Under the pieces are notes generated by a model. That model searched no databases. It was not told the origin of the DNA and worked only from the letters and a program-made list of their open reading frames with translations. DNA of 64,000 nucleotides from Actinomycetota bacterium (GTDB lineage Bacteria; Actinomycetota; Actinomycetes; Mycobacteriales; Micromonosporaceae): contig VAWN01000024.1 in assembly GCA_005885555.1 (NCBI GenBank), positions 124,001 through 188,000 of the forward strand, written 5' to 3'. Positions 1 through 64,000 of the stretch are shown here, piece after piece (the first letter of the stretch is position 1; each line of letters opens with the position of its first letter). The position numbers and the translations under genes are program-made.

Positions 1-191
1 GCGACCTGGCCGCCGAAGAACGAGCCGATCAGGTTGCCGATGGCTGCCATGATCAACGCCACCCGCGGAGTCAACGCGCGGGTGGAGACCGAGGTGGCGA
101 TCGCGTTGGCCGCGTCGTGGAACCCGTTGGTGAAGTTGAAGCCCATCGCGACGACGATCACCACGATCGTCGCCACGGCGGCCTCGGTCAC
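1..191 (-). CDS. pit: PiT-family inorganic phosphate transporter, N-terminal part only
   Basis: The 63 visible residues are the start of a PiT low-affinity phosphate permease, an integral membrane ion-coupled transporter. After one hydrophobic stretch comes the family signature GFNFTNGFHDAANAIATS, followed by the STRALTPR segment and the start of the next membrane helix. The GTG start overlaps the stop of the DUF47 gene (GTGA), so the two are translationally coupled. The rest of the gene lies beyond the window edge. Family assignment is secure; substrate specificity is inferred from the family. Confidence 0.9.
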   Translation of the reverse strand, partial: MTEAAVATIVVIVVAMGFNFTNGFHDAANAIATSVSTRALTPRVALIMAAIGNLIGSFFGGQV

Positions 192-814
192 GATTCCTTC
201 ACCGCGATGGTCTCCACCGTGTTGGCCACCCGCTCGAAGGCGTCGCAGGCCCGTTCGAGCTCGTCGACGACCTCCTTCATCTTCAGTACCGTCAGCGCGT
301 CGTACTCGCCGGAGAACAGCCGTACCAGCAGCATCCGGTAGGTGCTGTCGCCCTCGTTCTCCAGCCGGTTGCACTCGACCCAGTACTCTTCGAGGCCTTT
401 CATCACCTTGAGCCGCGGCATCGCGTCGGCGGTCAGCTTTGCCTGCCGGTCGAGCACGTCCACCAGCTCGTGCATCTCGCGGGGCAGCGCCGGCAGGTGG
501 GTGAGGCCGTACAGGTACATGAGGCTGCCGACGGCTTCGAGGTGGTCCATCACGTCATCGAGGCCGGAGCCGAGCCGGTAGATGTCCTCCCGGTCGAACG
601 GCGTGATGAACGAAGAGTTGATCTTCTTGTACAGCTCGTGGGTGATCGCGTCGCTGTCGTGCTCCACCTCGACCAGGCGCTCGCTGACCGACTCCACATC
701 AGCCTCGGGCAGGATCAGCTCGGACAGCAGCGCGGTGCCGCGCACCAGGTTCTGGGCGGCCCGGCTGAAGAAATCGAAGAAGGTGTCGTCACCGGGACGG
801 AGCTTGATTCGCAC
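188..814 (-). CDS. DUF47 family phosphate-transport regulator (PhoU-like)
   Basis: This 208-residue, all-helical, charged protein has the DUF47 pattern, including EHDSDAITHELYKKINSSF near residues 52-70 and the FDREDI segment that follows. DUF47 proteins resemble PhoU and are the usual partners of PiT permeases, probably modulating uptake. It starts with GTG after a GAGGTG ribosome-binding site and runs directly into pit with a 4-base overlap. It is cytoplasmic with no membrane segment. The family call is firm; the regulatory role is inferred from family and context. Confidence 0.9.
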   Translation of the reverse strand: MRIKLRPGDDTFFDFFSRAAQNLVRGTALLSELILPEADVESVSERLVEVEHDSDAITHELYKKINSSFITPFDREDIYRLGSGLDDVMDHLEAVGSLMYLYGLTHLPALPREMHELVDVLDRQAKLTADAMPRLKVMKGLEEYWVECNRLENEGDSTYRMLLVRLFSGEYDALTVLKMKEVVDELERACDAFERVANTVETIAVKES

Positions 815-898
815 AGGGACACCTCACGCTGGGCCGGGACAGGTAGGGGGAATGCTAGTTCACTCACCCGCCGCCTTCCGTTCAACCGGCGCGCGGGC

Positions 899-1396
899 TC
901 AACGCACCAGGTCCAGCCAGGCGTGGTAGCCACCGGCGAACGGTTCCGTACCGTCAGCCAGGGCCCCGACCAGCCAGTGCGCCGCCTTCCACGCCTGTTC
1001 CACCACCTCGTCCGGGTACCCGAACCGGATCCGGTGAACCTCGAACTCCTCCTGATCGACCAGCTCGACGGTCCGGGTCACCCGGCGCCGCCGGACGTCG
1101 AGGTCGAGGTCGACCAGTTCGAGCCGGTCGTTGGTCGGCCAGCCGGCCGGCGTCGCGATGTCGCAGTACACCTCGGTGCGCCGGGGCGGCGCGTTGAACA
1201 TCGCCGTGTACCACGCGTTGTGGGGTACCAGCAGCACGTAAGGTTCCTCGTACTTGAAGCTCGCCCCGTCGACGATCGCCTGTGTTACTCCCAGCCACAC
1301 TCCGTGCTGATCCTCGCCCAGGCGCAGGGCGGGATAGCTGCGGTGCGGTCTACCGTCGTACTTCCGGTAGTCAACCCGCACGACATCGGGTGGCAT
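899..1396 (-). CDS. DUF402 domain protein
   Basis: This 165-residue protein matches the DUF402 (FomD-like) fold, with YEEPYVLLVPHNAWYTAMFN and a C-terminal EVVEQAWKAAHWLV segment. FomD itself hydrolyses nucleotidyl-phosphonate intermediates in fosfomycin synthesis, but most DUF402 proteins have no assigned substrate. The acidic run RLELVDLDLDVR in mid-protein fits the metal-binding region of the family. It follows the Uma2 gene by 18 bases on the same strand and is probably co-transcribed. Specific function unknown. Confidence 0.8.
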   Translation of the reverse strand: MPPDVVRVDYRKYDGRPHRSYPALRLGEDQHGVWLGVTQAIVDGASFKYEEPYVLLVPHNAWYTAMFNAPPRRTEVYCDIATPAGWPTNDRLELVDLDLDVRRRRVTRTVELVDQEEFEVHRIRFGYPDEVVEQAWKAAHWLVGALADGTEPFAGGYHAWLDLVR

Positions 1397-1414
1397 GTTA
1401 CGAACAGTAGCGGC

Positions 1415-1975
1415 TCACCGGACCAGATCCGCGGGATTGACGGACACCGGGTACGGCCGCGTGGCGTGGAACACCTCCGGCCCCGCGACATCGGCCACCA
1501 GCCGGTACGGTGCGTGACCGTCGAGCTCCCAGGCCATCAGCCGAGCTTCGGCTGGCCGGGCGATCGGATCGACCACCCAGTACGACGGGGTGCCGGCCCG
1601 CTCGAACCGTGCCCGCTTCTTGTTCAGGTCGACCATCCGGGTGCTCGGCGAGAGCACCTCGACGGCGAGCGCGGGTGGCCCGGGCAGCTCCTTGTCGGTC
1701 AACTGGTCCCGGCGGGCGACCAGGACGTCGGGTTGCAGTTCCGTGTCCTCGGCGAGGCCGATCGCGAACGGCGCGATCAGCACCTCGAACTCGTCCGGAC
1801 AAGCCGCATGGAGAATCCGGGCGAGCGCGAAGGCGGCCCGCTGGTGTACCCGACCGGGCGCGGCGCTCACGATGAGCTCGCCGTCGATGAGCTCGTACCG
1901 GCGCCCGTCGTCGGGCAGGTACTCCAGGTCGGCCCGGGTGAAGCGTCGGTCTGCGGCAACTGGTTCGGCAGCCAT
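1415..1975 (-). CDS. Uma2 family (DUF820) PD-(D/E)XK nuclease-fold protein
   Basis: The protein shows the Uma2 layout: YELIDGELIVSAAPGRVHQR at the N-terminus, ELQPDVLVAR in the centre and LAVEVLSPSTR, then the ERAGTPSYWVVDP strand. The D, E and following residues form the PD-(D/E)XK-like core. Such proteins are very common in actinomycetes and cyanobacteria, and their biological role is unsettled. An ATG at 1987 sits directly against the AAGGAGG site, so the ATG 12 bases further in, giving 186 residues, is preferred. DUF402 follows in the same operon. Confidence 0.8.
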   Translation of the reverse strand: MAAEPVAADRRFTRADLEYLPDDGRRYELIDGELIVSAAPGRVHQRAAFALARILHAACPDEFEVLIAPFAIGLAEDTELQPDVLVARRDQLTDKELPGPPALAVEVLSPSTRMVDLNKKRARFERAGTPSYWVVDPIARPAEARLMAWELDGHAPYRLVADVAGPEVFHATRPYPVSVNPADLVR

Positions 1976-2125
1976 GACTCTGACCATCCTCCTTCGGTTA
2001 GCACCCTGCCACGGTGAAGGTCGACCTGGTGGCTAGACAATGGCCAGATCTGCGGCTGTGGATAACTCGCCACGCTGTGGACGGAGTACGCGTCCCGTCG
2101 GGGGTACCGGGTAGCGTCTGTCCCC

Positions 2126-4090
2126 GTGAGTAGCCGGCCCACCATCGAGGAGCTTCTCGCCGCCGCCGTCGGCGCCGTCCCGGACGGCGTTGCCCGGCCC
2201 GGCCAGCAGGCGATGGCCGCCGCCGTCGCGAACGCCGCGGAGACCGGCGAGCACCTGCTCGTGCAGGCCGGCACCGGTACCGGGAAGTCGCTGGCCTATC
2301 TGGCACCCGCGCTGCTGGTCGACGGGCCGGTGGTGGTGTCCACGGCCACGCTCGCGCTGCAGTCCCAGCTGATCGACCACGACCTGCCCCGGCTGGCCGA
2401 CGCGGCCGAACCGGTGCTCGGTCGCCGCCCGACCTTCGCGGTGCTCAAGGGCCGCCACCACTACGCCTGCCTGGCCCGCCTGGAGGGCAGCACCGAGGAG
2501 GAACCCGAGGACGCGCTCTTCGAGACCGCGAGCAGCGGCAAGACCAAGTGGCTGGGCGAGGCGGGCCGGCTCGGTAAGCAGGTCCAGCGGCTGCGCGACT
2601 GGGCGCTGCAGAGCCGGACCGGCGACCGCGACGAGCTGGACCCCGGCGTCGACGACTCGGCGTGGCGACTGGCGTCGATGCCGGCGCGCGAGTGTGTCGG
2701 TGCCGCCCGCTGCCCGTACGGCGCGGAGTGCTTCGCCGAGGCGTCCCGGGCCCGGGCACGCGAGGCCGACATCGTGGTCACCAACCACAGCCTGCTGGCG
2801 GTGGACATGCTGGCCGGCCGGCACATCGTGCCGCCGCACAAGCTGCTGGTCGTCGACGAGGCGCACGAGCTGGCCGACCGGGTGTCCAGCGCGGCGCAGG
2901 CCGAGCTGACCGCGGAACTGGTCGACCGGGCGGCCCGGCGGGCGCGGCCGTTCATCCCGCCGGAGCACTACGAGGCGCTGACCGAAGCCGGCGACGGGCT
3001 CGCGGCCGGGCTGACCGCGGCGCCGCCGGGCCGGATCACCGACGGGCTGCCGGGCCCGCTGCGGGAAGGGCTGACGCTGCTCAACCCGGCGTGCCGGCGG
3101 GCGCTGGACGCGATCGGCGACGTCAAGGCCGACGACCCGGATCCGGTACGCAGACAGCAGGCCAAGGCGGTCATCGGCGAGCTGGCCGAGACCGTCCAGC
3201 GGCTGCTGGCCGAGGCGGAGTTCGACGTCGCCTGGGTGGACCGGGACGACCGGCGGCGCGCGGTCGTGGTGGCACCGCTGTCGGTCGCCGGTACCCTGGC
3301 CAACCACCTCTTCGCCGACCGCACCGTGGTCGCCACGTCGGCCACGCTGGCGCTGGGCGGCCGGTTCGACAGCATCGCGCGGGCGCTGGGGCTGGTCGAG
3401 GGCGAACCGGACGACAGCGCGGGCACGTGGCGCTCACTCGACGTCGGCTCGCCGTTCGACTACGGCCGGCAGGGCATCCTGTACGTCGCGGCGAAGCTGC
3501 CCCGGCCCACCCAGTCCGGCCTGTCCGACGCTGCCGCGGAGGAACTGGTCGCGCTCGTCCAGGCGCTCGGCGGGCGCACCCTCGGGCTGTTCTCGTCACG
3601 GCGGGCGGCGGAGCGGGCGGCCGAGGTACTGCGCGCGAAGACCGACCTGACCGTGCTGCTGCAGGGCGAGGAGTCGCTGCCGCTGCTGGTACGCCGGTTC
3701 CGGGAAGACCGGGCGAGCTGCCTGATGGGTGTGCTGTCCCTCTGGCAGGGCGTCGACGTGCCGGGCGACGCGTGCCAGCTCGTCGTCATCGACCGGCTGC
3801 CGTTCCCGCGGCCGGACGAGCCGCTGGCCGCCGCCCGGGCCGCGGCCGTCGACGCCGCCGGCGGGTCGGGGTTCGCGGCGGTCAGCGTGCCGATCGCCGC
3901 GGTACGCCTCGCGCAGGGCGTCGGCCGGCTGATCCGCACGGCCGGGGACAAGGGCGTGGTCGCCGTGCTCGACTCGCGGCTGGAGACCGCCCGGGGGTAC
4001 GGCGGCTACCTGCGTGCCTCGCTGCCGCCCTTCTGGTACACGACGAAACAGGAGGTCGTCCTGGGTGCCTTACGCCGGTTGAGCGGTTAG
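2126..4090 (+). CDS. dinG: ATP-dependent DNA helicase, DinG/XPD type
   Basis: This 654-residue superfamily 2 helicase has Walker A AGTGTGKSLAYLAP near residue 50, the DEAH box VVDEAHEL near residue 248, and C-terminal motifs including LMGVLSLWQGVDVPG and QGVGRLIRT. Four cysteines between motifs I and II (YACL, ECVGAARCPYGAEC) occupy the position of the iron-sulphur cluster of XPD/DinG enzymes. DinG unwinds forked, R-loop or damaged DNA 5' to 3'. A TAGCGT -10-like hexamer ends 8 bases before the GTG, suggesting a leaderless mRNA. Its 3' end overlaps the convergent AI-2E gene by 4 bases. Confidence 0.92.
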   Translation: MSSRPTIEELLAAAVGAVPDGVARPGQQAMAAAVANAAETGEHLLVQAGTGTGKSLAYLAPALLVDGPVVVSTATLALQSQLIDHDLPRLADAAEPVLGRRPTFAVLKGRHHYACLARLEGSTEEEPEDALFETASSGKTKWLGEAGRLGKQVQRLRDWALQSRTGDRDELDPGVDDSAWRLASMPARECVGAARCPYGAECFAEASRARAREADIVVTNHSLLAVDMLAGRHIVPPHKLLVVDEAHELADRVSSAAQAELTAELVDRAARRARPFIPPEHYEALTEAGDGLAAGLTAAPPGRITDGLPGPLREGLTLLNPACRRALDAIGDVKADDPDPVRRQQAKAVIGELAETVQRLLAEAEFDVAWVDRDDRRRAVVVAPLSVAGTLANHLFADRTVVATSATLALGGRFDSIARALGLVEGEPDDSAGTWRSLDVGSPFDYGRQGILYVAAKLPRPTQSGLSDAAAEELVALVQALGGRTLGLFSSRRAAERAAEVLRAKTDLTVLLQGEESLPLLVRRFREDRASCLMGVLSLWQGVDVPGDACQLVVIDRLPFPRPDEPLAAARAAAVDAAGGSGFAAVSVPIAAVRLAQGVGRLIRTAGDKGVVAVLDSRLETARGYGGYLRASLPPFWYTTKQEVVLGALRRLSG

Positions 4091-5319
4091 CCGCGCACCA
4101 CGACTTCCGTGGGTGGACCCGGCTCGGGTTCGTCGCTGCGCCGGGCGGCCAGGTGCCGGATGCCGGTGTTCAGCACCGCGACGATCGGTACCGCGACCAG
4201 TGCGCCGACGATCCCGGCCAGCACCACGCCGGTGGCGATCGCCACGATCACCGCCAGCGGGTGGATCGCCACCGCCTTGCCCATGATCGCCGGCTGCAGT
4301 ACGTGGCCTTCCAGTTGCTGTACCCCGATCACCAGCAGCAGCACCGCCAGCGCCCACACCGGCCCCCGGGCGACGAGCGCGACGAGGATGGCCACGGTGC
4401 CGGACAGGGTGGCCCCGACGATCGGGATGAACGCGCCGAGGAACACCAACGCGGCCAGCGGGAACGCCAGCGGGATCTGCATGATCACCAGCCCGATGCC
4501 GATACCGCTGGCGTCGATGAAGGCGACCAGGACGGTGGCCCGCACGTAGGCGACGAGCGTCTGCCACGACGCGTCACCGGCGCTGCCCAACGGTTCCCGG
4601 CCGCCGGCAGGCAGCAGCCGCACCAGGAAGCGCCAGATCCGCCGCCCGTCGCGCAGGAAGAAGAACGTGCAGAACAGCACCAGGAACGTCGAGGCGAGCA
4701 CGTCGAACGCGGTCGTCGCGGTGGTCACCGCGCCGGTCGTCAGCGTCGAGCGGTGATCGGTGAGCCAGTGCTGCGCCTCGCTCACGATCGAGTTGAGCTG
4801 CTGGTCGGACAGGTGCAGCGGACCGCGCTTGAGCCATCCCTGGATCTGCTGGATGCCGCCCTGCGCCTTCTGGCTGAGGTCTTCCCAGCTCGACACGAAC
4901 TGCGTGATGACCAGGGTCAAGGTACCGGCGACCAGGGCCAGGCCGCCGACCATGACGATCGCCGTCGCCAGCGAGCGGTGCAGCCGTACCCGCTTGCGCA
5001 GCCACACCACCGCGGGGCCGAGCAGGGCCGACATCAGCATCGCGATGGCCACCGGGATGACCACCTGGTGCAGCTTCGCGACCACCCAGAGCACCACGGT
5101 ACCGGCAGCGGCGACGATCAGCATCCGCCAGGACCACGCGGCGGCGATCCGCAGCGGGTACGGCACCTGCTGGTCGGCGCTGCGCGAGCCGTTGACCGAC
5201 GGTTCCGCCAGGGCGATCGGGTCGTCGTCGAGGTCCTCGTGGCTGTTCGGTCGCACTGTGGCCCGCCCGGCCAGGTATGCCCGCCGGATGTTCGCCCGCA
5301 ACTGCTCCACGCGACCCAT
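4087..5319 (-). CDS. AI-2E family transporter (PerM-like)
   Basis: This 410-residue membrane protein has about eight hydrophobic segments in the AI-2E/PerM pattern: two near the N-terminus, a soluble central region near residues 160-240, then a cluster at the C-terminus including VFLGAFIPIVGATLSGTVA and the GVQQLEGHVLQPAIMGKAV signature. Members export small molecules or ions; the substrate cannot be told here. The ATG at 5319 is chosen because AGGAG lies 7 bases upstream. The longer open frame to 5415 is made of a dispersed repeat rather than coding sequence. Confidence 0.88.
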   Translation of the reverse strand: MGRVEQLRANIRRAYLAGRATVRPNSHEDLDDDPIALAEPSVNGSRSADQQVPYPLRIAAAWSWRMLIVAAAGTVVLWVVAKLHQVVIPVAIAMLMSALLGPAVVWLRKRVRLHRSLATAIVMVGGLALVAGTLTLVITQFVSSWEDLSQKAQGGIQQIQGWLKRGPLHLSDQQLNSIVSEAQHWLTDHRSTLTTGAVTTATTAFDVLASTFLVLFCTFFFLRDGRRIWRFLVRLLPAGGREPLGSAGDASWQTLVAYVRATVLVAFIDASGIGIGLVIMQIPLAFPLAALVFLGAFIPIVGATLSGTVAILVALVARGPVWALAVLLLVIGVQQLEGHVLQPAIMGKAVAIHPLAVIVAIATGVVLAGIVGALVAVPIVAVLNTGIRHLAARRSDEPEPGPPTEVVVRG

Positions 5320-5356
5320 AACGGCTCCTCTTGTTCGCTCCGCCACGCGCTTCGGT

Positions 5357-5400
5357 GCGCCACCTTCCGTCGTCGCTACGCTCCTCGGTCCAGGCGGCGC
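5357..5400 (-). repeat. 44-bp dispersed repeat, copy 1
   Basis: Read on the minus strand, this segment matches 34172-34215 at 38 of 44 positions, sharing CTGGAC-GAGGAGCG-AGCGACGA-GGAAGG. It sits between the AI-2E start and the divergent Cpn10 gene. In one frame it reads as a WTEERSD-type peptide and could mislead gene calling by extending the neighbouring gene. It has no strong internal palindrome. Confidence 0.7.
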
Positions 5401-5454
5401 CGCGCCCGGCTGCACTCACCCCATACCGTACCCAGCGGCGCCGCGAGGTCGTTG

Positions 5455-5460
5455 TACCGT
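5455..5460 (+). promoter_or_regulatory. Candidate -10 box for leaderless cpn10 mRNA
   Basis: TACCGT ends 6 bases before the GTG start, with no Shine-Dalgarno sequence between. The same arrangement is seen before several other genes in the window. No convincing -35 box is visible. Confidence 0.45.
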
Positions 5461-5466
5461 TCCGAC

Positions 5467-5802
5467 GTGACCACCACCGAGTCCGAAGTCGGACTGCCCA
5501 TCCGCCTGCTGCACGACCGGGTACTCGTCCGCCAGGACGGGCCGGAGGGAGAGCGGCGCTCGAAAGCGGGCATCGTCATCCCGGCGACCGCCACGATGGG
5601 CCGGCGGCTGTCCTGGGCGACCGCGGTGGGCGTGGGACCGCACGTGCGCTCGATCGTGACCGGCGACCGGGTGCTGTTCGATCCGGAGGACCGTGCCGAG
5701 GTCGAACTGCACGGGCGGGAGTACGTCCTGCTGCGCGAGCGCGACGTACACGCGGTCGCGGCGAGCCGGGTGGAGATCGACGGTACCGGGCTCTACCTGT
5801 AG
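5467..5802 (+). CDS. GroES/Cpn10-family co-chaperonin-like protein
   Basis: This 111-residue protein has the Cpn10 beta-barrel pattern: LLHDRVLVRQDGPEGERRSKAGIVIP at the N-terminus, where the mobile loop would follow, a central VGVGPHV, then GDRVLFDPED, a YVLLRERDVHAV strand and a final VEIDG. It lacks a neighbouring groEL and has a divergent mobile loop (TATMGRRLSW), so it is probably the solitary GroES-like paralogue found in some actinomycetes rather than the housekeeping co-chaperonin. Its last 10 bases overlap the convergent PrsW gene. Confidence 0.82.
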   Translation: MTTTESEVGLPIRLLHDRVLVRQDGPEGERRSKAGIVIPATATMGRRLSWATAVGVGPHVRSIVTGDRVLFDPEDRAEVELHGREYVLLRERDVHAVAASRVEIDGTGLYL

Positions 5803-7139
5803 GTCGGCAGCAGCATCACGGGGACGGGTACCACCGGCTGCGCGGGCGGGTCGAGCGTGCGTACCGATCCGTCCGGGAACCGCACGTGGTACCGCTGGCC
5901 GTCCCAATGTGCCGGCGGCGCCACCGGATCGCGGCCGGTGAACGCGGCCCGGTAGGCGGTGATGCCTTCCAGCAGCGAGCGTTCCTCGGCGAGCGCCTCG
6001 GCCAGGTCGTCGGAGCTGAGGTGCAGGCCGCGGCGCAGCCCGTCGCGCAGCAGCGCCAGCCGGGTGGCGGCGTACTGGAAGCCGCGCATCGCCTCGGCAC
6101 CCGCGTCGCCGGCCACCCGGCGGGCCCAGGTGCGCGCGGACTGGCGGCGGCCCATGGTCGCCAGCGCGGCCACCTCGGGCGGCGAGAGCCAGCCGGCGCG
6201 CACGTACTCGGGCAGGATCCGCTGGGTCAGCCGCCCTTCCCAGGAGCGCAGCCAGAGCGCGAAGGCGACCATGCCGAAGAAGATCGGCATCATCACCGAG
6301 AAGTACCCGTACAGCAGGATCAGCATCTGCTTGGTCTGGTTGGCCAGCAGCGCCATGAGGTTCCACGAGCCGTGCAGGATCATCGCGGTCAGCCAGCCGG
6401 CGATCGGCGCCAGTACCCGTACCCGCTTGTCCGCCGACCGGGCCGCCACCCCTAGCCCGATGCCGGTCATCGCGGTGAACAGCGGATGGGCGAAGCCGGA
6501 CAGCGCGATGCGCACCACGAAGATGCCGATGACGTTGGCCACCCCGCCGGCGACCCCGGCCCGGTCGGCACCGGCGGCGTACCCGTACCCGCCCAGGTAC
6601 AGGATGTTCTCCACCATCGCGAAGCCGGTCGCGGACAGTCCACAGTAGACGATCCCGTCCACCACGCCGGAGAACGCCTTGGGGCGCAACAGGAACAGCA
6701 GCAGCGGCCCGAGCGCCTTCATGGTCTCCTCGGCCACCGGCGCGGTCAGCACCGCGACCAGGCTGGTCGGCAGGTGCTCGTGCTTGGCCAGCGCCGCGGC
6801 GCCCTCGTTGAGCAGCAACGCGATCGCGGTCGCCACGCAGGCGCCCCAGGCGAGGCACGCGGCGAGGTACTTGATGGGTTCCGGCTCGTAGCGGTCCAGC
6901 CACATGAAACAGAAGACCAGCACCGGTACCGGGATGATGGCGGCCACGACACCGACGAGCAGCGCGGTGATGCCGATGTTGAGGCCGAGGTACACGAGCA
7001 CGCCGATGCCGCACACCGCGAACCCGACGACCATGCTGACCAGCAGCACCGCCCGCTTCCACTGGTACCGCGGCGGCGCGGCGGCGACCACCGGCGCCGC
7101 CACCACCGGCTCGAAGCCCGGCGCGGGAATCGGGTTCAC
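5793..7139 (-). CDS. PrsW family intramembrane metalloprotease
   Basis: The 448-residue protein has about eight membrane helices in the first 320 residues and a soluble C-terminal tail. The three PrsW motifs are present: VAEETMKALGPL (EExxK), GFAMVENILYLGGYG and ILHGSWN, with HPLFTAM between the last two. PrsW cleaves anti-sigma factors in Bacillus; here the substrate is unknown. The GTG start at 7139 lies 10 bases after the FUSC stop. The tail ends with a domain (YHVRFPDG) that resembles a WD-type or DUF-like strand pair of unknown role. Confidence 0.88.
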   Translation of the reverse strand: MNPIPAPGFEPVVAAPVVAAAPPRYQWKRAVLLVSMVVGFAVCGIGVLVYLGLNIGITALLVGVVAAIIPVPVLVFCFMWLDRYEPEPIKYLAACLAWGACVATAIALLLNEGAAALAKHEHLPTSLVAVLTAPVAEETMKALGPLLLFLLRPKAFSGVVDGIVYCGLSATGFAMVENILYLGGYGYAAGADRAGVAGGVANVIGIFVVRIALSGFAHPLFTAMTGIGLGVAARSADKRVRVLAPIAGWLTAMILHGSWNLMALLANQTKQMLILLYGYFSVMMPIFFGMVAFALWLRSWEGRLTQRILPEYVRAGWLSPPEVAALATMGRRQSARTWARRVAGDAGAEAMRGFQYAATRLALLRDGLRRGLHLSSDDLAEALAEERSLLEGITAYRAAFTGRDPVAPPAHWDGQRYHVRFPDGSVRTLDPPAQPVVPVPVMLLPTYR

Positions 7140-7149
7140 ATCCGGCAGC

Positions 7150-8301
7150 CTATCGGCTGGGCAGCCGGCCGACCGCCCGTCGGACCGCCTTCTCCACGAC
7201 CGGCCGGGGCAGCCCGCTGGCCAGCAGCAGGTCGGTCGCCATGGTGCGGACCTGGGCCACCACGACGCCACCGGAGAACCCGATCCCGGCGCGGTACACG
7301 TCGGCGGCGGTCCGGACCGCCTGCAGGGTGAGGGCGCGGGTGCGCTCCGGCTCGGTACCGCTGGCAAGTTCGTCACGCAGCGCGGTCACCGCGTCGGCGA
7401 GGGTGCGCAGGGCCTCGACCAGCCCGTCCGGTACCGCTTCCTGGTCGCGCAGCAGCGCAACCGTACGGCGGGCCAGCACCCGCCCGTTGCGCAGCGCGTG
7501 GTCGACGTGCTCGGCGGCGTCCAGGTACTGCGTGAGCGGCCCGCGGGACCGCCAGTACACCGGCGTCAGCGTGGCAGCTTCGCGCGCTCCGGCCAGCGCG
7601 TTGCGGAACGCCACCACGGACGCCTCGCCCGCGCGCAGCGTGGCGAGCGCCGCGTCGGCCTCCGCGCGGGAGCCGTGCCGCAGCGCCCCGGCACAGTCGC
7701 GCAGTCCCTGGGCGATGACGTCCAGCGCGGGACGGGCCGCCTTGCGGATCACCGTCAGCGGGTTCACCGGCAGCAGCAGCGCCATCACGACGATGCCGGT
7801 TACCCCGCCGATGAGCGCGTCGAGGAACCGGCTGTAGTAGATCCCGCCGGACGGCGGCGCGAGGGTCGCGACCAGTACCGCGGAGCTGGCGGCCTGGCCG
7901 ATCACGATCGGGCCGCCGCCGAGGAACACCGCCACGAGGATCGCCGCGGCCACGCCGAGGGCGATCTGCCAGGCACCGGTACCGATGAAGTAGATCACCG
8001 TGTCGCCGACCAGGATGCCCAGCGCGACCCCGACGACCAGCTCGACCACCCGGCGCAGCCGCTGGCCGATGGAGACGTTGAGCGCGATGACCGCGGCGAT
8101 CGGCGCGAAGAACGGCCGGGGGTGGTGCAGCAGGTTGTCGGCGACCAGCCAGGACAGGCCGGCGGCGAGCCCGGCCTGGGCGGCGAAGAGCAGGCCGGCT
8201 CGGGCCCGGCGGAACCGGTCGGCCACCGTGGCGCGGGACCGCTGGCTGAACTCGCTGATCGTGTCGACCGTGGTCAGCATGCGGTCCCGGGCGGTCGCCA
8301 T
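7150..8301 (-). CDS. FUSC family membrane protein (aromatic acid exporter-like)
   Basis: About 383 residues. Six hydrophobic segments occupy residues 35-180, including FFAPIAAVIALNVSIGQRLR, the hallmark first loop of FUSC/ArAE proteins, and a region rich in Val and Ala to residue 175. The remaining 200 residues are helical and soluble. The family exports small aromatic or metabolic acids or supports envelope functions; the substrate is unknown. The ATG at 8301 (MATARDRM) is taken as start because sequence before it lacks coding character. It is 10 bases upstream of prsW and probably in one operon. Confidence 0.83.
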   Translation of the reverse strand: MATARDRMLTTVDTISEFSQRSRATVADRFRRARAGLLFAAQAGLAAGLSWLVADNLLHHPRPFFAPIAAVIALNVSIGQRLRRVVELVVGVALGILVGDTVIYFIGTGAWQIALGVAAAILVAVFLGGGPIVIGQAASSAVLVATLAPPSGGIYYSRFLDALIGGVTGIVVMALLLPVNPLTVIRKAARPALDVIAQGLRDCAGALRHGSRAEADAALATLRAGEASVVAFRNALAGAREAATLTPVYWRSRGPLTQYLDAAEHVDHALRNGRVLARRTVALLRDQEAVPDGLVEALRTLADAVTALRDELASGTEPERTRALTLQAVRTAADVYRAGIGFSGGVVVAQVRTMATDLLLASGLPRPVVEKAVRRAVGRLPSR

Positions 8302-8311
8302 GGTCAACAGG

Positions 8312-9109
8312 CTAGCGGGGTACCTCCGGCGGGCGCGGATATCCGAGCACCTGCGTGGGTTCCGGGCTGCTGGGGTAGAGCCGGTGCGTCGGGTACCCAC
8401 CGAGTGGCGAGGTCACCGGCACCGGCAGCGGCTCGCCGTAGTCGTCGGGCGCACCGTCGCCGTAGTCGTCCGGCGCACCGTCGCCGCGGCGCATCCGCAG
8501 CACCACGAGCACAAGGATCACCACGCCGCCGAGCAGCAGGGCGCCGCCGAAGAACAACGCCACCCAGGTGAAGGTCGACGAGGACGACGCGACCTGCGGT
8601 ACCGGCGGTGCGGCCGCGGCCGGGTTGACGGTCGCGGTGTCCACCGGCAGCGGCGGCCCGGCGTCGATCGACTGGTTGTCGGTCGGCTGGGTGGCGCGGC
8701 TGGTCGGCGTGGGCGTCGCGTCGCCGTTGGTGATCGTGAACGTGGCGCTGGCGTCCTGGCGGCTGACGAGATCGACCGCGCGTACCGTGTGCGGCCCCTG
8801 GTCCCGGCCGTCCTTCGGCGCCCTGAGGTGCACGGTCAGCGTGCAGGAGTCCGAGCCCTTCTGGCCGAGCGTGTGGTCGTCCCAGCGGAAGACCACCCGC
8901 ATCCGGCAGCGCACGTTGTCCGGCGCGTTGAGCTGGAAGGTCGCGGTGATCGTGGTGCTCGCCTTGCCGGCCGGCGGGTCGAGGGCCAGGCTCGCCGCGA
9001 AGTTGGGCGCCGCCGTCGCCGGGGTGGCGCCGACCGTCACGGCCAGCGTGGCGCCGACCGCGACGGCGGCGCCGAGCAGGCCGGAGGGTAAGCACCGAAG
9101 GGCACGCAT
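8312..9109 (-). CDS. Secreted Ig-like domain protein with C-terminal membrane anchor
   Basis: A 265-residue exported protein. It has a signal peptide ending near PATAA-AP (about residue 30), a beta-rich domain at 35-135 with two cysteines (VRCRMRV and SDSCTLTV), a Thr/Pro/Ala linker, a single membrane helix (WVALFFGGALLLGGVVILVLVV), an RMRR stop-transfer signal and a short cytoplasmic tail. The tail contains a perfect tandem GDGAPDDYGDGAPDDYG. I recognise no specific family; a surface or envelope role is inferred. It lies 10 bases upstream of the FUSC gene on the same strand. Confidence 0.75.
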   Translation of the reverse strand: MRALRCLPSGLLGAAVAVGATLAVTVGATPATAAPNFAASLALDPPAGKASTTITATFQLNAPDNVRCRMRVVFRWDDHTLGQKGSDSCTLTVHLRAPKDGRDQGPHTVRAVDLVSRQDASATFTITNGDATPTPTSRATQPTDNQSIDAGPPLPVDTATVNPAAAAPPVPQVASSSSTFTWVALFFGGALLLGGVVILVLVVLRMRRGDGAPDDYGDGAPDDYGEPLPVPVTSPLGGYPTHRLYPSSPEPTQVLGYPRPPEVPR

Positions 9110-9182
9110 CTCGCCATGGTGCACAAGCGGCGTGCCCGGGGGCAAGCCGAGCCGGTTGGCCAGCCTGCCCCGGGGGTACCCG

Positions 9183-9380
9183 TCAGCCGCCGGCCGCCAC
9201 GAGTTCGGTGGCCGGCTCCGTAGCCTCCTGACCAGCGGCTTTGCGGCCGGCGGGGAGCAGCGGCGCGAGCAGCGCGGCGGCGCCCAGGGCGAGCGCACCG
9301 ACCTTCTGTGCGGCGGAGGTACCGGACACGAAGTCCGCCGCCCCGCGCACCGCCCCGCCCCGCGCACCGCCCCGCCCCAC
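9183..9380 (-). CDS. Possible small Ala-rich membrane protein
   Basis: A 65-residue open frame with one hydrophobic stretch (KVGALALGAAALLAPLLPAG) followed by a short charged tail. It is the only plausible gene in the 420 bases between the signal-peptide protein and the LigD-type polymerase. The N-terminal part is Gly/Arg-rich and may be non-coding, so a later GTG start is possible. There is no clear ribosome-binding site and no recognised family. Confidence 0.3.
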   Translation of the reverse strand: MGRGGARGGAVRGAADFVSGTSAAQKVGALALGAAALLAPLLPAGRKAAGQEATEPATELVAAGG

Positions 9381-9397
9381 GCGCCGCCTACCCGCGT

Positions 9398-9467
9398 CGA
9401 TCTTGGACTTGTGGTGCCCGAATCGCGGAACAACGCGGCCTTTGTCGCCGACACAACTCCAAGATCG
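9398..9467. repeat. 70-bp inverted-repeat element
   Basis: The ends are 16-base arms, CGATCTTGGACTTGTG and CACAACTCCAAGATCG, which pair with one mismatch around a 38-base centre. The left half, including TTGTGGTGCCCGA, recurs at 28806. The CTTGGAC/TCCAAG arm ends are also shared with the 48-bp palindromes listed below. It is flanked by low-complexity G+C repeats up to the end of the LigD-pol gene. It may act as a terminator for that gene or be a mobile palindrome. Confidence 0.75.
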
Positions 9468-9529
9468 GCGTTCGCGGGCGCGCGGGGCGGGCGGCGGTCA
9501 GTGGGGCGGCGCGCGGGGCGGGGCGGCGG

Positions 9530-10426
9530 TCAGGGGGGCGGCACGCGGGGGCCGCCATCGCACAGGGCGGCCAGCAGGTCGCCGTACTTGTCGACCCGCT
9601 TGAGCACCTGCCCCGCCTGTACCGGCCGCACCTTGCCGCTCTCCACCTCGTCCCAGGTCAGCGGCGCCGACGCGGTCGGTACCGACTCCGCGCGCAACGA
9701 GTACGGCGCCACCGTCGTCTTGGCCGCGCTGTTCTGACTCCAGTCGATGAAGACCTTGCCCGGCCGCAGGTTCTTCGCCATCTTCGCGGTGATCATCCGC
9801 GGGTACCGGCCGGCCAGTTCCTCGGCGACCAGCTTCGCGTAGGCCGACACCTCCTCCGCGGACTGCTCGGCGGCCAGCGCGCACATGAGCTGCATGCCCT
9901 TCTTGCCGGACGTCTTCGGGTATGCGACCAGGTCGTCGGCGGCCAGCCGGTCGCGCAGCAGCACGGCGACCTTCGCGCATTCGGCCAGCCCCGCCGGCGG
10001 CCCGGGATCGAGGTCGACGACCAGCCGGTCCGGTCCGGCCGAGCCGACCTTCCACTGCGGTACGTGCAGTTCCAGCGCGGCGAGGTTGGCGAGGTACACG
10101 AGGGTGGGCAGGTCGTCGCAGATGACGTAGTCGATGGTCTCGCGGTCCTTCGTCGAACCGGGTGCGGGCAGCGTCTCGACGCGTACCCAGTCCGGTACCC
10201 CGCCCGGCGCGTTCTTCTCGAAGAACCCGTTGCCGGCCACGCCGTTCGGGTACCGGATCCGGGTCAGCGGCCGGTTCTCCAGGTGCGGCAGCAGCACCTC
10301 GGCCATCCGCGTGTAGTAGTCGATGACCTCGCCCTTGGTGAAGCCCGCCGCGGGGTACAGCACCTTGTCGAGGTTGGACAGTTCCAGATCGCGGTCACCG
10401 ACCCGGACGCGTAGGCGGTCAGGCAT
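9530..10426 (-). CDS. ligD-pol: LigD-type polymerase/primase domain protein
   Basis: A 298-residue stand-alone archaeo-eukaryotic primase-family polymerase of bacterial end joining. Visible motifs are LSNLDKVLYP and GFTKGEVIDYY near the start, the catalytic VVDLDPG near residue 145, TSGKKGMQL near residue 172 and the third acidic residue in KVFIDWSQN. It would fill gaps with ribonucleotides at double-strand breaks. The TSGKKGMQL motif carries Gln where LigD polymerases usually have His. The ATG overlaps the ligase stop by 8 bases, so the pair is coupled. No LigD phosphoesterase domain is nearby. Confidence 0.9.
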   Translation of the reverse strand: MPDRLRVRVGDRDLELSNLDKVLYPAAGFTKGEVIDYYTRMAEVLLPHLENRPLTRIRYPNGVAGNGFFEKNAPGGVPDWVRVETLPAPGSTKDRETIDYVICDDLPTLVYLANLAALELHVPQWKVGSAGPDRLVVDLDPGPPAGLAECAKVAVLLRDRLAADDLVAYPKTSGKKGMQLMCALAAEQSAEEVSAYAKLVAEELAGRYPRMITAKMAKNLRPGKVFIDWSQNSAAKTTVAPYSLRAESVPTASAPLTWDEVESGKVRPVQAGQVLKRVDKYGDLLAALCDGGPRVPPP

Positions 10427-11348
10427 CGACGCACTCCTCCGGGCTCAGGTCCGGGCGCAGCCGCAGGAACCGGGGGAAGCGCAGCCGGCCGTCCGGCGTG
10501 CGCTGCCCGTACCTGACTTCCACCACAACCTCGGGAAGTACCCAGGTCGCGTCCTTCGCATCCTCGCGCGCCAGTTCGGTCGCGAACGGGGACTCCGGTA
10601 CCGCGCGCGGCCGCAGCTCCGCGAGCAGGGCACGCTCGGCCGCCGCTGAGATGCCGCCCCCGACCCGGCCGCGGAAGAGCAGCTTGCCGCCCGGACCGGG
10701 TACCCCCACCAGCAGCGCGCCGAGCGTGCGTACCCCGGGCCGGAACCCGCCGACGACGAACTCGGCCGTGTCCTCGGCCTTGTTCTTGATCCAGTCGAGC
10801 GAGCGGACACCCGGCCGGTACGGCGAGTTCAGCCGCTTGGCCACCACGCCTTCCAGCCGCAGTTCCCGGGCGGCAGCGAGCGTCGCCGCGCCGTCGGTGA
10901 ACGACGGCGGCGTCAGCCAGCGGTCGCCGGCCAGGTTGAGGCCGTCGAGCGCGGCGCGCCGCTGGGCGTACGGCAGGTCGAGCAGATCCGTCCCGCCGAG
11001 GCGGAGCAGGTCGAAGATCATGTAGGTCACCGGGCGAGTGGCGGCCAGCTTCGCGGCGCGGCCCGGCTCCCGGACGTGCATCCGCTCGGCGAGGATCGTG
11101 AACGACGGCCGCCCGTCGGTGTCCAGCGACACGATCTCCCCGTCGAGTACCGCGTCGTCCAGCACCCGGCCCAGCGGCGCCAGCTCCGGGTATGCGATCG
11201 TGATGTCCGCACCGCTGCGCGCCCGCAGCCGCAGCCGGCCGCCGTGTGCCGTGGCCAGCGCCCGTACCCCGTCCCACTTGAACTCGTAGGCCCACCCCGG
11301 CCCGACCGGCAGCGGACCGGTCGTGGCGAGCATGGGCGCGCCGGGCAC
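10419..11348 (-). CDS. ATP-dependent DNA ligase (LigC/LigD ligase type)
   Basis: A 309-residue ligase. Motif I with the adenylated lysine is EFKWDGVRAL near residue 25. VLDGEIVSLD is motif III, LEGVVAKRLNSPY motif IV and LDWIKNKAED motif V; an OB-fold follows to the end. It is the size of the minimal end-joining ligases and would seal breaks with Ku and the neighbouring polymerase. The GTG is preceded at 6 bases by TACGAT, consistent with a leaderless start; an ATG five codons in is the alternative. Confidence 0.92.
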   Translation of the reverse strand: MPGAPMLATTGPLPVGPGWAYEFKWDGVRALATAHGGRLRLRARSGADITIAYPELAPLGRVLDDAVLDGEIVSLDTDGRPSFTILAERMHVREPGRAAKLAATRPVTYMIFDLLRLGGTDLLDLPYAQRRAALDGLNLAGDRWLTPPSFTDGAATLAAARELRLEGVVAKRLNSPYRPGVRSLDWIKNKAEDTAEFVVGGFRPGVRTLGALLVGVPGPGGKLLFRGRVGGGISAAAERALLAELRPRAVPESPFATELAREDAKDATWVLPEVVVEVRYGQRTPDGRLRFPRFLRLRPDLSPEECVDA

Positions 11349-11448
11349 CTCGCGATCGTATCGCGATCATGGAGGCCCGAACCCGCGTACGGCTGGCGCA
11401 ATTCACTACTTCGCGTTGGAAAGGCTACCTAATGGCTGATGGCAGTCG

Positions 11449-12153
11449 ATGGGAAAGCGTGCCAACATCGCTCAAATGAGCAGGTGGTGGCCGGCCCTTG
11501 CTGCGGTGGCGGTTGTCGTCGTGACCGCCCTGATCGGCCTTTTGGGTAACTGGTGGAAGCCGCCACCGTGGGTGGCCAGGTCGCCACGCACGCATCGCGT
11601 CGTGTTCGCCGCCGCGCTGGCTGTCCTGGTCGGTCTCACTCTCGTTCAGGTACTCGTCCTGCAGGGACCCGGTAACGCGAACGGCGGAAACGGCGGAAAC
11701 ACCCAGTCGCCGGGTACCCGGACAGCCGCGCCGTCGCAGTCCGGATACGACGTGTTCCTCGGTGATTTGCCGCCCAAGCTGGGTACCAGCAATGTCACGC
11801 AGGTATTGCCGCACGGGTTGGAGGGCCGTTACAGCCGTCCGCTGGTCGTCGCGTGCCCCACCGATCCGGCCACCGATCGCGTCCGGGACGTGACCTATTC
11901 ACTGGCGAAGCGGTACATCGGTTTCCACGCGACGCTGCACGGATTCAACCCGACGCCGGACGAGTCGCTTGTTCAGGTCACGCTGTTCCTGGACAAGCAG
12001 GACGGGCGTGCCTTCCGGTTCGCCATCGGGCAGCCGCAGGACGTCGACATCGACGTCGACGTCACCGACGTGGACGACCTGCGTATCGAGGTCGGCTGCC
12101 AGAACCCGTCGGCCTCGGCCATTCTTATCGACCCCGAACTGCACCACCGATAA
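11449..12153 (+). CDS. Membrane-anchored protein with NPCBM-like C-terminal domain
   Basis: A 234-residue protein with two N-terminal hydrophobic segments (residues 12-30 and 47-70), a Gly/Asn/Ser/Thr linker and an extracellular domain from about residue 115. That domain has the jelly-roll pattern of the NPCBM carbohydrate-binding family: YSLAKRYIGFHATLHG, then VTLFLDKQDGRAFRF, an Asp/Val repeat and a final SAILIDPELHH. Family homology is suggestive rather than certain. An ATG at 11476 is an alternative start. It lies between the divergent ligase gene and two exported paralogues. Confidence 0.6.
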   Translation: MGKRANIAQMSRWWPALAAVAVVVVTALIGLLGNWWKPPPWVARSPRTHRVVFAAALAVLVGLTLVQVLVLQGPGNANGGNGGNTQSPGTRTAAPSQSGYDVFLGDLPPKLGTSNVTQVLPHGLEGRYSRPLVVACPTDPATDRVRDVTYSLAKRYIGFHATLHGFNPTPDESLVQVTLFLDKQDGRAFRFAIGQPQDVDIDVDVTDVDDLRIEVGCQNPSASAILIDPELHHR

Positions 12154-12190
12154 CCGCATCCGACGTCAGTCCGAAAATAAGCGAGGCACG

Positions 12191-12925
12191 GTGAGCACAC
12201 AGACCCCGCAGTCCCCCGACGCCCAACCGCCGTTCCCCCCGCCACCGGGGGCGTCTGCGCCGCCGGTACCGCCGAAACGCCGGCGCATCCTGGTGCTCGT
12301 GCTGATCTCGGTGGTGGCCACGCTCGTCGCGCTGGGTGCGGTCGCGTTCGCCGGGTACGAGGCCGGCCGGGCGTCCAACGCCGCGCAGCCCACGCCCACC
12401 GGAGGCACCACGCCGCCGGCCCGGCCGACGCCCACCGCGCAACCCACCGACCAGCCGACCGACGGCATCACCCCGACGCCGAACGCCGCGCCGAGCGACA
12501 TCAACCCCAGCGCCCCGTTCACTCCGGCGTACCAGTCCCAGGAATTGAAGTTGCGGCCAGCCGACAGCTGCACGCAGATCTCCATCGACCTCGACGAGCC
12601 CCGGGTGAACCCGTCCAAAGGCGCGGACTTCCTGTTGCACAGCTGTAACGAGCGCCAGACCTTCCAGTTCGGCGACTCCACGGCGAGCGTCATCGACAAT
12701 CCCAACGCCACCCCGGCCGAATGCGCCGACTCGATCCGGACCAGCTCGCTGAGCAGCAACGCCGCGCTGCCTATCCAGGCCAACCTCGTCGTATGCGTCG
12801 CGACATCGCTGCCGGCCGCACTGGAGCAGGGCATCAAGCGGAAAATCGCGGTCGTGGTGGTCAAGGCAATCGCGGCCGACCAAACCGTGACACTCGTCGT
12901 TTCCGCGTGGACGGTACCCGGCTGA
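12191..12925 (+). CDS. Exported four-cysteine protein, paralogue 1
   Basis: A 244-residue protein with a Pro-rich cytoplasmic start, one membrane helix near residues 35-58, a Thr/Pro linker and an extracellular domain from about residue 115. The domain has four cysteines, in ADSCTQISIDLDEPRVN, LHSCNERQTF, AECADSIRT and VVCVATS, and ends VVSAWTVPG. All four and their surroundings recur in the next gene, so the two are tandem duplicates. The GTG start has GCGAGG upstream. I recognise no family; function unknown. Confidence 0.75.
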   Translation: MSTQTPQSPDAQPPFPPPPGASAPPVPPKRRRILVLVLISVVATLVALGAVAFAGYEAGRASNAAQPTPTGGTTPPARPTPTAQPTDQPTDGITPTPNAAPSDINPSAPFTPAYQSQELKLRPADSCTQISIDLDEPRVNPSKGADFLLHSCNERQTFQFGDSTASVIDNPNATPAECADSIRTSSLSSNAALPIQANLVVCVATSLPAALEQGIKRKIAVVVVKAIAADQTVTLVVSAWTVPG

Positions 12926-12983
12926 CGTCACCGGTTCAGGTTCGTTTCATCGGTGGAACCGGACCGGACCCGGTTTCGCCATA

Positions 12984-13628
12984 ATGAATAGCGAGGCGCA
13001 ATCGAAGACCGAGGACAGCGTGATCGTTCAAACTCCCGCAGGGCTGGCGAAGAACCGCCGGGTGCGGATTCCGGCTCTTATCGCGGTGGCGGTCGCGATT
13101 ACCGGATCCACCGGCACCGTGTACCGGGTCGCGCAACCGGCCCGGGTGGCGCAAACCGTCGCGCCGGCACCGGTACCGGATACGGCATCCAGCGACCTGG
13201 CGCCCGATCCGCAATTCACCGCGGCGTATCCCATGCGGCAGCAGTTGCAACTGCGCCCGCGCGGGGCCTGCACATTGGCGGTGGACCTGGACGAACCGCG
13301 GGTCAACGTGGACACCACCGTGGCCGACCTGTCGCTGGACTCGTGCGCCGGCCATCCGGCGCTCACCTTCGCCGCCGGTACCGCCGTCAGCGTCACGAGA
13401 AACCCCGGCGCGACGGCGGGCGAATGCGCGGAGTCGATCCGGACCGGCGCGCTCGGCGGGCGGGTCCGCATACCGGTGCAACCGCGGACCGCCCTGTGCG
13501 TCGCGACGTCCGGCCCGGCCGCGCTGGCGGACGGGCTCACCCCCAAGATCGCGCTCGTGGACGTCGCCGCGGTGGCCGCCGACGGTACCGTCGTCCTCGT
13601 CGTCTCGGCATGGAACCAGCCCGGCTGA
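12984..13628 (+). CDS. Exported four-cysteine protein, paralogue 2
   Basis: A 214-residue signal-anchor protein (hydrophobic residues 28-46) with the same extracellular domain as its neighbour: GACTLAVDLDEPRVN, LDSCAGHPALTF, GECAESIRTGAL, LCVATSGPAAL and the closing VVSAWNQPG. The two domains are clearly alike over about 115 residues, whereas the N-terminal anchors and linkers differ. No weak-folding or catalytic motif is visible. It sits directly upstream of ku on the same strand. Function unknown; two disulphide bonds are plausible. Confidence 0.75.
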   Translation: MNSEAQSKTEDSVIVQTPAGLAKNRRVRIPALIAVAVAITGSTGTVYRVAQPARVAQTVAPAPVPDTASSDLAPDPQFTAAYPMRQQLQLRPRGACTLAVDLDEPRVNVDTTVADLSLDSCAGHPALTFAAGTAVSVTRNPGATAGECAESIRTGALGGRVRIPVQPRTALCVATSGPAALADGLTPKIALVDVAAVAADGTVVLVVSAWNQPG

Positions 13629-13671
13629 CCAACCCACCACTGCTGACCTGCCAGAATCCAGGGACAGCCCG

Positions 13672-13677
13672 TATTCT
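13672..13677 (+). promoter_or_regulatory. Candidate -10 box for leaderless ku mRNA
   Basis: TATTCT, one of the best -10 hexamers in the window, ends 6 bases before the ku ATG with no ribosome-binding site in between. Confidence 0.5.
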
Positions 13678-13683
13678 GCGAAT

Positions 13684-14687
13684 ATGCGGGCCATCTGGAA
13701 GGGCGCGGTCTCGTTCGGCCTCGTGTCGATCGGCGTCCGCCTGTACTCGGCAACCGAAGAGAAGGACATCCGGTTCCATCAGGTGCACCGGACCGACGGC
13801 GGGCGCATCCGGTACAAGCGGGTGTGCTCGGTCGACGGCGAAGAGGTGTCCTACGACGACATCGCCAAGGGGTACGACCTCGGTGGCGGCGAGATGGTGG
13901 TCCTCACCGACGAGGACTTCGCCGACCTGCCGCTGACCACGTCGCGGGCGATCGAGGTGCTGGAGTTCGTGCCGGCCGACCAGGTCGACCCGATCCTCTA
14001 CGCCAAGGCGTACTACCTGGAGCCGGAGGGCACCGCCACCAAGCCCTACGCGCTGCTGCGCGAGGCACTGTCCGATGTGGACAGAGTGGCGATCGTCAAG
14101 GTGGCGCTGCGCCAGCGGGAGCAGCTGGCCACCTTGCGGGTCAAGGACAATGTGCTGGTGCTCAACACGATGCTGTGGCCGGACGAGATACGCACGCCGG
14201 ACTTCGACTTCCTCGACGAGGACACCAGCATCCGCCCGCAGGAGAAGGCGATGGCCGAGTCGCTGATCGACTCGATGTCCGGCGACTTCCACCCCGACAC
14301 GTACACCGACAACTACCGCGAGGCCCTGCAGGAGGTCATCGACGCCAAGGTGGAGGGCCGCGAGGTCGTGGCGCCGCAGGAGGAGGAGCCCGCCCCGGCC
14401 GCCGTCGACCTCATGGCCGCGCTGCGCGCCTCGGTCGAGCGGGCCCGCGCCGCCCGCGGCGAAGCGGGGTCGGCCGAACCGACCCCGATCACCTCCGCCC
14501 GGTCCGCGCGCAAGGCCGAGCCGGCCAAGAAGGCCGAGCCGGCCGAGCCGGCCGCCAAGAAGACCGCGGCCAAGAACGCACCGGCCAAGAAGGCGCCCGC
14601 GAAGAAGACCGCCACGAAAAAGGCCGAGCCGGCGAAGAAGACCGCCGCCAGGAAGGCGCCGGCCAAGAAGACCGCCCGCAAGTCCGC

Positions 14688-14691
<4 letters not shown>
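13684..14691 (+). CDS. ku: Ku protein, non-homologous end joining
   Basis: A 335-residue bacterial Ku homodimer subunit. The start MRAIWKGAVSFGLVSIGVRLY, the FHQVHRTDGGRIRYKRVC segment and the WPDEIRTPDF region are diagnostic. Ku binds double-strand break ends and recruits LigD-type enzymes, whose genes lie 3 kb away on the other strand. The core ends near residue 255. The last 70 residues are a Lys/Ala/Pro-rich tail with AKKA repeats, like histone H1 and like the tail of TopA in this window; such tails bind DNA. The stop overlaps the convergent acyl-CoA ligase by 4 bases. Confidence 0.95.
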
Positions 14692-16322
<1,631 letters not shown>

Positions 16323-16398
16323 GATCACCACCGTAGTGGCGCGCGTTACCCGGGGCTAGCCTCCGTTAAGGCCAGCTTCAGTACCGCCCCCGCTCCGC

Positions 16399-18404
<2,006 letters not shown>

Positions 18405-18427
18405 CGGTGTTCCTTCCCCCGTGATTA

Positions 18428-18442
18428 CTTGCTTCGTACAAG
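18428..18442. promoter_or_regulatory. Probable MarR operator
   Basis: CTTG-CTTCGTA-CAAG is a short inverted repeat of the CTTG/CAAG class bound by many MarR proteins. It is placed just upstream of the marR-MFS operon, where binding would block transcription. It is inferred from position and symmetry only. Confidence 0.45.
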
Positions 18443-18491
18443 CATTTCCCGACCCATCGGCGCCCGGCAACCGATATTGCGCGAATGTGGG

Positions 18492-20675
18492 CTACCGCAC
18501 CTGCTGCCAGAGTTGGCCGATCCCGGACCGGTGCAGGCTGCGCAGCGCGTGGATGAACAGGCAGAGGTGGTGGTCCTCGGTCGGGTCGCCGGACGCGAGC
18601 GCGTCGAGTGCCGCCGCGACCTCCGCCCAGCAGCCGGCGGCCGCGAGGTCGGCCACCTCGCGGGCCGCGGCCGGATCGGCGAGCACGACCGACTCGGCCC
18701 GGCGCCGGAAGGCGCACCGGTGCCGGCACGGCGCGCACTCGTCGTACGGCGCCATCGCCTCGGCGAACCCGGGATCGGCGAGCAGCGCGGCGTGCCGGGC
18801 GCGCAGTTCGGCCTCGGTGACGGCCGGCAGGTCGGGCGGCTCCGGTACCCGCACCGGCACCACCCCGTCGAGCCCGCCACCGCAGACGGCCGCCCGGCCC
18901 GGCGCCCGGTACCGGATCCGCAGCCCTGGACCGTCGCCCGAGCCGATGACCACCCGGTGCCGGACGGCCCGGCGCAGCAGCAGCGTCACCAGCGCCCGCT
19001 CGCCCGCGGTGTCGCCGGCCCGGTCCAGCTCGACGACGACCGGCCGGTCGGCCAGCGCCGCGAAGTCGACCGAGCGCCGGCAGTCCAGCGTCGCCCCGGC
19101 GGGACCTTCGACCAGTGACTGCGCGCGCAGCCGGGTCGCCACGTCGAGGCCGGCCTCGTCCGCCGCATCGGTCAGCGCCGCCACGAAATCGGCGAGCACC
19201 GGCCAGGGTCCGGCACCGCCCGGCGTGTCCGGGTGGTACCCGTGGCGGCGGTACATCCGGGTCAGCGCCCGGCGGTACACCAGCGGCAGCGGCTCGGTCA
19301 GGCGGTACGCGGCGTCGAACGCGGCCACCAGATCGCCGAGGTGCCGGCCGACCGGCGTGCCGGCCGGTACCTCGAAAGGGTTGAGCCGCAACGGCGCGAC
19401 CGTCTCGTCGCCGGCGGTGAACACGACCAGGTCGGCCAGCTCGGGCAGGGCGGCCAGCCGCCGGTACGCGCCGCCGGTGGGGTCGAGCACGAGGAACGGG
19501 ACACCGTGGTCGGCCCACAGTTGCCGGCACAGGTCCAGCGCGGTGCCCCCGGCGACCGCGACGCGTTCCGGTACCGCGACCCGGACCTCAGCGCCGTCGT
19601 CGTCCCGCCACCCGACCAGCAGCGACGCCGGTGCCGACTCCCGCGCGGCCAGCACCGGAAACCCCGGCACGTGGCCCTCGACAGCGAGCGGCAGCCCGAA
19701 CAGCGCCCCGGCCTCGGCCCGGTCGACCAGGCCGCGCAGTTCGAGCAGCCCGCGCCGGGCGGGACCGGCCCGCACGGCCGGCTCCGGCAGCTCGACCGGC
19801 TGCAGCGTGGCCAGCGCGTGCGCCAGCGCCTCGTACTCGGCCGGCCGGCCGGGCCGCGCCGTCGCGTACTGCCCGGCCGCCACCGTCCGGCCCAGCGCCT
19901 CGACGACCATCTCGTCCAGCGTCACCGGCGACGCCACGGTCATGCCGTACCGGAACGCGTGGTCCCGGTACCGCAGCGCAGCGTCCTGGAAAAGCTCGGC
20001 CAGCGCGGCGGCGGCACTGTCCGGCGGGAGGCGGACCCGCGCGGCGGCGTCGTCGTGCGGCTCGGCCAGCCGGGCGAACCGCGCCGCCTCCGCCTCGACC
20101 GTCCGCCGCACCTGCGCGGACACCCGCTCCGGCGCGAGCGTCACGGTCAGCGCCAGCGGGTAGGGGCAGGCGGCGAGCAGGTCGAGCAGCATCGACCAGT
20201 CGACGCCGTTGCGCGCGAACGGCTCGACCGCGAGGTACTCCTCAACCCCCGCGTCCGGCCGCTCCGGCGGCTGCGCGCGCACGCGCTTGCCGACCTGCGC
20301 CAGGCCGTCCGGCGCGGGCACGAAGGGGGTCAGCACACCCTGCACCGCCGCCGGGTCCGCAACGGGTTCGGCCACCAGATGCGGGGGTACCGCGGCCAGC
20401 TGCCCGGCCAGCGTGACGGCACGGGAAGCGGCGGTTTCCGGTACCGCGGCGCTGGTGCGGGCGAGCAGCCACAAGCGCAACCGGCCCGGCTCCGTGCGCA
20501 CCCACCGCAGCGCCACGACCTCCCCCGCGCGTACCGCGAGCAGCCGGTCCAGGTATTCGGCCTGGTCGCGGGTGGCCCGGGCGGGATCGGCCCGGCTCAG
20601 GTCGTACCCGCCGGTGATCTCGACCGCGCTCCACGCCCAGGCGACGCCGTCCGCGACGACGACGAGCGGGGTCAT
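18492..20675 (-). CDS. HerA/VirB4-like ATPase-family protein with no P-loop
   Basis: A 727-residue protein whose middle and C-terminal half follow the HerA-like (DUF87 type) ATPase plan. LFGLPLAVEGHVPGFPV lies near residue 330; VPFLVLDPTGGAYRRLAAL, the post-P-loop strand, near 420; APLRLNPFEVPAG near 460; VVVELDRAGDTAGERALV, the Walker B strand, near 580; and a Cys cluster ECAPCRHRC near 655. The segment that should hold GxxGxGKT reads VPERVAVAGGTALDL, and no Walker A occurs anywhere, so it is predicted not to hydrolyse ATP. The N-terminal 300 residues are not recognised. It follows gntR by 3 bases. Confidence 0.6.
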   Translation of the reverse strand: MTPLVVVADGVAWAWSAVEITGGYDLSRADPARATRDQAEYLDRLLAVRAGEVVALRWVRTEPGRLRLWLLARTSAAVPETAASRAVTLAGQLAAVPPHLVAEPVADPAAVQGVLTPFVPAPDGLAQVGKRVRAQPPERPDAGVEEYLAVEPFARNGVDWSMLLDLLAACPYPLALTVTLAPERVSAQVRRTVEAEAARFARLAEPHDDAAARVRLPPDSAAAALAELFQDAALRYRDHAFRYGMTVASPVTLDEMVVEALGRTVAAGQYATARPGRPAEYEALAHALATLQPVELPEPAVRAGPARRGLLELRGLVDRAEAGALFGLPLAVEGHVPGFPVLAARESAPASLLVGWRDDDGAEVRVAVPERVAVAGGTALDLCRQLWADHGVPFLVLDPTGGAYRRLAALPELADLVVFTAGDETVAPLRLNPFEVPAGTPVGRHLGDLVAAFDAAYRLTEPLPLVYRRALTRMYRRHGYHPDTPGGAGPWPVLADFVAALTDAADEAGLDVATRLRAQSLVEGPAGATLDCRRSVDFAALADRPVVVELDRAGDTAGERALVTLLLRRAVRHRVVIGSGDGPGLRIRYRAPGRAAVCGGGLDGVVPVRVPEPPDLPAVTEAELRARHAALLADPGFAEAMAPYDECAPCRHRCAFRRRAESVVLADPAAAREVADLAAAGCWAEVAAALDALASGDPTEDHHLCLFIHALRSLHRSGIGQLWQQVR

Positions 20676-20678
20676 CGA

Positions 20679-20915
20679 CTACGACTTCCTACCGATCGGT
20701 GGATCCTTCGTGACGTAGACACCGACGCCCGGGACGCCCTCGACGAACCCCTCCGCCTTCAAGGTGATCATCGCGTTCCGGATGACGATCGTCGAGACTT
20801 TGTACATCGCGCACAGCTGCGATGTCGACGGCAGCTTGTCGCCCGGCTGCAACTCGCCGGCGGTGATCTGTCGGCGGATCTCGTCCGCCAGTGCCACCCA
20901 CTTCGGTGGTGCCAT
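20679..20915 (-). CDS. GntR-type winged-helix regulator, HTH domain only
   Basis: At 78 residues this is little more than a DNA-binding domain: WVALADEIRRQITAGELQPG, then KLPSTSQLCAMYKVSTIVI as helix-turn-helix, and AEGFVEGVPGVGVYVTKD as the wing. That is the GntR pattern without an effector domain. It is separated by 3 bases from the HerA-like gene and must be its operon partner. Autoregulation through the palindrome upstream is likely. Confidence 0.88.
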   Translation of the reverse strand: MAPPKWVALADEIRRQITAGELQPGDKLPSTSQLCAMYKVSTIVIRNAMITLKAEGFVEGVPGVGVYVTKDPPIGRKS

Positions 20916-20945
20916 GGTGCGCCCCCTTGCCCTCCGCGCACCATC

Positions 20946-20961
20946 GGATCACATGCGATCC
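20946..20961. promoter_or_regulatory. Probable GntR operator
   Basis: GGATCACATGCGATCC is palindromic at 14 of 16 positions and lies 31-46 bases upstream of the gntR start, in the promoter region of the gntR-HerA-like operon. Its match to the regulator is inferred from position. Confidence 0.45.
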
Positions 20962-21003
20962 CAGGCTGGCTAGACATAGCCTGACATCGCGAGTCGGGTA
21001 GTC

Positions 21004-21213
21004 CTACCGGATACCCAGGTCGTGCGCCTCGTCGTACCCGTAGTCGCCGCCCACCCCGGGGTCCACCACCGGCGGACCGGTGTGCGGCGGCTGCGGGGTC
21101 GCGCCGACCGGCCCGGCCGTCGCGTCGTGTGCCTCGTCGTACTCATAGTCGTCGCACTGCTGGACGTCCGGGTTCTCGGCGCCGACGTCGCGGGCGGGCT
21201 GGTCGTGTTCCAT
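21004..21213 (-). CDS. Small acidic protein with two YDEAHD repeats
   Basis: A 69-residue acidic protein with no signal peptide or membrane helix. It contains DDYEYDEAHDATA in the middle and GDYGYDEAHDLGIR at the very end, separated by a Pro/Gly-rich spacer, so the motif D-Y-x-Y-D-E-A-H-D is repeated. A GGAGG site 6 bases before the ATG supports this start over longer frames. No family recognised. It could be a scaffold, a metal-binding peptide or a modified-peptide precursor; none of these is supported by a neighbouring enzyme. Confidence 0.6.
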   Translation of the reverse strand: MEHDQPARDVGAENPDVQQCDDYEYDEAHDATAGPVGATPQPPHTGPPVVDPGVGGDYGYDEAHDLGIR

Positions 21214-21311
21214 GTCCGGCCTCCGTTGCTGGGCGCCCGACGGGTTGCCGAACGCGGTCGCCGCAGCCATTGTCCCCCGCGAATTGACTCGTTGTGCGGA
21301 CACACCGCAGG

Positions 21312-21359
21312 GATCTTGGACGTTCGTACCCCCGGCAGGGGGCACGCGCGTCCAAGATC
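21312..21359. repeat. 48-bp nested palindrome, copy 1
   Basis: Outer arms GATCTTGGACG and CGTCCAAGATC enclose an inner palindrome CCCCCGGCAGGGGG. It lies 20 bases beyond the glsB stop and could end that transcript. The same 48-base layout is found at 29091, 40550 and 56353. Confidence 0.85.
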
Positions 21360-21379
21360 GGCGGCGACCTGCGGCCGGG

Positions 21380-21655
21380 TCAGGGGCTTCGGCGGGCGCC
21401 CCTGCGCATCCAGAGGGGCGCGACGATGATGATCAGGACGGCCGCGACCCCGATCTGCAGGAAATGGCGGATCCAGTCGATGCCGCTGGTGTGGCGGACC
21501 CCGAACACGGTGGCGAGCCAGTTGCCCACCAACGCGCCGACGATCCCGAGAACGATGGTCAGCCAGAGCGGAATGGCCTGCCGGCCCGGGACGACGAGCT
21601 TGGCGAGCAGCCCGATAACCAGTCCGGCGATGATCGCCCAGATGATGTTGAGCAT
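21380..21655 (-). CDS. GlsB/YeaQ/YmgE family stress-response membrane protein
   Basis: A 91-residue protein with three hydrophobic segments: IIWAIIAGLVIGLLAKLVVPG, IPLWLTIVLGIVGALVGNWLA and IGVAAVLIIIVAPLWM. The first two match the GlsB/transglycosylase-associated family, induced by stress in several bacteria. Here an unusual HTSGIDWIRHF loop separates helices 2 and 3. GAGGAGG precedes the ATG. Physiological role not established. Confidence 0.88.
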   Translation of the reverse strand: MLNIIWAIIAGLVIGLLAKLVVPGRQAIPLWLTIVLGIVGALVGNWLATVFGVRHTSGIDWIRHFLQIGVAAVLIIIVAPLWMRRGARRSP

Positions 21656-21733
21656 CACGTCCCTCCTCGAAGCAGTCGCCTGGTGGTCGGGGTAACGACG
21701 ATATGCGCGAATGTGCCACGAGTCGAGATACGC

Positions 21734-21766
21734 GTCAGGGCCATGATCTTTGATCAAGGCCCTGAC
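21734..21766. terminator. Strong hairpin after tRNA-Thr
   Basis: GTCAGGGCCATGATC and GATCAAGGCCCTGAC pair over 15 bases with one mismatch around a TTT loop. It lies 7 bases past the 3' end of the tRNA gene on the minus strand and most likely terminates it. There is no U-run, which is normal for actinomycetes. Confidence 0.7.
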
Positions 21767-21772
21767 CACGTG

Positions 21773-21846
21773 AGCCGCCTGTCGGAATCGAACCGACGAC
21801 CTACGCATTACGAGTGCGTCGCTCTGACCGACTGAGCTAAGGCGGC
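21773..21846 (-). tRNA. tRNA-Thr (anticodon CGT)
   Basis: On the minus strand a full cloverleaf is readable: acceptor GCCGCCT pairing with AGGCGGC, D-arm GCTC...GAGC, anticodon stem ACGCA/TGCGT around loop CTCGTAA, and T-arm GTCGG TTCGATT CCGAC. The anticodon CGT reads ACG threonine codons. The 3' CCA is not encoded. It is followed by a strong hairpin, and the metallophosphoesterase gene diverges on the other side. Confidence 0.96.
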
Positions 21847-21913
21847 AACGTCGGTCAAGTGTACGCGATCCCCTCCGGACAGGTACCAGCGGATTCGGAT
21901 ACCCTCCGATCCC

Positions 21914-23620
21914 GTGACTGTCGACGCCGAGGAGCCCCGCCCGCGCAGCTTCACCCCCCAGCAGCTCGGGTTCACCCCGCGCGGCCCGGTACCGTGGCTG
22001 TCCCCGGGGCAGCTCGCCGTCACCGCGCTGCGCGTCGTCCTGTCCAGCTGGTTCGGTGCATACCTGGACAAGCGCGAACTGCAGCAGGCGCTGCCGGACA
22101 CCGTCTTCGACGAGGGCGCCGACGATGGCGAGACGTGGTTCGACTACGTGTCCGACATCGGCGACGGGTTCGACCCGACGTACACGGTCGCCTACCTGCT
22201 CGCCCAGCCGGAGCTGACGGTCGCCGGTGCGCCGCCGCTGCCGCGCGGGCGGGTACTGGTCATGGGCGGCGACGAGGTGTACCCGACGCCGAGCAACCAG
22301 CAGTACGAGGACCGGCTCAAGGGACCGTACAAGGCGGCGCTGCCGGTACCCCCGAGGGGTGCGCCGGAGCCGTCGCTGTATGCGCTGCCGGGCAACCACG
22401 ACTGGTACGACGGCCTGACCGCGTTCATCCGGCTGTTCGCCAAGTCCGGCAAGGACTCGTTGGGCGGCCGGCGCAACGCGCAGTCCCGTTCCTACTTCGC
22501 GATCGCGCTGCCGCAGCGCTGGTGGCTGTTCGCGGTCGACACGCAGTTCGGCGCGTACATCGACGAGCCGCAGCTGAGCTACTTCCGGCGGGCCGCCGAG
22601 CGGCTCGGTCCGGGCGACACGGTGATCGTGTGCCCGCCGACGCCGGGCTGGGTCGAGGCGGAGAACGACCCCGGCGCGTACGACGCGATCGACTACTTCG
22701 TCCGGACGATCATCGAGCCGACCGGTGCGCAGATCCGCCTGATGCTGTCGGGCGACCTGCATCACTACGCCCGCTACGCGGGGCCGGACCGGCAGCTGGT
22801 CACCTGCGGCGGCGGCGGCGCATACCTCTACGGCACGCACGGGCTGCCGAAGGACATCCCGGTACCGCCGCCGGAGAGCCTGTCCCGCAAGACCTCGCCG
22901 ACGAAGGAGTACCACCTCGAAGCGACCTACCCCACCCGGCCCGACTCGAAGCGGTACGCCGCCGGGGTGTTCTTCCGCATGCCGCGGCGCAATCCCAGCT
23001 TCCTCGCGCTCACCGGCCTGGTGCACACGCTGTTCATGCTCGGCCTGGTGGACATCATCAACCACCCGGTGGGCGTCGAGCAGCACCTGATCACGGTACC
23101 GGTCGCCCTGGTCGGCCTGCTGATCCTGGGCAGCGCAACGGCTTTCGCGATGCCGAAGGTCGGTCCACGGCGTACCGAGCACTGGCTGTTCGGCATCGCG
23201 CACGGCATCGTCCACATCGGACTCGGCGTGCTCGGCGCGCAAGCCTGGGCGCACCTGCCGTTCGTGCACTGGCGCTGGCCGCTACCGCTGATCGCGGCGT
23301 TCATCATCTACCTGCCGGTGTCCGGCTTCGTGGCCGCCGAGGTGGTGGCGCTGTACCTGCTGGTCGCCAGTACCGCACAGGTCAACTTCAACGAGCTGTA
23401 CGCCGGACAGTCCATTGTGGACTCGAAGAGCTTCCTGCGCTGCCACATCGGTACCGACGGCGCGCTGACCATCTACCCGATCGCGGTCGACCGCGTCTGT
23501 CGACAGTGGACGGTGCGGCCGACCGACCCGGCCGACCAGCCGTGGCTGCAACCGGCCCGGCCGATCGCCGTCAAGCTGGCCGAACCGCCGATCCGGGTAG
23601 AAAAGGCGCCAGTGCCGTAA
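21914..23620 (+). CDS. Membrane-associated calcineurin-like metallophosphoesterase
   Basis: A 568-residue protein. Metal-ligand motifs are VLVMGGDEVYP near residue 115, ALPGNHDWYDGL near 157 and MLSGDLHHYARY near 278, as in the calcineurin-like phosphoesterase fold. Four hydrophobic segments follow between about 365 and 490, then a soluble 75-residue domain. The first metal site is GGDE rather than GDxH, a real deviation. A TACCCT box ends 8 bases before the GTG, suggesting a leaderless mRNA. The 3' end overlaps convergent tmk by 50 bases. Substrate unknown. Confidence 0.82.
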   Translation: MTVDAEEPRPRSFTPQQLGFTPRGPVPWLSPGQLAVTALRVVLSSWFGAYLDKRELQQALPDTVFDEGADDGETWFDYVSDIGDGFDPTYTVAYLLAQPELTVAGAPPLPRGRVLVMGGDEVYPTPSNQQYEDRLKGPYKAALPVPPRGAPEPSLYALPGNHDWYDGLTAFIRLFAKSGKDSLGGRRNAQSRSYFAIALPQRWWLFAVDTQFGAYIDEPQLSYFRRAAERLGPGDTVIVCPPTPGWVEAENDPGAYDAIDYFVRTIIEPTGAQIRLMLSGDLHHYARYAGPDRQLVTCGGGGAYLYGTHGLPKDIPVPPPESLSRKTSPTKEYHLEATYPTRPDSKRYAAGVFFRMPRRNPSFLALTGLVHTLFMLGLVDIINHPVGVEQHLITVPVALVGLLILGSATAFAMPKVGPRRTEHWLFGIAHGIVHIGLGVLGAQAWAHLPFVHWRWPLPLIAAFIIYLPVSGFVAAEVVALYLLVASTAQVNFNELYAGQSIVDSKSFLRCHIGTDGALTIYPIAVDRVCRQWTVRPTDPADQPWLQPARPIAVKLAEPPIRVEKAPVP

Positions 23621-24206
23621 GCACCTCCGCGTGTACCACGGCCGGCGCGCCCGCCGCGGACACCACCACGACGTTCGGCAGCCGTGAAGCCGCCGACAGG
23701 TACCCGTCGCGCACCCGCGCGAGCAGCCCGGCCGACCGCTCGTAGACGTCGTCGCCGTCGCCGCGGTGCGCCACCCGTTGCTGCGACACGTCCGGCGGCA
23801 CGTCGAGCACGACGGTCACGTCCGGCCGGGGCAGTTCCAGTTCGGTGAACTCCAGGCTCAGCACCCAGTCGAACAGGTCCGGATCCCCCGAGCGCGCCGA
23901 CTGGTACACCGCGTTGGACAGGGTGTACCGGTTGAGCAGCACCACGCCGTCCGACCCCGGCTTGCGGTCGCGCGCCCACTGCACCCGGTCCAGCGCGTAC
24001 CACAGCGCCATCGAGCGCGGATCCACGGTCTGCGCGGACACCTCGCCCGCGCCGTCGAGCAGCGCCCGGATGTGCCGGCCGAAGAACGTCTCGTACCGCG
24101 GGAACGACACGACGTCCACAGTGGACAGTGCGGAGGCGAGCAGCGCCACCTGGGTACTCTTGCCGGCCCCGTCCAACCCCTCGACCGCGACGAGATGCTC
24201 ACTCAT
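23571..24206 (-). CDS. tmk: Thymidylate kinase
   Basis: A 211-residue dTMP kinase with Walker A VEGLDGAGKSTQ near residue 8, the FPRYETFFGRHI dTMP-binding region near 35, and NRYTLSNAVYQSAR, the DRY-type motif (here NRY), near 95. It phosphorylates dTMP to dTDP for DNA synthesis. The ATG overlaps the PSP1 stop by 8 bases. A second Tmk domain, fused to a transporter, lies at 30574-32838, so the window encodes two. Confidence 0.88.
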   Translation of the reverse strand: MSEHLVAVEGLDGAGKSTQVALLASALSTVDVVSFPRYETFFGRHIRALLDGAGEVSAQTVDPRSMALWYALDRVQWARDRKPGSDGVVLLNRYTLSNAVYQSARSGDPDLFDWVLSLEFTELELPRPDVTVVLDVPPDVSQQRVAHRGDGDDVYERSAGLLARVRDGYLSAASRLPNVVVVSAAGAPAVVHAEVLTALAPFLPGSAVRPA

Positions 24207-25035
24207 GGGCAGCCTCGTACGCCTGCCGGGGCCCGCACACCGAGGCGCGACTGCAGGAGCAGCGCGATCCGTCGGCGTCCAGCCGCACCACGACCGCGTC
24301 CCGCGGCACGCTGTGCCCGACCACCCGGCCGTCACCGTCCGGTGTGGACACCCGCGCGCCGATCGACGGCGCCGTGGCGTGGAACTGTTGGTACAGCGGG
24401 TGTTCGTACTTCAGGCAGCACATCAGCCGCCCGCACGCACCGGAGATGCGCAGCGGGTTCAGCGGCAGATCCTGATCCTTGGCCATCCGGATGGTGACCG
24501 GTTCGAAGTCGGTGAGGAACGTCGCGCAGCACAGATCCCTTCCGCACGAACCGATCCCGCCCTGTACCCGCGCCGAGTCGCGCGCCGACAGCTGCCGCAG
24601 CTCCACCCGGCAGTGCAGCGTCGCACCCAGATCCCTTACCAGGGAACGGAAATCGACCCGGTGCGGCGCGGTGAAGTAGATGGTGATCCGGCCACCGGTG
24701 CTGCCCGGGCTCTCCGGCACGTGGTCGACCGCGACCACCTTCATCGGCAACTGGTGCTCGCGGATCAGCTTCTTGGCGGCCACCTTCGCGTCGGCCTTGC
24801 GCTTGCGCATCAGCTCGTCGCGGCGCAGGTCCTCCTCGCTGGCGAGCCCGGCGAGGACCGGGAAACCGTCCGTGTCCTCGGTGACCCACTGCGGCGCCCA
24901 GACGCACTCGGCCACCTCGGGACCGTCGTCGGTGGGTACGAGCACCTTGTCGCCCACGCTGACCTGGTGCGGGCCGGGGTCGAGGTAGTACAGCCGGCCG
25001 TACCGGTTGAAGCTCACGGCGCACAGCATGCCCAT
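24199..25035 (-). CDS. PSP1 domain protein (RicT/YaaT-like)
   Basis: A protein of about 278 residues with the PSP1 signature: GMLCAVSFNRYGRLYYLD at the start and the conserved cysteines GSCGRDLCCATFL and SGACGRLMCCLKYEHP. In Bacillus RicT such cysteines hold iron-sulphur clusters in a complex affecting RNA processing and differentiation. An extra Cys-rich tail (SRCSCSRASVCG) follows. The ATG at 25035 lies 6 bases after a TAAGGT box, suggesting a leaderless start, with a GTG at 25041 as alternative. It is coupled to tmk. Confidence 0.85.
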   Translation of the reverse strand: MGMLCAVSFNRYGRLYYLDPGPHQVSVGDKVLVPTDDGPEVAECVWAPQWVTEDTDGFPVLAGLASEEDLRRDELMRKRKADAKVAAKKLIREHQLPMKVVAVDHVPESPGSTGGRITIYFTAPHRVDFRSLVRDLGATLHCRVELRQLSARDSARVQGGIGSCGRDLCCATFLTDFEPVTIRMAKDQDLPLNPLRISGACGRLMCCLKYEHPLYQQFHATAPSIGARVSTPDGDGRVVGHSVPRDAVVVRLDADGSRCSCSRASVCGPRQAYEAAHE

Positions 25036-25157
25036 GAACACACCTTATCCCGTACCGATAACGGCTTTATCTGGAGAAAGCCGACACCCGCGTAACCGGT
25101 GCGAAAACCGCGCGTTGGGCCACGGCGAACCCCCATTCGCTGACCGGAGGCCCCCTG

Positions 25158-26216
25158 ATGCCGGTGTCCCGCCTGTCCTACGCCGTGGCCGCGACCGCGC
25201 TAGCCGCCGCGGCGCTCGCGCCGGCGCTGCCCGCCGCCGCCGCACCCGCGCCGGCCTGCCCCGGCCTGTCCGGCGGCGCGAACGCCGACCTGGTCCGGCT
25301 GGCGACCGGGCTGCGGATCGCGTCGACCGCGGCACAGATGTCCGCGGCGCAGACCAGCGCGACGGCGCGCGCGCTGGACGGCCCGCTCGCGGCCGTGGTC
25401 CAGGCACCGCCGACCAACTCCGGCAAGCGGCTCGGCTCGCCCGCCATCGACGCCGGGGCTGCCCGGGTGGGTACCGGTGACCTGCGCGCCCAGGCCACCT
25501 GGCCGACCGGGTACCGGTGCGGCACACCCGGCCCGGCCGCCACGTCGTCGGTCGCGCTCGCCGAGGCGGCGGTACTGCCGGGCGGGTCCGGTACCGGCAC
25601 GCTCCGCCTGGCCGGGAGCCCCAGCAGCGGAGCCGACGTGAGCCTGTCGACGCGCGACGGTCACCTGGCCAGCTCGGCGACCGCCCGGGTGGGGCTCGCC
25701 GACCTGCGGCTGTTCGACGGCAGCGGTTCCCCGGTGCGGGTCAAGGTGCTCAGCCAGCCGCAGCTGAGCGCGGTCGCCGGGGGTACCGTCGCGCGGTCCG
25801 CCGTGCGGTACACGGCGCCGGTCTACGAGGTGACCGGGCCGGCCGGCACGACCCGCCGGCTGGACGCGGCCGGGCAGCGGATCGACATTCCGTTGCCGGC
25901 GTCGGTGCTCCGGCTGTCCATCGGTACCGTGACCCGGCACGTGACCGCGACGGCCGTGACCGCCGAGGCCGCCACGCTGCGCGTGCAGCTGTTCGCCGGC
26001 GGCACCGCCGCGCCGTCGCTCGACCTCGGCGTCGGGGTGCTGCAGGTCAGCGCCAACGCGCCCGTCGAGGTACCGGTGCCGGTCACCGCGCGCCCGCCGG
26101 CGACACTGCCGCTGACCGGGGTCGACACCGGATGGCTCGTCGGCATCGGCCTGCTGACCGCGATCGGCGGCCGGCTGCTGCTCCTGCTGTCCCGGCGCCG
26201 TACCCGCAGCTACTGA
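25158..26216 (+). CDS. Secreted cell-wall protein with LPXTG-type sorting signal
   Basis: A 352-residue exported protein. The signal peptide is residues 1-28, ending in a PAAAA run. A long Ala/Gly/Thr-rich region of beta-strand character follows. At the C-terminus LPLTGVDT precedes a hydrophobic helix (WLVGIGLLTAIGGRLLLLL) and SRRRTRSY, the classical sortase substrate layout. It would be linked to peptidoglycan by a sortase encoded elsewhere. Binding partner and role are unknown; the middle region matches no family I recognise. Confidence 0.82.
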   Translation: MPVSRLSYAVAATALAAAALAPALPAAAAPAPACPGLSGGANADLVRLATGLRIASTAAQMSAAQTSATARALDGPLAAVVQAPPTNSGKRLGSPAIDAGAARVGTGDLRAQATWPTGYRCGTPGPAATSSVALAEAAVLPGGSGTGTLRLAGSPSSGADVSLSTRDGHLASSATARVGLADLRLFDGSGSPVRVKVLSQPQLSAVAGGTVARSAVRYTAPVYEVTGPAGTTRRLDAAGQRIDIPLPASVLRLSIGTVTRHVTATAVTAEAATLRVQLFAGGTAAPSLDLGVGVLQVSANAPVEVPVPVTARPPATLPLTGVDTGWLVGIGLLTAIGGRLLLLLSRRRTRSY

Positions 26217-27052
26217 CTGTCAGAGCGTGGTGTCACGCTCCCGGTTGGTCCGCGTCCGTCAGCGGCCGGGTCCTGCCAGAACTCGTCCGGCAACGCGGCC
26301 ACCTCGGTGCCGGACCGTTCCAGGTCCGCGGCCCACGGCAGCATGCGTTGGAAGGTCGGCTCACCACCGTCGGCGAACTGCCGGATCACCGCGACGTTGC
26401 GCTCGACCCGTCCGATGATCGCGTCGCGGATCGCGGTCCGGTCACCGGTGTATCCGTACACGTCCAGGAGCAGATGCAACCGCCGGTACCGGTCGGCCGG
26501 GTCACCGAACCCGACTGACTCGGCGACCTCCGCCGTCAGCAGCGGTACCCAGGTCAACGCCGAGAACGCCAGGTCATCCTCGCGCCGGGACGGGCTGGCG
26601 GTGTCCCAGTCGACGAAGCCGACCAAGGTTGCGTCAACGGCCCCGTCGACCCACACGGCGTTCCACGGCGACGCATCCAGATGAGCGATCAGAAGTCCCG
26701 GCCGCCACGGCCGGCCGGTGAACCAGACGGCGCCCGCGGCCGGCCGGAATGCCTCGGTCGCGTCGTGCAGCCTGCGCAGCCACGCACCGACCTGCCGAAG
26801 CGCGTGGTCGGAGCGCAACCAGTCCGGCCACGGCGTGCTCTCGCCCAACGTCTGACCGGGTAGGAAGGTCAGGCGTTCGCGACCCTGCTCGTCGAAGCCG
26901 CGGGCCCGCGGGGCGCCGTCGAAGCCGACGTCTTCCAGATGTCGCAGCAGCGTGTGCACGGTCGCCGTCCACGGCTGCGTGGGGCGGCGGACTTCATCGC
27001 CGACGCGTACAGCTCCGAAACTGCGCCCGCCGGGCAACCGTCGTTCGGTCAT
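26210..27052 (-). CDS. Aminoglycoside phosphotransferase (APH) family kinase
   Basis: A 280-residue protein-kinase-like fold enzyme. The catalytic loop LLIAHLDASPWNAVW, with H-x-D-x4-N, lies near residue 123 and the metal-binding GFVDWDTASP near 147. The N-terminus VRRPTQPWTATVHTLL fits the actinobacterial APH subgroup, whose members phosphorylate varied small molecules and are not generally resistance enzymes. The catalytic HxD is H-L-D, as in active enzymes. It converges on the LPXTG gene with a 7-base overlap. Substrate unknown. Confidence 0.85.
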   Translation of the reverse strand: MTERRLPGGRSFGAVRVGDEVRRPTQPWTATVHTLLRHLEDVGFDGAPRARGFDEQGRERLTFLPGQTLGESTPWPDWLRSDHALRQVGAWLRRLHDATEAFRPAAGAVWFTGRPWRPGLLIAHLDASPWNAVWVDGAVDATLVGFVDWDTASPSRREDDLAFSALTWVPLLTAEVAESVGFGDPADRYRRLHLLLDVYGYTGDRTAIRDAIIGRVERNVAVIRQFADGGEPTFQRMLPWAADLERSGTEVAALPDEFWQDPAADGRGPTGSVTPRSDSQ

Positions 27053-27109
27053 CCGCCGGTTCTACCCCGATCCGACGTCCACGGCGACCGAATAGTCCAC
27101 GCCGTCGGC

Positions 27110-27180
27110 GGCGGCGTCTGGACCCCCGCGCGGGGAAGCGGACGACGCCGCCCGAGGAGCCTCGGTGCCGCGCCCGCAGG
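27110..27180. repeat. Degenerate copy of the 44-bp repeat family
   Basis: GGCGGCGTCTGGAC and the GAGCCTCGGTGCCGCGC stretch match the beginning and the distal part of the element at 34171-34240, while the middle has diverged. It lies in the 213-base gap between the APH-like gene and the WXG-like gene. Confidence 0.4.
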
Positions 27181-27182
27181 CT

Positions 27183-27258
27183 GGACCCCGCGGCCCGCGC
27201 AGCGGGCAGGACCCCGCGGCCCGCGCAGCGGGCAGGACCCCGCGGCCTGCGGGGCGGG
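27183..27258. repeat. 26-bp tandem repeat, about 2.9 copies
   Basis: The unit begins GGACCCCGCGGCCCGCGC. The first two copies are identical and the third diverges at its end. It lies immediately downstream of the WXG-like gene, between its stop and the APH-like start. The pattern fits replication slippage; it lacks spacers and is not a CRISPR. Confidence 0.8.
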
Positions 27259-27265
27259 CGCCGAC

Positions 27266-27967
27266 TCAGCCGAGTCTCAGGTGGGACGAACCGGCCGGCG
27301 CCGCAGTGGGCGGCCGGTAGGTCAGCTCGCCGAGCCGGCCGGCCCACCGGTCGTGCAGCAGGCGACCGTCGTCGACGATCTCGGCAGCGGTCTGCAACAG
27401 GTGCGCCCCGAGGGTGGCGGCCGCCCGGGCCGCGGCGGTCGGCGACGGCACCCCGGAACCGGTGCCGCGACCGGCGAGCCAGTCCGCGGTGCTCGACGCG
27501 GACCGGAGCGTGACCGCCTCAGCGCTGCCGAGGCACTCGGCCACGGTGCCGGCGAGCGCCCGGCGGCCGCGGACCAGCCAGGCGCGCACGTCGTCGAGGT
27601 AGGCCGCGGTGTCGGTGAGCCGGCCGGCGAGCGTATCCGGACCGCTGCCGGCCAGGTGTGCGGACAGCCCCGACCATGCGGTCGCGTATGCGTCAGCGGC
27701 CGGCCCGGTCCACGCGGCCGGCATGGGTACCGCGTCGGCCCGCTGCCGGTACCCGTCGGCCTGCCGGTGCATCGCGTCCGACGCTGCGGTCAGCTCGTCG
27801 GGGGCGACCCCGGCCAGGTGTGCCACCACCTCGCCAGGCAGGGCACCGACCCGCCGTAGCAGCGGCCAGATCGGATGGTCGGCGGGTGCGCCACCGGAGA
27901 GCAGGGTCGCGTCGATCTGCCCGAGAAGCTCCCGGGCTACGGGGTGAACGCGGTCGAGGAGATCCAT
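27266..27967 (-). CDS. Helical protein of a type VII-associated gene trio
   Basis: A 233-residue, mostly helical protein without signal peptide. It contains MPAAWTGPAADAYATAWSGL near residue 85, with W-x-G followed by a DAYATAW helix, as in WXG100/PPE-like proteins, and a long Ala-rich helical C-terminus. Its ATG shares a base with the stop of the EspC-like gene. Together with the YbaB-like gene it forms a trio seen near ESX-type secretion substrates. No ESX ATPase or channel gene is present here, so secretion is inference. Confidence 0.55.
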   Translation of the reverse strand: MDLLDRVHPVARELLGQIDATLLSGGAPADHPIWPLLRRVGALPGEVVAHLAGVAPDELTAASDAMHRQADGYRQRADAVPMPAAWTGPAADAYATAWSGLSAHLAGSGPDTLAGRLTDTAAYLDDVRAWLVRGRRALAGTVAECLGSAEAVTLRSASSTADWLAGRGTGSGVPSPTAAARAAATLGAHLLQTAAEIVDDGRLLHDRWAGRLGELTYRPPTAAPAGSSHLRLG

Positions 27968-28269
27968 CAGCCCACCGCCCGGTGCCGGCGGTGCGCGTCG
28001 TCGTCGACCTGGCGGTACCCGTCGGCCGCCTGCCGCAGTGCGCCGGCCAGGTCGGTGAGCCGGGCACCGTGGCCGGCGGCCTCGCGTTCCCGGGCCGCGA
28101 GCGCGGCGCTCCACAGCCCGTGCAGGTCGCGACCGAGCGCGCCAAGCTGGCCGGGGCCGTCACCGGCGAAGCCGGCCGGGCCGGGCTGGACCAGCCCGAG
28201 CCGGGATCCGGCGCCGCTGACCTCGTCAGCAGCCGCGGCCAGCCGGTCGGCCACCTGATCGATCTCCAT
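27967..28269 (-). CDS. EspC-like type VII secretion target protein
   Basis: A 100-residue helical protein starting MEIDQVADRLAAAADEV and ending in a LAGALRQAADGYRQVDDDAHR helix. This is the layout of the EspC-like ESX-target family, a helical hairpin carrying a Y-x3-D/E-type signal near the C-terminus (YRQVD). An ATG three codons earlier is possible. It is translationally coupled to the following gene. Family assignment is moderate. Confidence 0.6.
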   Translation of the reverse strand: MEIDQVADRLAAAADEVSGAGSRLGLVQPGPAGFAGDGPGQLGALGRDLHGLWSAALAAREREAAGHGARLTDLAGALRQAADGYRQVDDDAHRRHRAVG

Positions 28270-28272
28270 CAG

Positions 28273-28370
28273 CCCCACCTGCCCCGTCCGTTCGCTCGCG
28301 GCGGTCGCTTGCTCAGACCTGCCCCGTCTGTTCGCTTCCCGGCGTTCTCGGACCTGGCCCGTCCGCGCGC
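28273..28370. repeat. Three degenerate copies of an ACCTG-CCCGTC-GTTCGCT unit
   Basis: ACCTGCCCCGTCCGTTCGCT, ACCTGCCCCGTCTGTTCGCT and a diverged ACCTGGCCCGTCCGCGCG occur within 100 bases between the YbaB-like and EspC-like genes. No hairpin or coding function is apparent. Confidence 0.5.
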
Positions 28371-28395
28371 CCGCAGAGCCGGCCCGTCGGTGCCC

Positions 28396-28722
28396 TCAGC
28401 TCTCGCCGAGCGGCGTGTGCTCTCCGAACATCTCCGCGTGCAGCTTGCTCCGTGCCCAGGCGGCCGCGTCGGCAGCCGCCGCAACCGCCTGCCGGACCGA
28501 GCGGGACAGCTCCGTATTGGTGCGTCCGGTAAGGGCGCCGGTGATCGTCACGTCGCGGATCGTCCCGTCGGCGGTCACCAGTACCTCGACGAGCCCGTCC
28601 GGCGAGCTGACCGTCACCTCCACCCCGCGGACCGCCTTGTCGAACTCGGCGAGCAGACCGTCCAGACGCTGGTATCGCTCGACCGCCGCTTCGATGAACG
28701 CCTCGTCGATCTCGCGCGCCAT
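28396..28722 (-). CDS. YbaB/EbfC family DNA-binding protein
   Basis: A 108-residue protein with the YbaB strand pattern GVEVTVSSPDGLVEVLVTADG, then GTIRDVTI and a C-terminal helix that includes AVAAAADAAAWARSKLHAE. YbaB/EbfC proteins are small nucleoid-associated dimers. Paralogues next to EspC-like genes, as here, are frequent in actinomycetes and are distinct from the housekeeping copy beside dnaX/recR. The start of this trio faces the repeat-rich region before holB. Confidence 0.75.
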   Translation of the reverse strand: MAREIDEAFIEAAVERYQRLDGLLAEFDKAVRGVEVTVSSPDGLVEVLVTADGTIRDVTITGALTGRTNTELSRSVRQAVAAAADAAAWARSKLHAEMFGEHTPLGES

Positions 28723-28800
28723 ATGCCTTCGGCCCTCCCCGCTCGCCACCGTACGGGACCTCACCGTAGCGGCGTAAGCCCCTGTGGATAACCCCGCCCT

Positions 28801-29292
28801 CCCGCCGATCTTGGAATTGTGGTGCCCGACTCGCGGGGCAAAGGGGCTTTTGTCGTTGGCTCGAGTTTCGGAGTTTTGGATCGGCAGCTTCCCAGGTCGC
28901 CGGGCAAAGCGTGTGGATCTTGCGGGTTGCCTGGTCAGGGCGATGCCGCGAAAACCCGCCGGCCGCCGGCCCCCGGCCGCTGGCCGGCATCGGGCGTCGG
29001 AGCGCGTCGTGGAGAGCGCGACGAGGAGGCAGCCGCCCGGTTCAGATGGTTTGTGGGTTTCGCCGGGTGCTGGTTGCGCCTGGTCTCCGAGATCTTGGAC
29101 GCTTGCACCCCCTGCAGGGGGCACAAACGTCCAAGATTTCGCCACGGGAGCCCCGCCACACCCGCCACCACAGCGCAAACCGGCCAAACCGGGCCGCCCG
29201 CTCACCCCTTCGCCGCCGCCGGGACCGGGACCCACCCGCCAGCCGCAGAGAATCCGAAAGTCGAATCGTGGACACAACACCAAGATCGGCGG
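28801..29292. repeat. 490-bp non-coding stretch bounded by 21-bp inverted repeats
   Basis: The left end holds CCCGCCGATCTTGGAATTGTG and the right end CACAACACCAAGATCGGCGGG; one is the reverse complement of the other with two mismatches. The left 60 bases resemble the 70-bp element at 9398, and a 48-bp palindrome sits inside. No open frame with coding character lies within. It fills the gap between the YbaB-like gene and holB and looks like a miniature mobile or composite repeat. Confidence 0.6.
29091..29138. repeat. 48-bp nested palindrome, copy 2
   Basis: Arms GATCTTGGACG and CGTCCAAGATT enclose the inner perfect palindrome CCCCCTGCAGGGGG. It lies inside the inverted-repeat-bounded stretch downstream of holB, where it could also stop holB transcription. 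Confidence 0.85.
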
Positions 29293-29329
29293 GAGAGGCC
29301 GTGGGGCGGCGGGTGAGGCCGGGGGGTGG

Positions 29330-30577
29330 TCAGCCGCGCCAGAGGTTGACCATCATGGCTTCGACCGCGATACGCGGCTTGACGTTGAGCTCGATCGCGT
29401 CGCGGCAGGCGAGCACCGCGGACAGCCGGCGCAGCGTGCTCTCCGGCGTCCAGCGCTCGGCCGCGCGTACCGCCGTGTCGGTGGCGTCGACGTGTACCGG
29501 CGGCACCGGCGCGCCCATCGTGCGGATGAGCACGTCACGGTAGAAGCCGGCGAGGTCCACCAGGGCACGGTCGAGCGCGTCGCGCTGTGCCCGGGTCGCC
29601 CGGGACCGCTGCCGGCGCTCCAGGTCCTTCAACGCGGCCGAGGCGGCCCGCGCCACACCCGAGGCGCCCCGGCCGGTACCCCCGGCGCCCAGCGCGGTGG
29701 ACAGCTCGTCCTTCTCTTTGGCGTCCTGCTCGACGACCGACGCGGCGGCCTCGGCCTCGGCCGCCTCGATGAGCGCCGACGCGGCGTCGAAACACGCGCC
29801 GATCCCGGTCAGCTTGCGCGGCAATGCCAGTACCGCTTCCCGGCGCGCCCGGGCCTGCGGATCGCGCGCCAGCCGGCGGGCCCGCCCGACGTGCCCCTGC
29901 GCCGCGGCGGCCGCCCACAGCGCGTCCTCCCGAGCGATGCCGTCCCGCTCGACGAGTACCGACGCGACCGCCTCGGCGGACGGCTGGCGCAGGGTCACCA
30001 CCCGGCACCGGGAGCGGATCGTGACGGAGATGTCGTCCGGGTGCGTGGACGGGGTGCACAGCAGGAAGACCGTGCGCGGCGGCGGTTCCTCGATCGCCTT
30101 GAGAAGCGCGTTGCCGGCCGCCTCGGTGAGCCGGTCGGCATCCTCGACCAGCAGCACCTGCCACCGGCCCTGGATCGGCGCGCCCTGCGCCCGCAGCACC
30201 AGCGACCGCATCTCGCCGACCCCGACGGTGAGCCCCTCCGGTACCACGAACCGCACGTCGGCATGGGTACCGGCGAGGGTGGTGTGGCACGCGGGGCAGC
30301 TGCCGCAGCCCTGGTTGGCGCACTGCAGCGCGGCGGCGAAGGCGCGCGCGGCGACCGAGCGACCCGAGCCCGCCGGCCCGGTGAACAGCCAGGCATGCGT
30401 CATGCCGGCGCCGGCCGCCGGCGCCCCGCCGGCCCCGCCAGCCGCGGCCGCGCCGCCCCCGAAGGCCCCGCCAGCCGCGGCCGCGGCCGAGACGATCGCG
30501 GCCGCCGCAGCAGCCGCCCGGCGCAGCGTCGCCACCGCCTCGTCCTGCCCGACAAGGGCACGGAACACGTCACTCAC
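29330..30577 (-). CDS. holB: DNA polymerase III subunit delta prime
   Basis: A 415-residue clamp-loader subunit. It has HAWLFTGPAGSGRSVAARAF, a P-loop with Arg for the usual Lys, as delta prime subunits often show, the zinc cluster CANQGCGSCPACH, VLLVEDADRLTEAAGNALLKAIEEPP and a TIRSRCR sensor region. Between residues 19 and 58 there is a long Ala/Gly-rich insertion coded by near-repeats of CCCCGCCAGCCGCGGCCGC. The GTG start overlaps the stop of the MFS-Tmk gene (GTGA). Confidence 0.92.
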   Translation of the reverse strand: MSDVFRALVGQDEAVATLRRAAAAAAAIVSAAAAAGGAFGGGAAAAGGAGGAPAAGAGMTHAWLFTGPAGSGRSVAARAFAAALQCANQGCGSCPACHTTLAGTHADVRFVVPEGLTVGVGEMRSLVLRAQGAPIQGRWQVLLVEDADRLTEAAGNALLKAIEEPPPRTVFLLCTPSTHPDDISVTIRSRCRVVTLRQPSAEAVASVLVERDGIAREDALWAAAAAQGHVGRARRLARDPQARARREAVLALPRKLTGIGACFDAASALIEAAEAEAAASVVEQDAKEKDELSTALGAGGTGRGASGVARAASAALKDLERRQRSRATRAQRDALDRALVDLAGFYRDVLIRTMGAPVPPVHVDATDTAVRAAERWTPESTLRRLSAVLACRDAIELNVKPRIAVEAMMVNLWRG

Positions 30578-32838
30578 GAGGACCGGGTCTCCGCCGTCGA
30601 CAAGTTCTCCGACTCCTCGTCCTCGGGCGGCGGGTCCACGCTCGTGGCCACACCGGCGATCAGCGGCGCGGTCATCAGCTCAGGCGGCGCCACGTCGGCC
30701 GGAGCCGGCGCCGCCGTCTCAGCCGGCGCCGCCGTCTCAGCCGGCTCAGCCTCGACCGGGGCCTGCGAAGGCTCCGACGGTACCGGCGGGATCAGTGGCT
30801 CGACCCGGTCGACGATGAGCGTCGCGACCGACTCGACCGGCCGGCTCGCGTCCAGGACGAGGTACCGCTTCGGGTCCTTCGCGGCCCGGTCCAGGAACGC
30901 GTAGCGCACCTTCTCCGCGAACTGCACCGCCGCCGGGTCGGGCTCCGGCGGGCGGTGAGCGGCCCGGCGCAGCCCTTCGGCCGGGTCGAGATCCAGCAGT
31001 ACCACCAGATCCGGCTTGAGCCCGCCGGTGGCCCAGCCGGACAGCCAGGCGACCTCGTTGACCGGCAGCGTCCGGCCGGCCTCCAGATACGCCAGCGACG
31101 AGTCGACGTACCGCTCGCAGATGACCACCGCACCGCGCTCCAGCGCCGGTCGTACCACGGTGGCAACGTGATGCGCGCGGTCGGCCGCGTACAGCAGTGC
31201 CTCGGCCCGCGGTGCGGCCACCCCGAGCATCCCGCCGGTCAGTAGCAGGCTGCGGATCTGCGCGCCGAACTCGGTGGTACCCGGTTCCCGCGTCAGCACC
31301 ACCTCGTGCCCGTCGGCGCGCAGCAGGCCGGCGAGCCGGTTCGCGTGCGTCGACTTGCCGGTACCGTCGCCGCCCTCCAGCACGATGAACACCCCGGCCC
31401 GGGCGACCCGGGCGACCAGGCTCAGCGGGCGGCCGCGTACCGAGCCGACGATGTCGGCCAGCAGCGGTACCCCGTGCTTGTCGTCCATCTGCCGCAGTGC
31501 CGTGATGCCGGCGAACACGCCGAAGATGCCGGCCCCGAGCAGCAGCAGCCGGGTGGTCGAGATGGGCACGCCGAACACGTCGCGGGACGACCCGTACCCG
31601 ACGAGCACGCTGGACACCGACGTGGTCAGCAGCAGCGTGACCTGGGTACCGGCCTGGATGAAGGAGAACACCCGGCCGCGTACCTCGTCGCCGACCTCGG
31701 TACCGAGCAGCGTGGTGCCGGCCAGGAACGCCATCCCGGCCCCGACGCCGACGCCGAGCGCGAAGAACACCGCGATGACCAGGTGCCACGCGAAGGCGAG
31801 GATCGTCACCGACCCGGCCGCCATGATGATGGACAGCCCGAACCAGCGCCGCCGGGACAGCGCGCCGACCAGTCGCGGCCCCGCGACGATGCCGGCGCCC
31901 AGGCCGACGAAGATCACGGCGAACAGGATGTAGAAGGTGGAGTCGCCACCGCCGAGCGAGCGCGCGTAGAACTGCGCGGTGCCCACGACCACGCCGGCAC
32001 CGGCGAACGCGCCGAGGATGCCGAGCACCAGACCGCGTACCAGTGGCGTCTTGCCCACGTATGCCCAGCCGGCCAGGAACTCCTTCCACAGCGGCGGCTT
32101 CTTGGCCGGTGTGGTGACCCGCCGGCCGCTGATCTCCGGGATGCCGAAGAACACGACCAGCGCGGTGGTCAGGAAGGTCAGCGCGTCGAAGTACAGGCCG
32201 ACGTGGGTCGGGTCGAACGGACTCTTACCGGTGGTCGTGTGCAGCTCGTTGACGATCGTGGTCAACGCGGCCAGGAACAGGCCGGCCAGTACCGGGGTCA
32301 CGCCGTAGGTGGTGGCGAGGGTGAGCTGGTTTGCGCTCTCCAGCCGGGCGCGCGGCAGCAGGTTGGGTACCGCGGCGTCCTTCGCCGGCCCCCACGCCAT
32401 CTGCATCGCCTCGATGATGAACGTGGCGACCGCCGCCCAGCCGACGATGATCTTCGAGTTCGTGGTGATCAGCGTGATCGCCGGGATCGAGGCGAACATC
32501 ACGAACCGGACGAGGTCGCAGACGACCATCGTGTACCGCCGGTTCCACCGGTCGGCCACGACCCCGGCCACCGGCCCGAGGACCAGCGCCGGCAGCATCC
32601 GGACGGCGACCACCGAGCCGAACGCCACACCCTTGGCCGCTGACCCGGTCACCTGGGTGGACGCGAAGATCGCGCTGGCCAGCAGGCCGAGCCAGTCGCC
32701 CATCGAGGACAGCCCGAGGACCAGCCACAGCCGGCGGAATGGCCGGATCCGCCACAGCGCCTTCAGGCTGTCGAGCCCGGTCAGCTCGACGCCGGCCTGC
32801 GGCGGCGGCGGATCAGCCTTGCGCCGGTCGGACTTCAT
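30574..32838 (-). CDS. tmk: Fusion protein: MFS transporter plus thymidylate kinase
   Basis: A 754-residue two-domain protein. Residues 25-455 form a major facilitator of about 12 helices (for example RMLPALVLGPVAGVVADRWNRR, a motif A region). Residues 478-690 are a complete dTMP kinase with FIVLEGGDGTGKSTHANRL, the P-loop, and VICERYVDSSLAYLEAGR, the DR(Y/H)-type site. A 65-residue acidic Ala/Pro/Glu tail follows. This architecture is known beside holB and topA in actinomycetes. What is transported is unknown. TACAGT ends 8 bases before the ATG, suggesting a leaderless mRNA. Confidence 0.9.
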   Translation of the reverse strand: MKSDRRKADPPPPQAGVELTGLDSLKALWRIRPFRRLWLVLGLSSMGDWLGLLASAIFASTQVTGSAAKGVAFGSVVAVRMLPALVLGPVAGVVADRWNRRYTMVVCDLVRFVMFASIPAITLITTNSKIIVGWAAVATFIIEAMQMAWGPAKDAAVPNLLPRARLESANQLTLATTYGVTPVLAGLFLAALTTIVNELHTTTGKSPFDPTHVGLYFDALTFLTTALVVFFGIPEISGRRVTTPAKKPPLWKEFLAGWAYVGKTPLVRGLVLGILGAFAGAGVVVGTAQFYARSLGGGDSTFYILFAVIFVGLGAGIVAGPRLVGALSRRRWFGLSIIMAAGSVTILAFAWHLVIAVFFALGVGVGAGMAFLAGTTLLGTEVGDEVRGRVFSFIQAGTQVTLLLTTSVSSVLVGYGSSRDVFGVPISTTRLLLLGAGIFGVFAGITALRQMDDKHGVPLLADIVGSVRGRPLSLVARVARAGVFIVLEGGDGTGKSTHANRLAGLLRADGHEVVLTREPGTTEFGAQIRSLLLTGGMLGVAAPRAEALLYAADRAHHVATVVRPALERGAVVICERYVDSSLAYLEAGRTLPVNEVAWLSGWATGGLKPDLVVLLDLDPAEGLRRAAHRPPEPDPAAVQFAEKVRYAFLDRAAKDPKRYLVLDASRPVESVATLIVDRVEPLIPPVPSEPSQAPVEAEPAETAAPAETAAPAPADVAPPELMTAPLIAGVATSVDPPPEDEESENLSTAETRSS

Positions 32839-32954
32839 ATGTCCTCACTGTAGCGGCGGCTGCGCCACCGGGCGGTCCGCCACAAGCGAGGCCCGCCGGG
32901 CACGGATTACGCGAGAGAGTTTCACTTCTGCTCCGGTACCGATACCGTGCAGGC

Positions 32955-34145
32955 GTGTCCCATCGCGACCGGTACGAGCAGGCGACCGCCGACCTCGACC
33001 CGCCCTTCGGCATCGTCGACCTGGCCGCCTTCGACGCCAACGCCGCCGCCCTGGCCGCCCGCTCGGCCGGCAAGCCGATCCGGGTCGCGAGCAAGTCGGT
33101 GCGCTGCCGGAGCCTGCTGCGCCGCGCCCTGGCCACGCCCGGCTGGCACGGCGTCATGGCGTACACCCTCGCCGAGGCGCTCTGGCTGGCCAAGGACGGC
33201 ATCTCCGACGACATCCTGGTCGCCTACCCGACCGCCGACCGCGCCGCGCTGCGCGCCCTCGCCGCCGACGAGGTACTCGCCGGCACGGTCACGCTGACCG
33301 TCGACTCGGTCGAGCACCTCGACCTGATCGACGCGGTGGCCGGGCACAAGCGGCCGCCGGTACGCGTCTGCCTCGAACTGGACGCCTCCTGGCGGCTGGC
33401 CGGCGGCCGGATCCACCTCGGGGTGCGCCGCTCCCCGGTGCACAGCCCGGCGCAGGCCGGCGCGCTGGCCCGGGCCATCGCCGCGCGGCCGGGCTTCCGC
33501 CTCGTCGGCGTCATGGCCTACGAGGCGCAGATCGCCGGGCTCGGCGACGCGCCGCCCGGCCAGCCGCTGCGCGCCGCCGCCATCCGCGCGATCCAGCGCC
33601 GCTCACTGCCCGAGCTGCTCGCCCGCCGGGGCGCCGCGGTGGCCGCCGTCCGCGAGCACGCCACGCTGGAGTTCGTCAATGGCGGGGGTACCGGCAGCCT
33701 CGCGGCCACCGCCGCGGACCCGGCCGTGACCGAGGTGACCGCCGGCTCCGGCCTCTACGGCCCGACGCTGTTCGACGCGTACCGCGCCTGGCGCCCCACG
33801 CCTGCCGCGTTCTTCGCGCTGTCCGTGGTCCGCCGCCCCGGCCCGGGCGTCGCCACGGTACTCGGCGGCGGCTGGATCGCCTCCGGCCAGACCAGCCGGA
33901 TCCGCCAGCCGACGCCGTGGCTGCCGCCCGGCCTGAAGCTGACCGGCACCGAGGGCGCCGGCGAGGTACAGACACCGCTGGTCGGACCCGGCGCGGACGG
34001 GCTGCGGGTCGGTGACCGGGTGTGGTTCCGCCACGCCAAGGCCGGCGAGCTGTGCGAGCACCTCGACGCGCTGCACCTGGTCTCCAGCAGTTCCGTCACC
34101 GAGGTGGTGCCCACCTACCGCGGCGACGGCCGTGCGTTTCTGTAA
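32955..34145 (+). CDS. Amino acid deaminase/aldolase, alanine-racemase-like fold
   Basis: A 396-residue fold-type III PLP enzyme. The PLP-lysine segment is IRVASKSVRCRSLLRRAL near residue 45; the barrel then runs through VRVCLELDASWRL and VGVMAYEAQIAGLG to a C-terminal beta domain. Relatives include D-threonine aldolases and D-amino acid deaminases. In actinomycetes it is often paired with an aldonolactone oxidase, which lies 860 bases on. TACCGT ends 6 bases before the GTG. Exact substrate not determinable. Confidence 0.85.
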   Translation: MSHRDRYEQATADLDPPFGIVDLAAFDANAAALAARSAGKPIRVASKSVRCRSLLRRALATPGWHGVMAYTLAEALWLAKDGISDDILVAYPTADRAALRALAADEVLAGTVTLTVDSVEHLDLIDAVAGHKRPPVRVCLELDASWRLAGGRIHLGVRRSPVHSPAQAGALARAIAARPGFRLVGVMAYEAQIAGLGDAPPGQPLRAAAIRAIQRRSLPELLARRGAAVAAVREHATLEFVNGGGTGSLAATAADPAVTEVTAGSGLYGPTLFDAYRAWRPTPAAFFALSVVRRPGPGVATVLGGGWIASGQTSRIRQPTPWLPPGLKLTGTEGAGEVQTPLVGPGADGLRVGDRVWFRHAKAGELCEHLDALHLVSSSSVTEVVPTYRGDGRAFL

Positions 34146-34171
34146 CGCGCCGAGGTTCAGCGCTGAGGCGG

Positions 34172-34215
34172 GCGGCGTCTGGACTGAGGAGCGCAGCGAC
34201 GAGGGAAGGCGGCGC
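34172..34215 (+). repeat. 44-bp dispersed repeat, copy 2
   Basis: It matches the segment at 5357-5400 (minus strand) at 38 of 44 positions. The following 40 bases (GAGCCTCGGCGCCGCGCG...) are shared with the degenerate copy near 27150. It lies in the gap between the convergent aldolase and TetR genes. Confidence 0.7.
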
Positions 34216-34257
34216 CTGGAGAGCCTCGGCGCCGCGCGAGCGGAGCGAGCGCCGAGG

Positions 34258-34893
34258 TTACCGCGAGACGGTGTTGACGTGGCGGTGCAGGTACTCGCGG
34301 ATGAGCGCCTTGGCCTCGGTCAGCACCTCGGCGTCGCCGTCGGGGTCGCGGCGGAACGCCAGCTTGATCAGCGCGTCGCCGGCCTCCACCGCGATCGCCA
34401 GCGCGAAGTCCAGGCGCGGCCCGGCGGTGGCCCCGAAGTGCTGCACCAGCAGGCCGGCGAGCTGCTCGGCGATGATCGTGTTGTTGTCCCGCTCGGCGTC
34501 GAGCAGGTGCACGTCGACCACGTCGCCGAAGTGCAGCGTGCGGAACCCGGGCACCTCCCGGTGCATCGCGATGTACTCGTCGATCGCCGCGTCGACGATG
34601 TCCCACCAGTGGTCGAACTCCACCGCCTCGGACCGGGCGGACAGCCGGGCCAGGTACGCCTCAAGGTTGCGCAGCGCGAGCGCCTGCACGATGGCGCGCT
34701 TGTCGGGGAAGAACTGGTACACCGAGCCGATCGCCACCCCGGCCCGCTCGGCCAGCAGGGTCGTGGTGAGCGCCTCGTACCCGATCTCGTCGACCAGTTC
34801 GGCACACGCGTCCAGCATCCGCTGTACCCGGGCGACGCTGCGTCCCTGAACCGGTACCCGGCGCAGCGGGTTGGTCGAGGCCTGAGTGGTCAC
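34258..34893 (-). CDS. TetR family transcriptional regulator
   Basis: A 211-residue regulator. The N-terminal HTH reads YEALTTTLLAERAGVAIGSVYQFFPDKRAIVQAL, typical TetR helices 2-4, after an RVQRMLDACAELV first helix. The GTG has GAAGGAG at 9 bases. It is divergent from the aldonolactone oxidase and converges with the aldolase, so control of the oxidase is the simplest guess. Ligand unknown. Confidence 0.92.
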   Translation of the reverse strand: MTTQASTNPLRRVPVQGRSVARVQRMLDACAELVDEIGYEALTTTLLAERAGVAIGSVYQFFPDKRAIVQALALRNLEAYLARLSARSEAVEFDHWWDIVDAAIDEYIAMHREVPGFRTLHFGDVVDVHLLDAERDNNTIIAEQLAGLLVQHFGATAGPRLDFALAIAVEAGDALIKLAFRRDPDGDAEVLTEAKALIREYLHRHVNTVSR

Positions 34894-35009
34894 CTTCCGG
34901 CACTCCTTCGTAGCGCGGGGGCCCTTACCGTTAAACCTACTCAGAGCAACGAGCGGAGCCGACCGACGTATCGCCGTTCTGCCTGTCTTGACACCCTGGA
35001 GAGAAGCTC

Positions 35010-36302
35010 GTGATCGGACACGAATGGGCCAACTGGGCCGGAAACCAGCGGGACGGCGCCGCTGAACTGCGCCCGGCTTCGGTCGAGGAGGTCGCCGAGG
35101 CGGTCAAGCAGGCGCGGGCGGACGGGCGGACGGTCAAGCCGGTCGGCGCCGGGCACTCGTTCACCGCCGCCGCGGTCACCGACGGTACCCGGCTGCGCCT
35201 GGACCGGTTGTCCGGAGTCCGCTCGGTCGACCTGGAACGGAAGCTGGTCACGGTCGGCGCCGGTACCGATCTGGCGGTGCTCAACCGGCTGCTCGCCGGG
35301 TACGGGCTGGCGCTGCCGAACCTCGGCGACATCGACGTGCAGACGATCGCGGGCGCCACCGCGACCGGTACCCACGGCACCGGCGGCCGGCTGGGCTGCC
35401 TGTCCACGTTCATCGCCGGCCTGACCCTCGTCGACGGCACCGGCACGATCGTCCACTGTGGACCCGGCGACGACGTGTTCGACGCGGCCCGGGTCGGGCT
35501 CGGCGCGCTCGGCGTGGTGACCGAGGTGACCCTGCGGTGCGTGGACGCGTTCGTGCTGCGCGCCGAGGAACGCCCGGCCCGCATCGCCGACGTGCTGCCC
35601 GGCCTCGACGAGCGGATCGCGGCCAACGACCACTTCGAGATGTACTGGTTCCCGTACACCGACCGGTTGCAGACCAAGACCAACAACGTGGTACCGGTGT
35701 CCGACCGGCCGCTGAGCCGGCTCCGCGGCTGGCTCGACGACGAATTCCTGTCCAACACGGTCTTCGGGGTCGCCTGCCGGCTCGGCCGCCGGGTCCCGGC
35801 CACCGTGAAGACGATCGCCCGGATCGAGGCCGTCGCGCTGTCGCCGCGGGTGTACACCGCGCCGTCGTACGAGGTGTTCTGCACGCCGCGCCGGGTGCGG
35901 TTCACCGAGCTGGAGTACGCGCTGCCCCGCGCGGCGCTGCCGGAGGCGTTCGCGCAGCTGCGGAGGATCGTCGACCGGCTGCCGTTTCCGGTCATCTTCC
36001 CGGTGGAGCTGCGGGTGTCGGCCGGCGACGACATCTGGCTGTCCCACGGGTACGGGCGGGACAGCGCGTACATCGCGATCCACCAGTACGTCGGGATGCC
36101 GTACGAGCCGTACTTCCAGGCCTTCGAGAAGGTGGCCCGGGACCTCGACGGGCGGCCGCACTGGGGCAAGCTGCACTGGCGCACGGCCGAGGACCTGCGC
36201 CCGGCGTACCCCCGGTTCGACGACTTCCTCGCCGTCCGGGAGCGGCTGGACCCCGACCGGGTCTTCGCCAACGCCTATACCGCGCAGGTCCTCGGCAGCT
36301 AG
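35010..36302 (+). CDS. D-arabinono-1,4-lactone oxidase-like FAD enzyme
   Basis: A 430-residue VAO-family flavoprotein. The PP-loop of the FAD domain reads VKPVGAGHSFTAAAVTDG near residue 47 and QTIAGATATGTHGTGG near 111; the C-terminus has LHWRTAEDLRPAYPRF and the FLAVRERLDPDRVFAN ending typical of aldonolactone oxidases. Such enzymes oxidise sugar lactones to ascorbate-like products with oxygen. The usual flavin-linking His is not apparent. It starts with GTG after a GAGAG-like site and ends 1 base before the convergent MMPL gene. Confidence 0.88.
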   Translation: MIGHEWANWAGNQRDGAAELRPASVEEVAEAVKQARADGRTVKPVGAGHSFTAAAVTDGTRLRLDRLSGVRSVDLERKLVTVGAGTDLAVLNRLLAGYGLALPNLGDIDVQTIAGATATGTHGTGGRLGCLSTFIAGLTLVDGTGTIVHCGPGDDVFDAARVGLGALGVVTEVTLRCVDAFVLRAEERPARIADVLPGLDERIAANDHFEMYWFPYTDRLQTKTNNVVPVSDRPLSRLRGWLDDEFLSNTVFGVACRLGRRVPATVKTIARIEAVALSPRVYTAPSYEVFCTPRRVRFTELEYALPRAALPEAFAQLRRIVDRLPFPVIFPVELRVSAGDDIWLSHGYGRDSAYIAIHQYVGMPYEPYFQAFEKVARDLDGRPHWGKLHWRTAEDLRPAYPRFDDFLAVRERLDPDRVFANAYTAQVLGS

Positions 36303-36303
36303 C

Positions 36304-38394
36304 TCACGCCTCGCTGAGCGCCACCCGGGCGTATGCCCGGCGCAGCAGGCGCGGCGACCACCACGCGGCCGGTCCCAGCACCCGGATCGCCGCCGGTACC
36401 AGCACGCCGCGCACCAGCGTCGCGTCGATCAGGATCGCCAGGCCGCTACCGAGCCCGAACAGCTGCAGGAAGCTGACGGTACCGGTGACGAAGGCGAAGA
36501 AGCTGACCGCGAGCAGTACCGCGGCGGCCGACACGATGCGCCCGGTGCGAGCCAGCCCCCGGGTGACCGCGACCCGGTTGTCCGCGCCCTGGTCGTGCAG
36601 TTCCTTGATGCGGCTCATCAGGAACACCTCGTAGTCCATCGACAGCCCGAAGGTGATGCAGAACAGCAGCACGGTCATCGAGGTGTCCATCGGGCGGGCG
36701 GTGAAGTCGAGCAGCCCGGACAGGTGCCCCTGCTGGAAGATCCAGGTCAGGATCCCGAGCGTGGCGGACAGGCTGAGCGCATTGAGCAGCAGCGCCCGTA
36801 CCGGTTGCACGATGCTGCCGGTGAACAGGAACAGCACCAGGAATGTGGTGAGCACGACCAGCAGCACGGCCACCGGCAACCGGCTGCCGATCGAGTGCGT
36901 GGTGTCGACCAGCTCGGCATCGGCACCGCCGACGAGGACGCCGGTGCCGTCGGGTGCCGGTACCTCCCGGACGTCGCGGACCAGTTGCTGCGCGGCGCCG
37001 GACTTGGTGACCAGGTTGCTGACCACGGTCAGCCGCGGCCCGGCCCGGTCGACGCGCACCACGCCGGGCAGGACGGACAGCCGGTGCGCGTAGTCGGCGA
37101 GCGCCGGCGCCGGGGCCGGGCCGGTGACCACGACATCGATCGGCGACGAGGCGTTGCCGGGGAAGTTGGCCACGAGCGCGTCGGCGACCTGTCGGCTGGC
37201 CGCGCCCGCTCGCAGTACCCCCTGATCGGGTGTGCCGAAGGAGACGCGCAGCAGCGGGCTGGCCGCGAGCAGCAGCACCGCGACGACCGGCAGCGCGACC
37301 AGCGCGGGCCGGCGCATCACCAGGGCGGCCAGCCGCCCCCAGCGGGCCGACTCGACGCCCGCCGGGCGCACCCACCGCAGCCGGCCGGCGTTGACCCGGC
37401 GGCCGAGGACGGCCAGCAGCGCCGGGGCGACGACCATCGCGCCCGCGGCGGCGATCGCCACCACGCCGATGCCCGCGTAGGCGAAGCTGCGCAGGAAGTA
37501 CTCCGGGAAGACCAGCAGCGCGGCCAGCGCCGCGGCCACCGTGGCGGCGGAGAAGACGATGGTGCGGCCCGCGGTGGCGACGGTCCGCGCGACCGCCTGC
37601 GGCACGTCGTCGCCCGCTGCCAGTTGCTCGCGGTACCGGCTGACCATGAACAGCGCGTAGTCGATGCCGAGGCCGAGGCCGAGCGCGGTGGTGAGGTTGA
37701 TCGCGAAGATCGAGACGTCGGTGACGTCGCCGAGCACCGCCAACTCGGCGAAGGTACCGACGATCGCGATGCCGCCGATCGCCAGCGGCAGCAGGGCGGC
37801 GACGAAGCTGCCGAAGACGAGCACGAGCAGGGCGAGGATCACCGGTACCGCGATCGACTCGGCGATCGCGAGGCTCGTGGTGACCTGGGTGTTGACGTCG
37901 TTGAAGGTGCCGCCCTGGCCACCGGCCAGGATCGTCAGGCCGTCGTGGTCGCCGGCGTAGCGACCGATGAGGTCCTTCGACCGGGTCACGAGCTGGCTCT
38001 GGTCACCGGTGATGTGCGCGAGCACCAGCGCCTGCCGGCCGTCGGTGGACTTGAGGCCGGGCGCCGGGACCGTCCAGTAGGAGACCACGCCGGTGACGTC
38101 CTTTTCGTTGCCCAGCGCGGCGGCGAGCCGCTTGCCGGCCGCGGCCCTGGCCGGGTCGTCGACGGTACCGTCGGGCGCGCTCACCAGCAGCACCAGGTTG
38201 GTCTGGCCGCCGTACTGGTCGTTGATCATCTGCTGCGCCCGGCTGGACGCCGTGTTCGGGTCGTTGAAGCCGCCGTTCTTGAGTTTGCCGAACGCGCCGG
38301 CGCCGAAGACCGCGGCGGCGATCAGTACGACGCCGGAGATGACCAACAGCAGTCTGGCCCGCCGGACCACGAATTCGCCATAGCGCTGAAGCAT
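36304..38394 (-). CDS. MMPL family RND-type transporter
   Basis: A 696-residue membrane protein with 12 helices in two halves of one plus five, each half preceded by a large external domain. GLGLGIDYALFMVSRYREQL and TFGLSMDYEVFLMSRIKEL are the paired G(L/I)(G/S)(I/M)DY motifs whose Asp/Tyr residues carry protons. MMPL proteins export lipids or other hydrophobic compounds. GGGAGGG precedes the ATG. It is divergent from a TetR gene whose operator-like repeats lie in the shared promoter. Confidence 0.92.
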   Translation of the reverse strand: MLQRYGEFVVRRARLLLVISGVVLIAAAVFGAGAFGKLKNGGFNDPNTASSRAQQMINDQYGGQTNLVLLVSAPDGTVDDPARAAAGKRLAAALGNEKDVTGVVSYWTVPAPGLKSTDGRQALVLAHITGDQSQLVTRSKDLIGRYAGDHDGLTILAGGQGGTFNDVNTQVTTSLAIAESIAVPVILALLVLVFGSFVAALLPLAIGGIAIVGTFAELAVLGDVTDVSIFAINLTTALGLGLGIDYALFMVSRYREQLAAGDDVPQAVARTVATAGRTIVFSAATVAAALAALLVFPEYFLRSFAYAGIGVVAIAAAGAMVVAPALLAVLGRRVNAGRLRWVRPAGVESARWGRLAALVMRRPALVALPVVAVLLLAASPLLRVSFGTPDQGVLRAGAASRQVADALVANFPGNASSPIDVVVTGPAPAPALADYAHRLSVLPGVVRVDRAGPRLTVVSNLVTKSGAAQQLVRDVREVPAPDGTGVLVGGADAELVDTTHSIGSRLPVAVLLVVLTTFLVLFLFTGSIVQPVRALLLNALSLSATLGILTWIFQQGHLSGLLDFTARPMDTSMTVLLFCITFGLSMDYEVFLMSRIKELHDQGADNRVAVTRGLARTGRIVSAAAVLLAVSFFAFVTGTVSFLQLFGLGSGLAILIDATLVRGVLVPAAIRVLGPAAWWSPRLLRRAYARVALSEA

Positions 38395-38410
38395 GGCATC
38401 CCTCCCGTAT

Positions 38411-38470
38411 GTTTACGCCGTCAACTTGGTTTACGCTGTCAACATGCCACATGATGCTAACGGTGTCAAC
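38411..38470. promoter_or_regulatory. Triple TetR-type operator between mmpL and tetR
   Basis: Three 15-base copies occur in direct order: GTTTACGCCGTCAAC, GTTTACGCTGTCAAC and GCTAACGGTGTCAAC, at 38411, 38429 and 38456. The first is itself a near-perfect palindrome. The array fills the region between the two divergent starts, so one repressor could control both genes. Confidence 0.7.
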
Positions 38471-38488
38471 ATGAGGCAGGATGGACCC

Positions 38489-39115
38489 GTGAACGAGCGG
38501 CGGCGGGCCTACCATCACGGCGATCTGGCCAACGCGCTGACCAACGCGGCGACCGAGCTGGCACGGCACGGCGGGCCGGAAGCCGTGGTACTGCGCGAGG
38601 CCGCGCGGCAGGTCGGCGTGTCGGCAACCGCCGCGTACCGGCACTTCGCCAGCCACGGCGACCTGATCCACGAGGTCAAGGAGCGGTGCCAGGCGTCCCT
38701 CGCCGAGTACATGCGCGCCGAGGTCGACGCCGGTTCGCCGCTGCCCGACCCCGGGCCCGAGGCGGTACGGCGGCTGCGCGCGCTCGGTCGCGGGTACATC
38801 CGGTTCGCCGTCGCCGAACCGGGGCTGTTCCGCACCGCGTTCTGCCAGGCGGAGTCGCCGCGCGAGAACTCGCTGGCGATGGTCGAGTCACCGGCGTTCA
38901 CGATGCTCTCCGCCACCCTCGACGAGCTGACCGGGCTGGGCCTGATCCCGCGCGCGCGCCGGCCGTACACCGAGATGGTCGCCTGGTCGAGCGCGCACGG
39001 CCTGGCCGCGCTCATCGCCGACGGGCCGCTGGCCGCCTTCCCCGAGGAGGAACGCGAGGCGGCGATCAACCGGACGCTGGACGCGACCATCGAGGCGATC
39101 TGCACCGGAGCTTGA
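38489..39115 (+). CDS. TetR family regulator of the adjacent MMPL gene
   Basis: A 208-residue TetR protein beginning VNERRRAYHHGDLANALTNA, the usual opening of this subgroup, with VLREAARQVGVSATAAYRHFASHGDL as the HTH. The GTG is preferred to an ATG at 38471 because relatives start here; the earlier ATG would follow immediately after the third operator copy. Autoregulation and repression of mmpL are inferred from the divergent layout and the repeats. Confidence 0.9.
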   Translation: MNERRRAYHHGDLANALTNAATELARHGGPEAVVLREAARQVGVSATAAYRHFASHGDLIHEVKERCQASLAEYMRAEVDAGSPLPDPGPEAVRRLRALGRGYIRFAVAEPGLFRTAFCQAESPRENSLAMVESPAFTMLSATLDELTGLGLIPRARRPYTEMVAWSSAHGLAALIADGPLAAFPEEEREAAINRTLDATIEAICTGA

Positions 39116-39148
39116 CCTTGACGCGTTGAACAGGTTTCCTTGGCGACG

Positions 39149-40447
39149 ATGAATCGAGGTACGCGAATCTGGCTCGCCGCGGGCGGCGCGCTGCTCACCG
39201 TCGGCGCGCTCGCTCTGGTGTGGACCAACGCGCCGGGTGCCCTCCGGCCGGCGGGTACCCACTGGGCGGCCGGCGCGTCGGGATCGTCGGCCGACGACGA
39301 CGGCTCGGCCGGGCCGTCGGGGTCCGCGTCGGCCTCGGCGTCCGCGTCGGCATCGGCCGGCCCGTCGGCGCACAGCGGCTTCGTCCACCCCGGGGTACTC
39401 CTCGACCGCGCGCAACTGGACTTCATGCGCGGCAAGGTGCAGGCCGGCGCGCAGCCGTGGGCGTCGGCGTACAACGCGCTGCGGTCCTCGGCGTCGCCGT
39501 CCGGGGCGGCGACCCCGCGGGCGGACGTGGACTGCGGCTCCCACTCGGTACCCGACAACGGCTGCTCGGACGAGCGCGGCGACGCCCTGGCCGCGTACGG
39601 CGACGCGCTGGTCTGGTACGTGACGCGGGACAACCGGTACGCCGACGCGGCGATCAGGATCATGGATGCCTGGTCGGCGACGCTGAAGACGCACACCAAC
39701 AGCAACGCGCCGTTGCAGACCGGCTGGGCCGGGGCCGGCTGGGCGAAGGCGGCCGAGCTGATCAGGTCGACGGTGCCGGCCTGGCCGAATGCCGGCCGGT
39801 TCGCCGCCATGCTGCGCAGCGCGTACCTTCCCGTGCTGCTGCAGGGTTCCGGCGCCAACGGCAACTGGGAACTCATCATGACCGATGCGCTGATGGGCAT
39901 CGCGGTGTTCCTCGACGACCGGACGTCGTTCAACCGCGCGGTGTCGCTGTGGCGGGGTCGGGTACCGGCGTACATCTACCTCAAGTCCGACGGCCCGGCG
40001 CCGAAGTCGCCACCCGGACGCGCCAAGACCGGCGCCAGCCTGACCGGGTACTGGTTCGGCCAGACCACGTTCGTCGACGGCGTGGCGCAGGAGACCTGCC
40101 GCGACTTCGGGCACACCGCGATGGGCTTCAACGCCGCCTTCCACGCCGCGGAGACCGCCCGGATCCAGGGCGTGGACCTGTGGGGCGAGCAGAAGACCCG
40201 GCTCGCCGCCGGCCTGGAGTTCCACGCTTCGTACGAGCTCGGCGCGGCGGTGCCTTCGTGGCTGTGCGGCGGGCACGTGACGCTGGGCACCGGCGGGTAC
40301 TGGGAGGTCGGGTACAACGCCCTGCACACCCGGCTGGGCATGGACCTGCCGAACACCGCCAAGCTGCTGGCCAGCCGCCGTCCGGTCAGCTCCGACAACC
40401 ACTCGTCGGCCTACGAAACGCTGACGTCCTACGCCAACCCGGCGTGA
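39149..40447 (+). CDS. Secreted alginate-lyase-family protein
   Basis: A 432-residue protein with a signal anchor at residues 8-28, a Ser/Ala/Gly linker with an SASASASASAS run, and an alpha/alpha-toroid domain from about residue 75 (FVHPGVLLDRAQLDFMR, later LQTGWAGAGWAKAAELIR and DFGHTAMGFNAAFHAAETA). This matches the alginate-lyase (PL5-like) family of polysaccharide-degrading enzymes. The actual polysaccharide is unknown; actinomycetes rarely use alginate. It stands alone downstream of tetR. Confidence 0.8.
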   Translation: MNRGTRIWLAAGGALLTVGALALVWTNAPGALRPAGTHWAAGASGSSADDDGSAGPSGSASASASASASAGPSAHSGFVHPGVLLDRAQLDFMRGKVQAGAQPWASAYNALRSSASPSGAATPRADVDCGSHSVPDNGCSDERGDALAAYGDALVWYVTRDNRYADAAIRIMDAWSATLKTHTNSNAPLQTGWAGAGWAKAAELIRSTVPAWPNAGRFAAMLRSAYLPVLLQGSGANGNWELIMTDALMGIAVFLDDRTSFNRAVSLWRGRVPAYIYLKSDGPAPKSPPGRAKTGASLTGYWFGQTTFVDGVAQETCRDFGHTAMGFNAAFHAAETARIQGVDLWGEQKTRLAAGLEFHASYELGAAVPSWLCGGHVTLGTGGYWEVGYNALHTRLGMDLPNTAKLLASRRPVSSDNHSSAYETLTSYANPA

Positions 40448-40454
40448 GGTTGCG

Positions 40455-40548
40455 CCGGCGCGGCGCCCGCGGCCCGGCGCGGCGCGGTGCGGTGGCCCGG
40501 CGCGGCGCGGCGCGGCGCGGTGCGGTGGCGCGGCGCGGCGCGGCGCCC
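40455..40548. repeat. GGCGC-rich simple-sequence tract
   Basis: Iterated GGCGC, GGTGC and GGCCC units fill the gap between the alginate-lyase-like stop and the 48-bp palindrome. It is almost pure G+C and has no coding sense. Confidence 0.7.
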
Positions 40549-40549
40549 G

Positions 40550-40597
40550 GATCTTGGACGCGCGTTCCCCCTGCAGGGGGGACCCGCGTCCAAGATT
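40550..40597. repeat. 48-bp nested palindrome, copy 3
   Basis: Arms GATCTTGGACGCGCG and CGCGTCCAAGATT surround CCCCCTGCAGGGGG. It lies between two co-directional genes, 23 bases before the methyltransferase start, so it may separate their transcripts. Confidence 0.85.
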
Positions 40598-40619
40598 GAG
40601 CCGATAGGGTGGGCTGGCG

Positions 40620-41429
40620 ATGGAGCCGAAGCCCGCGCAGTGGGGCGCCGAGTTCGGCGCCTGGTTCACCGACACGGCGATCGCCGAGGCGTACTCCAAC
40701 CGGCCGCCGTACCCGCAGGACGCGATCGAGCTGCTCGTCTCCCTCATCGCCGACCGGCCACGTGTCGTGCTCGACGCCGGCAGCGGTACCGGCGACCTCG
40801 CCCGCCGGCTCGCCCCGCACGTCGACCGCGTGGATGCCGTGGACGCCTCGGCCGCGATGCTCGACCAGGGCCGGCGGCTGCCCGGCGGTACCCATCCGCA
40901 CCTGAACTGGCAGCACGCCACCGCCGAGGAGGCGGCACTGACGCCGCCGTACGCCCTGGTGACCGCCGGGGAGAGCCTGCACTGGATGGACTGGGCGGTG
41001 GTGCTGCCACGGTTCGGGCGGGCACTGGCGCCGCACGGAGTGGTCGCGATCGTCGAGCGCGACTGGGAGGGGCCGCCGGCGCTCACCGCCCGGCTGCGGC
41101 CGGTCTTCGCGCGGTACGGCACCGTGCGCGACTTCCGCGCGCTGGACGTGGTGGCCGAGATCGAGCGGCGCGGCCTGTTCACCCGTACCGGCGAGCGGCG
41201 CTGCGGCCCGCAGCCGTGGCGGCCCACCATCGAGGAGTACCTCGACTGCCGGCACTCGCAGCGCGGCTTCTCCCGTACCCACCTGGGCGCCGGGTCGGCA
41301 CGGGCGTTCGACGAGGCGGTCCGCGCCACGCTGGAGGATCTCGTCGACGCGGGCGGGCTGCGGCGCACCCGCGGCCGGCTGGAGATGGCCGTCGAGGCCC
41401 GGGTCGCCTGGGGCGTACCCCGCCTGTGA
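40620..41429 (+). CDS. Class I SAM-dependent methyltransferase
   Basis: A 269-residue Rossmann methyltransferase. Motif I is VVLDAGSGTGDLARRL near residue 47, the acidic strand-2 end VDAVDASAAMLDQG near 72 and the motif with ESLHWMDW near 120, typical of the UbiE/COQ5-like subgroup. Substrate unknown. It is followed within 12 bases by a TetR gene and may share its transcript. Confidence 0.88.
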   Translation: MEPKPAQWGAEFGAWFTDTAIAEAYSNRPPYPQDAIELLVSLIADRPRVVLDAGSGTGDLARRLAPHVDRVDAVDASAAMLDQGRRLPGGTHPHLNWQHATAEEAALTPPYALVTAGESLHWMDWAVVLPRFGRALAPHGVVAIVERDWEGPPALTARLRPVFARYGTVRDFRALDVVAEIERRGLFTRTGERRCGPQPWRPTIEEYLDCRHSQRGFSRTHLGAGSARAFDEAVRATLEDLVDAGGLRRTRGRLEMAVEARVAWGVPRL

Positions 41430-41441
41430 GAACGTGTGACG

Positions 41442-42047
41442 ATGCCAGCCGCATCGTCCGGGTACCGCCGCTCGACCGGGTCGGCGCGTGGCGAGGCGCG
41501 ACGACAGCAGCTGCTCGAACGGGTCACCGACGACCTCGCCGCCAACGGGCTGGTGGACTTCTCGCTGCGGCGTGCCGCGCGGGCCGCGGGTACCACGCAC
41601 AAGGTGCTGCTCTACCACTTCGACAGCGCCGACGACCTGCTCACCCAGGCGATCCACCGGCTGCGCGAGCGGCGCATCAGCAATGCGCTGGCGGCCGCCA
41701 CCCGGGCCGACCGGCCGACGCTGGCGTCCCGGGTCCGAGCGGTGTGGCCGGCGCTCGTCGGTGAGGAGTCGCGGGTACTGGACCAGGCGATCGGGCTGAT
41801 GATGTTCGACCCGGCGCGGTACGCGGAACTCGGCCGGGGCGCATCGCAGCAGTACCTTCCCGGGCTCCTGTCGATCTGCCCGCCGGACTGGTCGGATCGG
41901 CGCAAGTTCGAGGTCGCGCAGCTGATCCTGGCGACCCTGCGCGGGTTCCTCATCGACTGGCTGACCAGCGGGGACATGGCGGGGGCCGAGGCCGGGTTGG
42001 CGGCACTGGTCCGGGCGCTGGAGCGGGAGGAGGGGGTACCGGGGTAG
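41442..42047 (+). CDS. TetR family transcriptional regulator
   Basis: A 201-residue regulator with HTH LVDFSLRRAARAAGTTHKVLLYHFDSADDLLTQAI, a TetR helix set in which the recognition helix contains THKVLLYHF. It lies between a methyltransferase and an alpha/beta hydrolase, both on the same strand. A GTG two codons earlier is an alternative start. The palindrome just after its stop is the best candidate operator, placing the hydrolase gene under its control. Confidence 0.88.
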   Translation: MPAASSGYRRSTGSARGEARRQQLLERVTDDLAANGLVDFSLRRAARAAGTTHKVLLYHFDSADDLLTQAIHRLRERRISNALAAATRADRPTLASRVRAVWPALVGEESRVLDQAIGLMMFDPARYAELGRGASQQYLPGLLSICPPDWSDRRKFEVAQLILATLRGFLIDWLTSGDMAGAEAGLAALVRALEREEGVPG

Positions 42048-42055
42048 ACAGCGAT

Positions 42056-42073
42056 GTGAACCAGGTGGTTCAC
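42056..42073. promoter_or_regulatory. Palindromic TetR-type operator before the hydrolase
   Basis: GTGAACCA-GG-TGGTTCAC has perfect 8-base arms. It ends 7 bases before the hydrolase ATG and overlaps a TCACTT -10-like box at 42070-42075, so binding would block transcription start. Confidence 0.65.
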
Positions 42074-42080
42074 TTTCGCC

Positions 42081-42986
42081 ATGCCCCAGATCGAGCTGTC
42101 CGCCGGGACGATCGACTACCACGACACCGGCGCCGGACCCGTCATCGTCGCGCTGCACGGGCTGCTGATGGACGCCTCGCTGTGGGACGCGACCGTCGCC
42201 GGGCTGTCGGCGGACCACCGGTGCGTGGTACCCACGCTGCCGCTGGGCGCGCACCGCCGGCCGATGCGCGCCGACGCCGACCTGTCGCTGCGCGGGATCG
42301 CCCGGCTGGTCGCCGAGTTCCTCGACCGGCTCGACCTGCACGACGTCACGCTCGTCGGCAACGACACCGGCGGCGCGCTCGTCCAGCTGCTCATCGCGCA
42401 ACCCGCTGCGCCGGGCGAGTCCGCCCAGCCGGCTGCGCCGGCCGAGCCGGCCGCCCGGGTCGGCCGCGTCGTGCTCGTCTCCTGCGACGCCTTCGACAAC
42501 CTCCCGCCCGGCCTGCCCGGCCGGACGCTGTACCTCACCGGCAAGCTGCCGCCCGCGGGGTTCGGGCTGTTCATGCAGCAGATGCGGCTACGCCCGCTGC
42601 GCCGGCTGCCGCTCGCCTTCGGCTGGCTCACCCGCCGGGGCGACGCCACGACCGCCCGCGCGATGCAGCCGGTGCTGACGCTGCCGGAGATCCGGCGCGA
42701 CCTGGTCCAGACGCTGCGCGCGGGAACGGCGGACGGCGCCGCGCTGCGGGCCGCCGCCGACCGCCTGCCCGACTTTCCCGGCCCCACGCTGGTCGCCTGG
42801 GCGTCGGGCGACCGGGTGATGCCGCTCGACCACGGCCGGCGCCTGGCTGCCCTGTTCCGGTCCGGGCAGCTGGTCGAGATCGACGACAGCTACACGCTGG
42901 TCCCGCTGGACCAGCCGGCGGCGCTCGCCCGGCTCATCCGGGAATTTGTCGGCGCACCAGCGCCCAGGCCTGGTCCGCCGAACTGA
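42081..42986 (+). CDS. Alpha/beta hydrolase, haloalkane-dehalogenase-like, catalytic His not evident
   Basis: A 301-residue alpha/beta hydrolase. The oxyanion region VIVALHGLLMDASLWD is near residue 22 and the nucleophile elbow LVGNDTGGALVQ near 92, with Asp as nucleophile as in dehalogenases and epoxide hydrolases. The C-terminal acid lies in SGDRVMPLDHG. At the position of the catalytic histidine the protein reads DDSYTLVPLDQP, with no His. Several actinobacterial relatives may share this. The 3' end overlaps miaA by 53 bases. Confidence 0.82.
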   Translation: MPQIELSAGTIDYHDTGAGPVIVALHGLLMDASLWDATVAGLSADHRCVVPTLPLGAHRRPMRADADLSLRGIARLVAEFLDRLDLHDVTLVGNDTGGALVQLLIAQPAAPGESAQPAAPAEPAARVGRVVLVSCDAFDNLPPGLPGRTLYLTGKLPPAGFGLFMQQMRLRPLRRLPLAFGWLTRRGDATTARAMQPVLTLPEIRRDLVQTLRAGTADGAALRAAADRLPDFPGPTLVAWASGDRVMPLDHGRRLAALFRSGQLVEIDDSYTLVPLDQPAALARLIREFVGAPAPRPGPPN

Positions 42987-43890
42987 CCGCGCGGACCTCC
43001 GGCAGCTTGCGCAGCCAGCCACGCTGCCGCCGGGTGTACCCGCGGATGTGCCCGACGACCCGCTCCCGCACCTCGGCCAGGTCCGCGGCGGTCAACTGCG
43101 CGACGGTACGGCCGCGCTCGCGTGCCACGTCGAACCACTCGCGGTACCCGTGGGTGTGCAGCACCTGGTTGGCGCTGTCCCGGCCCCGGCGGCGCAGCTC
43201 CCCATCCAGGTCGTACCGCTCGTCCAGCCCGACGATCTCCTCGGACAGCCCGCGCGCGACCTGGTCGTCGTAGGTCTGCGCGACCCGCCGGTCGACGGTG
43301 CCCACGCCCGGGTCCAGTCCACACAGGACGGTGGCGAACCCGGCCGGTACCCCCGATTCCCCGGCCATGCGCGCGGCCAGCGCGTTGATGACGCCGACGT
43401 AGTTGTTCGGGTGTACCTGCACGGCCGCGGCCCGGTCGAGCCGGCGCAGCATGGCGTGTGCGTCGGCCGCCATCGCGCGCGGGAAGTCGCGCTGCAACGC
43501 CGTGCGGGCGGCGCCGGTACGGTCGACCGCCCAGCCCTCCAGCAGCGCCCGCACGTACACGCCGGTACCGCCGACGACGAACGGGATCTCGCCAGCGTCG
43601 AAGGCATCGGCGAGGTACCGCCGCGCCAGCCGGGCGTAGTCCTCCAGCTCGAACTTGCGTACCGGCTCGGCGACGTCGAGCATCTCGTGCCGGATGCCGC
43701 CCATCTGCGCGACGGTCGTCTTGCTGGTACCGATGTCGAGGTACCGGTACACCTGCCGGGAGTCGGCCGACACGATCACCACCCGGCGGCCGGTCTCCCG
43801 CTCGACGCGCCGGGCCAGCTCGACCGACAGCACGGTCTTGCCCGACGAGGTCGGGCCGTACAGCGCGATCAGCAGCCGCGCCGCGGTCAC
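42934..43890 (-). CDS. tRNA dimethylallyltransferase (MiaA) family protein
   Basis: A 318-residue P-loop prenyltransferase. It has LIALYGPTSSGKTVLSVEL, VSADSRQVYRYLDIGTSK (the tRNA- and prenyl-binding motif, normally DSxQVYRxMDIGTAK) and FVVGGTGVYVRALLEGW. MiaA adds a dimethylallyl group to A37 of tRNAs reading U-starting codons. The deviations and the position beside topA suggest a paralogue of the housekeeping copy, which in actinomycetes usually lies near dapF/hflX. The GTG overlaps the topA stop (GTGA). Confidence 0.82.
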   Translation of the reverse strand: MTAARLLIALYGPTSSGKTVLSVELARRVERETGRRVVIVSADSRQVYRYLDIGTSKTTVAQMGGIRHEMLDVAEPVRKFELEDYARLARRYLADAFDAGEIPFVVGGTGVYVRALLEGWAVDRTGAARTALQRDFPRAMAADAHAMLRRLDRAAAVQVHPNNYVGVINALAARMAGESGVPAGFATVLCGLDPGVGTVDRRVAQTYDDQVARGLSEEIVGLDERYDLDGELRRRGRDSANQVLHTHGYREWFDVARERGRTVAQLTAADLAEVRERVVGHIRGYTRRQRGWLRKLPEVRAVSSADQAWALVRRQIPG

Positions 43891-46694
43891 GACCCGGTGG
43901 ACTTGCGCGCGGTCGCCTTCTTCGGCGCCGCCTTCTTGGCCGTGGTCTTCTTGGCGGTGGCCTTCTTGGCCGTGGTCTTCTTCGCGGTCGTCTTCTTCGC
44001 GGCCGCCGCGGTGGTCTTCTTCGCCGCCACCGCGGTCGCCTTCTTCTCGGCTGCCGGCGCGGCCTTCTTCGTCGCCTTCTTGCGCGGCGCCGCCGGCCCC
44101 TTGGCCCGCTTCTCGGCGAGCATCTCGGAGGCCTGCTCGATGCTCAGCGTCTCCGGCGTCTGTCCACGGCGCAGCGAGGCGTTGACCTCGCCGTCGGTCA
44201 CGTACGGACCGAACCGCCCGTCCTTGATGACCAGCGGCTTGTCGGTCAACGGGTCGGTACCCATGTCGCGCAGCGGCGGCGCGGCCGCCCGGCGTTGGCG
44301 GGTCTTCGGTGCCGCCAGCAGTTCCAGCGCCTCGGCCAGGCTCACGGTGAACAGCCGGTCCTCGGAGTCCAGCGACCGGAAGTCGTCGCCGCGCTTGACG
44401 TACGGCCCGTACCGGCCGGCTCCGGCGAACACCTCCGCGCCGGAGGCGTCGCGACCCAGCAGCCGCGGCAGGGACAGCAGCTTGAGCGCGTCCTCCAGGG
44501 TCAGCGAGTCCGGCGAGTGGGCACGCAGCAGCGACGCGTTGCGCTCCCCGCTGGACACGTACGGCCCGTACCGGCCGGACCGGACCACGATCGGCTCGCC
44601 GGTGTCCGGGTGCTCGCCCAGCTTGCGTTCGCCGTTGCCGCCGAGGAACAGCTCCTCGACCTTGTCCGTGGTCAGCTCGTCGGGTGCGATGCCGTCCGGG
44701 ATCGCCGCCCGGTCGTCGTCGGCGGGTTCCTCGCCGGGCAGGGCGCGCTGCAGGTACGGCCCGTACCGGCCGACCCGTACCACGACGTTGCGTCCTTCGT
44801 CGTCCTTGAACAGCGGGATCGAGTTGACCCCGCGCGCGTCGATCGCGCCGAGGTTCTCGGTGACCATCTTCTTCAGGCCGCCGGCCCGGGCGATCGAACC
44901 CTCCTCGCCGACGCCGCCGCCGAAGTAGAACGCGGTGAGGAAGTCCACCGCCGACGCCTCGCCGTCGGCGATGTCGTCCAGCTCGTCCTCCAGCAGCGCG
45001 GTGAACTGGTAGTCGACCAGCCGCGGGAAGTGCTGCTCCATGAGGTTCACCACGGCGAACGCGATGAACGAGGGCACCAGGGCCTGGCCGCGCTTGAACA
45101 CGTACCCGCGGTCCTGGATCGTCGCCATGATGCTGGCGTACGTGGACGGGCGGCCGATGCCCAGCTCCTCCAGTGCCTTGACCAGCGACGCCTCGGTGTA
45201 CCGTGCCGGCGGCTGGGTCTCGTGCCCGACCGGCCGCAGCGCGTCGGCGCGCAGCGGCTGGTCCTTGACCAGCTGCGGCAGCCGCCGCTCGGCGTCTTCG
45301 GCCTCCGCGTCCTCGTCGTCGCTGGACTCGACGTAGGCGCGCAGGAAGCCCGGGTCGGTGATGGTCTTGCCGCTGGCGCCGAAGTCGGCCTCCTCGTTGG
45401 ACGAGGACACCGCGCGGATCCGCACCGAGATCGAGGTGCCCACCGCGTCGGTCATCTGCGATGCGATGGTCCGCCGCCAGATCAGCTCGTAGAGCTTGAA
45501 CTCCTCGGTGGACAGCTCGTTCGCGACCTCGCCGGGGGTGCGGAACGTGTCGCCGGCCGGCCGGATCGCCTCGTGCGCCTCCTGGGCGTTCTTGACCTTG
45601 CTGGCGTACCGGCGCGGCTGGGCCGGTACGAAACGGTCGCCGTACAGGTCCCGGACCTGCTGCCGGGCGGCGTTGATGGCGGACTCGGCGAGGTTGACCG
45701 AGTCGGTACGCATATAAGTGATGTACCCGTTCTCGTACAACCGCTGTGCCGTGCGCATCGTCTGCGCGGAGGAGAACCGCAGCTTGCGGGCTGCCTCCTG
45801 CTGGAGGGTCGAGGTGATGAACGGGGCGTACGGCTTGCGGCGGTACGGCTTCTCCTCGACCCGGGTGACCTTGAACGGCCGCCCGTCCAGCCGCGCCGCG
45901 AGCCCGCGCGCGGCCGCCTCGTCGAGGTGCACCACGTCGCCGCGCGCCCGGCCGGTGGTCGGCTCGAAGTCCCGGCCGGTGGCGACCCGGTCGCCGTCCA
46001 GCGCGATCAGCGTCGCCGAGAACGACCGCGGCCCCTCGACTGCTTCGAGAACGGACAGGTCCGCAAGGATGTCCCAGTACGTGGCGGTGCGGAACGCCAT
46101 CCGCTGCCGCTCCCGCTCGACCACGATCCGCGTCGCGACCGACTGCACCCGGCCCGCCGACAGCTTCGGCATGACCTTCTTCCACAGCACCGGCGAGACC
46201 TCGTACCCGTACAGCCGGTCCAGGATCCGCCGGTATTCGTACGCGTTGACCAGGTTGCGGTCCAGGTCACGCGGGCTGGACACGGCCGCCTGGATGGCCG
46301 GCTTGGTGATCTCGTGGAACACCATCCGCTTGACCGGTACCTTCGGCTTGATCGTCTCCAGCAGGTGCCAGGCGATCGCCTCGCCCTCGCGGTCCTCATC
46401 GGTGGCGAGGTAGACCTCGTCGACCTCCTTGGCCAGCTTGGTCAGCTTGGCGATCTGCGACCTACGGTCGGAGCTGACGACGTACAGCGGCGCGAACCCG
46501 TTGTCGACGTCGACGCCCAGGCGTGCCCATGGTTCCTTCTTGAACTTCGTCGGCACGTCAGCGGCGTTGCGCGGCAGGTCGCGCACGTGGCCCAGGCTCG
46601 CCTCGACGACGTACCCCGGGCCCAGGTAGCCCGAAATCGTCTTGGCCTTCGCCGGCGATTCGACGATGACCAGGCGCTTAGCGGTGCTCGGCAC
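43887..46694 (-). CDS. topA: DNA topoisomerase I
   Basis: A 935-residue type IA topoisomerase. The Toprim domain opens with RLVIVESPAKAKTI and contains ATDEDREGEAIAWHL; the active-site tyrosine is in NGYITYMRTDS near residue 320. Instead of zinc fingers the C-terminus has repeats built on GRYGPY/GRFGPY (at least four), then a 65-residue Lys/Ala/Thr tail as in other actinobacterial TopA proteins. It relaxes negative supercoils. The GTG at 46694 has GGGAG 4 bases upstream; upstream codons lack coding character. Confidence 0.95.
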   Translation of the reverse strand: MPSTAKRLVIVESPAKAKTISGYLGPGYVVEASLGHVRDLPRNAADVPTKFKKEPWARLGVDVDNGFAPLYVVSSDRRSQIAKLTKLAKEVDEVYLATDEDREGEAIAWHLLETIKPKVPVKRMVFHEITKPAIQAAVSSPRDLDRNLVNAYEYRRILDRLYGYEVSPVLWKKVMPKLSAGRVQSVATRIVVERERQRMAFRTATYWDILADLSVLEAVEGPRSFSATLIALDGDRVATGRDFEPTTGRARGDVVHLDEAAARGLAARLDGRPFKVTRVEEKPYRRKPYAPFITSTLQQEAARKLRFSSAQTMRTAQRLYENGYITYMRTDSVNLAESAINAARQQVRDLYGDRFVPAQPRRYASKVKNAQEAHEAIRPAGDTFRTPGEVANELSTEEFKLYELIWRRTIASQMTDAVGTSISVRIRAVSSSNEEADFGASGKTITDPGFLRAYVESSDDEDAEAEDAERRLPQLVKDQPLRADALRPVGHETQPPARYTEASLVKALEELGIGRPSTYASIMATIQDRGYVFKRGQALVPSFIAFAVVNLMEQHFPRLVDYQFTALLEDELDDIADGEASAVDFLTAFYFGGGVGEEGSIARAGGLKKMVTENLGAIDARGVNSIPLFKDDEGRNVVVRVGRYGPYLQRALPGEEPADDDRAAIPDGIAPDELTTDKVEELFLGGNGERKLGEHPDTGEPIVVRSGRYGPYVSSGERNASLLRAHSPDSLTLEDALKLLSLPRLLGRDASGAEVFAGAGRYGPYVKRGDDFRSLDSEDRLFTVSLAEALELLAAPKTRQRRAAAPPLRDMGTDPLTDKPLVIKDGRFGPYVTDGEVNASLRRGQTPETLSIEQASEMLAEKRAKGPAAPRKKATKKAAPAAEKKATAVAAKKTTAAAAKKTTAKKTTAKKATAKKTTAKKAAPKKATARKSTGS

Positions 46695-46793
46695 GGTACT
46701 CCCATTACTCGCAGTCGTAGGTTGCCAACGTAACGTGGACAAGCGTCACGCTAGACGGCGCCACCGTACACCTATCGTCAACGGTGTGTTGCG

Positions 46794-47378
46794 TCACACG
46801 GCGGGCCACGCCCCTGCGGGGGCGGGTTCGGGCGGGTCGCCGACCAACTCCGCGAGCCGGGCGAGGCGGCGACGCCCAGATATACGGTACGCCGGGCCGC
46901 CGGCACGCGGGCTCAGCAGGGCCGCGGGCAGCCCCACCGCGGCCAGGGCCGCGCCGACCGGCGTCCAGGCCGGCTCGTCGGACGGCCCCAGGCGCAGGGT
47001 GAAACCCATCGGCTCGGGATACCCCGCGGCCGCGACCCACAGCCGCAACCGCCGTCCCTCCAGGGCGAAACCCTTCGGGGGTACCTTGACGGCGCCGCGC
47101 AACCAGGCGGCACCCAGCGGTGTCAGCAGGGTCGAATACGCCGTCCGTACCCCGATGTGCCGCTCCACAGTGGACACACAGGTCACCTGAAGCCCCCGGT
47201 CGCGCAGTTCCCGGTGCAGCACCTGGGCCCGCCACAGTTCCTCCACGACGACCGACACCCGGGCGGTACCGCCCATCCGCACGACCTGTCCCGGCCCGGC
47301 CAGCAGCCCTTCGAGGTCCTCGGGTACCGGTGGCCCCGCCTCGACCCCGAACAGCGACAGTTGCCGGCCTATGCGCAC
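46794..47378 (-). CDS. Conserved hypothetical protein next to topA
   Basis: A 194-residue soluble protein beginning VRIGRQLSLFGVEAGPP with no signal peptide. It has mixed alpha/beta character, with GTARVSVVVEELWRAQVLHREL and GVRTAYSTLLTPLGAAWLRG as the most structured parts. The start overlaps the end of the lipoprotein gene by 10 bases, so the two are coupled. Position beside topA is conserved in relatives as far as I recall, but I cannot assign a function. Confidence 0.7.
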   Translation of the reverse strand: MRIGRQLSLFGVEAGPPVPEDLEGLLAGPGQVVRMGGTARVSVVVEELWRAQVLHRELRDRGLQVTCVSTVERHIGVRTAYSTLLTPLGAAWLRGAVKVPPKGFALEGRRLRLWVAAAGYPEPMGFTLRLGPSDEPAWTPVGAALAAVGLPAALLSPRAGGPAYRISGRRRLARLAELVGDPPEPAPAGAWPAV

Positions 47379-47890
47379 GCGGGGACCTCGTCGAAGTCCT
47401 TGCGCAGGTCGGCCGAGGCGAGCCGGCCGGTGTCCACCCCCGCGCGCGCGTAGTCCTGGTTCAGCGCGTCCATCGTGGTCTTGACGCCGGCGTAGAACGC
47501 GGTCTCGTTCCGGTCCGGCAGCGCCTGGATACCGTGCTGCGCCTTGGCGTAGGCGTCCCGCGCGGCGGCCAGCGCCGCGACGAAGCGCTGGGCGATGGTG
47601 GGGCCGTCGGCGACGTCGGGTACCCCCGCAGCCGCGACCTTGGCCCGCGCGTCCTCGGTGGCCTGGCGTGCCCCGTCGAGCAGGGACATCAGGCTGGCGC
47701 GGGTCTGCGCCGGGGTCTTCGCGGCCTTCATCTGTGCGGCGGCCTGGCCGTTGAGCGCGGTGATCCGGTCGCGCCACGGGGCGAGCGTCTGGCAGACGCT
47801 GGTCGTCCAGGCCCGGTGCGGTACCCCGCCGCCGCCGCAACCGGTCAACACGAGCGCGGCGAGCAGAACGGGGGCCAGCGCGCGATACAT
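47369..47890 (-). CDS. Lipoprotein, helical, function unknown
   Basis: A 173-residue protein with a type II signal: hydrophobic APVLLAALVLTGCGGGG, lipobox LTGC, cysteine near residue 18. The mature part is helical and carries two further cysteines (SVCQTLAPW and the penultimate PACA). It would be anchored to the outer face of the membrane. A GTG at 47899 is an alternative start. It is coupled to the following gene by overlapping stop and start. Confidence 0.78.
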   Translation of the reverse strand: MYRALAPVLLAALVLTGCGGGGVPHRAWTTSVCQTLAPWRDRITALNGQAAAQMKAAKTPAQTRASLMSLLDGARQATEDARAKVAAAGVPDVADGPTIAQRFVAALAAARDAYAKAQHGIQALPDRNETAFYAGVKTTMDALNQDYARAGVDTGRLASADLRKDFDEVPACA

Positions 47891-47906
47891 GCCGGTCACT
47901 GTACGG

Positions 47907-47987
47907 CTACCACCGGCGCGCGAGCAGGTAGCTGCGCCGGGACCGGAACTCGATGTCCGGCCAGGGTTCCCGGTCGGTGCGCGCCAT
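47907..47987 (-). CDS. Possible 26-residue peptide gene
   Basis: The frame from ATG at 47987 reads MARTDREPWPDIEFRSRRSY and six more residues to a TAG. Codon use matches neighbouring genes, and two in-frame GTGs lie just upstream (47990, 47996). It sits 16 bases before the lipoprotein start on the same strand. It may be a leader peptide, the conserved end of a decayed gene, or chance. Confidence 0.3.
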   Translation of the reverse strand: MARTDREPWPDIEFRSRRSYLLARRW

Positions 47988-48042
47988 CACGCGCACGACA
48001 ATGGCGGCCAGCCCCGCGGCTGCGCCACGGTGTCGGAGCTGC

Positions 48043-48078
48043 CAGTCGGCGCCGGCCCTGGCGGGCCGGCGCCGACTG
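48043..48078. terminator. Terminator hairpin after hppA
   Basis: CAGTCGGCGCCGGCC pairs perfectly with GGCCGGCGCCGACTG over 15 bases with a 6-base loop. It lies 43 bases past the hppA stop. Confidence 0.75.
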
Positions 48079-48120
48079 TCCACCCCGCACGCGGGCCGGC
48101 GCCGGCCGCGGCGTCGCGCG

Positions 48121-50511
48121 TCAACTCTGGACGCGTGCCTTCTTCGCCTCGGCGTCCTGCTGGGTCGGCGCGGTCGTGGCGGGGCCGCTGGTCACCGCCG
48201 CCGGCTCGGCCTCGTCGCCGGCCGACACCGCGATCGGCTTGCGCTTGCTGATCGCCACCGCGACCACCACGACGAGCGCGGCGACCACGGCGACCGTCAC
48301 CCGCAGCGGGGTGTTCTTGGACGTACCGGTGCTCCACAGCACCACGGCCGGCGCGATCAGCAGCGAGACGAGGTTCATCACCTTCATCAGCGGGTTGATC
48401 GCCGGGCCGGCGGTGTCCTTGAACGGGTCGCCGACGGTGTCGCCGATGATGGTGGCCTCGTGGGCCGGCGAGCCCTTGCCGCCGAAGTTACCCTCCTCGA
48501 CCAGCTTCTTCGCGTTGTCCCAGGCACCACCGGAGTTGGCCAGGAACAGCGCCATCAGCACACCGGTGCTCACCGCGCCGGCCAGGTAGGCCGCCAGGGC
48601 GCCGACGCCGAGCCCGAAGCCGACCGCGATCGGCGCCATCACCGCAAGCAGGCCCGGGGTGATCAGCTCGCGCTGGGCGTCCCGGGTGCAGATGTCGACC
48701 ACCCGGCCGTACTCCGGCCGCTGGGTGCCATCCATGATCCCGGGGAATTCCCGGAACTGCCGGCGCACCTCGAACACCACGGCACCCGCGGAGCGGGACA
48801 CCGCGTTGATCGCCAGGCCGGAGAAGAGGAACACCACGGCCGCACCGATGATCAGGCCGACCAGGCTGCGCGGGTTGGACAGGTTGAGCAGGTCACCCAG
48901 TACCGCCCCGAGCTGGCCGGCGCCGGTGCCGGCCTTGACGAGCGCCGCCCCGACGGTGTCGGTGTAGGAGCCGAACAGCGCGGTCGCCGCGAGTACCGCG
49001 GTGGCGATCGCGATGCCCTTGGTGATCGCCTTGGTGGTGTTGCCGACCGCGTCGAGGTCGGTCAGCACCCGGGCGCCGGCCTCGTCGATGTCGCCGGACA
49101 TCTCGGCGATGCCCTGCGCGTTGTCGGAGATCGGGCCGAAGGTGTCCATCGCCACGATCACGCCGACCGTGGTCAGCAGACCGGTACCGGCCAGCGCCAC
49201 CGCGAACAGCGACAGCACGATCGAGCCGCCGCCGAGCAGGAAGGCGCCGTACACCCCCGCGGCGATGACGAGCGCCGAGTACACCGCCGACTCGTACCCG
49301 ACCGAGATGCCGGACAGGATGACGGTCGCCGGCCCGGTCAACGAGGTCTTGCCGATGTCCTGTACCGGACGCCGCCCCGGTTCGGTGAAGTACCCGGTCA
49401 GCGCCTGGATGATGGCGGCCAGCACGATGCCGATGACGACCGCGACGATCGCGATCACCCGCGGGTTGCGCGTCTGGTCGGCCAGCGGCGACGCGTTGAG
49501 CTGGCCGAACGTGGCGGGCAGGTAGGCGAAGGCGGCGATCGCGACGAGTACCGCCGAGATCGCGGCGGAGATGTAGAACGCGCGGTTGATCGCGGTCAGG
49601 CCGGTGCGGTCGGACCGGCGCAGCCGGGTGATGAACACGCCGACGATCGCGGTGACCGCCCCGATGGTCGGCACGATCAGCGGGAACACCAGGCCCTGCT
49701 CGCCGAACGCGGCCTTGCCCAGGATCAGCGCGGCGACCAGCGTCACGGCGTACGACTCGAACAGGTCGGCCGCCATACCGGCGCAGTCGCCGACGTTGTC
49801 GCCCACGTTGTCGGCGATCGTCGCGGCGTTGCGCGGGTCGTCCTCCGGGATGCCCTGCTCGATCTTGCCGACCAGGTCGGCGCCGACGTCGGCGGCCTTG
49901 GTGAAGATGCCGCCGCCGACCCGCATGAACATCGCGAGCAGTGCGGCACCGAAGCCGAAGCCCTCCAGTACCGTCGGGGCGTCGCCCTTGTAGATCAGCA
50001 CGACCACGGCCGCGCCGAGCAGGCCGAGCCCGACGGTGAGGAAGCCGACCACGCCGCCGGTCCGGAAGGCGATCTGCATCGCCCGCTCGCGGCTGCCCTC
50101 GCCGGTGTTCGCGGCCGCTGCGACGCGCAGGTTCGCCCGGGTGGCCAGCGCCATGCCGGCCCCACCGATGAACGCGCTGAACACCGCACCGACCACGAAG
50201 AAGACCGACCGGCCGATCTTGACTGACGCACCGCCCTCGTTCACGGGCAGCAGGAACAGCAGCACGACCGCGATGACCACGAATACGCCGAGGGTCTTGA
50301 ACTGACGCAAAAGGTACGCGCTGGCACCCTCCTGCACCGCCCCGGCGATGTCCTGCATTTTCTGGGTACCTTTACCGGTCGCGAGTACCGTCCTGACCAG
50401 GCCGCCCGCGAAGCCCAACGCCACCAGCGCGATCGCTGCCGCGACGATGACGTAGGTGAAATGAACACCGGTAAGGGACAGCTCGCTAGCCGCGAACGAC
50501 GCCCCGGACAT
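48121..50511 (-). CDS. hppA: K+-independent proton-pumping membrane pyrophosphatase
   Basis: A 796-residue, about 16-helix H+-PPase. Pyrophosphate-site motifs are DNVGDNVGDCAGMAADLFESY near residue 240, DTFGPISDNAQGIAEM near 450 and GDTVGDPFKDTAGPAINPL near 690. At the potassium-determining position it has GNTTKAITKG, with Lys where K+-dependent enzymes have Ala, so it should be K+-independent. It uses pyrophosphate hydrolysis to pump protons. AGGAGG precedes the ATG. The C-terminal 40 residues are an additional Ala/Lys-rich tail. Confidence 0.95.
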   Translation of the reverse strand: MSGASFAASELSLTGVHFTYVIVAAAIALVALGFAGGLVRTVLATGKGTQKMQDIAGAVQEGASAYLLRQFKTLGVFVVIAVVLLFLLPVNEGGASVKIGRSVFFVVGAVFSAFIGGAGMALATRANLRVAAAANTGEGSRERAMQIAFRTGGVVGFLTVGLGLLGAAVVVLIYKGDAPTVLEGFGFGAALLAMFMRVGGGIFTKAADVGADLVGKIEQGIPEDDPRNAATIADNVGDNVGDCAGMAADLFESYAVTLVAALILGKAAFGEQGLVFPLIVPTIGAVTAIVGVFITRLRRSDRTGLTAINRAFYISAAISAVLVAIAAFAYLPATFGQLNASPLADQTRNPRVIAIVAVVIGIVLAAIIQALTGYFTEPGRRPVQDIGKTSLTGPATVILSGISVGYESAVYSALVIAAGVYGAFLLGGGSIVLSLFAVALAGTGLLTTVGVIVAMDTFGPISDNAQGIAEMSGDIDEAGARVLTDLDAVGNTTKAITKGIAIATAVLAATALFGSYTDTVGAALVKAGTGAGQLGAVLGDLLNLSNPRSLVGLIIGAAVVFLFSGLAINAVSRSAGAVVFEVRRQFREFPGIMDGTQRPEYGRVVDICTRDAQRELITPGLLAVMAPIAVGFGLGVGALAAYLAGAVSTGVLMALFLANSGGAWDNAKKLVEEGNFGGKGSPAHEATIIGDTVGDPFKDTAGPAINPLMKVMNLVSLLIAPAVVLWSTGTSKNTPLRVTVAVVAALVVVVAVAISKRKPIAVSAGDEAEPAAVTSGPATTAPTQQDAEAKKARVQS

Positions 50512-50699
50512 CTATGTCCTCCTGTACTGATCCACCGCCGTCGCCCATCGAATCGGCGAGGCGAACTCCCTGCGAGGAGTAGCCGCGCCCCGGCTCGGCA
50601 AACCCCGGGCAAGGGCGTAGTAGATAACCCGGGTACTCTAGCCGGCCCCTGATCGGGCGTTCACACCGCGTACCCGGTGAGCGGCTCAGCTTCCCTGCC

Positions 50700-51212
50700 C
50701 TACCGCTGCCCGCTCATCCGCATGGCGGCGCCGCCGTTGCGCCCGTGCTTGGTCGGCCAGGACATCAGCACCTCGGTACCGGGTCCCGCCTCGACCGGGC
50801 GCACCGACAGGTCGTCGACGATGCCGATCAACAACGCCAGGCGCATCCCGACCGCTACCGCCTCTTCTCCCGACGGGTCACCGACCGGCAGTTGGACGGT
50901 CGGATCGTCGAGCAGTGCCACCGGGTCGGGCGGATCCGGCAGTACCGGCCCGAGCCCGGCGTCGATCGGTGCCCGGTCGGTCACCCGTACCGTGAACCGG
51001 TCGCCGTCCACGAGCGCCACCTCGACCAGGTCGGGGATGTTGTGCTCGCGGTGCAGGGCAACCGCCCGGGAGCACGCCTCCCCGATCGCCAACCTGATCT
51101 CGTCGAACAGTTCGGTGGCCACACCGGCCCGCCTGGCCACGGCGACGCCGACCAGCCGGGCGGTCCTTACGTGTGCCGCGGCGGGAGAGAACGACAGCCG
51201 TACCGTCGGCAT
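50700..51212 (-). CDS. RsbW-like anti-sigma factor / serine kinase
   Basis: A 170-residue GHKL-fold protein. The N-box region reads FDEIRLAIGEACSRAVALHRE, where Asn is replaced as in many actinobacterial members, and a GMRLALLIGIVDDLSV helix closes the ATP lid. Such proteins bind a sigma factor and phosphorylate their antagonist, here BldG, encoded 8 bases upstream. The ATG at 51212 has GAGG at 6 bases. This is the partner of the bldG gene in other actinomycetes. Confidence 0.85.
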   Translation of the reverse strand: MPTVRLSFSPAAAHVRTARLVGVAVARRAGVATELFDEIRLAIGEACSRAVALHREHNIPDLVEVALVDGDRFTVRVTDRAPIDAGLGPVLPDPPDPVALLDDPTVQLPVGDPSGEEAVAVGMRLALLIGIVDDLSVRPVEAGPGTEVLMSWPTKHGRNGGAAMRMSGQR

Positions 51213-51220
51213 CCGCAACC

Positions 51221-51595
51221 TCAGCCAGCCGTGGCCGCGGGCGCACCGGAGGCACCCTCACCGCCGGCCGTGGCAGCCTCGACCGTCCCGTACAGGGTGA
51301 ACACCCGGTCCAGGCCGGTGATCCGGAAGATCTTCAGCAGGCGCTCCTGCGCGCACACCAGGCTCAGCTCGCCGTCCACCCCGCGCAGCCGTTTGAGGGC
51401 GCCCACCAGAACGCCCAGACCCGTGGAATCCAGGAACTCCACCCGACCGAGGTCCACCACGACCTGCCGATCCCCGCCCTCGACCAGCGCTATCAGATGC
51501 TCGCGCAGTTGCGGCGCGGTGTACACGTCGATCTCCCCACCGACCTCGAGCACCTTGTGGCCAGCCACGGTTCGGGTCGACAGCGACAGTTCCAT
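51221..51595 (-). CDS. bldG: Anti-sigma factor antagonist BldG
   Basis: A 124-residue STAS-domain protein. It has [36 protein letters not shown], and [19 protein letters not shown], whose Ser in DSTG is the phosphorylation site. In Streptomyces BldG controls differentiation by partner switching. GGAGGAGG lies 5 bases before the ATG. The C-terminus is a short Ala/Gly extension. The kinase gene follows at once. Confidence 0.93.
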
Positions 51596-51834
51596 GCGGA
51601 CCTCCTCCTCAGGCATCTAACCATCGCACGGACGGGAGAGTGGGGCACACCTTCGGTACGGCTGCCGGCCGGACATCGGGCTCGCCGAGGGCGGCCGGCG
51701 CGGCCTCGGCCGGACCGCCGCCGGCGGGAGCCGGTACCGGCCGCCCGCCGGAGCCGGTAGCCGCCGTCCGCGGCGGCGTCCGCGGCGGCCGCCGGGTTGC
51801 CCGGCCCGGGGCAGCCGCCACCGGAGCGGTCCGC
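51596..51834. other. Intergenic, Pro/Ala-type G+C-rich tract, no gene seen
   Basis: Beyond the bldG ribosome-binding site at 51601-51608 the sequence is low-complexity (repeated CCGGCC, GCGGCGGC). The best minus-strand frame is a Pro/Arg/Ala string without family resemblance. In Streptomyces and Mycobacterium a large helicase gene commonly lies near this junction of bldG and tad; none is present here. Confidence 0.5.
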
Positions 51835-52155
51835 TCAGCCCGGCACCGGGCCGGCGCGTGCCGCTGCCCGCGCCGGTCCGACTCCGGCGGTCACCACCAG
51901 GTCGAGCCCCTCCAGCCGGCAGTCGAGCAGCCGGGCACCGTTGGCGCTGACGATCTCGCCGGCCCGCGCGCAGGCGGTACCCGTGCCCGCGATCGCGTAC
52001 CGGGCACCGGCCAGCGCACCGAGATCAGCCGCTGCCTGGGCGCGGTGCCGGTCGGTGCGCGCGACACCGACGAGCGCCGCCGCGGTACCGACGGACACGA
52101 CCACGAACCCGACAGCGAGCAGCCAGATGGAAGCCGAGCCACGATCCGGACTCAT
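51835..52155 (-). CDS. TadE/G-like pilus assembly protein (Rv3654c type)
   Basis: A 106-residue protein with GSASIWLLAVGFVVVSVGTAAALVG as N-terminal membrane helix, followed by HRAQAAADLGALAGARY, the conserved post-helix segment of this family. It corresponds to the last gene of the actinobacterial tad cluster. The mature part carries two cysteines (ACARAG and LDCRLEG). The ATG overlaps the tadE stop (ATGA). Likely a minor pilin. Confidence 0.8.
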   Translation of the reverse strand: MSPDRGSASIWLLAVGFVVVSVGTAAALVGVARTDRHRAQAAADLGALAGARYAIAGTGTACARAGEIVSANGARLLDCRLEGLDLVVTAGVGPARAAARAGPVPG

Positions 52156-52496
52156 GGCGGCCCGCCCGACGGTTCCAGGTCGGCGACCGCGCTGCCGGAC
52201 ACCGTCACGCTGGGCAGATGCGGCCCGAGCGGGTGCACGGTCACCCGTACCGTCGCGGTCGCCCGGTCGCCGTCCAGCCGCACCGCCACCGTCGCGCCCG
52301 TCGGCGCGCGGTGCTGACCGACCCCGGTACCGTCGCCACCTCGGGCGGTGGCCAGCACCGCATCGCGGGCCGCGTCCACGCACTGCATCCGGGCCAGTAC
52401 CGCATTTACCGCGCCCAACGCGAACAGCAGCAGGAACACCAGCGCCGGCAGGCCCACGGCGAGTTCGGCCGTGGTCGAACCGCGGTCACGGCTCAA
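52152..52496 (-). CDS. tadE: TadE family minor pilin
   Basis: A 114-residue protein with GSTTAELAVGLPALVFLLLFALGAVNAVL, the TadE type IV prepilin-like N-terminus with Glu after a Thr/Ala pair. The external part is beta-rich. It starts with TTG, which overlaps the stop of the pilin gene (ATTGA), an unusual start but the only one in frame. It is the seventh-to-last step of a tightly coupled operon. Confidence 0.82.
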   Translation of the reverse strand: MSRDRGSTTAELAVGLPALVFLLLFALGAVNAVLARMQCVDAARDAVLATARGGDGTGVGQHRAPTGATVAVRLDGDRATATVRVTVHPLGPHLPSVTVSGSAVADLEPSGGPP

Positions 52497-52660
52497 TTGA
52501 GTGCCCGGTCGATCAGATGGCCCAGTGCGGCCTGGACATGTGCCGAGGTCAGCACCTTGAGTAGCACCGCGGCGAAGCCGACCGCGGCGAGCGTGCCGAC
52601 CGCGTACTCGGCCGTGCTCATCCCGGCATCGCCGCGCAGGCGGCGCAGTACTCGTCTCAT
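52493..52660 (-). CDS. DUF4244 / Flp-like major pilin
   Basis: A 55-residue protein: an Arg-rich leader (MRRVLRRLRGDAG), then MSTAEYAVGTLAAVGFAAVLL, the Flp pilin signature in which G/M is the likely prepilin cleavage region and Glu the conserved +5-type residue, and a short helix ending DRALN. It is the main pilin candidate of the Tad apparatus. GGGAG lies 5 bases before the ATG. A prepilin peptidase gene is not in the window. Confidence 0.82.
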   Translation of the reverse strand: MRRVLRRLRGDAGMSTAEYAVGTLAAVGFAAVLLKVLTSAHVQAALGHLIDRALN

Positions 52661-52676
52661 GAGAACTCCCAGCGAC

Positions 52677-53270
52677 TCAATGGAGGACGTCGCCGAGTAC
52701 GGCGACGATCACCGGCAGCACGCCGGCGACGATGAAGGCGGGCAGGAAACACAGGCCCAGCGGCAGCACGAGAAACACGCCGGCCCGCTGCGCGGCGGCC
52801 TCCGCTGCGGCGAGGCGGGCGGCACGGAGGTCGTCGGCGACCCGGCCGAACGCCCCGGCGAGCGCGGCACCCGAGTCGGCGCTGCGGGCGACCGCCGCGG
52901 CCAGCCGGGTACCCGCTGGCAGGTCCTGTACCGGTCGCCAGGCCGGTACCGGTGCCAGCCCCAGGCTCAACGACCCCGCGACGCGTCCCAGCCGGGTGCC
53001 GACCGGCCCACCCAGCGCCTCGGCGACCTCCCGAACCGCGCGGTCGGTCGGCAGCCCGGCACGCAGGGCGGCGGCGAGCAGGTCAGCCGCGTACGGCAGG
53101 TCCAGCGCCGCCGCCTCCCGTTCGCGGCGCTGCTCGGCGGGTTCCAGCCGGCCGAGGTACCGGTCGAGGAGCACCACGGTCACCAACCCCGCGACCGGGC
53201 CGGGCCAGCCGCCGACGAGCACCGCGACCGCGAACCCGCCGACGGCTGCCACGAAGCGCCGGCGCCTCAT
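52677..53270 (-). CDS. tadC: TadC-like type II secretion F family protein
   Basis: A 197-residue GspF-like inner-membrane platform protein with helices at residues 8-36 and 165-195 around a soluble F domain (LDLPYAADLLAAALRAGLP and RSADSGAALAGAFGRVADDL). With TadB it anchors the pilus ATPase. Its ATG overlaps the tadB stop (ATGA). Confidence 0.85.
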   Translation of the reverse strand: MRRRRFVAAVGGFAVAVLVGGWPGPVAGLVTVVLLDRYLGRLEPAEQRREREAAALDLPYAADLLAAALRAGLPTDRAVREVAEALGGPVGTRLGRVAGSLSLGLAPVPAWRPVQDLPAGTRLAAAVARSADSGAALAGAFGRVADDLRAARLAAAEAAAQRAGVFLVLPLGLCFLPAFIVAGVLPVIVAVLGDVLH

Positions 53271-53989
53271 CGCGGGGTACCGCCGACCCGGCTCAGCCGG
53301 CCCGTCCAACCCAGGCCGGCGAGCTGGAGCAGTACCGCGACGGCGACGCAACCCGCACCGGGCCGGGTGTGCAGAAGCACGTGTACCGGGTCGGCGCCCA
53401 TCCCGTACCCGACCCCGATGCCGGCCAGCGGCAGAGCAGCGAGCAGTGCGGCCGTGGCGCGGGTACCGGCGGCGTGCGCGGCCGCGGTCAGCCGTACCCG
53501 CTCCAGCCCGCGCAGGTCGACCTCCAGCCGGTCGAGCAGGTCCGCCAGCGGCGCACCCGTCCGGTCGGCCACGTGTGCGGCGGCGGCGACCCGGTCGCGG
53601 ACGAGCGGTACCGCGTCGATCAGCGTCGCGACCGCCGACCGGGCCACCTGAGGCGGCAGGCCGGCGCGCAGGTCGGCGGCGAGCGCGGCGAGGGCGTCGA
53701 GCGCCCGGTCGCGGGCCCGCAGCCTGGCCCGAGCTTCCCGGTGCCGCTGCCAGAACCCGGCTGTGACCGCGGCGTACACCGCCGCGGCCACGCCGGCGAC
53801 CGGCCCGGCGAGGAGTCCGGCGACGATCCCGGCGGCGGCGGCCACGACTGCGACCATGAGCCGGGGCCGGCGGAGCACGACCGCGGACCGCGGTCGCCGC
53901 CCGACCGGCCGTAGGCCACGAAGCCGCCGGCGCGTGCGCAACCTGTTCGGGGCCGGCCGGAGCCGGCGTAGCCAGCGGATGCCGCTCAC
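53267..53989 (-). CDS. tadB: TadB-like type II secretion F family protein
   Basis: A 240-residue platform protein. After an Arg-rich start come a helix pair (VAVVAAAAGIVAGLLAGPVAGVAAAVY) and the F domain with ALDALAALAADLRAGLPPQVA and DRTGAPLADLLDRLEVDL, then two C-terminal helices. The GTG overlaps the tadA stop (GTGA). It acts with TadC as the membrane base of the pilus machine. Confidence 0.85.
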   Translation of the reverse strand: MSGIRWLRRLRPAPNRLRTRRRLRGLRPVGRRPRSAVVLRRPRLMVAVVAAAAGIVAGLLAGPVAGVAAAVYAAVTAGFWQRHREARARLRARDRALDALAALAADLRAGLPPQVARSAVATLIDAVPLVRDRVAAAAHVADRTGAPLADLLDRLEVDLRGLERVRLTAAAHAAGTRATAALLAALPLAGIGVGYGMGADPVHVLLHTRPGAGCVAVAVLLQLAGLGWTGRLSRVGGTPR

Positions 53990-55044
53990 GGCCGGCCACC
54001 CAACCCGGGCGGTACCGGTATCCCCCGGCGGTGGACCAGTGCGGCGAGCGCAGCCGCCGCGGGGCCGGCCCCGTCGGCGTGGTGCCAGGCCGGTACCGCG
54101 ACGACCAGCCCTCGCCGGCTGTCCGGCAGCAGCAGGCAGACCTGCTCGACCACGCGTCCCCGCTGCGCTGTCCGGCACAGGTGCACAACGACCTGGAGCG
54201 CGGCGGCGAGCTGCGCGTGCAGCGCCGCGCGGGGTACCCCACCGAGCAGCCCGAGCGCTTCGAGCCGGGCGGGCACGTCGCCGGGGTTGTTGGCGTGCAG
54301 GGTACCGGCGCCGCCCTCGTGCCCGGTGTTCAGCGCGCCGAGCAGGTCGACGACCTCGGTACCGCGGCATTCGCCGATCACCAGCCGGTCCGGTCGCATC
54401 CGCAGCGCCTGCCGTACCAGCGACCGCAGCCCGACCTCGCCTGCACCCTCCACATTGGACGTCCGCGCCTGCAGGGCGACCACGTGCGGATGCGCCGGAC
54501 GCAGCTCGGCGGCGTCTTCCACCAGCACGATCCGTTCGTCGCGAGGTACCAGCCCGAGCAGCGTCGCCAGTACCGTCGTCTTGCCCGCCCCGGTGCCGCC
54601 GGTCACCAGGTAGGCGAGCCGGGCGGCGACGATCGCATCGAGGATCTCCGCACCGGCGGCGGACACCGTGCCGCCGGCCACCAGCTCGCCGAGCGCGAAG
54701 GCGCGCTGCCGGAAGGTGCGCAGCGACAGGTACGGGCCGTCGACCGCGATCGGCGGCAGCACCGCATGCAGCCGGGTACCGTCGGGCAGCCGCGCGTCGG
54801 CGAACGGACAGCCCTCGTCCAGCCGCCGCCCCGCGGCCGCGACCAGGCGCTGGGCGAGCCGGCGGACGTCTTCGGGCGTGCCGACCGGTACCGCGGCGCG
54901 CACCAGGCCGGCGCCCCGGTCCACCCACACGTGCCGGCCGTTGACCAGCACGTCGGTCACGGCCGGATCGGCGAGCAACGGCGTCAGCGGCCCGGCCGCC
55001 GGAAACTCGTCCCGGATCCGTTCGGCGAGCGGCAGGACGCTCAT
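53986..55044 (-). CDS. tadA: TadA/CpaF family pilus assembly ATPase
   Basis: A 352-residue secretion ATPase. It has DPAVTDVLVNGRHVWVDRG near the start, Walker A VTGGTGAGKTTVLATLLG near residue 150, an Asp box RIVLVEDAAELRP near 175 and the Walker B/His region MRPDRLVIGECRGTEVVDLL near 215. It powers Tad pilus assembly at the cytoplasmic face. The ATG overlaps the ssd stop (ATGA). Confidence 0.92.
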   Translation of the reverse strand: MSVLPLAERIRDEFPAAGPLTPLLADPAVTDVLVNGRHVWVDRGAGLVRAAVPVGTPEDVRRLAQRLVAAAGRRLDEGCPFADARLPDGTRLHAVLPPIAVDGPYLSLRTFRQRAFALGELVAGGTVSAAGAEILDAIVAARLAYLVTGGTGAGKTTVLATLLGLVPRDERIVLVEDAAELRPAHPHVVALQARTSNVEGAGEVGLRSLVRQALRMRPDRLVIGECRGTEVVDLLGALNTGHEGGAGTLHANNPGDVPARLEALGLLGGVPRAALHAQLAAALQVVVHLCRTAQRGRVVEQVCLLLPDSRRGLVVAVPAWHHADGAGPAAAALAALVHRRGIPVPPGLGGRP

Positions 55045-56144
55045 GCCAGACTCCGCGACGCCGCCGCACCCAACTCGTCGAGGATCCGCTGGCACAACGC
55101 CGCGAGCGGACCCGCGCCGTCGCGGGCGGGTGGCTCACCGCGCTCCAGCCCGGCGGCCAGCCGAGGCTCGGCGCGCAGCGTTCCGGCCAGCGGTATGCCG
55201 ATCGCCTGTGCCACGTCCTTCGCGCGCAGGCCGCCCGGCGCCGGTCCGCGCACCACGGCCGCGAGCGACGGGCAGTGCGGTCCGGCCACGGTGGCGACCC
55301 GGGCCGCGGCGGCGCAGGCCCGCAACTCGGCCGGCACGACGAGGTACCCACGGTCGGCGGTACCCAGTGCGAGCAGCGACGCGTCGTCCAGCCGGCGCGG
55401 CAGGTCCACGATCACCAGATCCCGTCCCCGCCGGCCGGCGTCCAGGGCGGTGGCCATGGCCTCGGCCGGTACCTCGACCACCTCGCCGCGGTCCCAGGAA
55501 AGGACGACGAGTTCCCCGCGTTGCGGCAGCGCGTCGACGAGTGCGGGCGGGCTCACCCGGCCGCTGGCCGCCGACAGCGCCGGCCAGCGCAGTCCGTCCA
55601 GCGTTTCCCAGCCCAGTACCAGGTCCACCCCGCCGCCCAGCGGATCGGCGTCGATGAGCAGCGTGCGCCACCCGGCCCGCGCCGCGGTCACCGCGAGACC
55701 GGTGGCGAACACGCTCGCACCCGCGCCGCCGCGGCCGCCCAGGACGGCCACCACCTGCCCGGCCGGCGCACCGTCGGAGAGCTTGCGCAGCCGGGTGGCG
55801 AGCCAGCTCTCGCCGGCCGGCAGCGCCACCACGTGCTCGACGCCGAGTTGGTCGGCCTCCGGCCAGTCCGGTGGCCCGGTGCCCGCGTGCCGGCCGACGA
55901 GTACCAGCGCCGGCCGGCGGCCCAGCCGTGCCCGCAGACACGCGGCCGCCGCGTCGATCCCGACCAGTACCAGCGGCGCCCGCCCGTACCACGGCCGTGC
56001 AGCCGCGGGATCGGGCGCGACGTCGATGAGCACGCCCACGTCGGCGGCGACCCGTACCAGGTCGTCGAGCAGTTCCGGGTCGGCGGTCACCACGAGCGGA
56101 TGGCGGGCGGGCTCGGACGTGCCGAGCTGGACGGTACGGGCCAC
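55041..56144 (-). CDS. ssd: CpaE-like ParA-fold protein (septum site-determining type, Ssd)
   Basis: A 367-residue MinD/ParA-superfamily protein with an N-terminal receiver-like region (LVVTADPELLDDLVRVAADV) and an ATPase core. The deviant Walker A reads VAVLGGRGGAGASVFATGLA: it lacks the signature lysines, as in the actinobacterial Ssd group. LLIDADPLGGGVDLVLGWE and RDLVIVDLPRRLD follow. It probably localises the pilus machine or affects septum placement. The GTG at 56144 has GGAG at a good distance. First gene of the tad operon. Confidence 0.85.
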   Translation of the reverse strand: MARTVQLGTSEPARHPLVVTADPELLDDLVRVAADVGVLIDVAPDPAAARPWYGRAPLVLVGIDAAAACLRARLGRRPALVLVGRHAGTGPPDWPEADQLGVEHVVALPAGESWLATRLRKLSDGAPAGQVVAVLGGRGGAGASVFATGLAVTAARAGWRTLLIDADPLGGGVDLVLGWETLDGLRWPALSAASGRVSPPALVDALPQRGELVVLSWDRGEVVEVPAEAMATALDAGRRGRDLVIVDLPRRLDDASLLALGTADRGYLVVPAELRACAAAARVATVAGPHCPSLAAVVRGPAPGGLRAKDVAQAIGIPLAGTLRAEPRLAAGLERGEPPARDGAGPLAALCQRILDELGAAASRSLA

Positions 56145-56352
56145 GGCGGTCTCCGGTTCGGACGGGTGAAGGGCGGCTGGCGAAGGTCGGGTGGAACCTG
56201 ACCCGGACACCCTGGACCGCCGGGCCGCGCCGCCGCAGGCTCAACTGCCCGATCTGTGGATGGCGAGGGTGCCTGTGCACGACGGGTACCGGTACCGAGT
56301 TGATCTGCTATGTAGGGACACACCGCCCCGGCGGGCGAACCGCCCGCTCGAA

Positions 56353-56400
56353 GATCTTGGACGTCTGTCGCCCTTCCAGGGGGTGCAGGCGTCCAAGATC
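56353..56400. repeat. 48-bp nested palindrome, copy 4
   Basis: Outer arms GATCTTGGACG and CGTCCAAGATC are intact. The inner part, CGCCCTTCCAGGGGGTG, is the most diverged of the four. It lies 209 bases upstream of the ssd start and is followed by two direct copies of CAGCCGCCGCATGGCACC. Confidence 0.85.
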
Positions 56401-56436
56401 CAGCCGCCGCATGGCACCCAGCCGCCGCATGGCACC
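56401..56436. repeat. Two direct 18-bp repeats
   Basis: CAGCCGCCGCATGGCACC occurs twice in succession immediately after the fourth 48-bp palindrome. No function seen. Confidence 0.75.
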
Positions 56437-56479
56437 CAGCCGCGGCCGCGCACGGCCGGAAACCGGTGGCAGAAGAGGG

Positions 56480-56513
56480 GACGACCCCCGTCGGGGGGGT
56501 GACGGGGGTCGTC
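56480..56513. terminator. Perfect 13-bp hairpin
   Basis: GACGACCCCCGTC and GACGGGGGTCGTC pair fully around an 8-base G-rich loop. On the minus strand it would end any transcript coming from the small frame at 56551-56751, before the ssd promoter region. Confidence 0.65.
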
Positions 56514-56550
56514 GGCGGGTCCGGCTCCGGGGGGGTCGAGCCGAACCCAC

Positions 56551-56751
56551 TCAGCGGCTACGGGGGGTGCAACCGCCGAGGGCTGTGCCGCTCGCAACTG
56601 ACGCGTCTTGTCTGACGTCAATCACAGCGTCACCTAAGCATGCCTGAATCAGCCGGTAGACGTCGAGTGGCGGAGAGCCATATCCCGACAGGAAATCGGC
56701 GCCGGTGTACCGGATCATCAGCCGACCCGGGTCATCCGGGTACCCGATCAC
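56551..56751 (-). CDS. Possible small gene, 66 residues
   Basis: The first 40 codons have the GC3 bias of neighbouring genes and read MIGYPDDPGRLMIRYTGADF, then SGYGSPPLDVYRLIQACLGD; the last 25 codons do not. It is divergent from the HAD gene and is followed by a perfect 13-bp hairpin. It may be a real short gene, a decayed one, or the region of divergent promoters. No family recognised. Confidence 0.3.
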   Translation of the reverse strand: MIGYPDDPGRLMIRYTGADFLSGYGSPPLDVYRLIQACLGDAVIDVRQDASVASGTALGGCTPRSR

Positions 56752-56794
56752 CCTGCGCGGCCGCGTCCGGCACCGCCGGGTCGCTTGCTACAGC

Positions 56795-56800
56795 TAGACT
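56795..56800 (+). promoter_or_regulatory. Candidate -10 box for leaderless HAD mRNA
   Basis: TAGACT ends 8 bases before the GTG, and no ribosome-binding site lies between them. Confidence 0.5.
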
Positions 56801-56808
56801 TTCCGCCC

Positions 56809-57606
56809 GTGGGCCACAGCGCCGCCTTCTTCGACCTCGACAAAACCGTCATCGCCAAGTCGAGCGCCCTTGCCTTCGGGCGGCCGTTCTTCCGCGACGG
56901 CCTGATAACAAGGCGTGACGTATTCAAGGCGGCCTACGCCCAGCTGGTCTACAAGATCGGCGGCGCGGACGAGGTTCAGATGGCCCGTATCCGCGACTAC
57001 ATCGCGAAATTATGCAAGGGCTGGAAAGTCGAACAAGTCCGGCAGATCGTCAACGAGACGCTGCATGAACTGATCCACCCGTACGTGTACGCCGAGGCCG
57101 CCGCCCTGATCGAAGAACATCGAGCCGCCGGACGCGACGTGGTACTGGTCTCGGCCTCCGGCGACGAGATGGTCCGACCGATCGGCGAACTCCTCGGCGC
57201 CACCGACGTCATCGCGACCCGGATGGTCGTCGTGGACGGTCGGTACACCGGCGAGGTGTCCTTCTACGCCGCGGGAGAGCAGAAGGTCGCGGCCGTCCGG
57301 GAGATGGCCGAGCGGCGCGGGTACGACCTGGCGGAGTCCTACGCCTACTCCGACTCGGTCAGCGACGTCCCGCTGCTCGCCGCCGTCGGGCACCCGACAG
57401 CGGTCAACGCCGACCGGGGGCTGCGCCGCACCGCGGTCGAGCGCGGCTGGCCGTTGCTGGAGTTCCGCCACCCGATCCCGCTCGGCCGGCGGCTGCGCGA
57501 CCGGCCGGCGGTACCGGTCGCCGCGGCCGCGGTCGCCTTCGGTGCGATCGTGGCGATCGGGCTGTTCTGGTACGGCAGGCATCGGAAGTCGCGAACCGTC
57601 ACCTGA
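56809..57606 (+). CDS. HAD-IB family phosphatase with C-terminal membrane helix
   Basis: A 265-residue SerB/CicA-like hydrolase. Motif I is AFFDLDKTVIAKSS, with Asp nucleophile and DxD/DxDKT pattern, motif II VVLVSASGDEMVRP and motif III/IV SYAYSDSVSDVPLLAAVG. A membrane helix (AAAAVAFGAIVAIGLFWYG) near the end anchors it. In Mycobacterium (Rv3661) the orthologue sits beside ssd in the same way. Substrate unknown; a phosphoserine-like or lipid phosphate is possible. Confidence 0.88.
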   Translation: MGHSAAFFDLDKTVIAKSSALAFGRPFFRDGLITRRDVFKAAYAQLVYKIGGADEVQMARIRDYIAKLCKGWKVEQVRQIVNETLHELIHPYVYAEAAALIEEHRAAGRDVVLVSASGDEMVRPIGELLGATDVIATRMVVVDGRYTGEVSFYAAGEQKVAAVREMAERRGYDLAESYAYSDSVSDVPLLAAVGHPTAVNADRGLRRTAVERGWPLLEFRHPIPLGRRLRDRPAVPVAAAAVAFGAIVAIGLFWYGRHRKSRTVT

Positions 57607-57926
57607 GTCAAGGTTCCGATGTGCCAAGTCCCTACCTGAACGGCCCCATTACCCACGGCCGTCACACAATCGCCGAGAGGCCTGGCGTCCGCCGCGCAAC
57701 CGGCGTAGAAAGGGATAGCGGGCCTTCGGGCTCGGCACACAGCCACCGGGCACCCACGCGCGACCAGCCGCGGGAGGCACGTTGCAGCGGCACCGCGAGG
57801 ACCGCTGACAACGACAAGGTGCACGCCTGGTAACCCGGCGGACGTGTGATGACGGCGCCTCCGAGTGAGGCGCCGTCCACGTGTACGGGCTGCCGCATCC
57901 ATCGACCGGGCGGCATCATCATCACC
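57607..57926. other. Structured intergenic region, possible non-coding RNA
   Basis: No frame here has coding character. Several hairpins are visible on the plus strand: GGGCC-TTCG-GGCTC near 57722, a CAGCGG/CCGCTG pair near 57784-57806, and the terminator-like stem at 57851. A UUCG tetraloop and spaced stems suggest a folded transcript, but it matches no RNA family I recognise. Confidence 0.35.
57851..57877 (+). terminator. Perfect 11-bp hairpin
   Basis: GACGGCGCCTC and GAGGCGCCGTC enclose a 5-base CGAGT loop. It lies 50 bases before the NAD(P)-binding gene and would end transcripts from the HAD gene or the structured region. Confidence 0.7.
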
Positions 57927-58784
57927 ATGACGACGGTCGGCATGCACGGCGCCGGGCACATGGGCGCGGGTCTCGGGTGGGCACTGCGCGAGGGCGGCGC
58001 CCGCGTCGTGACGACGCTGGCCGGGCGCTCCGCCCGCACCGCAAGGCTCGCCGCCGAGGCCGGGCTGGAGCCGCTGGACTCACTGGACGCGGTGGTCGAG
58101 GTCGCCGACACGGTACTCGTCGTGACGCCGCCCGCCGCCGCACGCGACGCGGCCGGCGAGCTGGCCGCCGCGCTCGACCGCACCGGCCGGCGCCCGCTGG
58201 TCGCCGACCTCAACGCGATCGCACCGTCCACTGTGGACGACATCGCGGGTACCCTGGCCGCCACGGACTTCGTCGACGGTTCGATCTCCGGCGGCCCGCC
58301 CACGGTCCGGCCCGGCGCCCGGATCTACCTCAGCGGGGACCGGGCCGGTGACGTGGCGGGGCTGCCGTGGCGGCACGTCCGGCCGATCGTCCTGCCCGGC
58401 GGCGCGGGTACCGCCAGCGCGCTCAAGATGTGCACGGCCAGCGTCTACAAGGGCATGACCGGGCTGTTCATGCAGGCGATGCGCACGGCCGCGCAGCACG
58501 GGGTACTCGACGAGGTGCTCGCCGACCTCGCCGAGGCGGGCCTCGCGGACCCGACCCGCAGCGTCGTGGTCGCGGCCACCAAGGCGGCCCGGTTCGTGCC
58601 GGAGTTCGAGGAGATCGCGCGTACCCAGCACGCCGCCGGGCTGCCGGCCGCGCTGTTCGAGGGCTTCGCCGAGGTGTACCGGCAGATCACCGCCGGCGAA
58701 CTGGCCGCCGCCGACCCGGAGTCGGTCGACCGCGCGATGCCCGCCCGGGAGGCGATCCGCCGGCTCAGCCAGCGCTCCGGGTAG
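57927..58784 (+). CDS. 6-phosphogluconate dehydrogenase-like NAD(P)-binding protein
   Basis: A 285-residue beta-hydroxyacid dehydrogenase-like protein. The Rossmann motif is VGMHGAGHMGAGLGWAL near residue 4, the substrate region DGSISGGPPTVRPG near 115 and a catalytic-type SALKMCTASVYKGMTG near 160, with Lys in the K-x3 segment. A DUF1932-type C-terminal helical domain follows. Substrate unknown. Its 3' end overlaps the convergent Fic-like gene by 20 bases. Confidence 0.82.
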   Translation: MTTVGMHGAGHMGAGLGWALREGGARVVTTLAGRSARTARLAAEAGLEPLDSLDAVVEVADTVLVVTPPAAARDAAGELAAALDRTGRRPLVADLNAIAPSTVDDIAGTLAATDFVDGSISGGPPTVRPGARIYLSGDRAGDVAGLPWRHVRPIVLPGGAGTASALKMCTASVYKGMTGLFMQAMRTAAQHGVLDEVLADLAEAGLADPTRSVVVAATKAARFVPEFEEIARTQHAAGLPAALFEGFAEVYRQITAGELAAADPESVDRAMPAREAIRRLSQRSG

Positions 58785-59532
58785 CCGCGGCGGCCAGCTC
58801 AACCGCAGTGGCGCAGTGCTTGATCCAGGCGCGGACGCCGTCACGGGTACCCGTCGCGAACGCGTTCGCCGCACCCAGGTACTCCGGCTCCCGCGCGAGG
58901 TGGCCGATCTCCGGGGCGAGCAGGCCGCGCGGGTCCAGGCCGCCGGCGATCAGGGTCAGCCGGGCCGCCGCCCGGGCCACGACCCCGGACGGGCCCGCGA
59001 AGGGCCGCAACGCGAGCAGCTCACCGTGCACGATCGAAGCCAGCAGCAGCGTCGGTACCGTCGACATGCCGGCCACCAGCGACAGCACGCCGGACAGCCG
59101 GGGTACCACCTCGGGGTTGACCGGTCGGCCCAGCGTGTCGTCGGCGACCACGTCCCGCCCGGCCAGCACGTGCACCCGGGCCAGCACCTGGCGCGGTACC
59201 TTCGGCCACAGCGACGCCATCCCCTCGGCCTCGCGGGCCACGCGCAGCGCGCCCTGCACGACCGGATCGGTGACGGTCCCCGCGCGTACCTCGTCCACCT
59301 CGTGCCGGTGCCCCTCCAGCGCGGCGCTGGCCACCGCGGACCGCAGGCTCATCTCGACCGCGACCTGACCGCCGGAGCGGCGCAGCGCCGGGTCGCCGAA
59401 CGCCTCGTCGACCGCCGACCGCGCGTCGTGCAGCGCGGAGCGCACGTCGGCGAGATCGAGCAGCGGGGCGAGCGCGGCGACCGCTGAGCCGGCGAACGAG
59501 CCGTCCTCGGTCTCGAGGGGTAACTCCGTCAC
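58765..59532 (-). CDS. Fic-fold protein with degenerate active site
   Basis: A 255-residue helical protein. VAVEMSLRSAVASAALEGHR near residue 66 is the helix that, in Fic proteins, carries the inhibitory S/TxxxE/N. The Fic active-site loop HPFx(D/E)GNGRxxR is present only as LRPFAGPSGVVARAAARL, with His replaced by Arg and GNG by PSG, so AMP transfer is unlikely. The mycobacterial gene in this position is Rv3662c. It starts with GTG and is divergent from acs. Role unknown. Confidence 0.65.
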   Translation of the reverse strand: MTELPLETEDGSFAGSAVAALAPLLDLADVRSALHDARSAVDEAFGDPALRRSGGQVAVEMSLRSAVASAALEGHRHEVDEVRAGTVTDPVVQGALRVAREAEGMASLWPKVPRQVLARVHVLAGRDVVADDTLGRPVNPEVVPRLSGVLSLVAGMSTVPTLLLASIVHGELLALRPFAGPSGVVARAAARLTLIAGGLDPRGLLAPEIGHLAREPEYLGAANAFATGTRDGVRAWIKHCATAVELAAAATRSAG

Positions 59533-59682
59533 GGTGACACACAGTAGCTGGCGCCGGGGGCGCCGTCCAAGGGACCACACCGGTGCGCAAGACTGCGCAA
59601 TGGATGCGCAGGCCTGTTTGCAACCCGCCGGAAACGGCAAGATGTTGACCGAGGGCTGACGAACGATGAGGGGGCTCGACCC

Positions 59683-61662
59683 ATGAGCGAGACGCTGGAG
59701 AACCTGCTTCAAGAGACACGCCGCTTCGAGCCGCCGGCGGATCTGGCCGCGGCCGCGAACGTGACGTCGGAGGCGTACGAGCGGGCGGCCGCCGACCGCC
59801 TCGAATTCTGGAGCGAGCAGGCGCGGCGGCTGTCCTGGGCAACGCCCTGGGCCGAGGTACTGGACTGGTCGAAGCCGCCGTTCGCGAAGTGGTTCGTCGG
59901 CGGCCGCATCAACGTGGCGTACAACTGCCTGGACCGGCACCTGGAGGCCGGCCGCGGCGACAAGGTGGCGCTGCACTGGGAAGGCGAGCCCGGCGACACA
60001 CGGACGATTACCTACAGTGATCTCCATCGGTCCGTGTGCCAGGCGGCCAACGCGTTGACCGGGCTCGGCGTCCGGGCCGGCGACCGGGTGGCGATCTACC
60101 TGCCGATGATCCCGGAGGCGGTCGTCGCGATGCTCGCCTGCGCGCGGATCGGTGCGCCGCACAGTGTCGTGTTCGGCGGCTTCTCGGTCGACTCGCTGTC
60201 CGGCCGCATCCAGGACGCCGACGCCAAGGTCGTGATCACCGCCGACGGCGGGTACCGCCGCGGCAACCCGAGCGCCCTCAAGCCGACCGTCGACGAGGCG
60301 GTCGCCCGCTGCCCGAGCATCGAGCACGTGCTGGTGGTCCGGCGCACCGGGCAGGACGTCGACTGGACCGACGGCCGCGACCTGTGGTGGCACGACACCG
60401 TCGAGACCGCGAGCGCCGAGCACGTCGCCGAGCCCTTCGACGCCGAGCACCCGCTGTTCATCCTCTACACCAGCGGTACCACGGCGAAGCCCAAGGGCAT
60501 CCTGCACACCACCGGCGGGTTCCTCACCCAGGTCAGCTACACCCACCACGCGGTCTTCGACCTCAAGCCGGACACCGACGTGTACTGGTGCACCGCCGAC
60601 ATCGGCTGGGTCACCGGCCACTCCTACATCGTGTACGGCCCGCTGTCCAACGGTGCCACCGAGGTCATGTACGAGGGCACCCCGGACACCCCGCACCGCG
60701 GCCGGTTCTGGGAGATCGTGCAGAAGTACGGCGTGACGATCATCTACACCGCGCCGACCCTGATCCGCACGATGATGAAGTGGGGCGAGGACATCCCGGC
60801 CAAGTTCGACCTGTCCTCGCTGCGCCTGCTCGGCACCGTCGGCGAGCCGATCAACCCGGAGGCGTGGATCTGGTACCGGCACAACATCGGGCGCGACGCC
60901 ACGCCGGTCGTCGACACCTGGTGGCAGACGGAGACCGGGGGCATCATGATCTCGCCGCTGCCCGGGGTCACCGTGACGAAGCCGGGTTCGGCCACCCAGC
61001 CGCTGCCCGGGATCGTGGCCGACGTGGTGGACGACAGCGGCACCAGCGTGCCGAAGGGCGGCGGCGGGTACCTCGTCCTGCGCGAGCCGTGGCCGGCCAT
61101 GCTGCGCACGATCTGGGGTGACGACCAGCGCTTCATCGACACCTACTGGTCCCGCTTCGGTGCCGGCGCCGGCCACGGTGACGACTGGAGCTACTTCGCC
61201 GGCGACGGTGCCAAGCGGGATGAAGACGGCGACCTCTGGCTGCTCGGCCGGGTCGACGACGTGATGCTCGTGTCCGGCCACAACATCTCCACGACCGAGG
61301 TGGAGTCGGCGCTGGTCAGCCACCCGAAGGTGGCCGAGTCCGCGGTGGTCGGCGCGACCGACCCGACGACCGGGCAGGCGATCGTCGCGTTCGTCATCCT
61401 GCGCGGCGGGGTGGAGCCCGGTGACGCGCTGGTCAACGAGCTGCGCGACCACGTCGCCAGTACGCTCGGCCCGATCTGCAAGCCACGCCAGATCATGCTG
61501 GTACCGGAGCTGCCGAAGACGCGGTCCGGGAAGATCATGCGGCGGCTGCTGCGCGACGTGGCGGAGAACCGTTCCCTGGGTGACGTCACGACGCTGCAGG
61601 ACTCGGCGGTCATGGACCTGATCCAGACCGGCATGCAGACCTCGAAGGCCGACGAGGACTGA
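59683..61662 (+). CDS. acs: Acetyl-CoA synthetase
   Basis: A 659-residue AMP-forming synthetase. It has [20 protein letters not shown] near residue 265, the [16 protein letters not shown] acetate pocket near 415 and [18 protein letters not shown] near 525. [16 protein letters not shown] near 620 contains the catalytic lysine that is controlled by acetylation. It makes acetyl-CoA from acetate. The ATG at 59683 is preceded by GAGGGGG. The gene is divergent from the Fic-like gene, as in relatives. Confidence 0.96.
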
Positions 61663-61663
61663 G

Positions 61664-62254
61664 CTAGCCGAGCAGCTCGCGGTTGAACACGGCGGGCTGT
61701 TCCAGGTTGACCATGTGTCCGGCGCCGGGGACGGGTACCTTCCGGGCACCGGGTACCGTCGCCGCCAGCGCGTCGACGACCCGCTCGATGTCCACCGAGT
61801 CGAGGTCGCCGAGCAGCGCCACGAGCGGTACCCGCAGCTCGCCGAGCCGGTCCGCGGCACCGGCCTCGATCCACTCCGCGTCTCCCCTGCGGTGCGCGAC
61901 GGCGGTCCGCATCGCCATCTCCCGGCAGCGCTCGCGGATCCCGGCGTCCACTTCGGACGGTGCCCGCCGCGGCCCGTCCACCCACTGCCGCAGGAACCCG
62001 TCCACGAAGCCGGGCAGGTCGCCGGCCTTGAGGGCGGCCATCGTCCGGGTGGCCTCGGCACGGATGAACGGATCGGTGATCGTCATACCGCTCATCCCCG
62101 GGCCGGCGAGGACCAGCCCGTCGACCCGGCCGGGGTGGGTGAGCGTGAAGTCGAGCGAGGTACGCGCGCCGAGGGAGAGACCGACGAGGACCGCGTTCGC
62201 GACGCCGAGCCCGTCGAGGAGCGCCAGCAGATCCTCCCCGTCCGGTACCGCCAT
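61664..62254 (-). pseudogene. Alpha/beta hydrolase lacking its N-terminal third
   Basis: 196 codons remain, starting MAVPDGEDLLALLDGLGVAN, which is normally about residue 70 of such enzymes. The nucleophile elbow VLVGLSLGARTS, the acid LLGDLDSVD and the histidine GAGHMVNLEQP are all present, but the first strands and the oxyanion HG loop are missing. The frame begins 18 bases after the ROK stop with no room for the lost part. This is most likely a deletion at this junction. Confidence 0.7.
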
Positions 62255-62272
62255 GGTCCCCGTCGGGACAGG

Positions 62273-63409
62273 CTAGCTGCGCAGGGAGGTGAGCAGGATC
62301 TCGCGTACCGCGGCGAGGCCCGAGTCGAGGCCGCCGAGCAGTACCGGATCGTCGGACACCGCGGTGATCTCGACGGTCGTCTCCAGCGGCGCGTTGGCCT
62401 CCATCGCGGCCCGTACCGCGTCACGGAGCGGTACTCCCCCGGCCTGGGCGATCTGCCCACCGAGTACCACCAGCGGCGGGTCGAGCACGGCGACCACCGC
62501 GGACAGCCCGACCGCGATGCGCTCGGCGAGCCCGTCGAGGAAGGACCGCCCACCAGGACGGCATCGGCGGGGGTCTTGCCGGGTACCCCGTGCTGCGCCG
62601 CGAGTTCCAGCACCGCCTCGCCACCGATCAGGTCCTGCAGGTCGGCCCGCCGCTCGCCGTCCAGGCTGTACAGCGGCATGTACCCGATCTCGCCGGCCCC
62701 GCCCCGCGCGCCGCGCAGCAGCGTGCCGCCCAGGTCGATGGCGAGGCCCAGGCCCTCGCCGAGCCACAGCAGCGCGAAGCCCTCGGCGTCGGCGGCCACG
62801 CCGCGCCGGCGTTCCGCGACGGCGGCCAGGTTGACATCGTTGTCGACGGCGACCCGCAGGCCGATCCGCTCGCCGAGTTCGGCGACCAGGCCGGGCCGGC
62901 CCCAGCCGGGTACGTCGACGTGGTGGATGATCCCGGACCGCGCGTCGTAGGAGCCGGCGACCCCGATCTGCACGTACCCGATGCCGTCGACCTCGGTACG
63001 CAGCCGGTCGACCATGCCGGCCACCGCCTCGACCGGGTCGGTGCGCTGGAAGTCGACCGGTGCGTCGAGCCGGCCGAGCGCAGACGGCCGCCGCGAGGGA
63101 CGGCGAGTGGCCCATGAAGGTGTCCCGCACGGACACCGCGATCACGTGGGCGGCGCGCGGGTTGGCCGCGTACACCTCGGCGTTGGGGCCGGGTCCCGCG
63201 CTGACGTGGCCGACGACGACGACCAGGCCGGCGTCGGTGAGCCGGCGTACCGCCTCGGAGATGGTCGGCTTCGACAGGCCGGTCAGCTCGCGCAGGTCGG
63301 CCCGGGTCAGCTCGCCCCGGTCGAGCAGGTGGGACAGCGCCGCGATCTCGTTCATCGCGCGCAGCAGGCGCGACGAGCCGGCAAGGTGGGTCAAGACCGT
63401 TCCCCCCAA
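62273..63409 (-). pseudogene. ROK family transcriptional regulator with two frameshifts
   Basis: The N-terminal winged helix is intact (LTRADLRELTGLSKPTISEAVRRL). The ROK kinase-fold part, with VDNDVNLAAVAERRRGV and GIDLGG-type IDLGGTLLRGARGGAGEIGY, lies in a second frame between about 63080 and 62545, and the end (LDPPLVVLGGQIAQAGG) returns to the first. The shifts cancel out in length. Without sequencing error the product is scrambled over about 180 residues. ROK regulators respond to sugars. Confidence 0.75.
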
Positions 63410-63578
63410 CCGGCAGCCTTCCTAACAGTTATCGGAACGGTAAACCGGATCTTGCTGCGCGTCAACGTGGTCACGCACAGTACACCACGACGATCATCTC
63501 GGGCATTCTCCCGGAGACGACCCTGAACTCGCGGTTCGCGGTGCACGCAACCATTGTCACCACCCTACGCTGGTCACC

Positions 63579-64000
63579 ATGAGCCCCCCGGCGGACGAAT
63601 CCTCCGTCCTCTTCGACGGACCGTGGAATCACCGGTTCGTGAGCGCCAACGGAAGCCGCTTCCACGTCGTCGAAGCCGGTACCGGGCCGATGGTGCTGTT
63701 CCTGCACGGCTTCCCCGAGTTCTGGTGGGCGTGGCAGCACCAGTTACGCATCGTCGCCGGGGCCGGGTTCCGGGCGGTCGCGATCGACCTGCGCGGGTAC
63801 GGCGCCAGCGACAAGCCGCCCCGCGGGTACGACGGGTACACGATGGCCGGCGACGTGGCGGGGTTGATCCGGGCGCTGGGCGAACGGTCCGCGGTCCTGG
63901 TCGGGGCCGGGTTCGGCGGCTCGATGGCGTGGACCACCGCGGCGTTCCACCCCAAGCTGGTCCGCCGGCTCGTGATCACCAGCGCCGCGCATCCGCTGCG
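63579..64000 (+). CDS. EphE-like alpha/beta hydrolase, N-terminal part; nucleophile missing
   Basis: 140 residues are visible before the window ends. The oxyanion region MVLFLHGFPEFWWAWQHQL and IDLRGYGASDKP are typical of epoxide hydrolases, and the gene holds the place of Rv3670 (ephE) after acs. At the nucleophile elbow it reads LVGAGFGGSMAW, with Gly where Asp or Ser is required. Downstream sequence (FHPKLVRRLVIT) is otherwise normal. Catalysis by the usual mechanism seems impossible. Confidence 0.8.
   Translation, partial: MSPPADESSVLFDGPWNHRFVSANGSRFHVVEAGTGPMVLFLHGFPEFWWAWQHQLRIVAGAGFRAVAIDLRGYGASDKPPRGYDGYTMAGDVAGLIRALGERSAVLVGAGFGGSMAWTTAAFHPKLVRRLVITSAAHPL

Follow-up and report, generated by a model that had tools for sequence, protein, structure and literature searches.

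In the window (the whole 64,000-nucleotide stretch of DNA that was analysed), the long spacer between holB and a YbaB/EbfC-family gene is very probably the result of a 68-bp palindrome, A, being hit by a non-autonomous miniature element, B, with a duplication of about 7 bp and with one end of B at 22-23 bp from a GATCTTGG half-site, counted from its GATC. The outer inverted repeats of the locus are the broken halves of this one palindromic repeat, not the ends of a mobile element. A repeat search of the window placed the outer inverted arms at 28799-28821 and 29273-29295 (23 nt, 91% complementary, separated by 451 nt) and those of an inner palindrome at 29088-29114 and 29115-29141 (27 nt each, 85%), in agreement with the inverted ends and the inner 48-bp palindrome described by an earlier sequence-only reading. 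That reading had also likened the left end to an element at 9398, and the two do belong to one family, with 50 long matches in the genome. Its bounds of 28801-29292 are real, but are refined here to A (28807-28860 and 29265-29287, with paired flanks) and the insert B (28861-29264). Its description of one palindrome element inserted into another came close, except that B has its own, different ends just inside, and the inner palindrome rides on B. It had proposed looking for a target duplication outside 28801/29292; the duplication lies inside, at 28853-28859 and 29266-29271. The rejoined halves of A align to the consensus of 42 A copies, an alignment meant as illustrative. The features of the locus are as follows.

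28807..28860, plus strand: host palindrome A, left part, interrupted; GATC and the end of B are 54 bp apart; kin to the genome's other long palindromes
28853..28859, no strand: target-site duplication, left copy TCGTTGG, read from the sequence; pairs with TCGTGG at 29266-29271
28861..29264, plus strand: miniature inverted-repeat element B, 404 bp; copies C187 (91%), C38 (86%) and partial ones
28861..28872, plus strand: left terminal inverted repeat of B, TCGAGTTTCGGA
28913..28937, plus strand: 25-nt motif GTGGATCTTGC-NNN-TTGCCTGGTCA, common to loci L330 and L335 of genome G135, 22/25 identical
29091..29138, no strand: internal 48-bp palindrome of family C (sister of A), carried by B; from the repeat search, with 110 short-palindrome matches in the genome
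29253..29264, minus strand: right terminal inverted repeat of B, reading TCGACTTTCGGA on this strand and, on the top strand, TCCGAAAGTCGA, ending at 29264
29265..29287, plus strand: host palindrome A, right part; its GATC half-site and the end of B are 23 bp apart, which makes this the proximal side
29266..29271, no strand: target-site duplication, right copy TCGTGG, one base shorter, read from the sequence

Both flanking genes are on the minus strand, holB at 29330-30577 (DNA_pol3_delta2, E 5e-37) and the YbaB/EbfC-family gene at 28396-28722 (E 1e-8). Named relatives of HolB suggest that the genome belongs to the Micromonosporaceae. The spacer between them is 607 bp, and 115 bp once 28801-29292 is removed. 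Among 42 relative loci tried, of which 29 came from one set of relatives and 13 from a second set of 80, 27 had both genes in order (25 distinct genomes) and 15 were dropped; in 27/27 of the scorable loci the spacer measures 43-213 bp, with a median of 104, and the exact GATCTTGG is absent from all 27 spacers. The possibility that the region is equally long and conserved in relatives, named beforehand as the outcome that would speak against an insertion, is thus contradicted by every scorable locus of the 42. Pfam returned no families in the four frames overlapping B, and Rfam at its gathering threshold returned nothing at the locus and, in the window as a whole, a tRNA and a 6C RNA only. Nearby, a single frame of 754 aa (30574-32838 of the window) combines, as judged by eye, a thymidylate kinase-like C-terminus with a membrane-transporter-like N-terminus.

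MITEs are short, non-coding elements with terminal inverted repeats, a target duplication and multiple copies. B has terminal inverted repeats, with the end TCGASTTTCGGA present at both termini of the window, C187 and C126 copies. In the draft assembly of the own genome (6.7 Mb, 197 contigs), the exact 12-bp end has 10 matches, every one of them in B copies, distributed over 7 elements. The further copies that the sequence-only reading had proposed to look for were thus found, with C187 at 91% and C38 at 86% identity, plus partial ones. Target-site duplication is also seen, as 7 bp in C187 (TACCCCG on both sides) and C38 (TGTCCCC) and as 8 bp in G135, a genome of another genus, where L332 (GCGACGCC) and L335 (GAGCACCC) are perfect, L329 and L331 match at 7/8 and L330 at 6/7, so that all five elements tested there show one. 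The flanking repeats of C187 and C38 point to a duplication of about 7 bp; that of C126 is imperfect (5/7 by eye), as is that of the window, where TCGTTGG against TCGTGG reflects one base lost or gained. B is short, has no transposase gene and occurs in several copies. Given the inverted ends and the 7-8-bp duplication, the transposase that would act on B is probably of the cut-and-paste kind. A search by end patterns found no longer partner with B ends in the own draft genome of 197 contigs, nor, again by end patterns only, in 300 genomes of the family or in the G135 loci read. Bacterial MITEs, the subject of the review PMC10969869, resemble B in being short and lacking a recognised coding sequence, and in having terminal inverted repeats, a target duplication and several copies; B differs from them in its palindrome target and in its internal palindrome of the target family.

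All seven elements with exact ends adjoin palindrome halves on at least one side, a count that is independent of the palindrome-centred stretches that were fetched. An eighth copy (C13), whose end has one mismatch, has a GATCATGG half-site at 22 bp. The internal C palindrome occupies the corresponding place in C187, C38, C59 and C149, and half of it is present in C179. It is also present in C126, a shorter variant of B (236 bp). The relic at C102 lacks the palindrome and adjoining bases as well and is therefore not a clean empty site. At the start of C38 (G000:C38:1-17, the start of L003/L281), the contig opens with the apparent end of a second B, followed by TGTCCCC and then B; two B copies appear to be adjacent there, and the assembly breaks at this point.

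These copies also bear on whether the 490-bp stretch is one mobile unit with long compound ends that include GATCTTGG, the solo palindromes being internally deleted derivatives. Such a unit would account for GATCTTGG lying at a near-fixed distance outside one end in most scorable copies. However, B sits in an A palindrome in the window and in C palindromes in its C187 (91%) and C38 (86%) copies, the distance on the second side, 32-35 or 54 bp, follows palindrome length, as insertion predicts, and the duplications fall between the element and the palindrome halves. A single compound unit is therefore highly improbable.

The palindromes that serve as targets form a larger population. The own genome has about 160 A/C palindromes, 50 of the long A type and 110 of the short C type, and reversed-pattern controls gave 0; one of the 50 A-type matches is a short palindrome beside a stray half-site. 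The pattern GATCTTGGA-N30..60-TCCAAGATC occurs 130 times, compared with 0 for the reversed control, so the palindromes are not due to chance. They were found in 11/61 genomes tested, all within this bacterial family, which supplied 37 of the 61, and are absent from the one genome of the same genus tested (G001, 77% complete). A GATCTTGG palindrome family is thereby described from 11/37 genomes tested of this bacterial family. Whereas the termini are constant in the searched pattern (GATCTTGGA), the interiors vary between genomes, with lengths of 48, 56 and 68 bp; in G004, G009, G011, G023, G044 and G048, the interior of the GATCTTGGA palindrome and its length (48 or 56 bp) are particular to each genome. 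These genome-specific interiors suggest homogenisation within genomes. Elsewhere in the window, an A palindrome lies at 9399-9466 and C palindromes at 21312-21359, 40550-40597 and 56353-56400, the last about 75 bp downstream of the 6C RNA (56476-56550, minus strand).

High-copy extragenic palindromes with species-specific variants are also known in the form of REP sequences and REPINs, which are associated with RAYT transposases and resemble A and C in these respects, as described in the parts of PMC3733652 and PMC3116915 used here. In the same part of PMC3733652, REPs are small (20-40 bp) and have a GTAG or CGTC tag at one end; A and C, at 68 and 48 bp and with the conserved end GATCTTGG, differ from them in both size and tag. 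Unlike the REP/RAYT system, A and C are found in a genome with no match to the RAYT-type transposase domain Y1_Tnp (PF01797). Among the 11 palindrome-bearing genomes, PF01797 matches were seen in G009 only.

An RNA-level role for the palindromes, as bidirectional terminators, would make B a passenger, carried passively where the sequence behind genes tolerates insertions. The 49 A copies placed relative to genes lie mostly behind them (29 convergent, 18 tandem, 1 divergent and 1 overlapping a predicted gene), compared with 10 convergent, 43 tandem and 11 divergent among the window's own gene pairs, and strong hairpins are predicted. The 62 C copies are distributed as 33 tandem, 13 convergent, 8 divergent, 6 overlapping and 2 at edges; all of these counts depend on a home-made gene caller and on stretches chosen around palindromes. 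Against this role, pairing at the variable stem positions of C is close to chance expectation: in 60 copies no compensatory excess was seen (e.g., 26 against 29.1 expected, 24 against 19.7 expected), and the two halves of C vary about independently. Passivity, moreover, leaves the spacing between element and half-site unexplained, and this alternative is very unlikely. Around 49 A and 61 C copies there is no clear excess of direct repeats that would mark a target duplication (best z 2.8, over many boundaries). Together, the independent halves, the lack of a clear duplication and the lack of a RAYT-type transposase make the palindromes look like paired DNA half-sites.

The spacing between element and half-site is found in most scorable copies across three genera. 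Distances run from the G of the nearest GATCTTGG, matched with at most one mismatch, to the base at which the element end starts. Two main classes, set after the junctions had been viewed by eye, were distinguished: 20-23 bp, and either 32-35 bp (48-bp palindromes) or 54 bp (68-bp palindromes). With a 7-bp duplication and an edge at 22, the far side is expected at 48+7-22=33 or 68+7-22=53. The nine exact-end termini scored in the own genome lie at 22, 23, 33, 33, 34, 34, 54 and 54 bp, with one lacking a half-site; an exact end of C38, too near the contig end, was left out of the 9. The terminus without a scan match is the left one of C187, where AATCCTGG is visible by eye at 22 with two mismatches. 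C59, C149, C179 and C38 are scorable on the distal side only.

In G135, a half-site lies 22 bp from 7 of the 18 exact-end termini, 21 bp from another 5 and distally, at 32-35 bp, from 3, and the remaining 3 have none. A wider set, chosen by element similarity alone and overlapping the 18, comprises 35 distinct termini from 23/30 loci, of which 19 lie at 20-23, 6 at 31-36, 1 at 9 and 9 have none, the scan having covered 60 bp and allowed up to one mismatch; the other 7/30 loci have no recognisable end and were left unscored. Counted by locus, this wider set has a proximal half-site at 20-23 bp in 18/23, a distal one only in 2, and none at any end that could be recognised in 3 (L367, L375 and L388). 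In G016, a genome of a third genus, the spacing is 20; an end that carries one mismatch gives 22. At random positions in the same stretches the rates are 0.3% (own) and 0.6% (G135), and even these rates are raised by the choice of stretches around these repeats.

The position of the insertion also weighs on a structure-directed alternative, in which B enters the loop of extruded cruciforms without reading GATCTTGG. In its favour, near-palindromes make up most of the targets, and insertion into 48-bp palindromes falls close to the dyad. In the 68-bp A palindromes of the window and C126, however, the insertion is off-centre and yet 22-23 bp from one GATC, which argues that the dyad itself is not the landmark. 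Similarly, the degenerate half-sites GATCATGG (L386) and GATCTTGC (L361) keep the 22-bp spacing. When the 50-bp flanks of eight elements were scored as inverted repeats, own C187 and G135 L332 beat shuffles, L331 did so marginally and the other five did not; against random sites of its own locus, only 1/8 (L332) beat them all. Since the 50-bp cut is too short for A targets, reliance is placed on the half-site scan. Cruciform-directed entry is accordingly quite unlikely.

Under the preferred reading, either a transposase acting in trans or a tethering host protein would read the GATCTTGG half-site and direct strand transfer to a fixed distance of about two helical turns, with cuts falling between 15 and 22 bp from where the GATCTTGG octamer begins. 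A hypothetical host protein that sits on GATCTTGG palindromes and recruits a transposase itself without sequence preference would fit the large number of palindromes, their presence in 11/61 genomes tested and the near-fixed spacing; this division of labour is a credible but rather doubtful alternative to direct recognition by the transposase. If the ruler holds, an 8-bp tag with a fixed offset would provide site-specific transposition into expendable extragenic repeats, and one could then test how a transposon spares its host by aiming at landing sites of a kind that it also carries.

Insertion sequences that target palindromes are established, with five IS families covered in the portion of PMC1525189 used here, and REP-targeting has been described for IS1397, ISKpn1, IS621, ISPpu9, ISPpu10, ISPa11, ISRm22 and ISPsy8 (Tobes and Pareja, 2006, PMC1525189, same portion). 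Like B, these elements are mobile and strongly prefer repeated extragenic palindromes; in that portion they bear transposases and are proteobacterial, and the main text of PMC1525189 contains no word beginning with 'mite'. In contrast, B is gene-free and actinobacterial, uses a half-site ruler and carries its own kind of target. Searches confined to the open-licence literature turned up no report of the GATCTTGG palindromes, nor of a miniature element that combines this ruler with an internal target. Palindrome-targeting insertion sequences are known, and a miniature element that combines the ruler with its own kind of target inside appears to be new.

Two further genera, represented by G135 and G016, have elements that share the ends of B and enclose a GATCTTGG palindrome. 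Across 300 family genomes, 36 have a match to the end pattern, with 9 in G135, 8 in the own genome and 0-2 in the others. Half-site and end occur together in 4/354 family genomes (own, G135, G016 and G002); the G002 match has no palindrome and was taken as chance, and single matches in G020 and G044 gave no clear palindrome-nested element. With one G135 element as query, 91 matching pieces were obtained from 40 scored of 237 first-look candidates. Five two-ended G135 elements measure 291-397 bp. The internal palindrome is present in the 3 own and 6 foreign elements examined. In the foreign six, five from G135 and one from G016, it begins 86-103 bp from one end; in window B it ends about 126 bp from the right end. 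No right end was found for the G016 element, which lies at C98. Once palindromes and ends had been masked or trimmed, comparing the 3 own with the 6 foreign elements (36 comparisons) returned the 25-nt motif twice (window B against L330 and L335), along with an 18-nt match of C126 to L330. Relative to the palindrome, the motif has the opposite orientation in window B and in L330/L335, and this shared stretch of sequence is treated as a possible lead.

The internal palindrome of B amounts to two more GATCTTGG half-sites, so each insertion would add new landing sites. One clear case of nesting is found at G135 L378, where the match to the outer copy covers its bases 1 to 115, the new copy starts at that point, and the end of the inner copy is 22 bp from the internal GATC of the outer one. 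This nested copy suggests that the internal half-sites are usable as landing sites. L364, L365, L369, L372 and L389 also adjoin sequence like the element's palindrome and its neighbourhood; because the palindrome core is shared with a second G135 repeat (L383, L390), only L378 is counted as clear nesting. A jump of this gene-free element of about 400 bases, with its inner palindrome, may bring new landing sites along. It is possible, though still tentative, that palindrome-homing miniature transposons are a wider feature of the Micromonosporaceae, with integration measured from the 8-bp GATCTTGG, a half-site pair as a built-in landing pad, targets regenerated and copies nesting. If so, element and palindrome would co-evolve in each genome, and carrying the palindrome may bring a benefit.

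A recognisable end is present in 23/30 G135 loci read, and some of the others are a second repeat with the common core. This second repeat (L383:1400-1750 and L390:1380-1740) is about 270-290 bp long, has inverted ends of about 26 bp, CCTCACCCTCCGCGGTCGCCCAGCTC, as seen by eye, and carries the same internal palindrome core as the TCGACTTTCGGA element.
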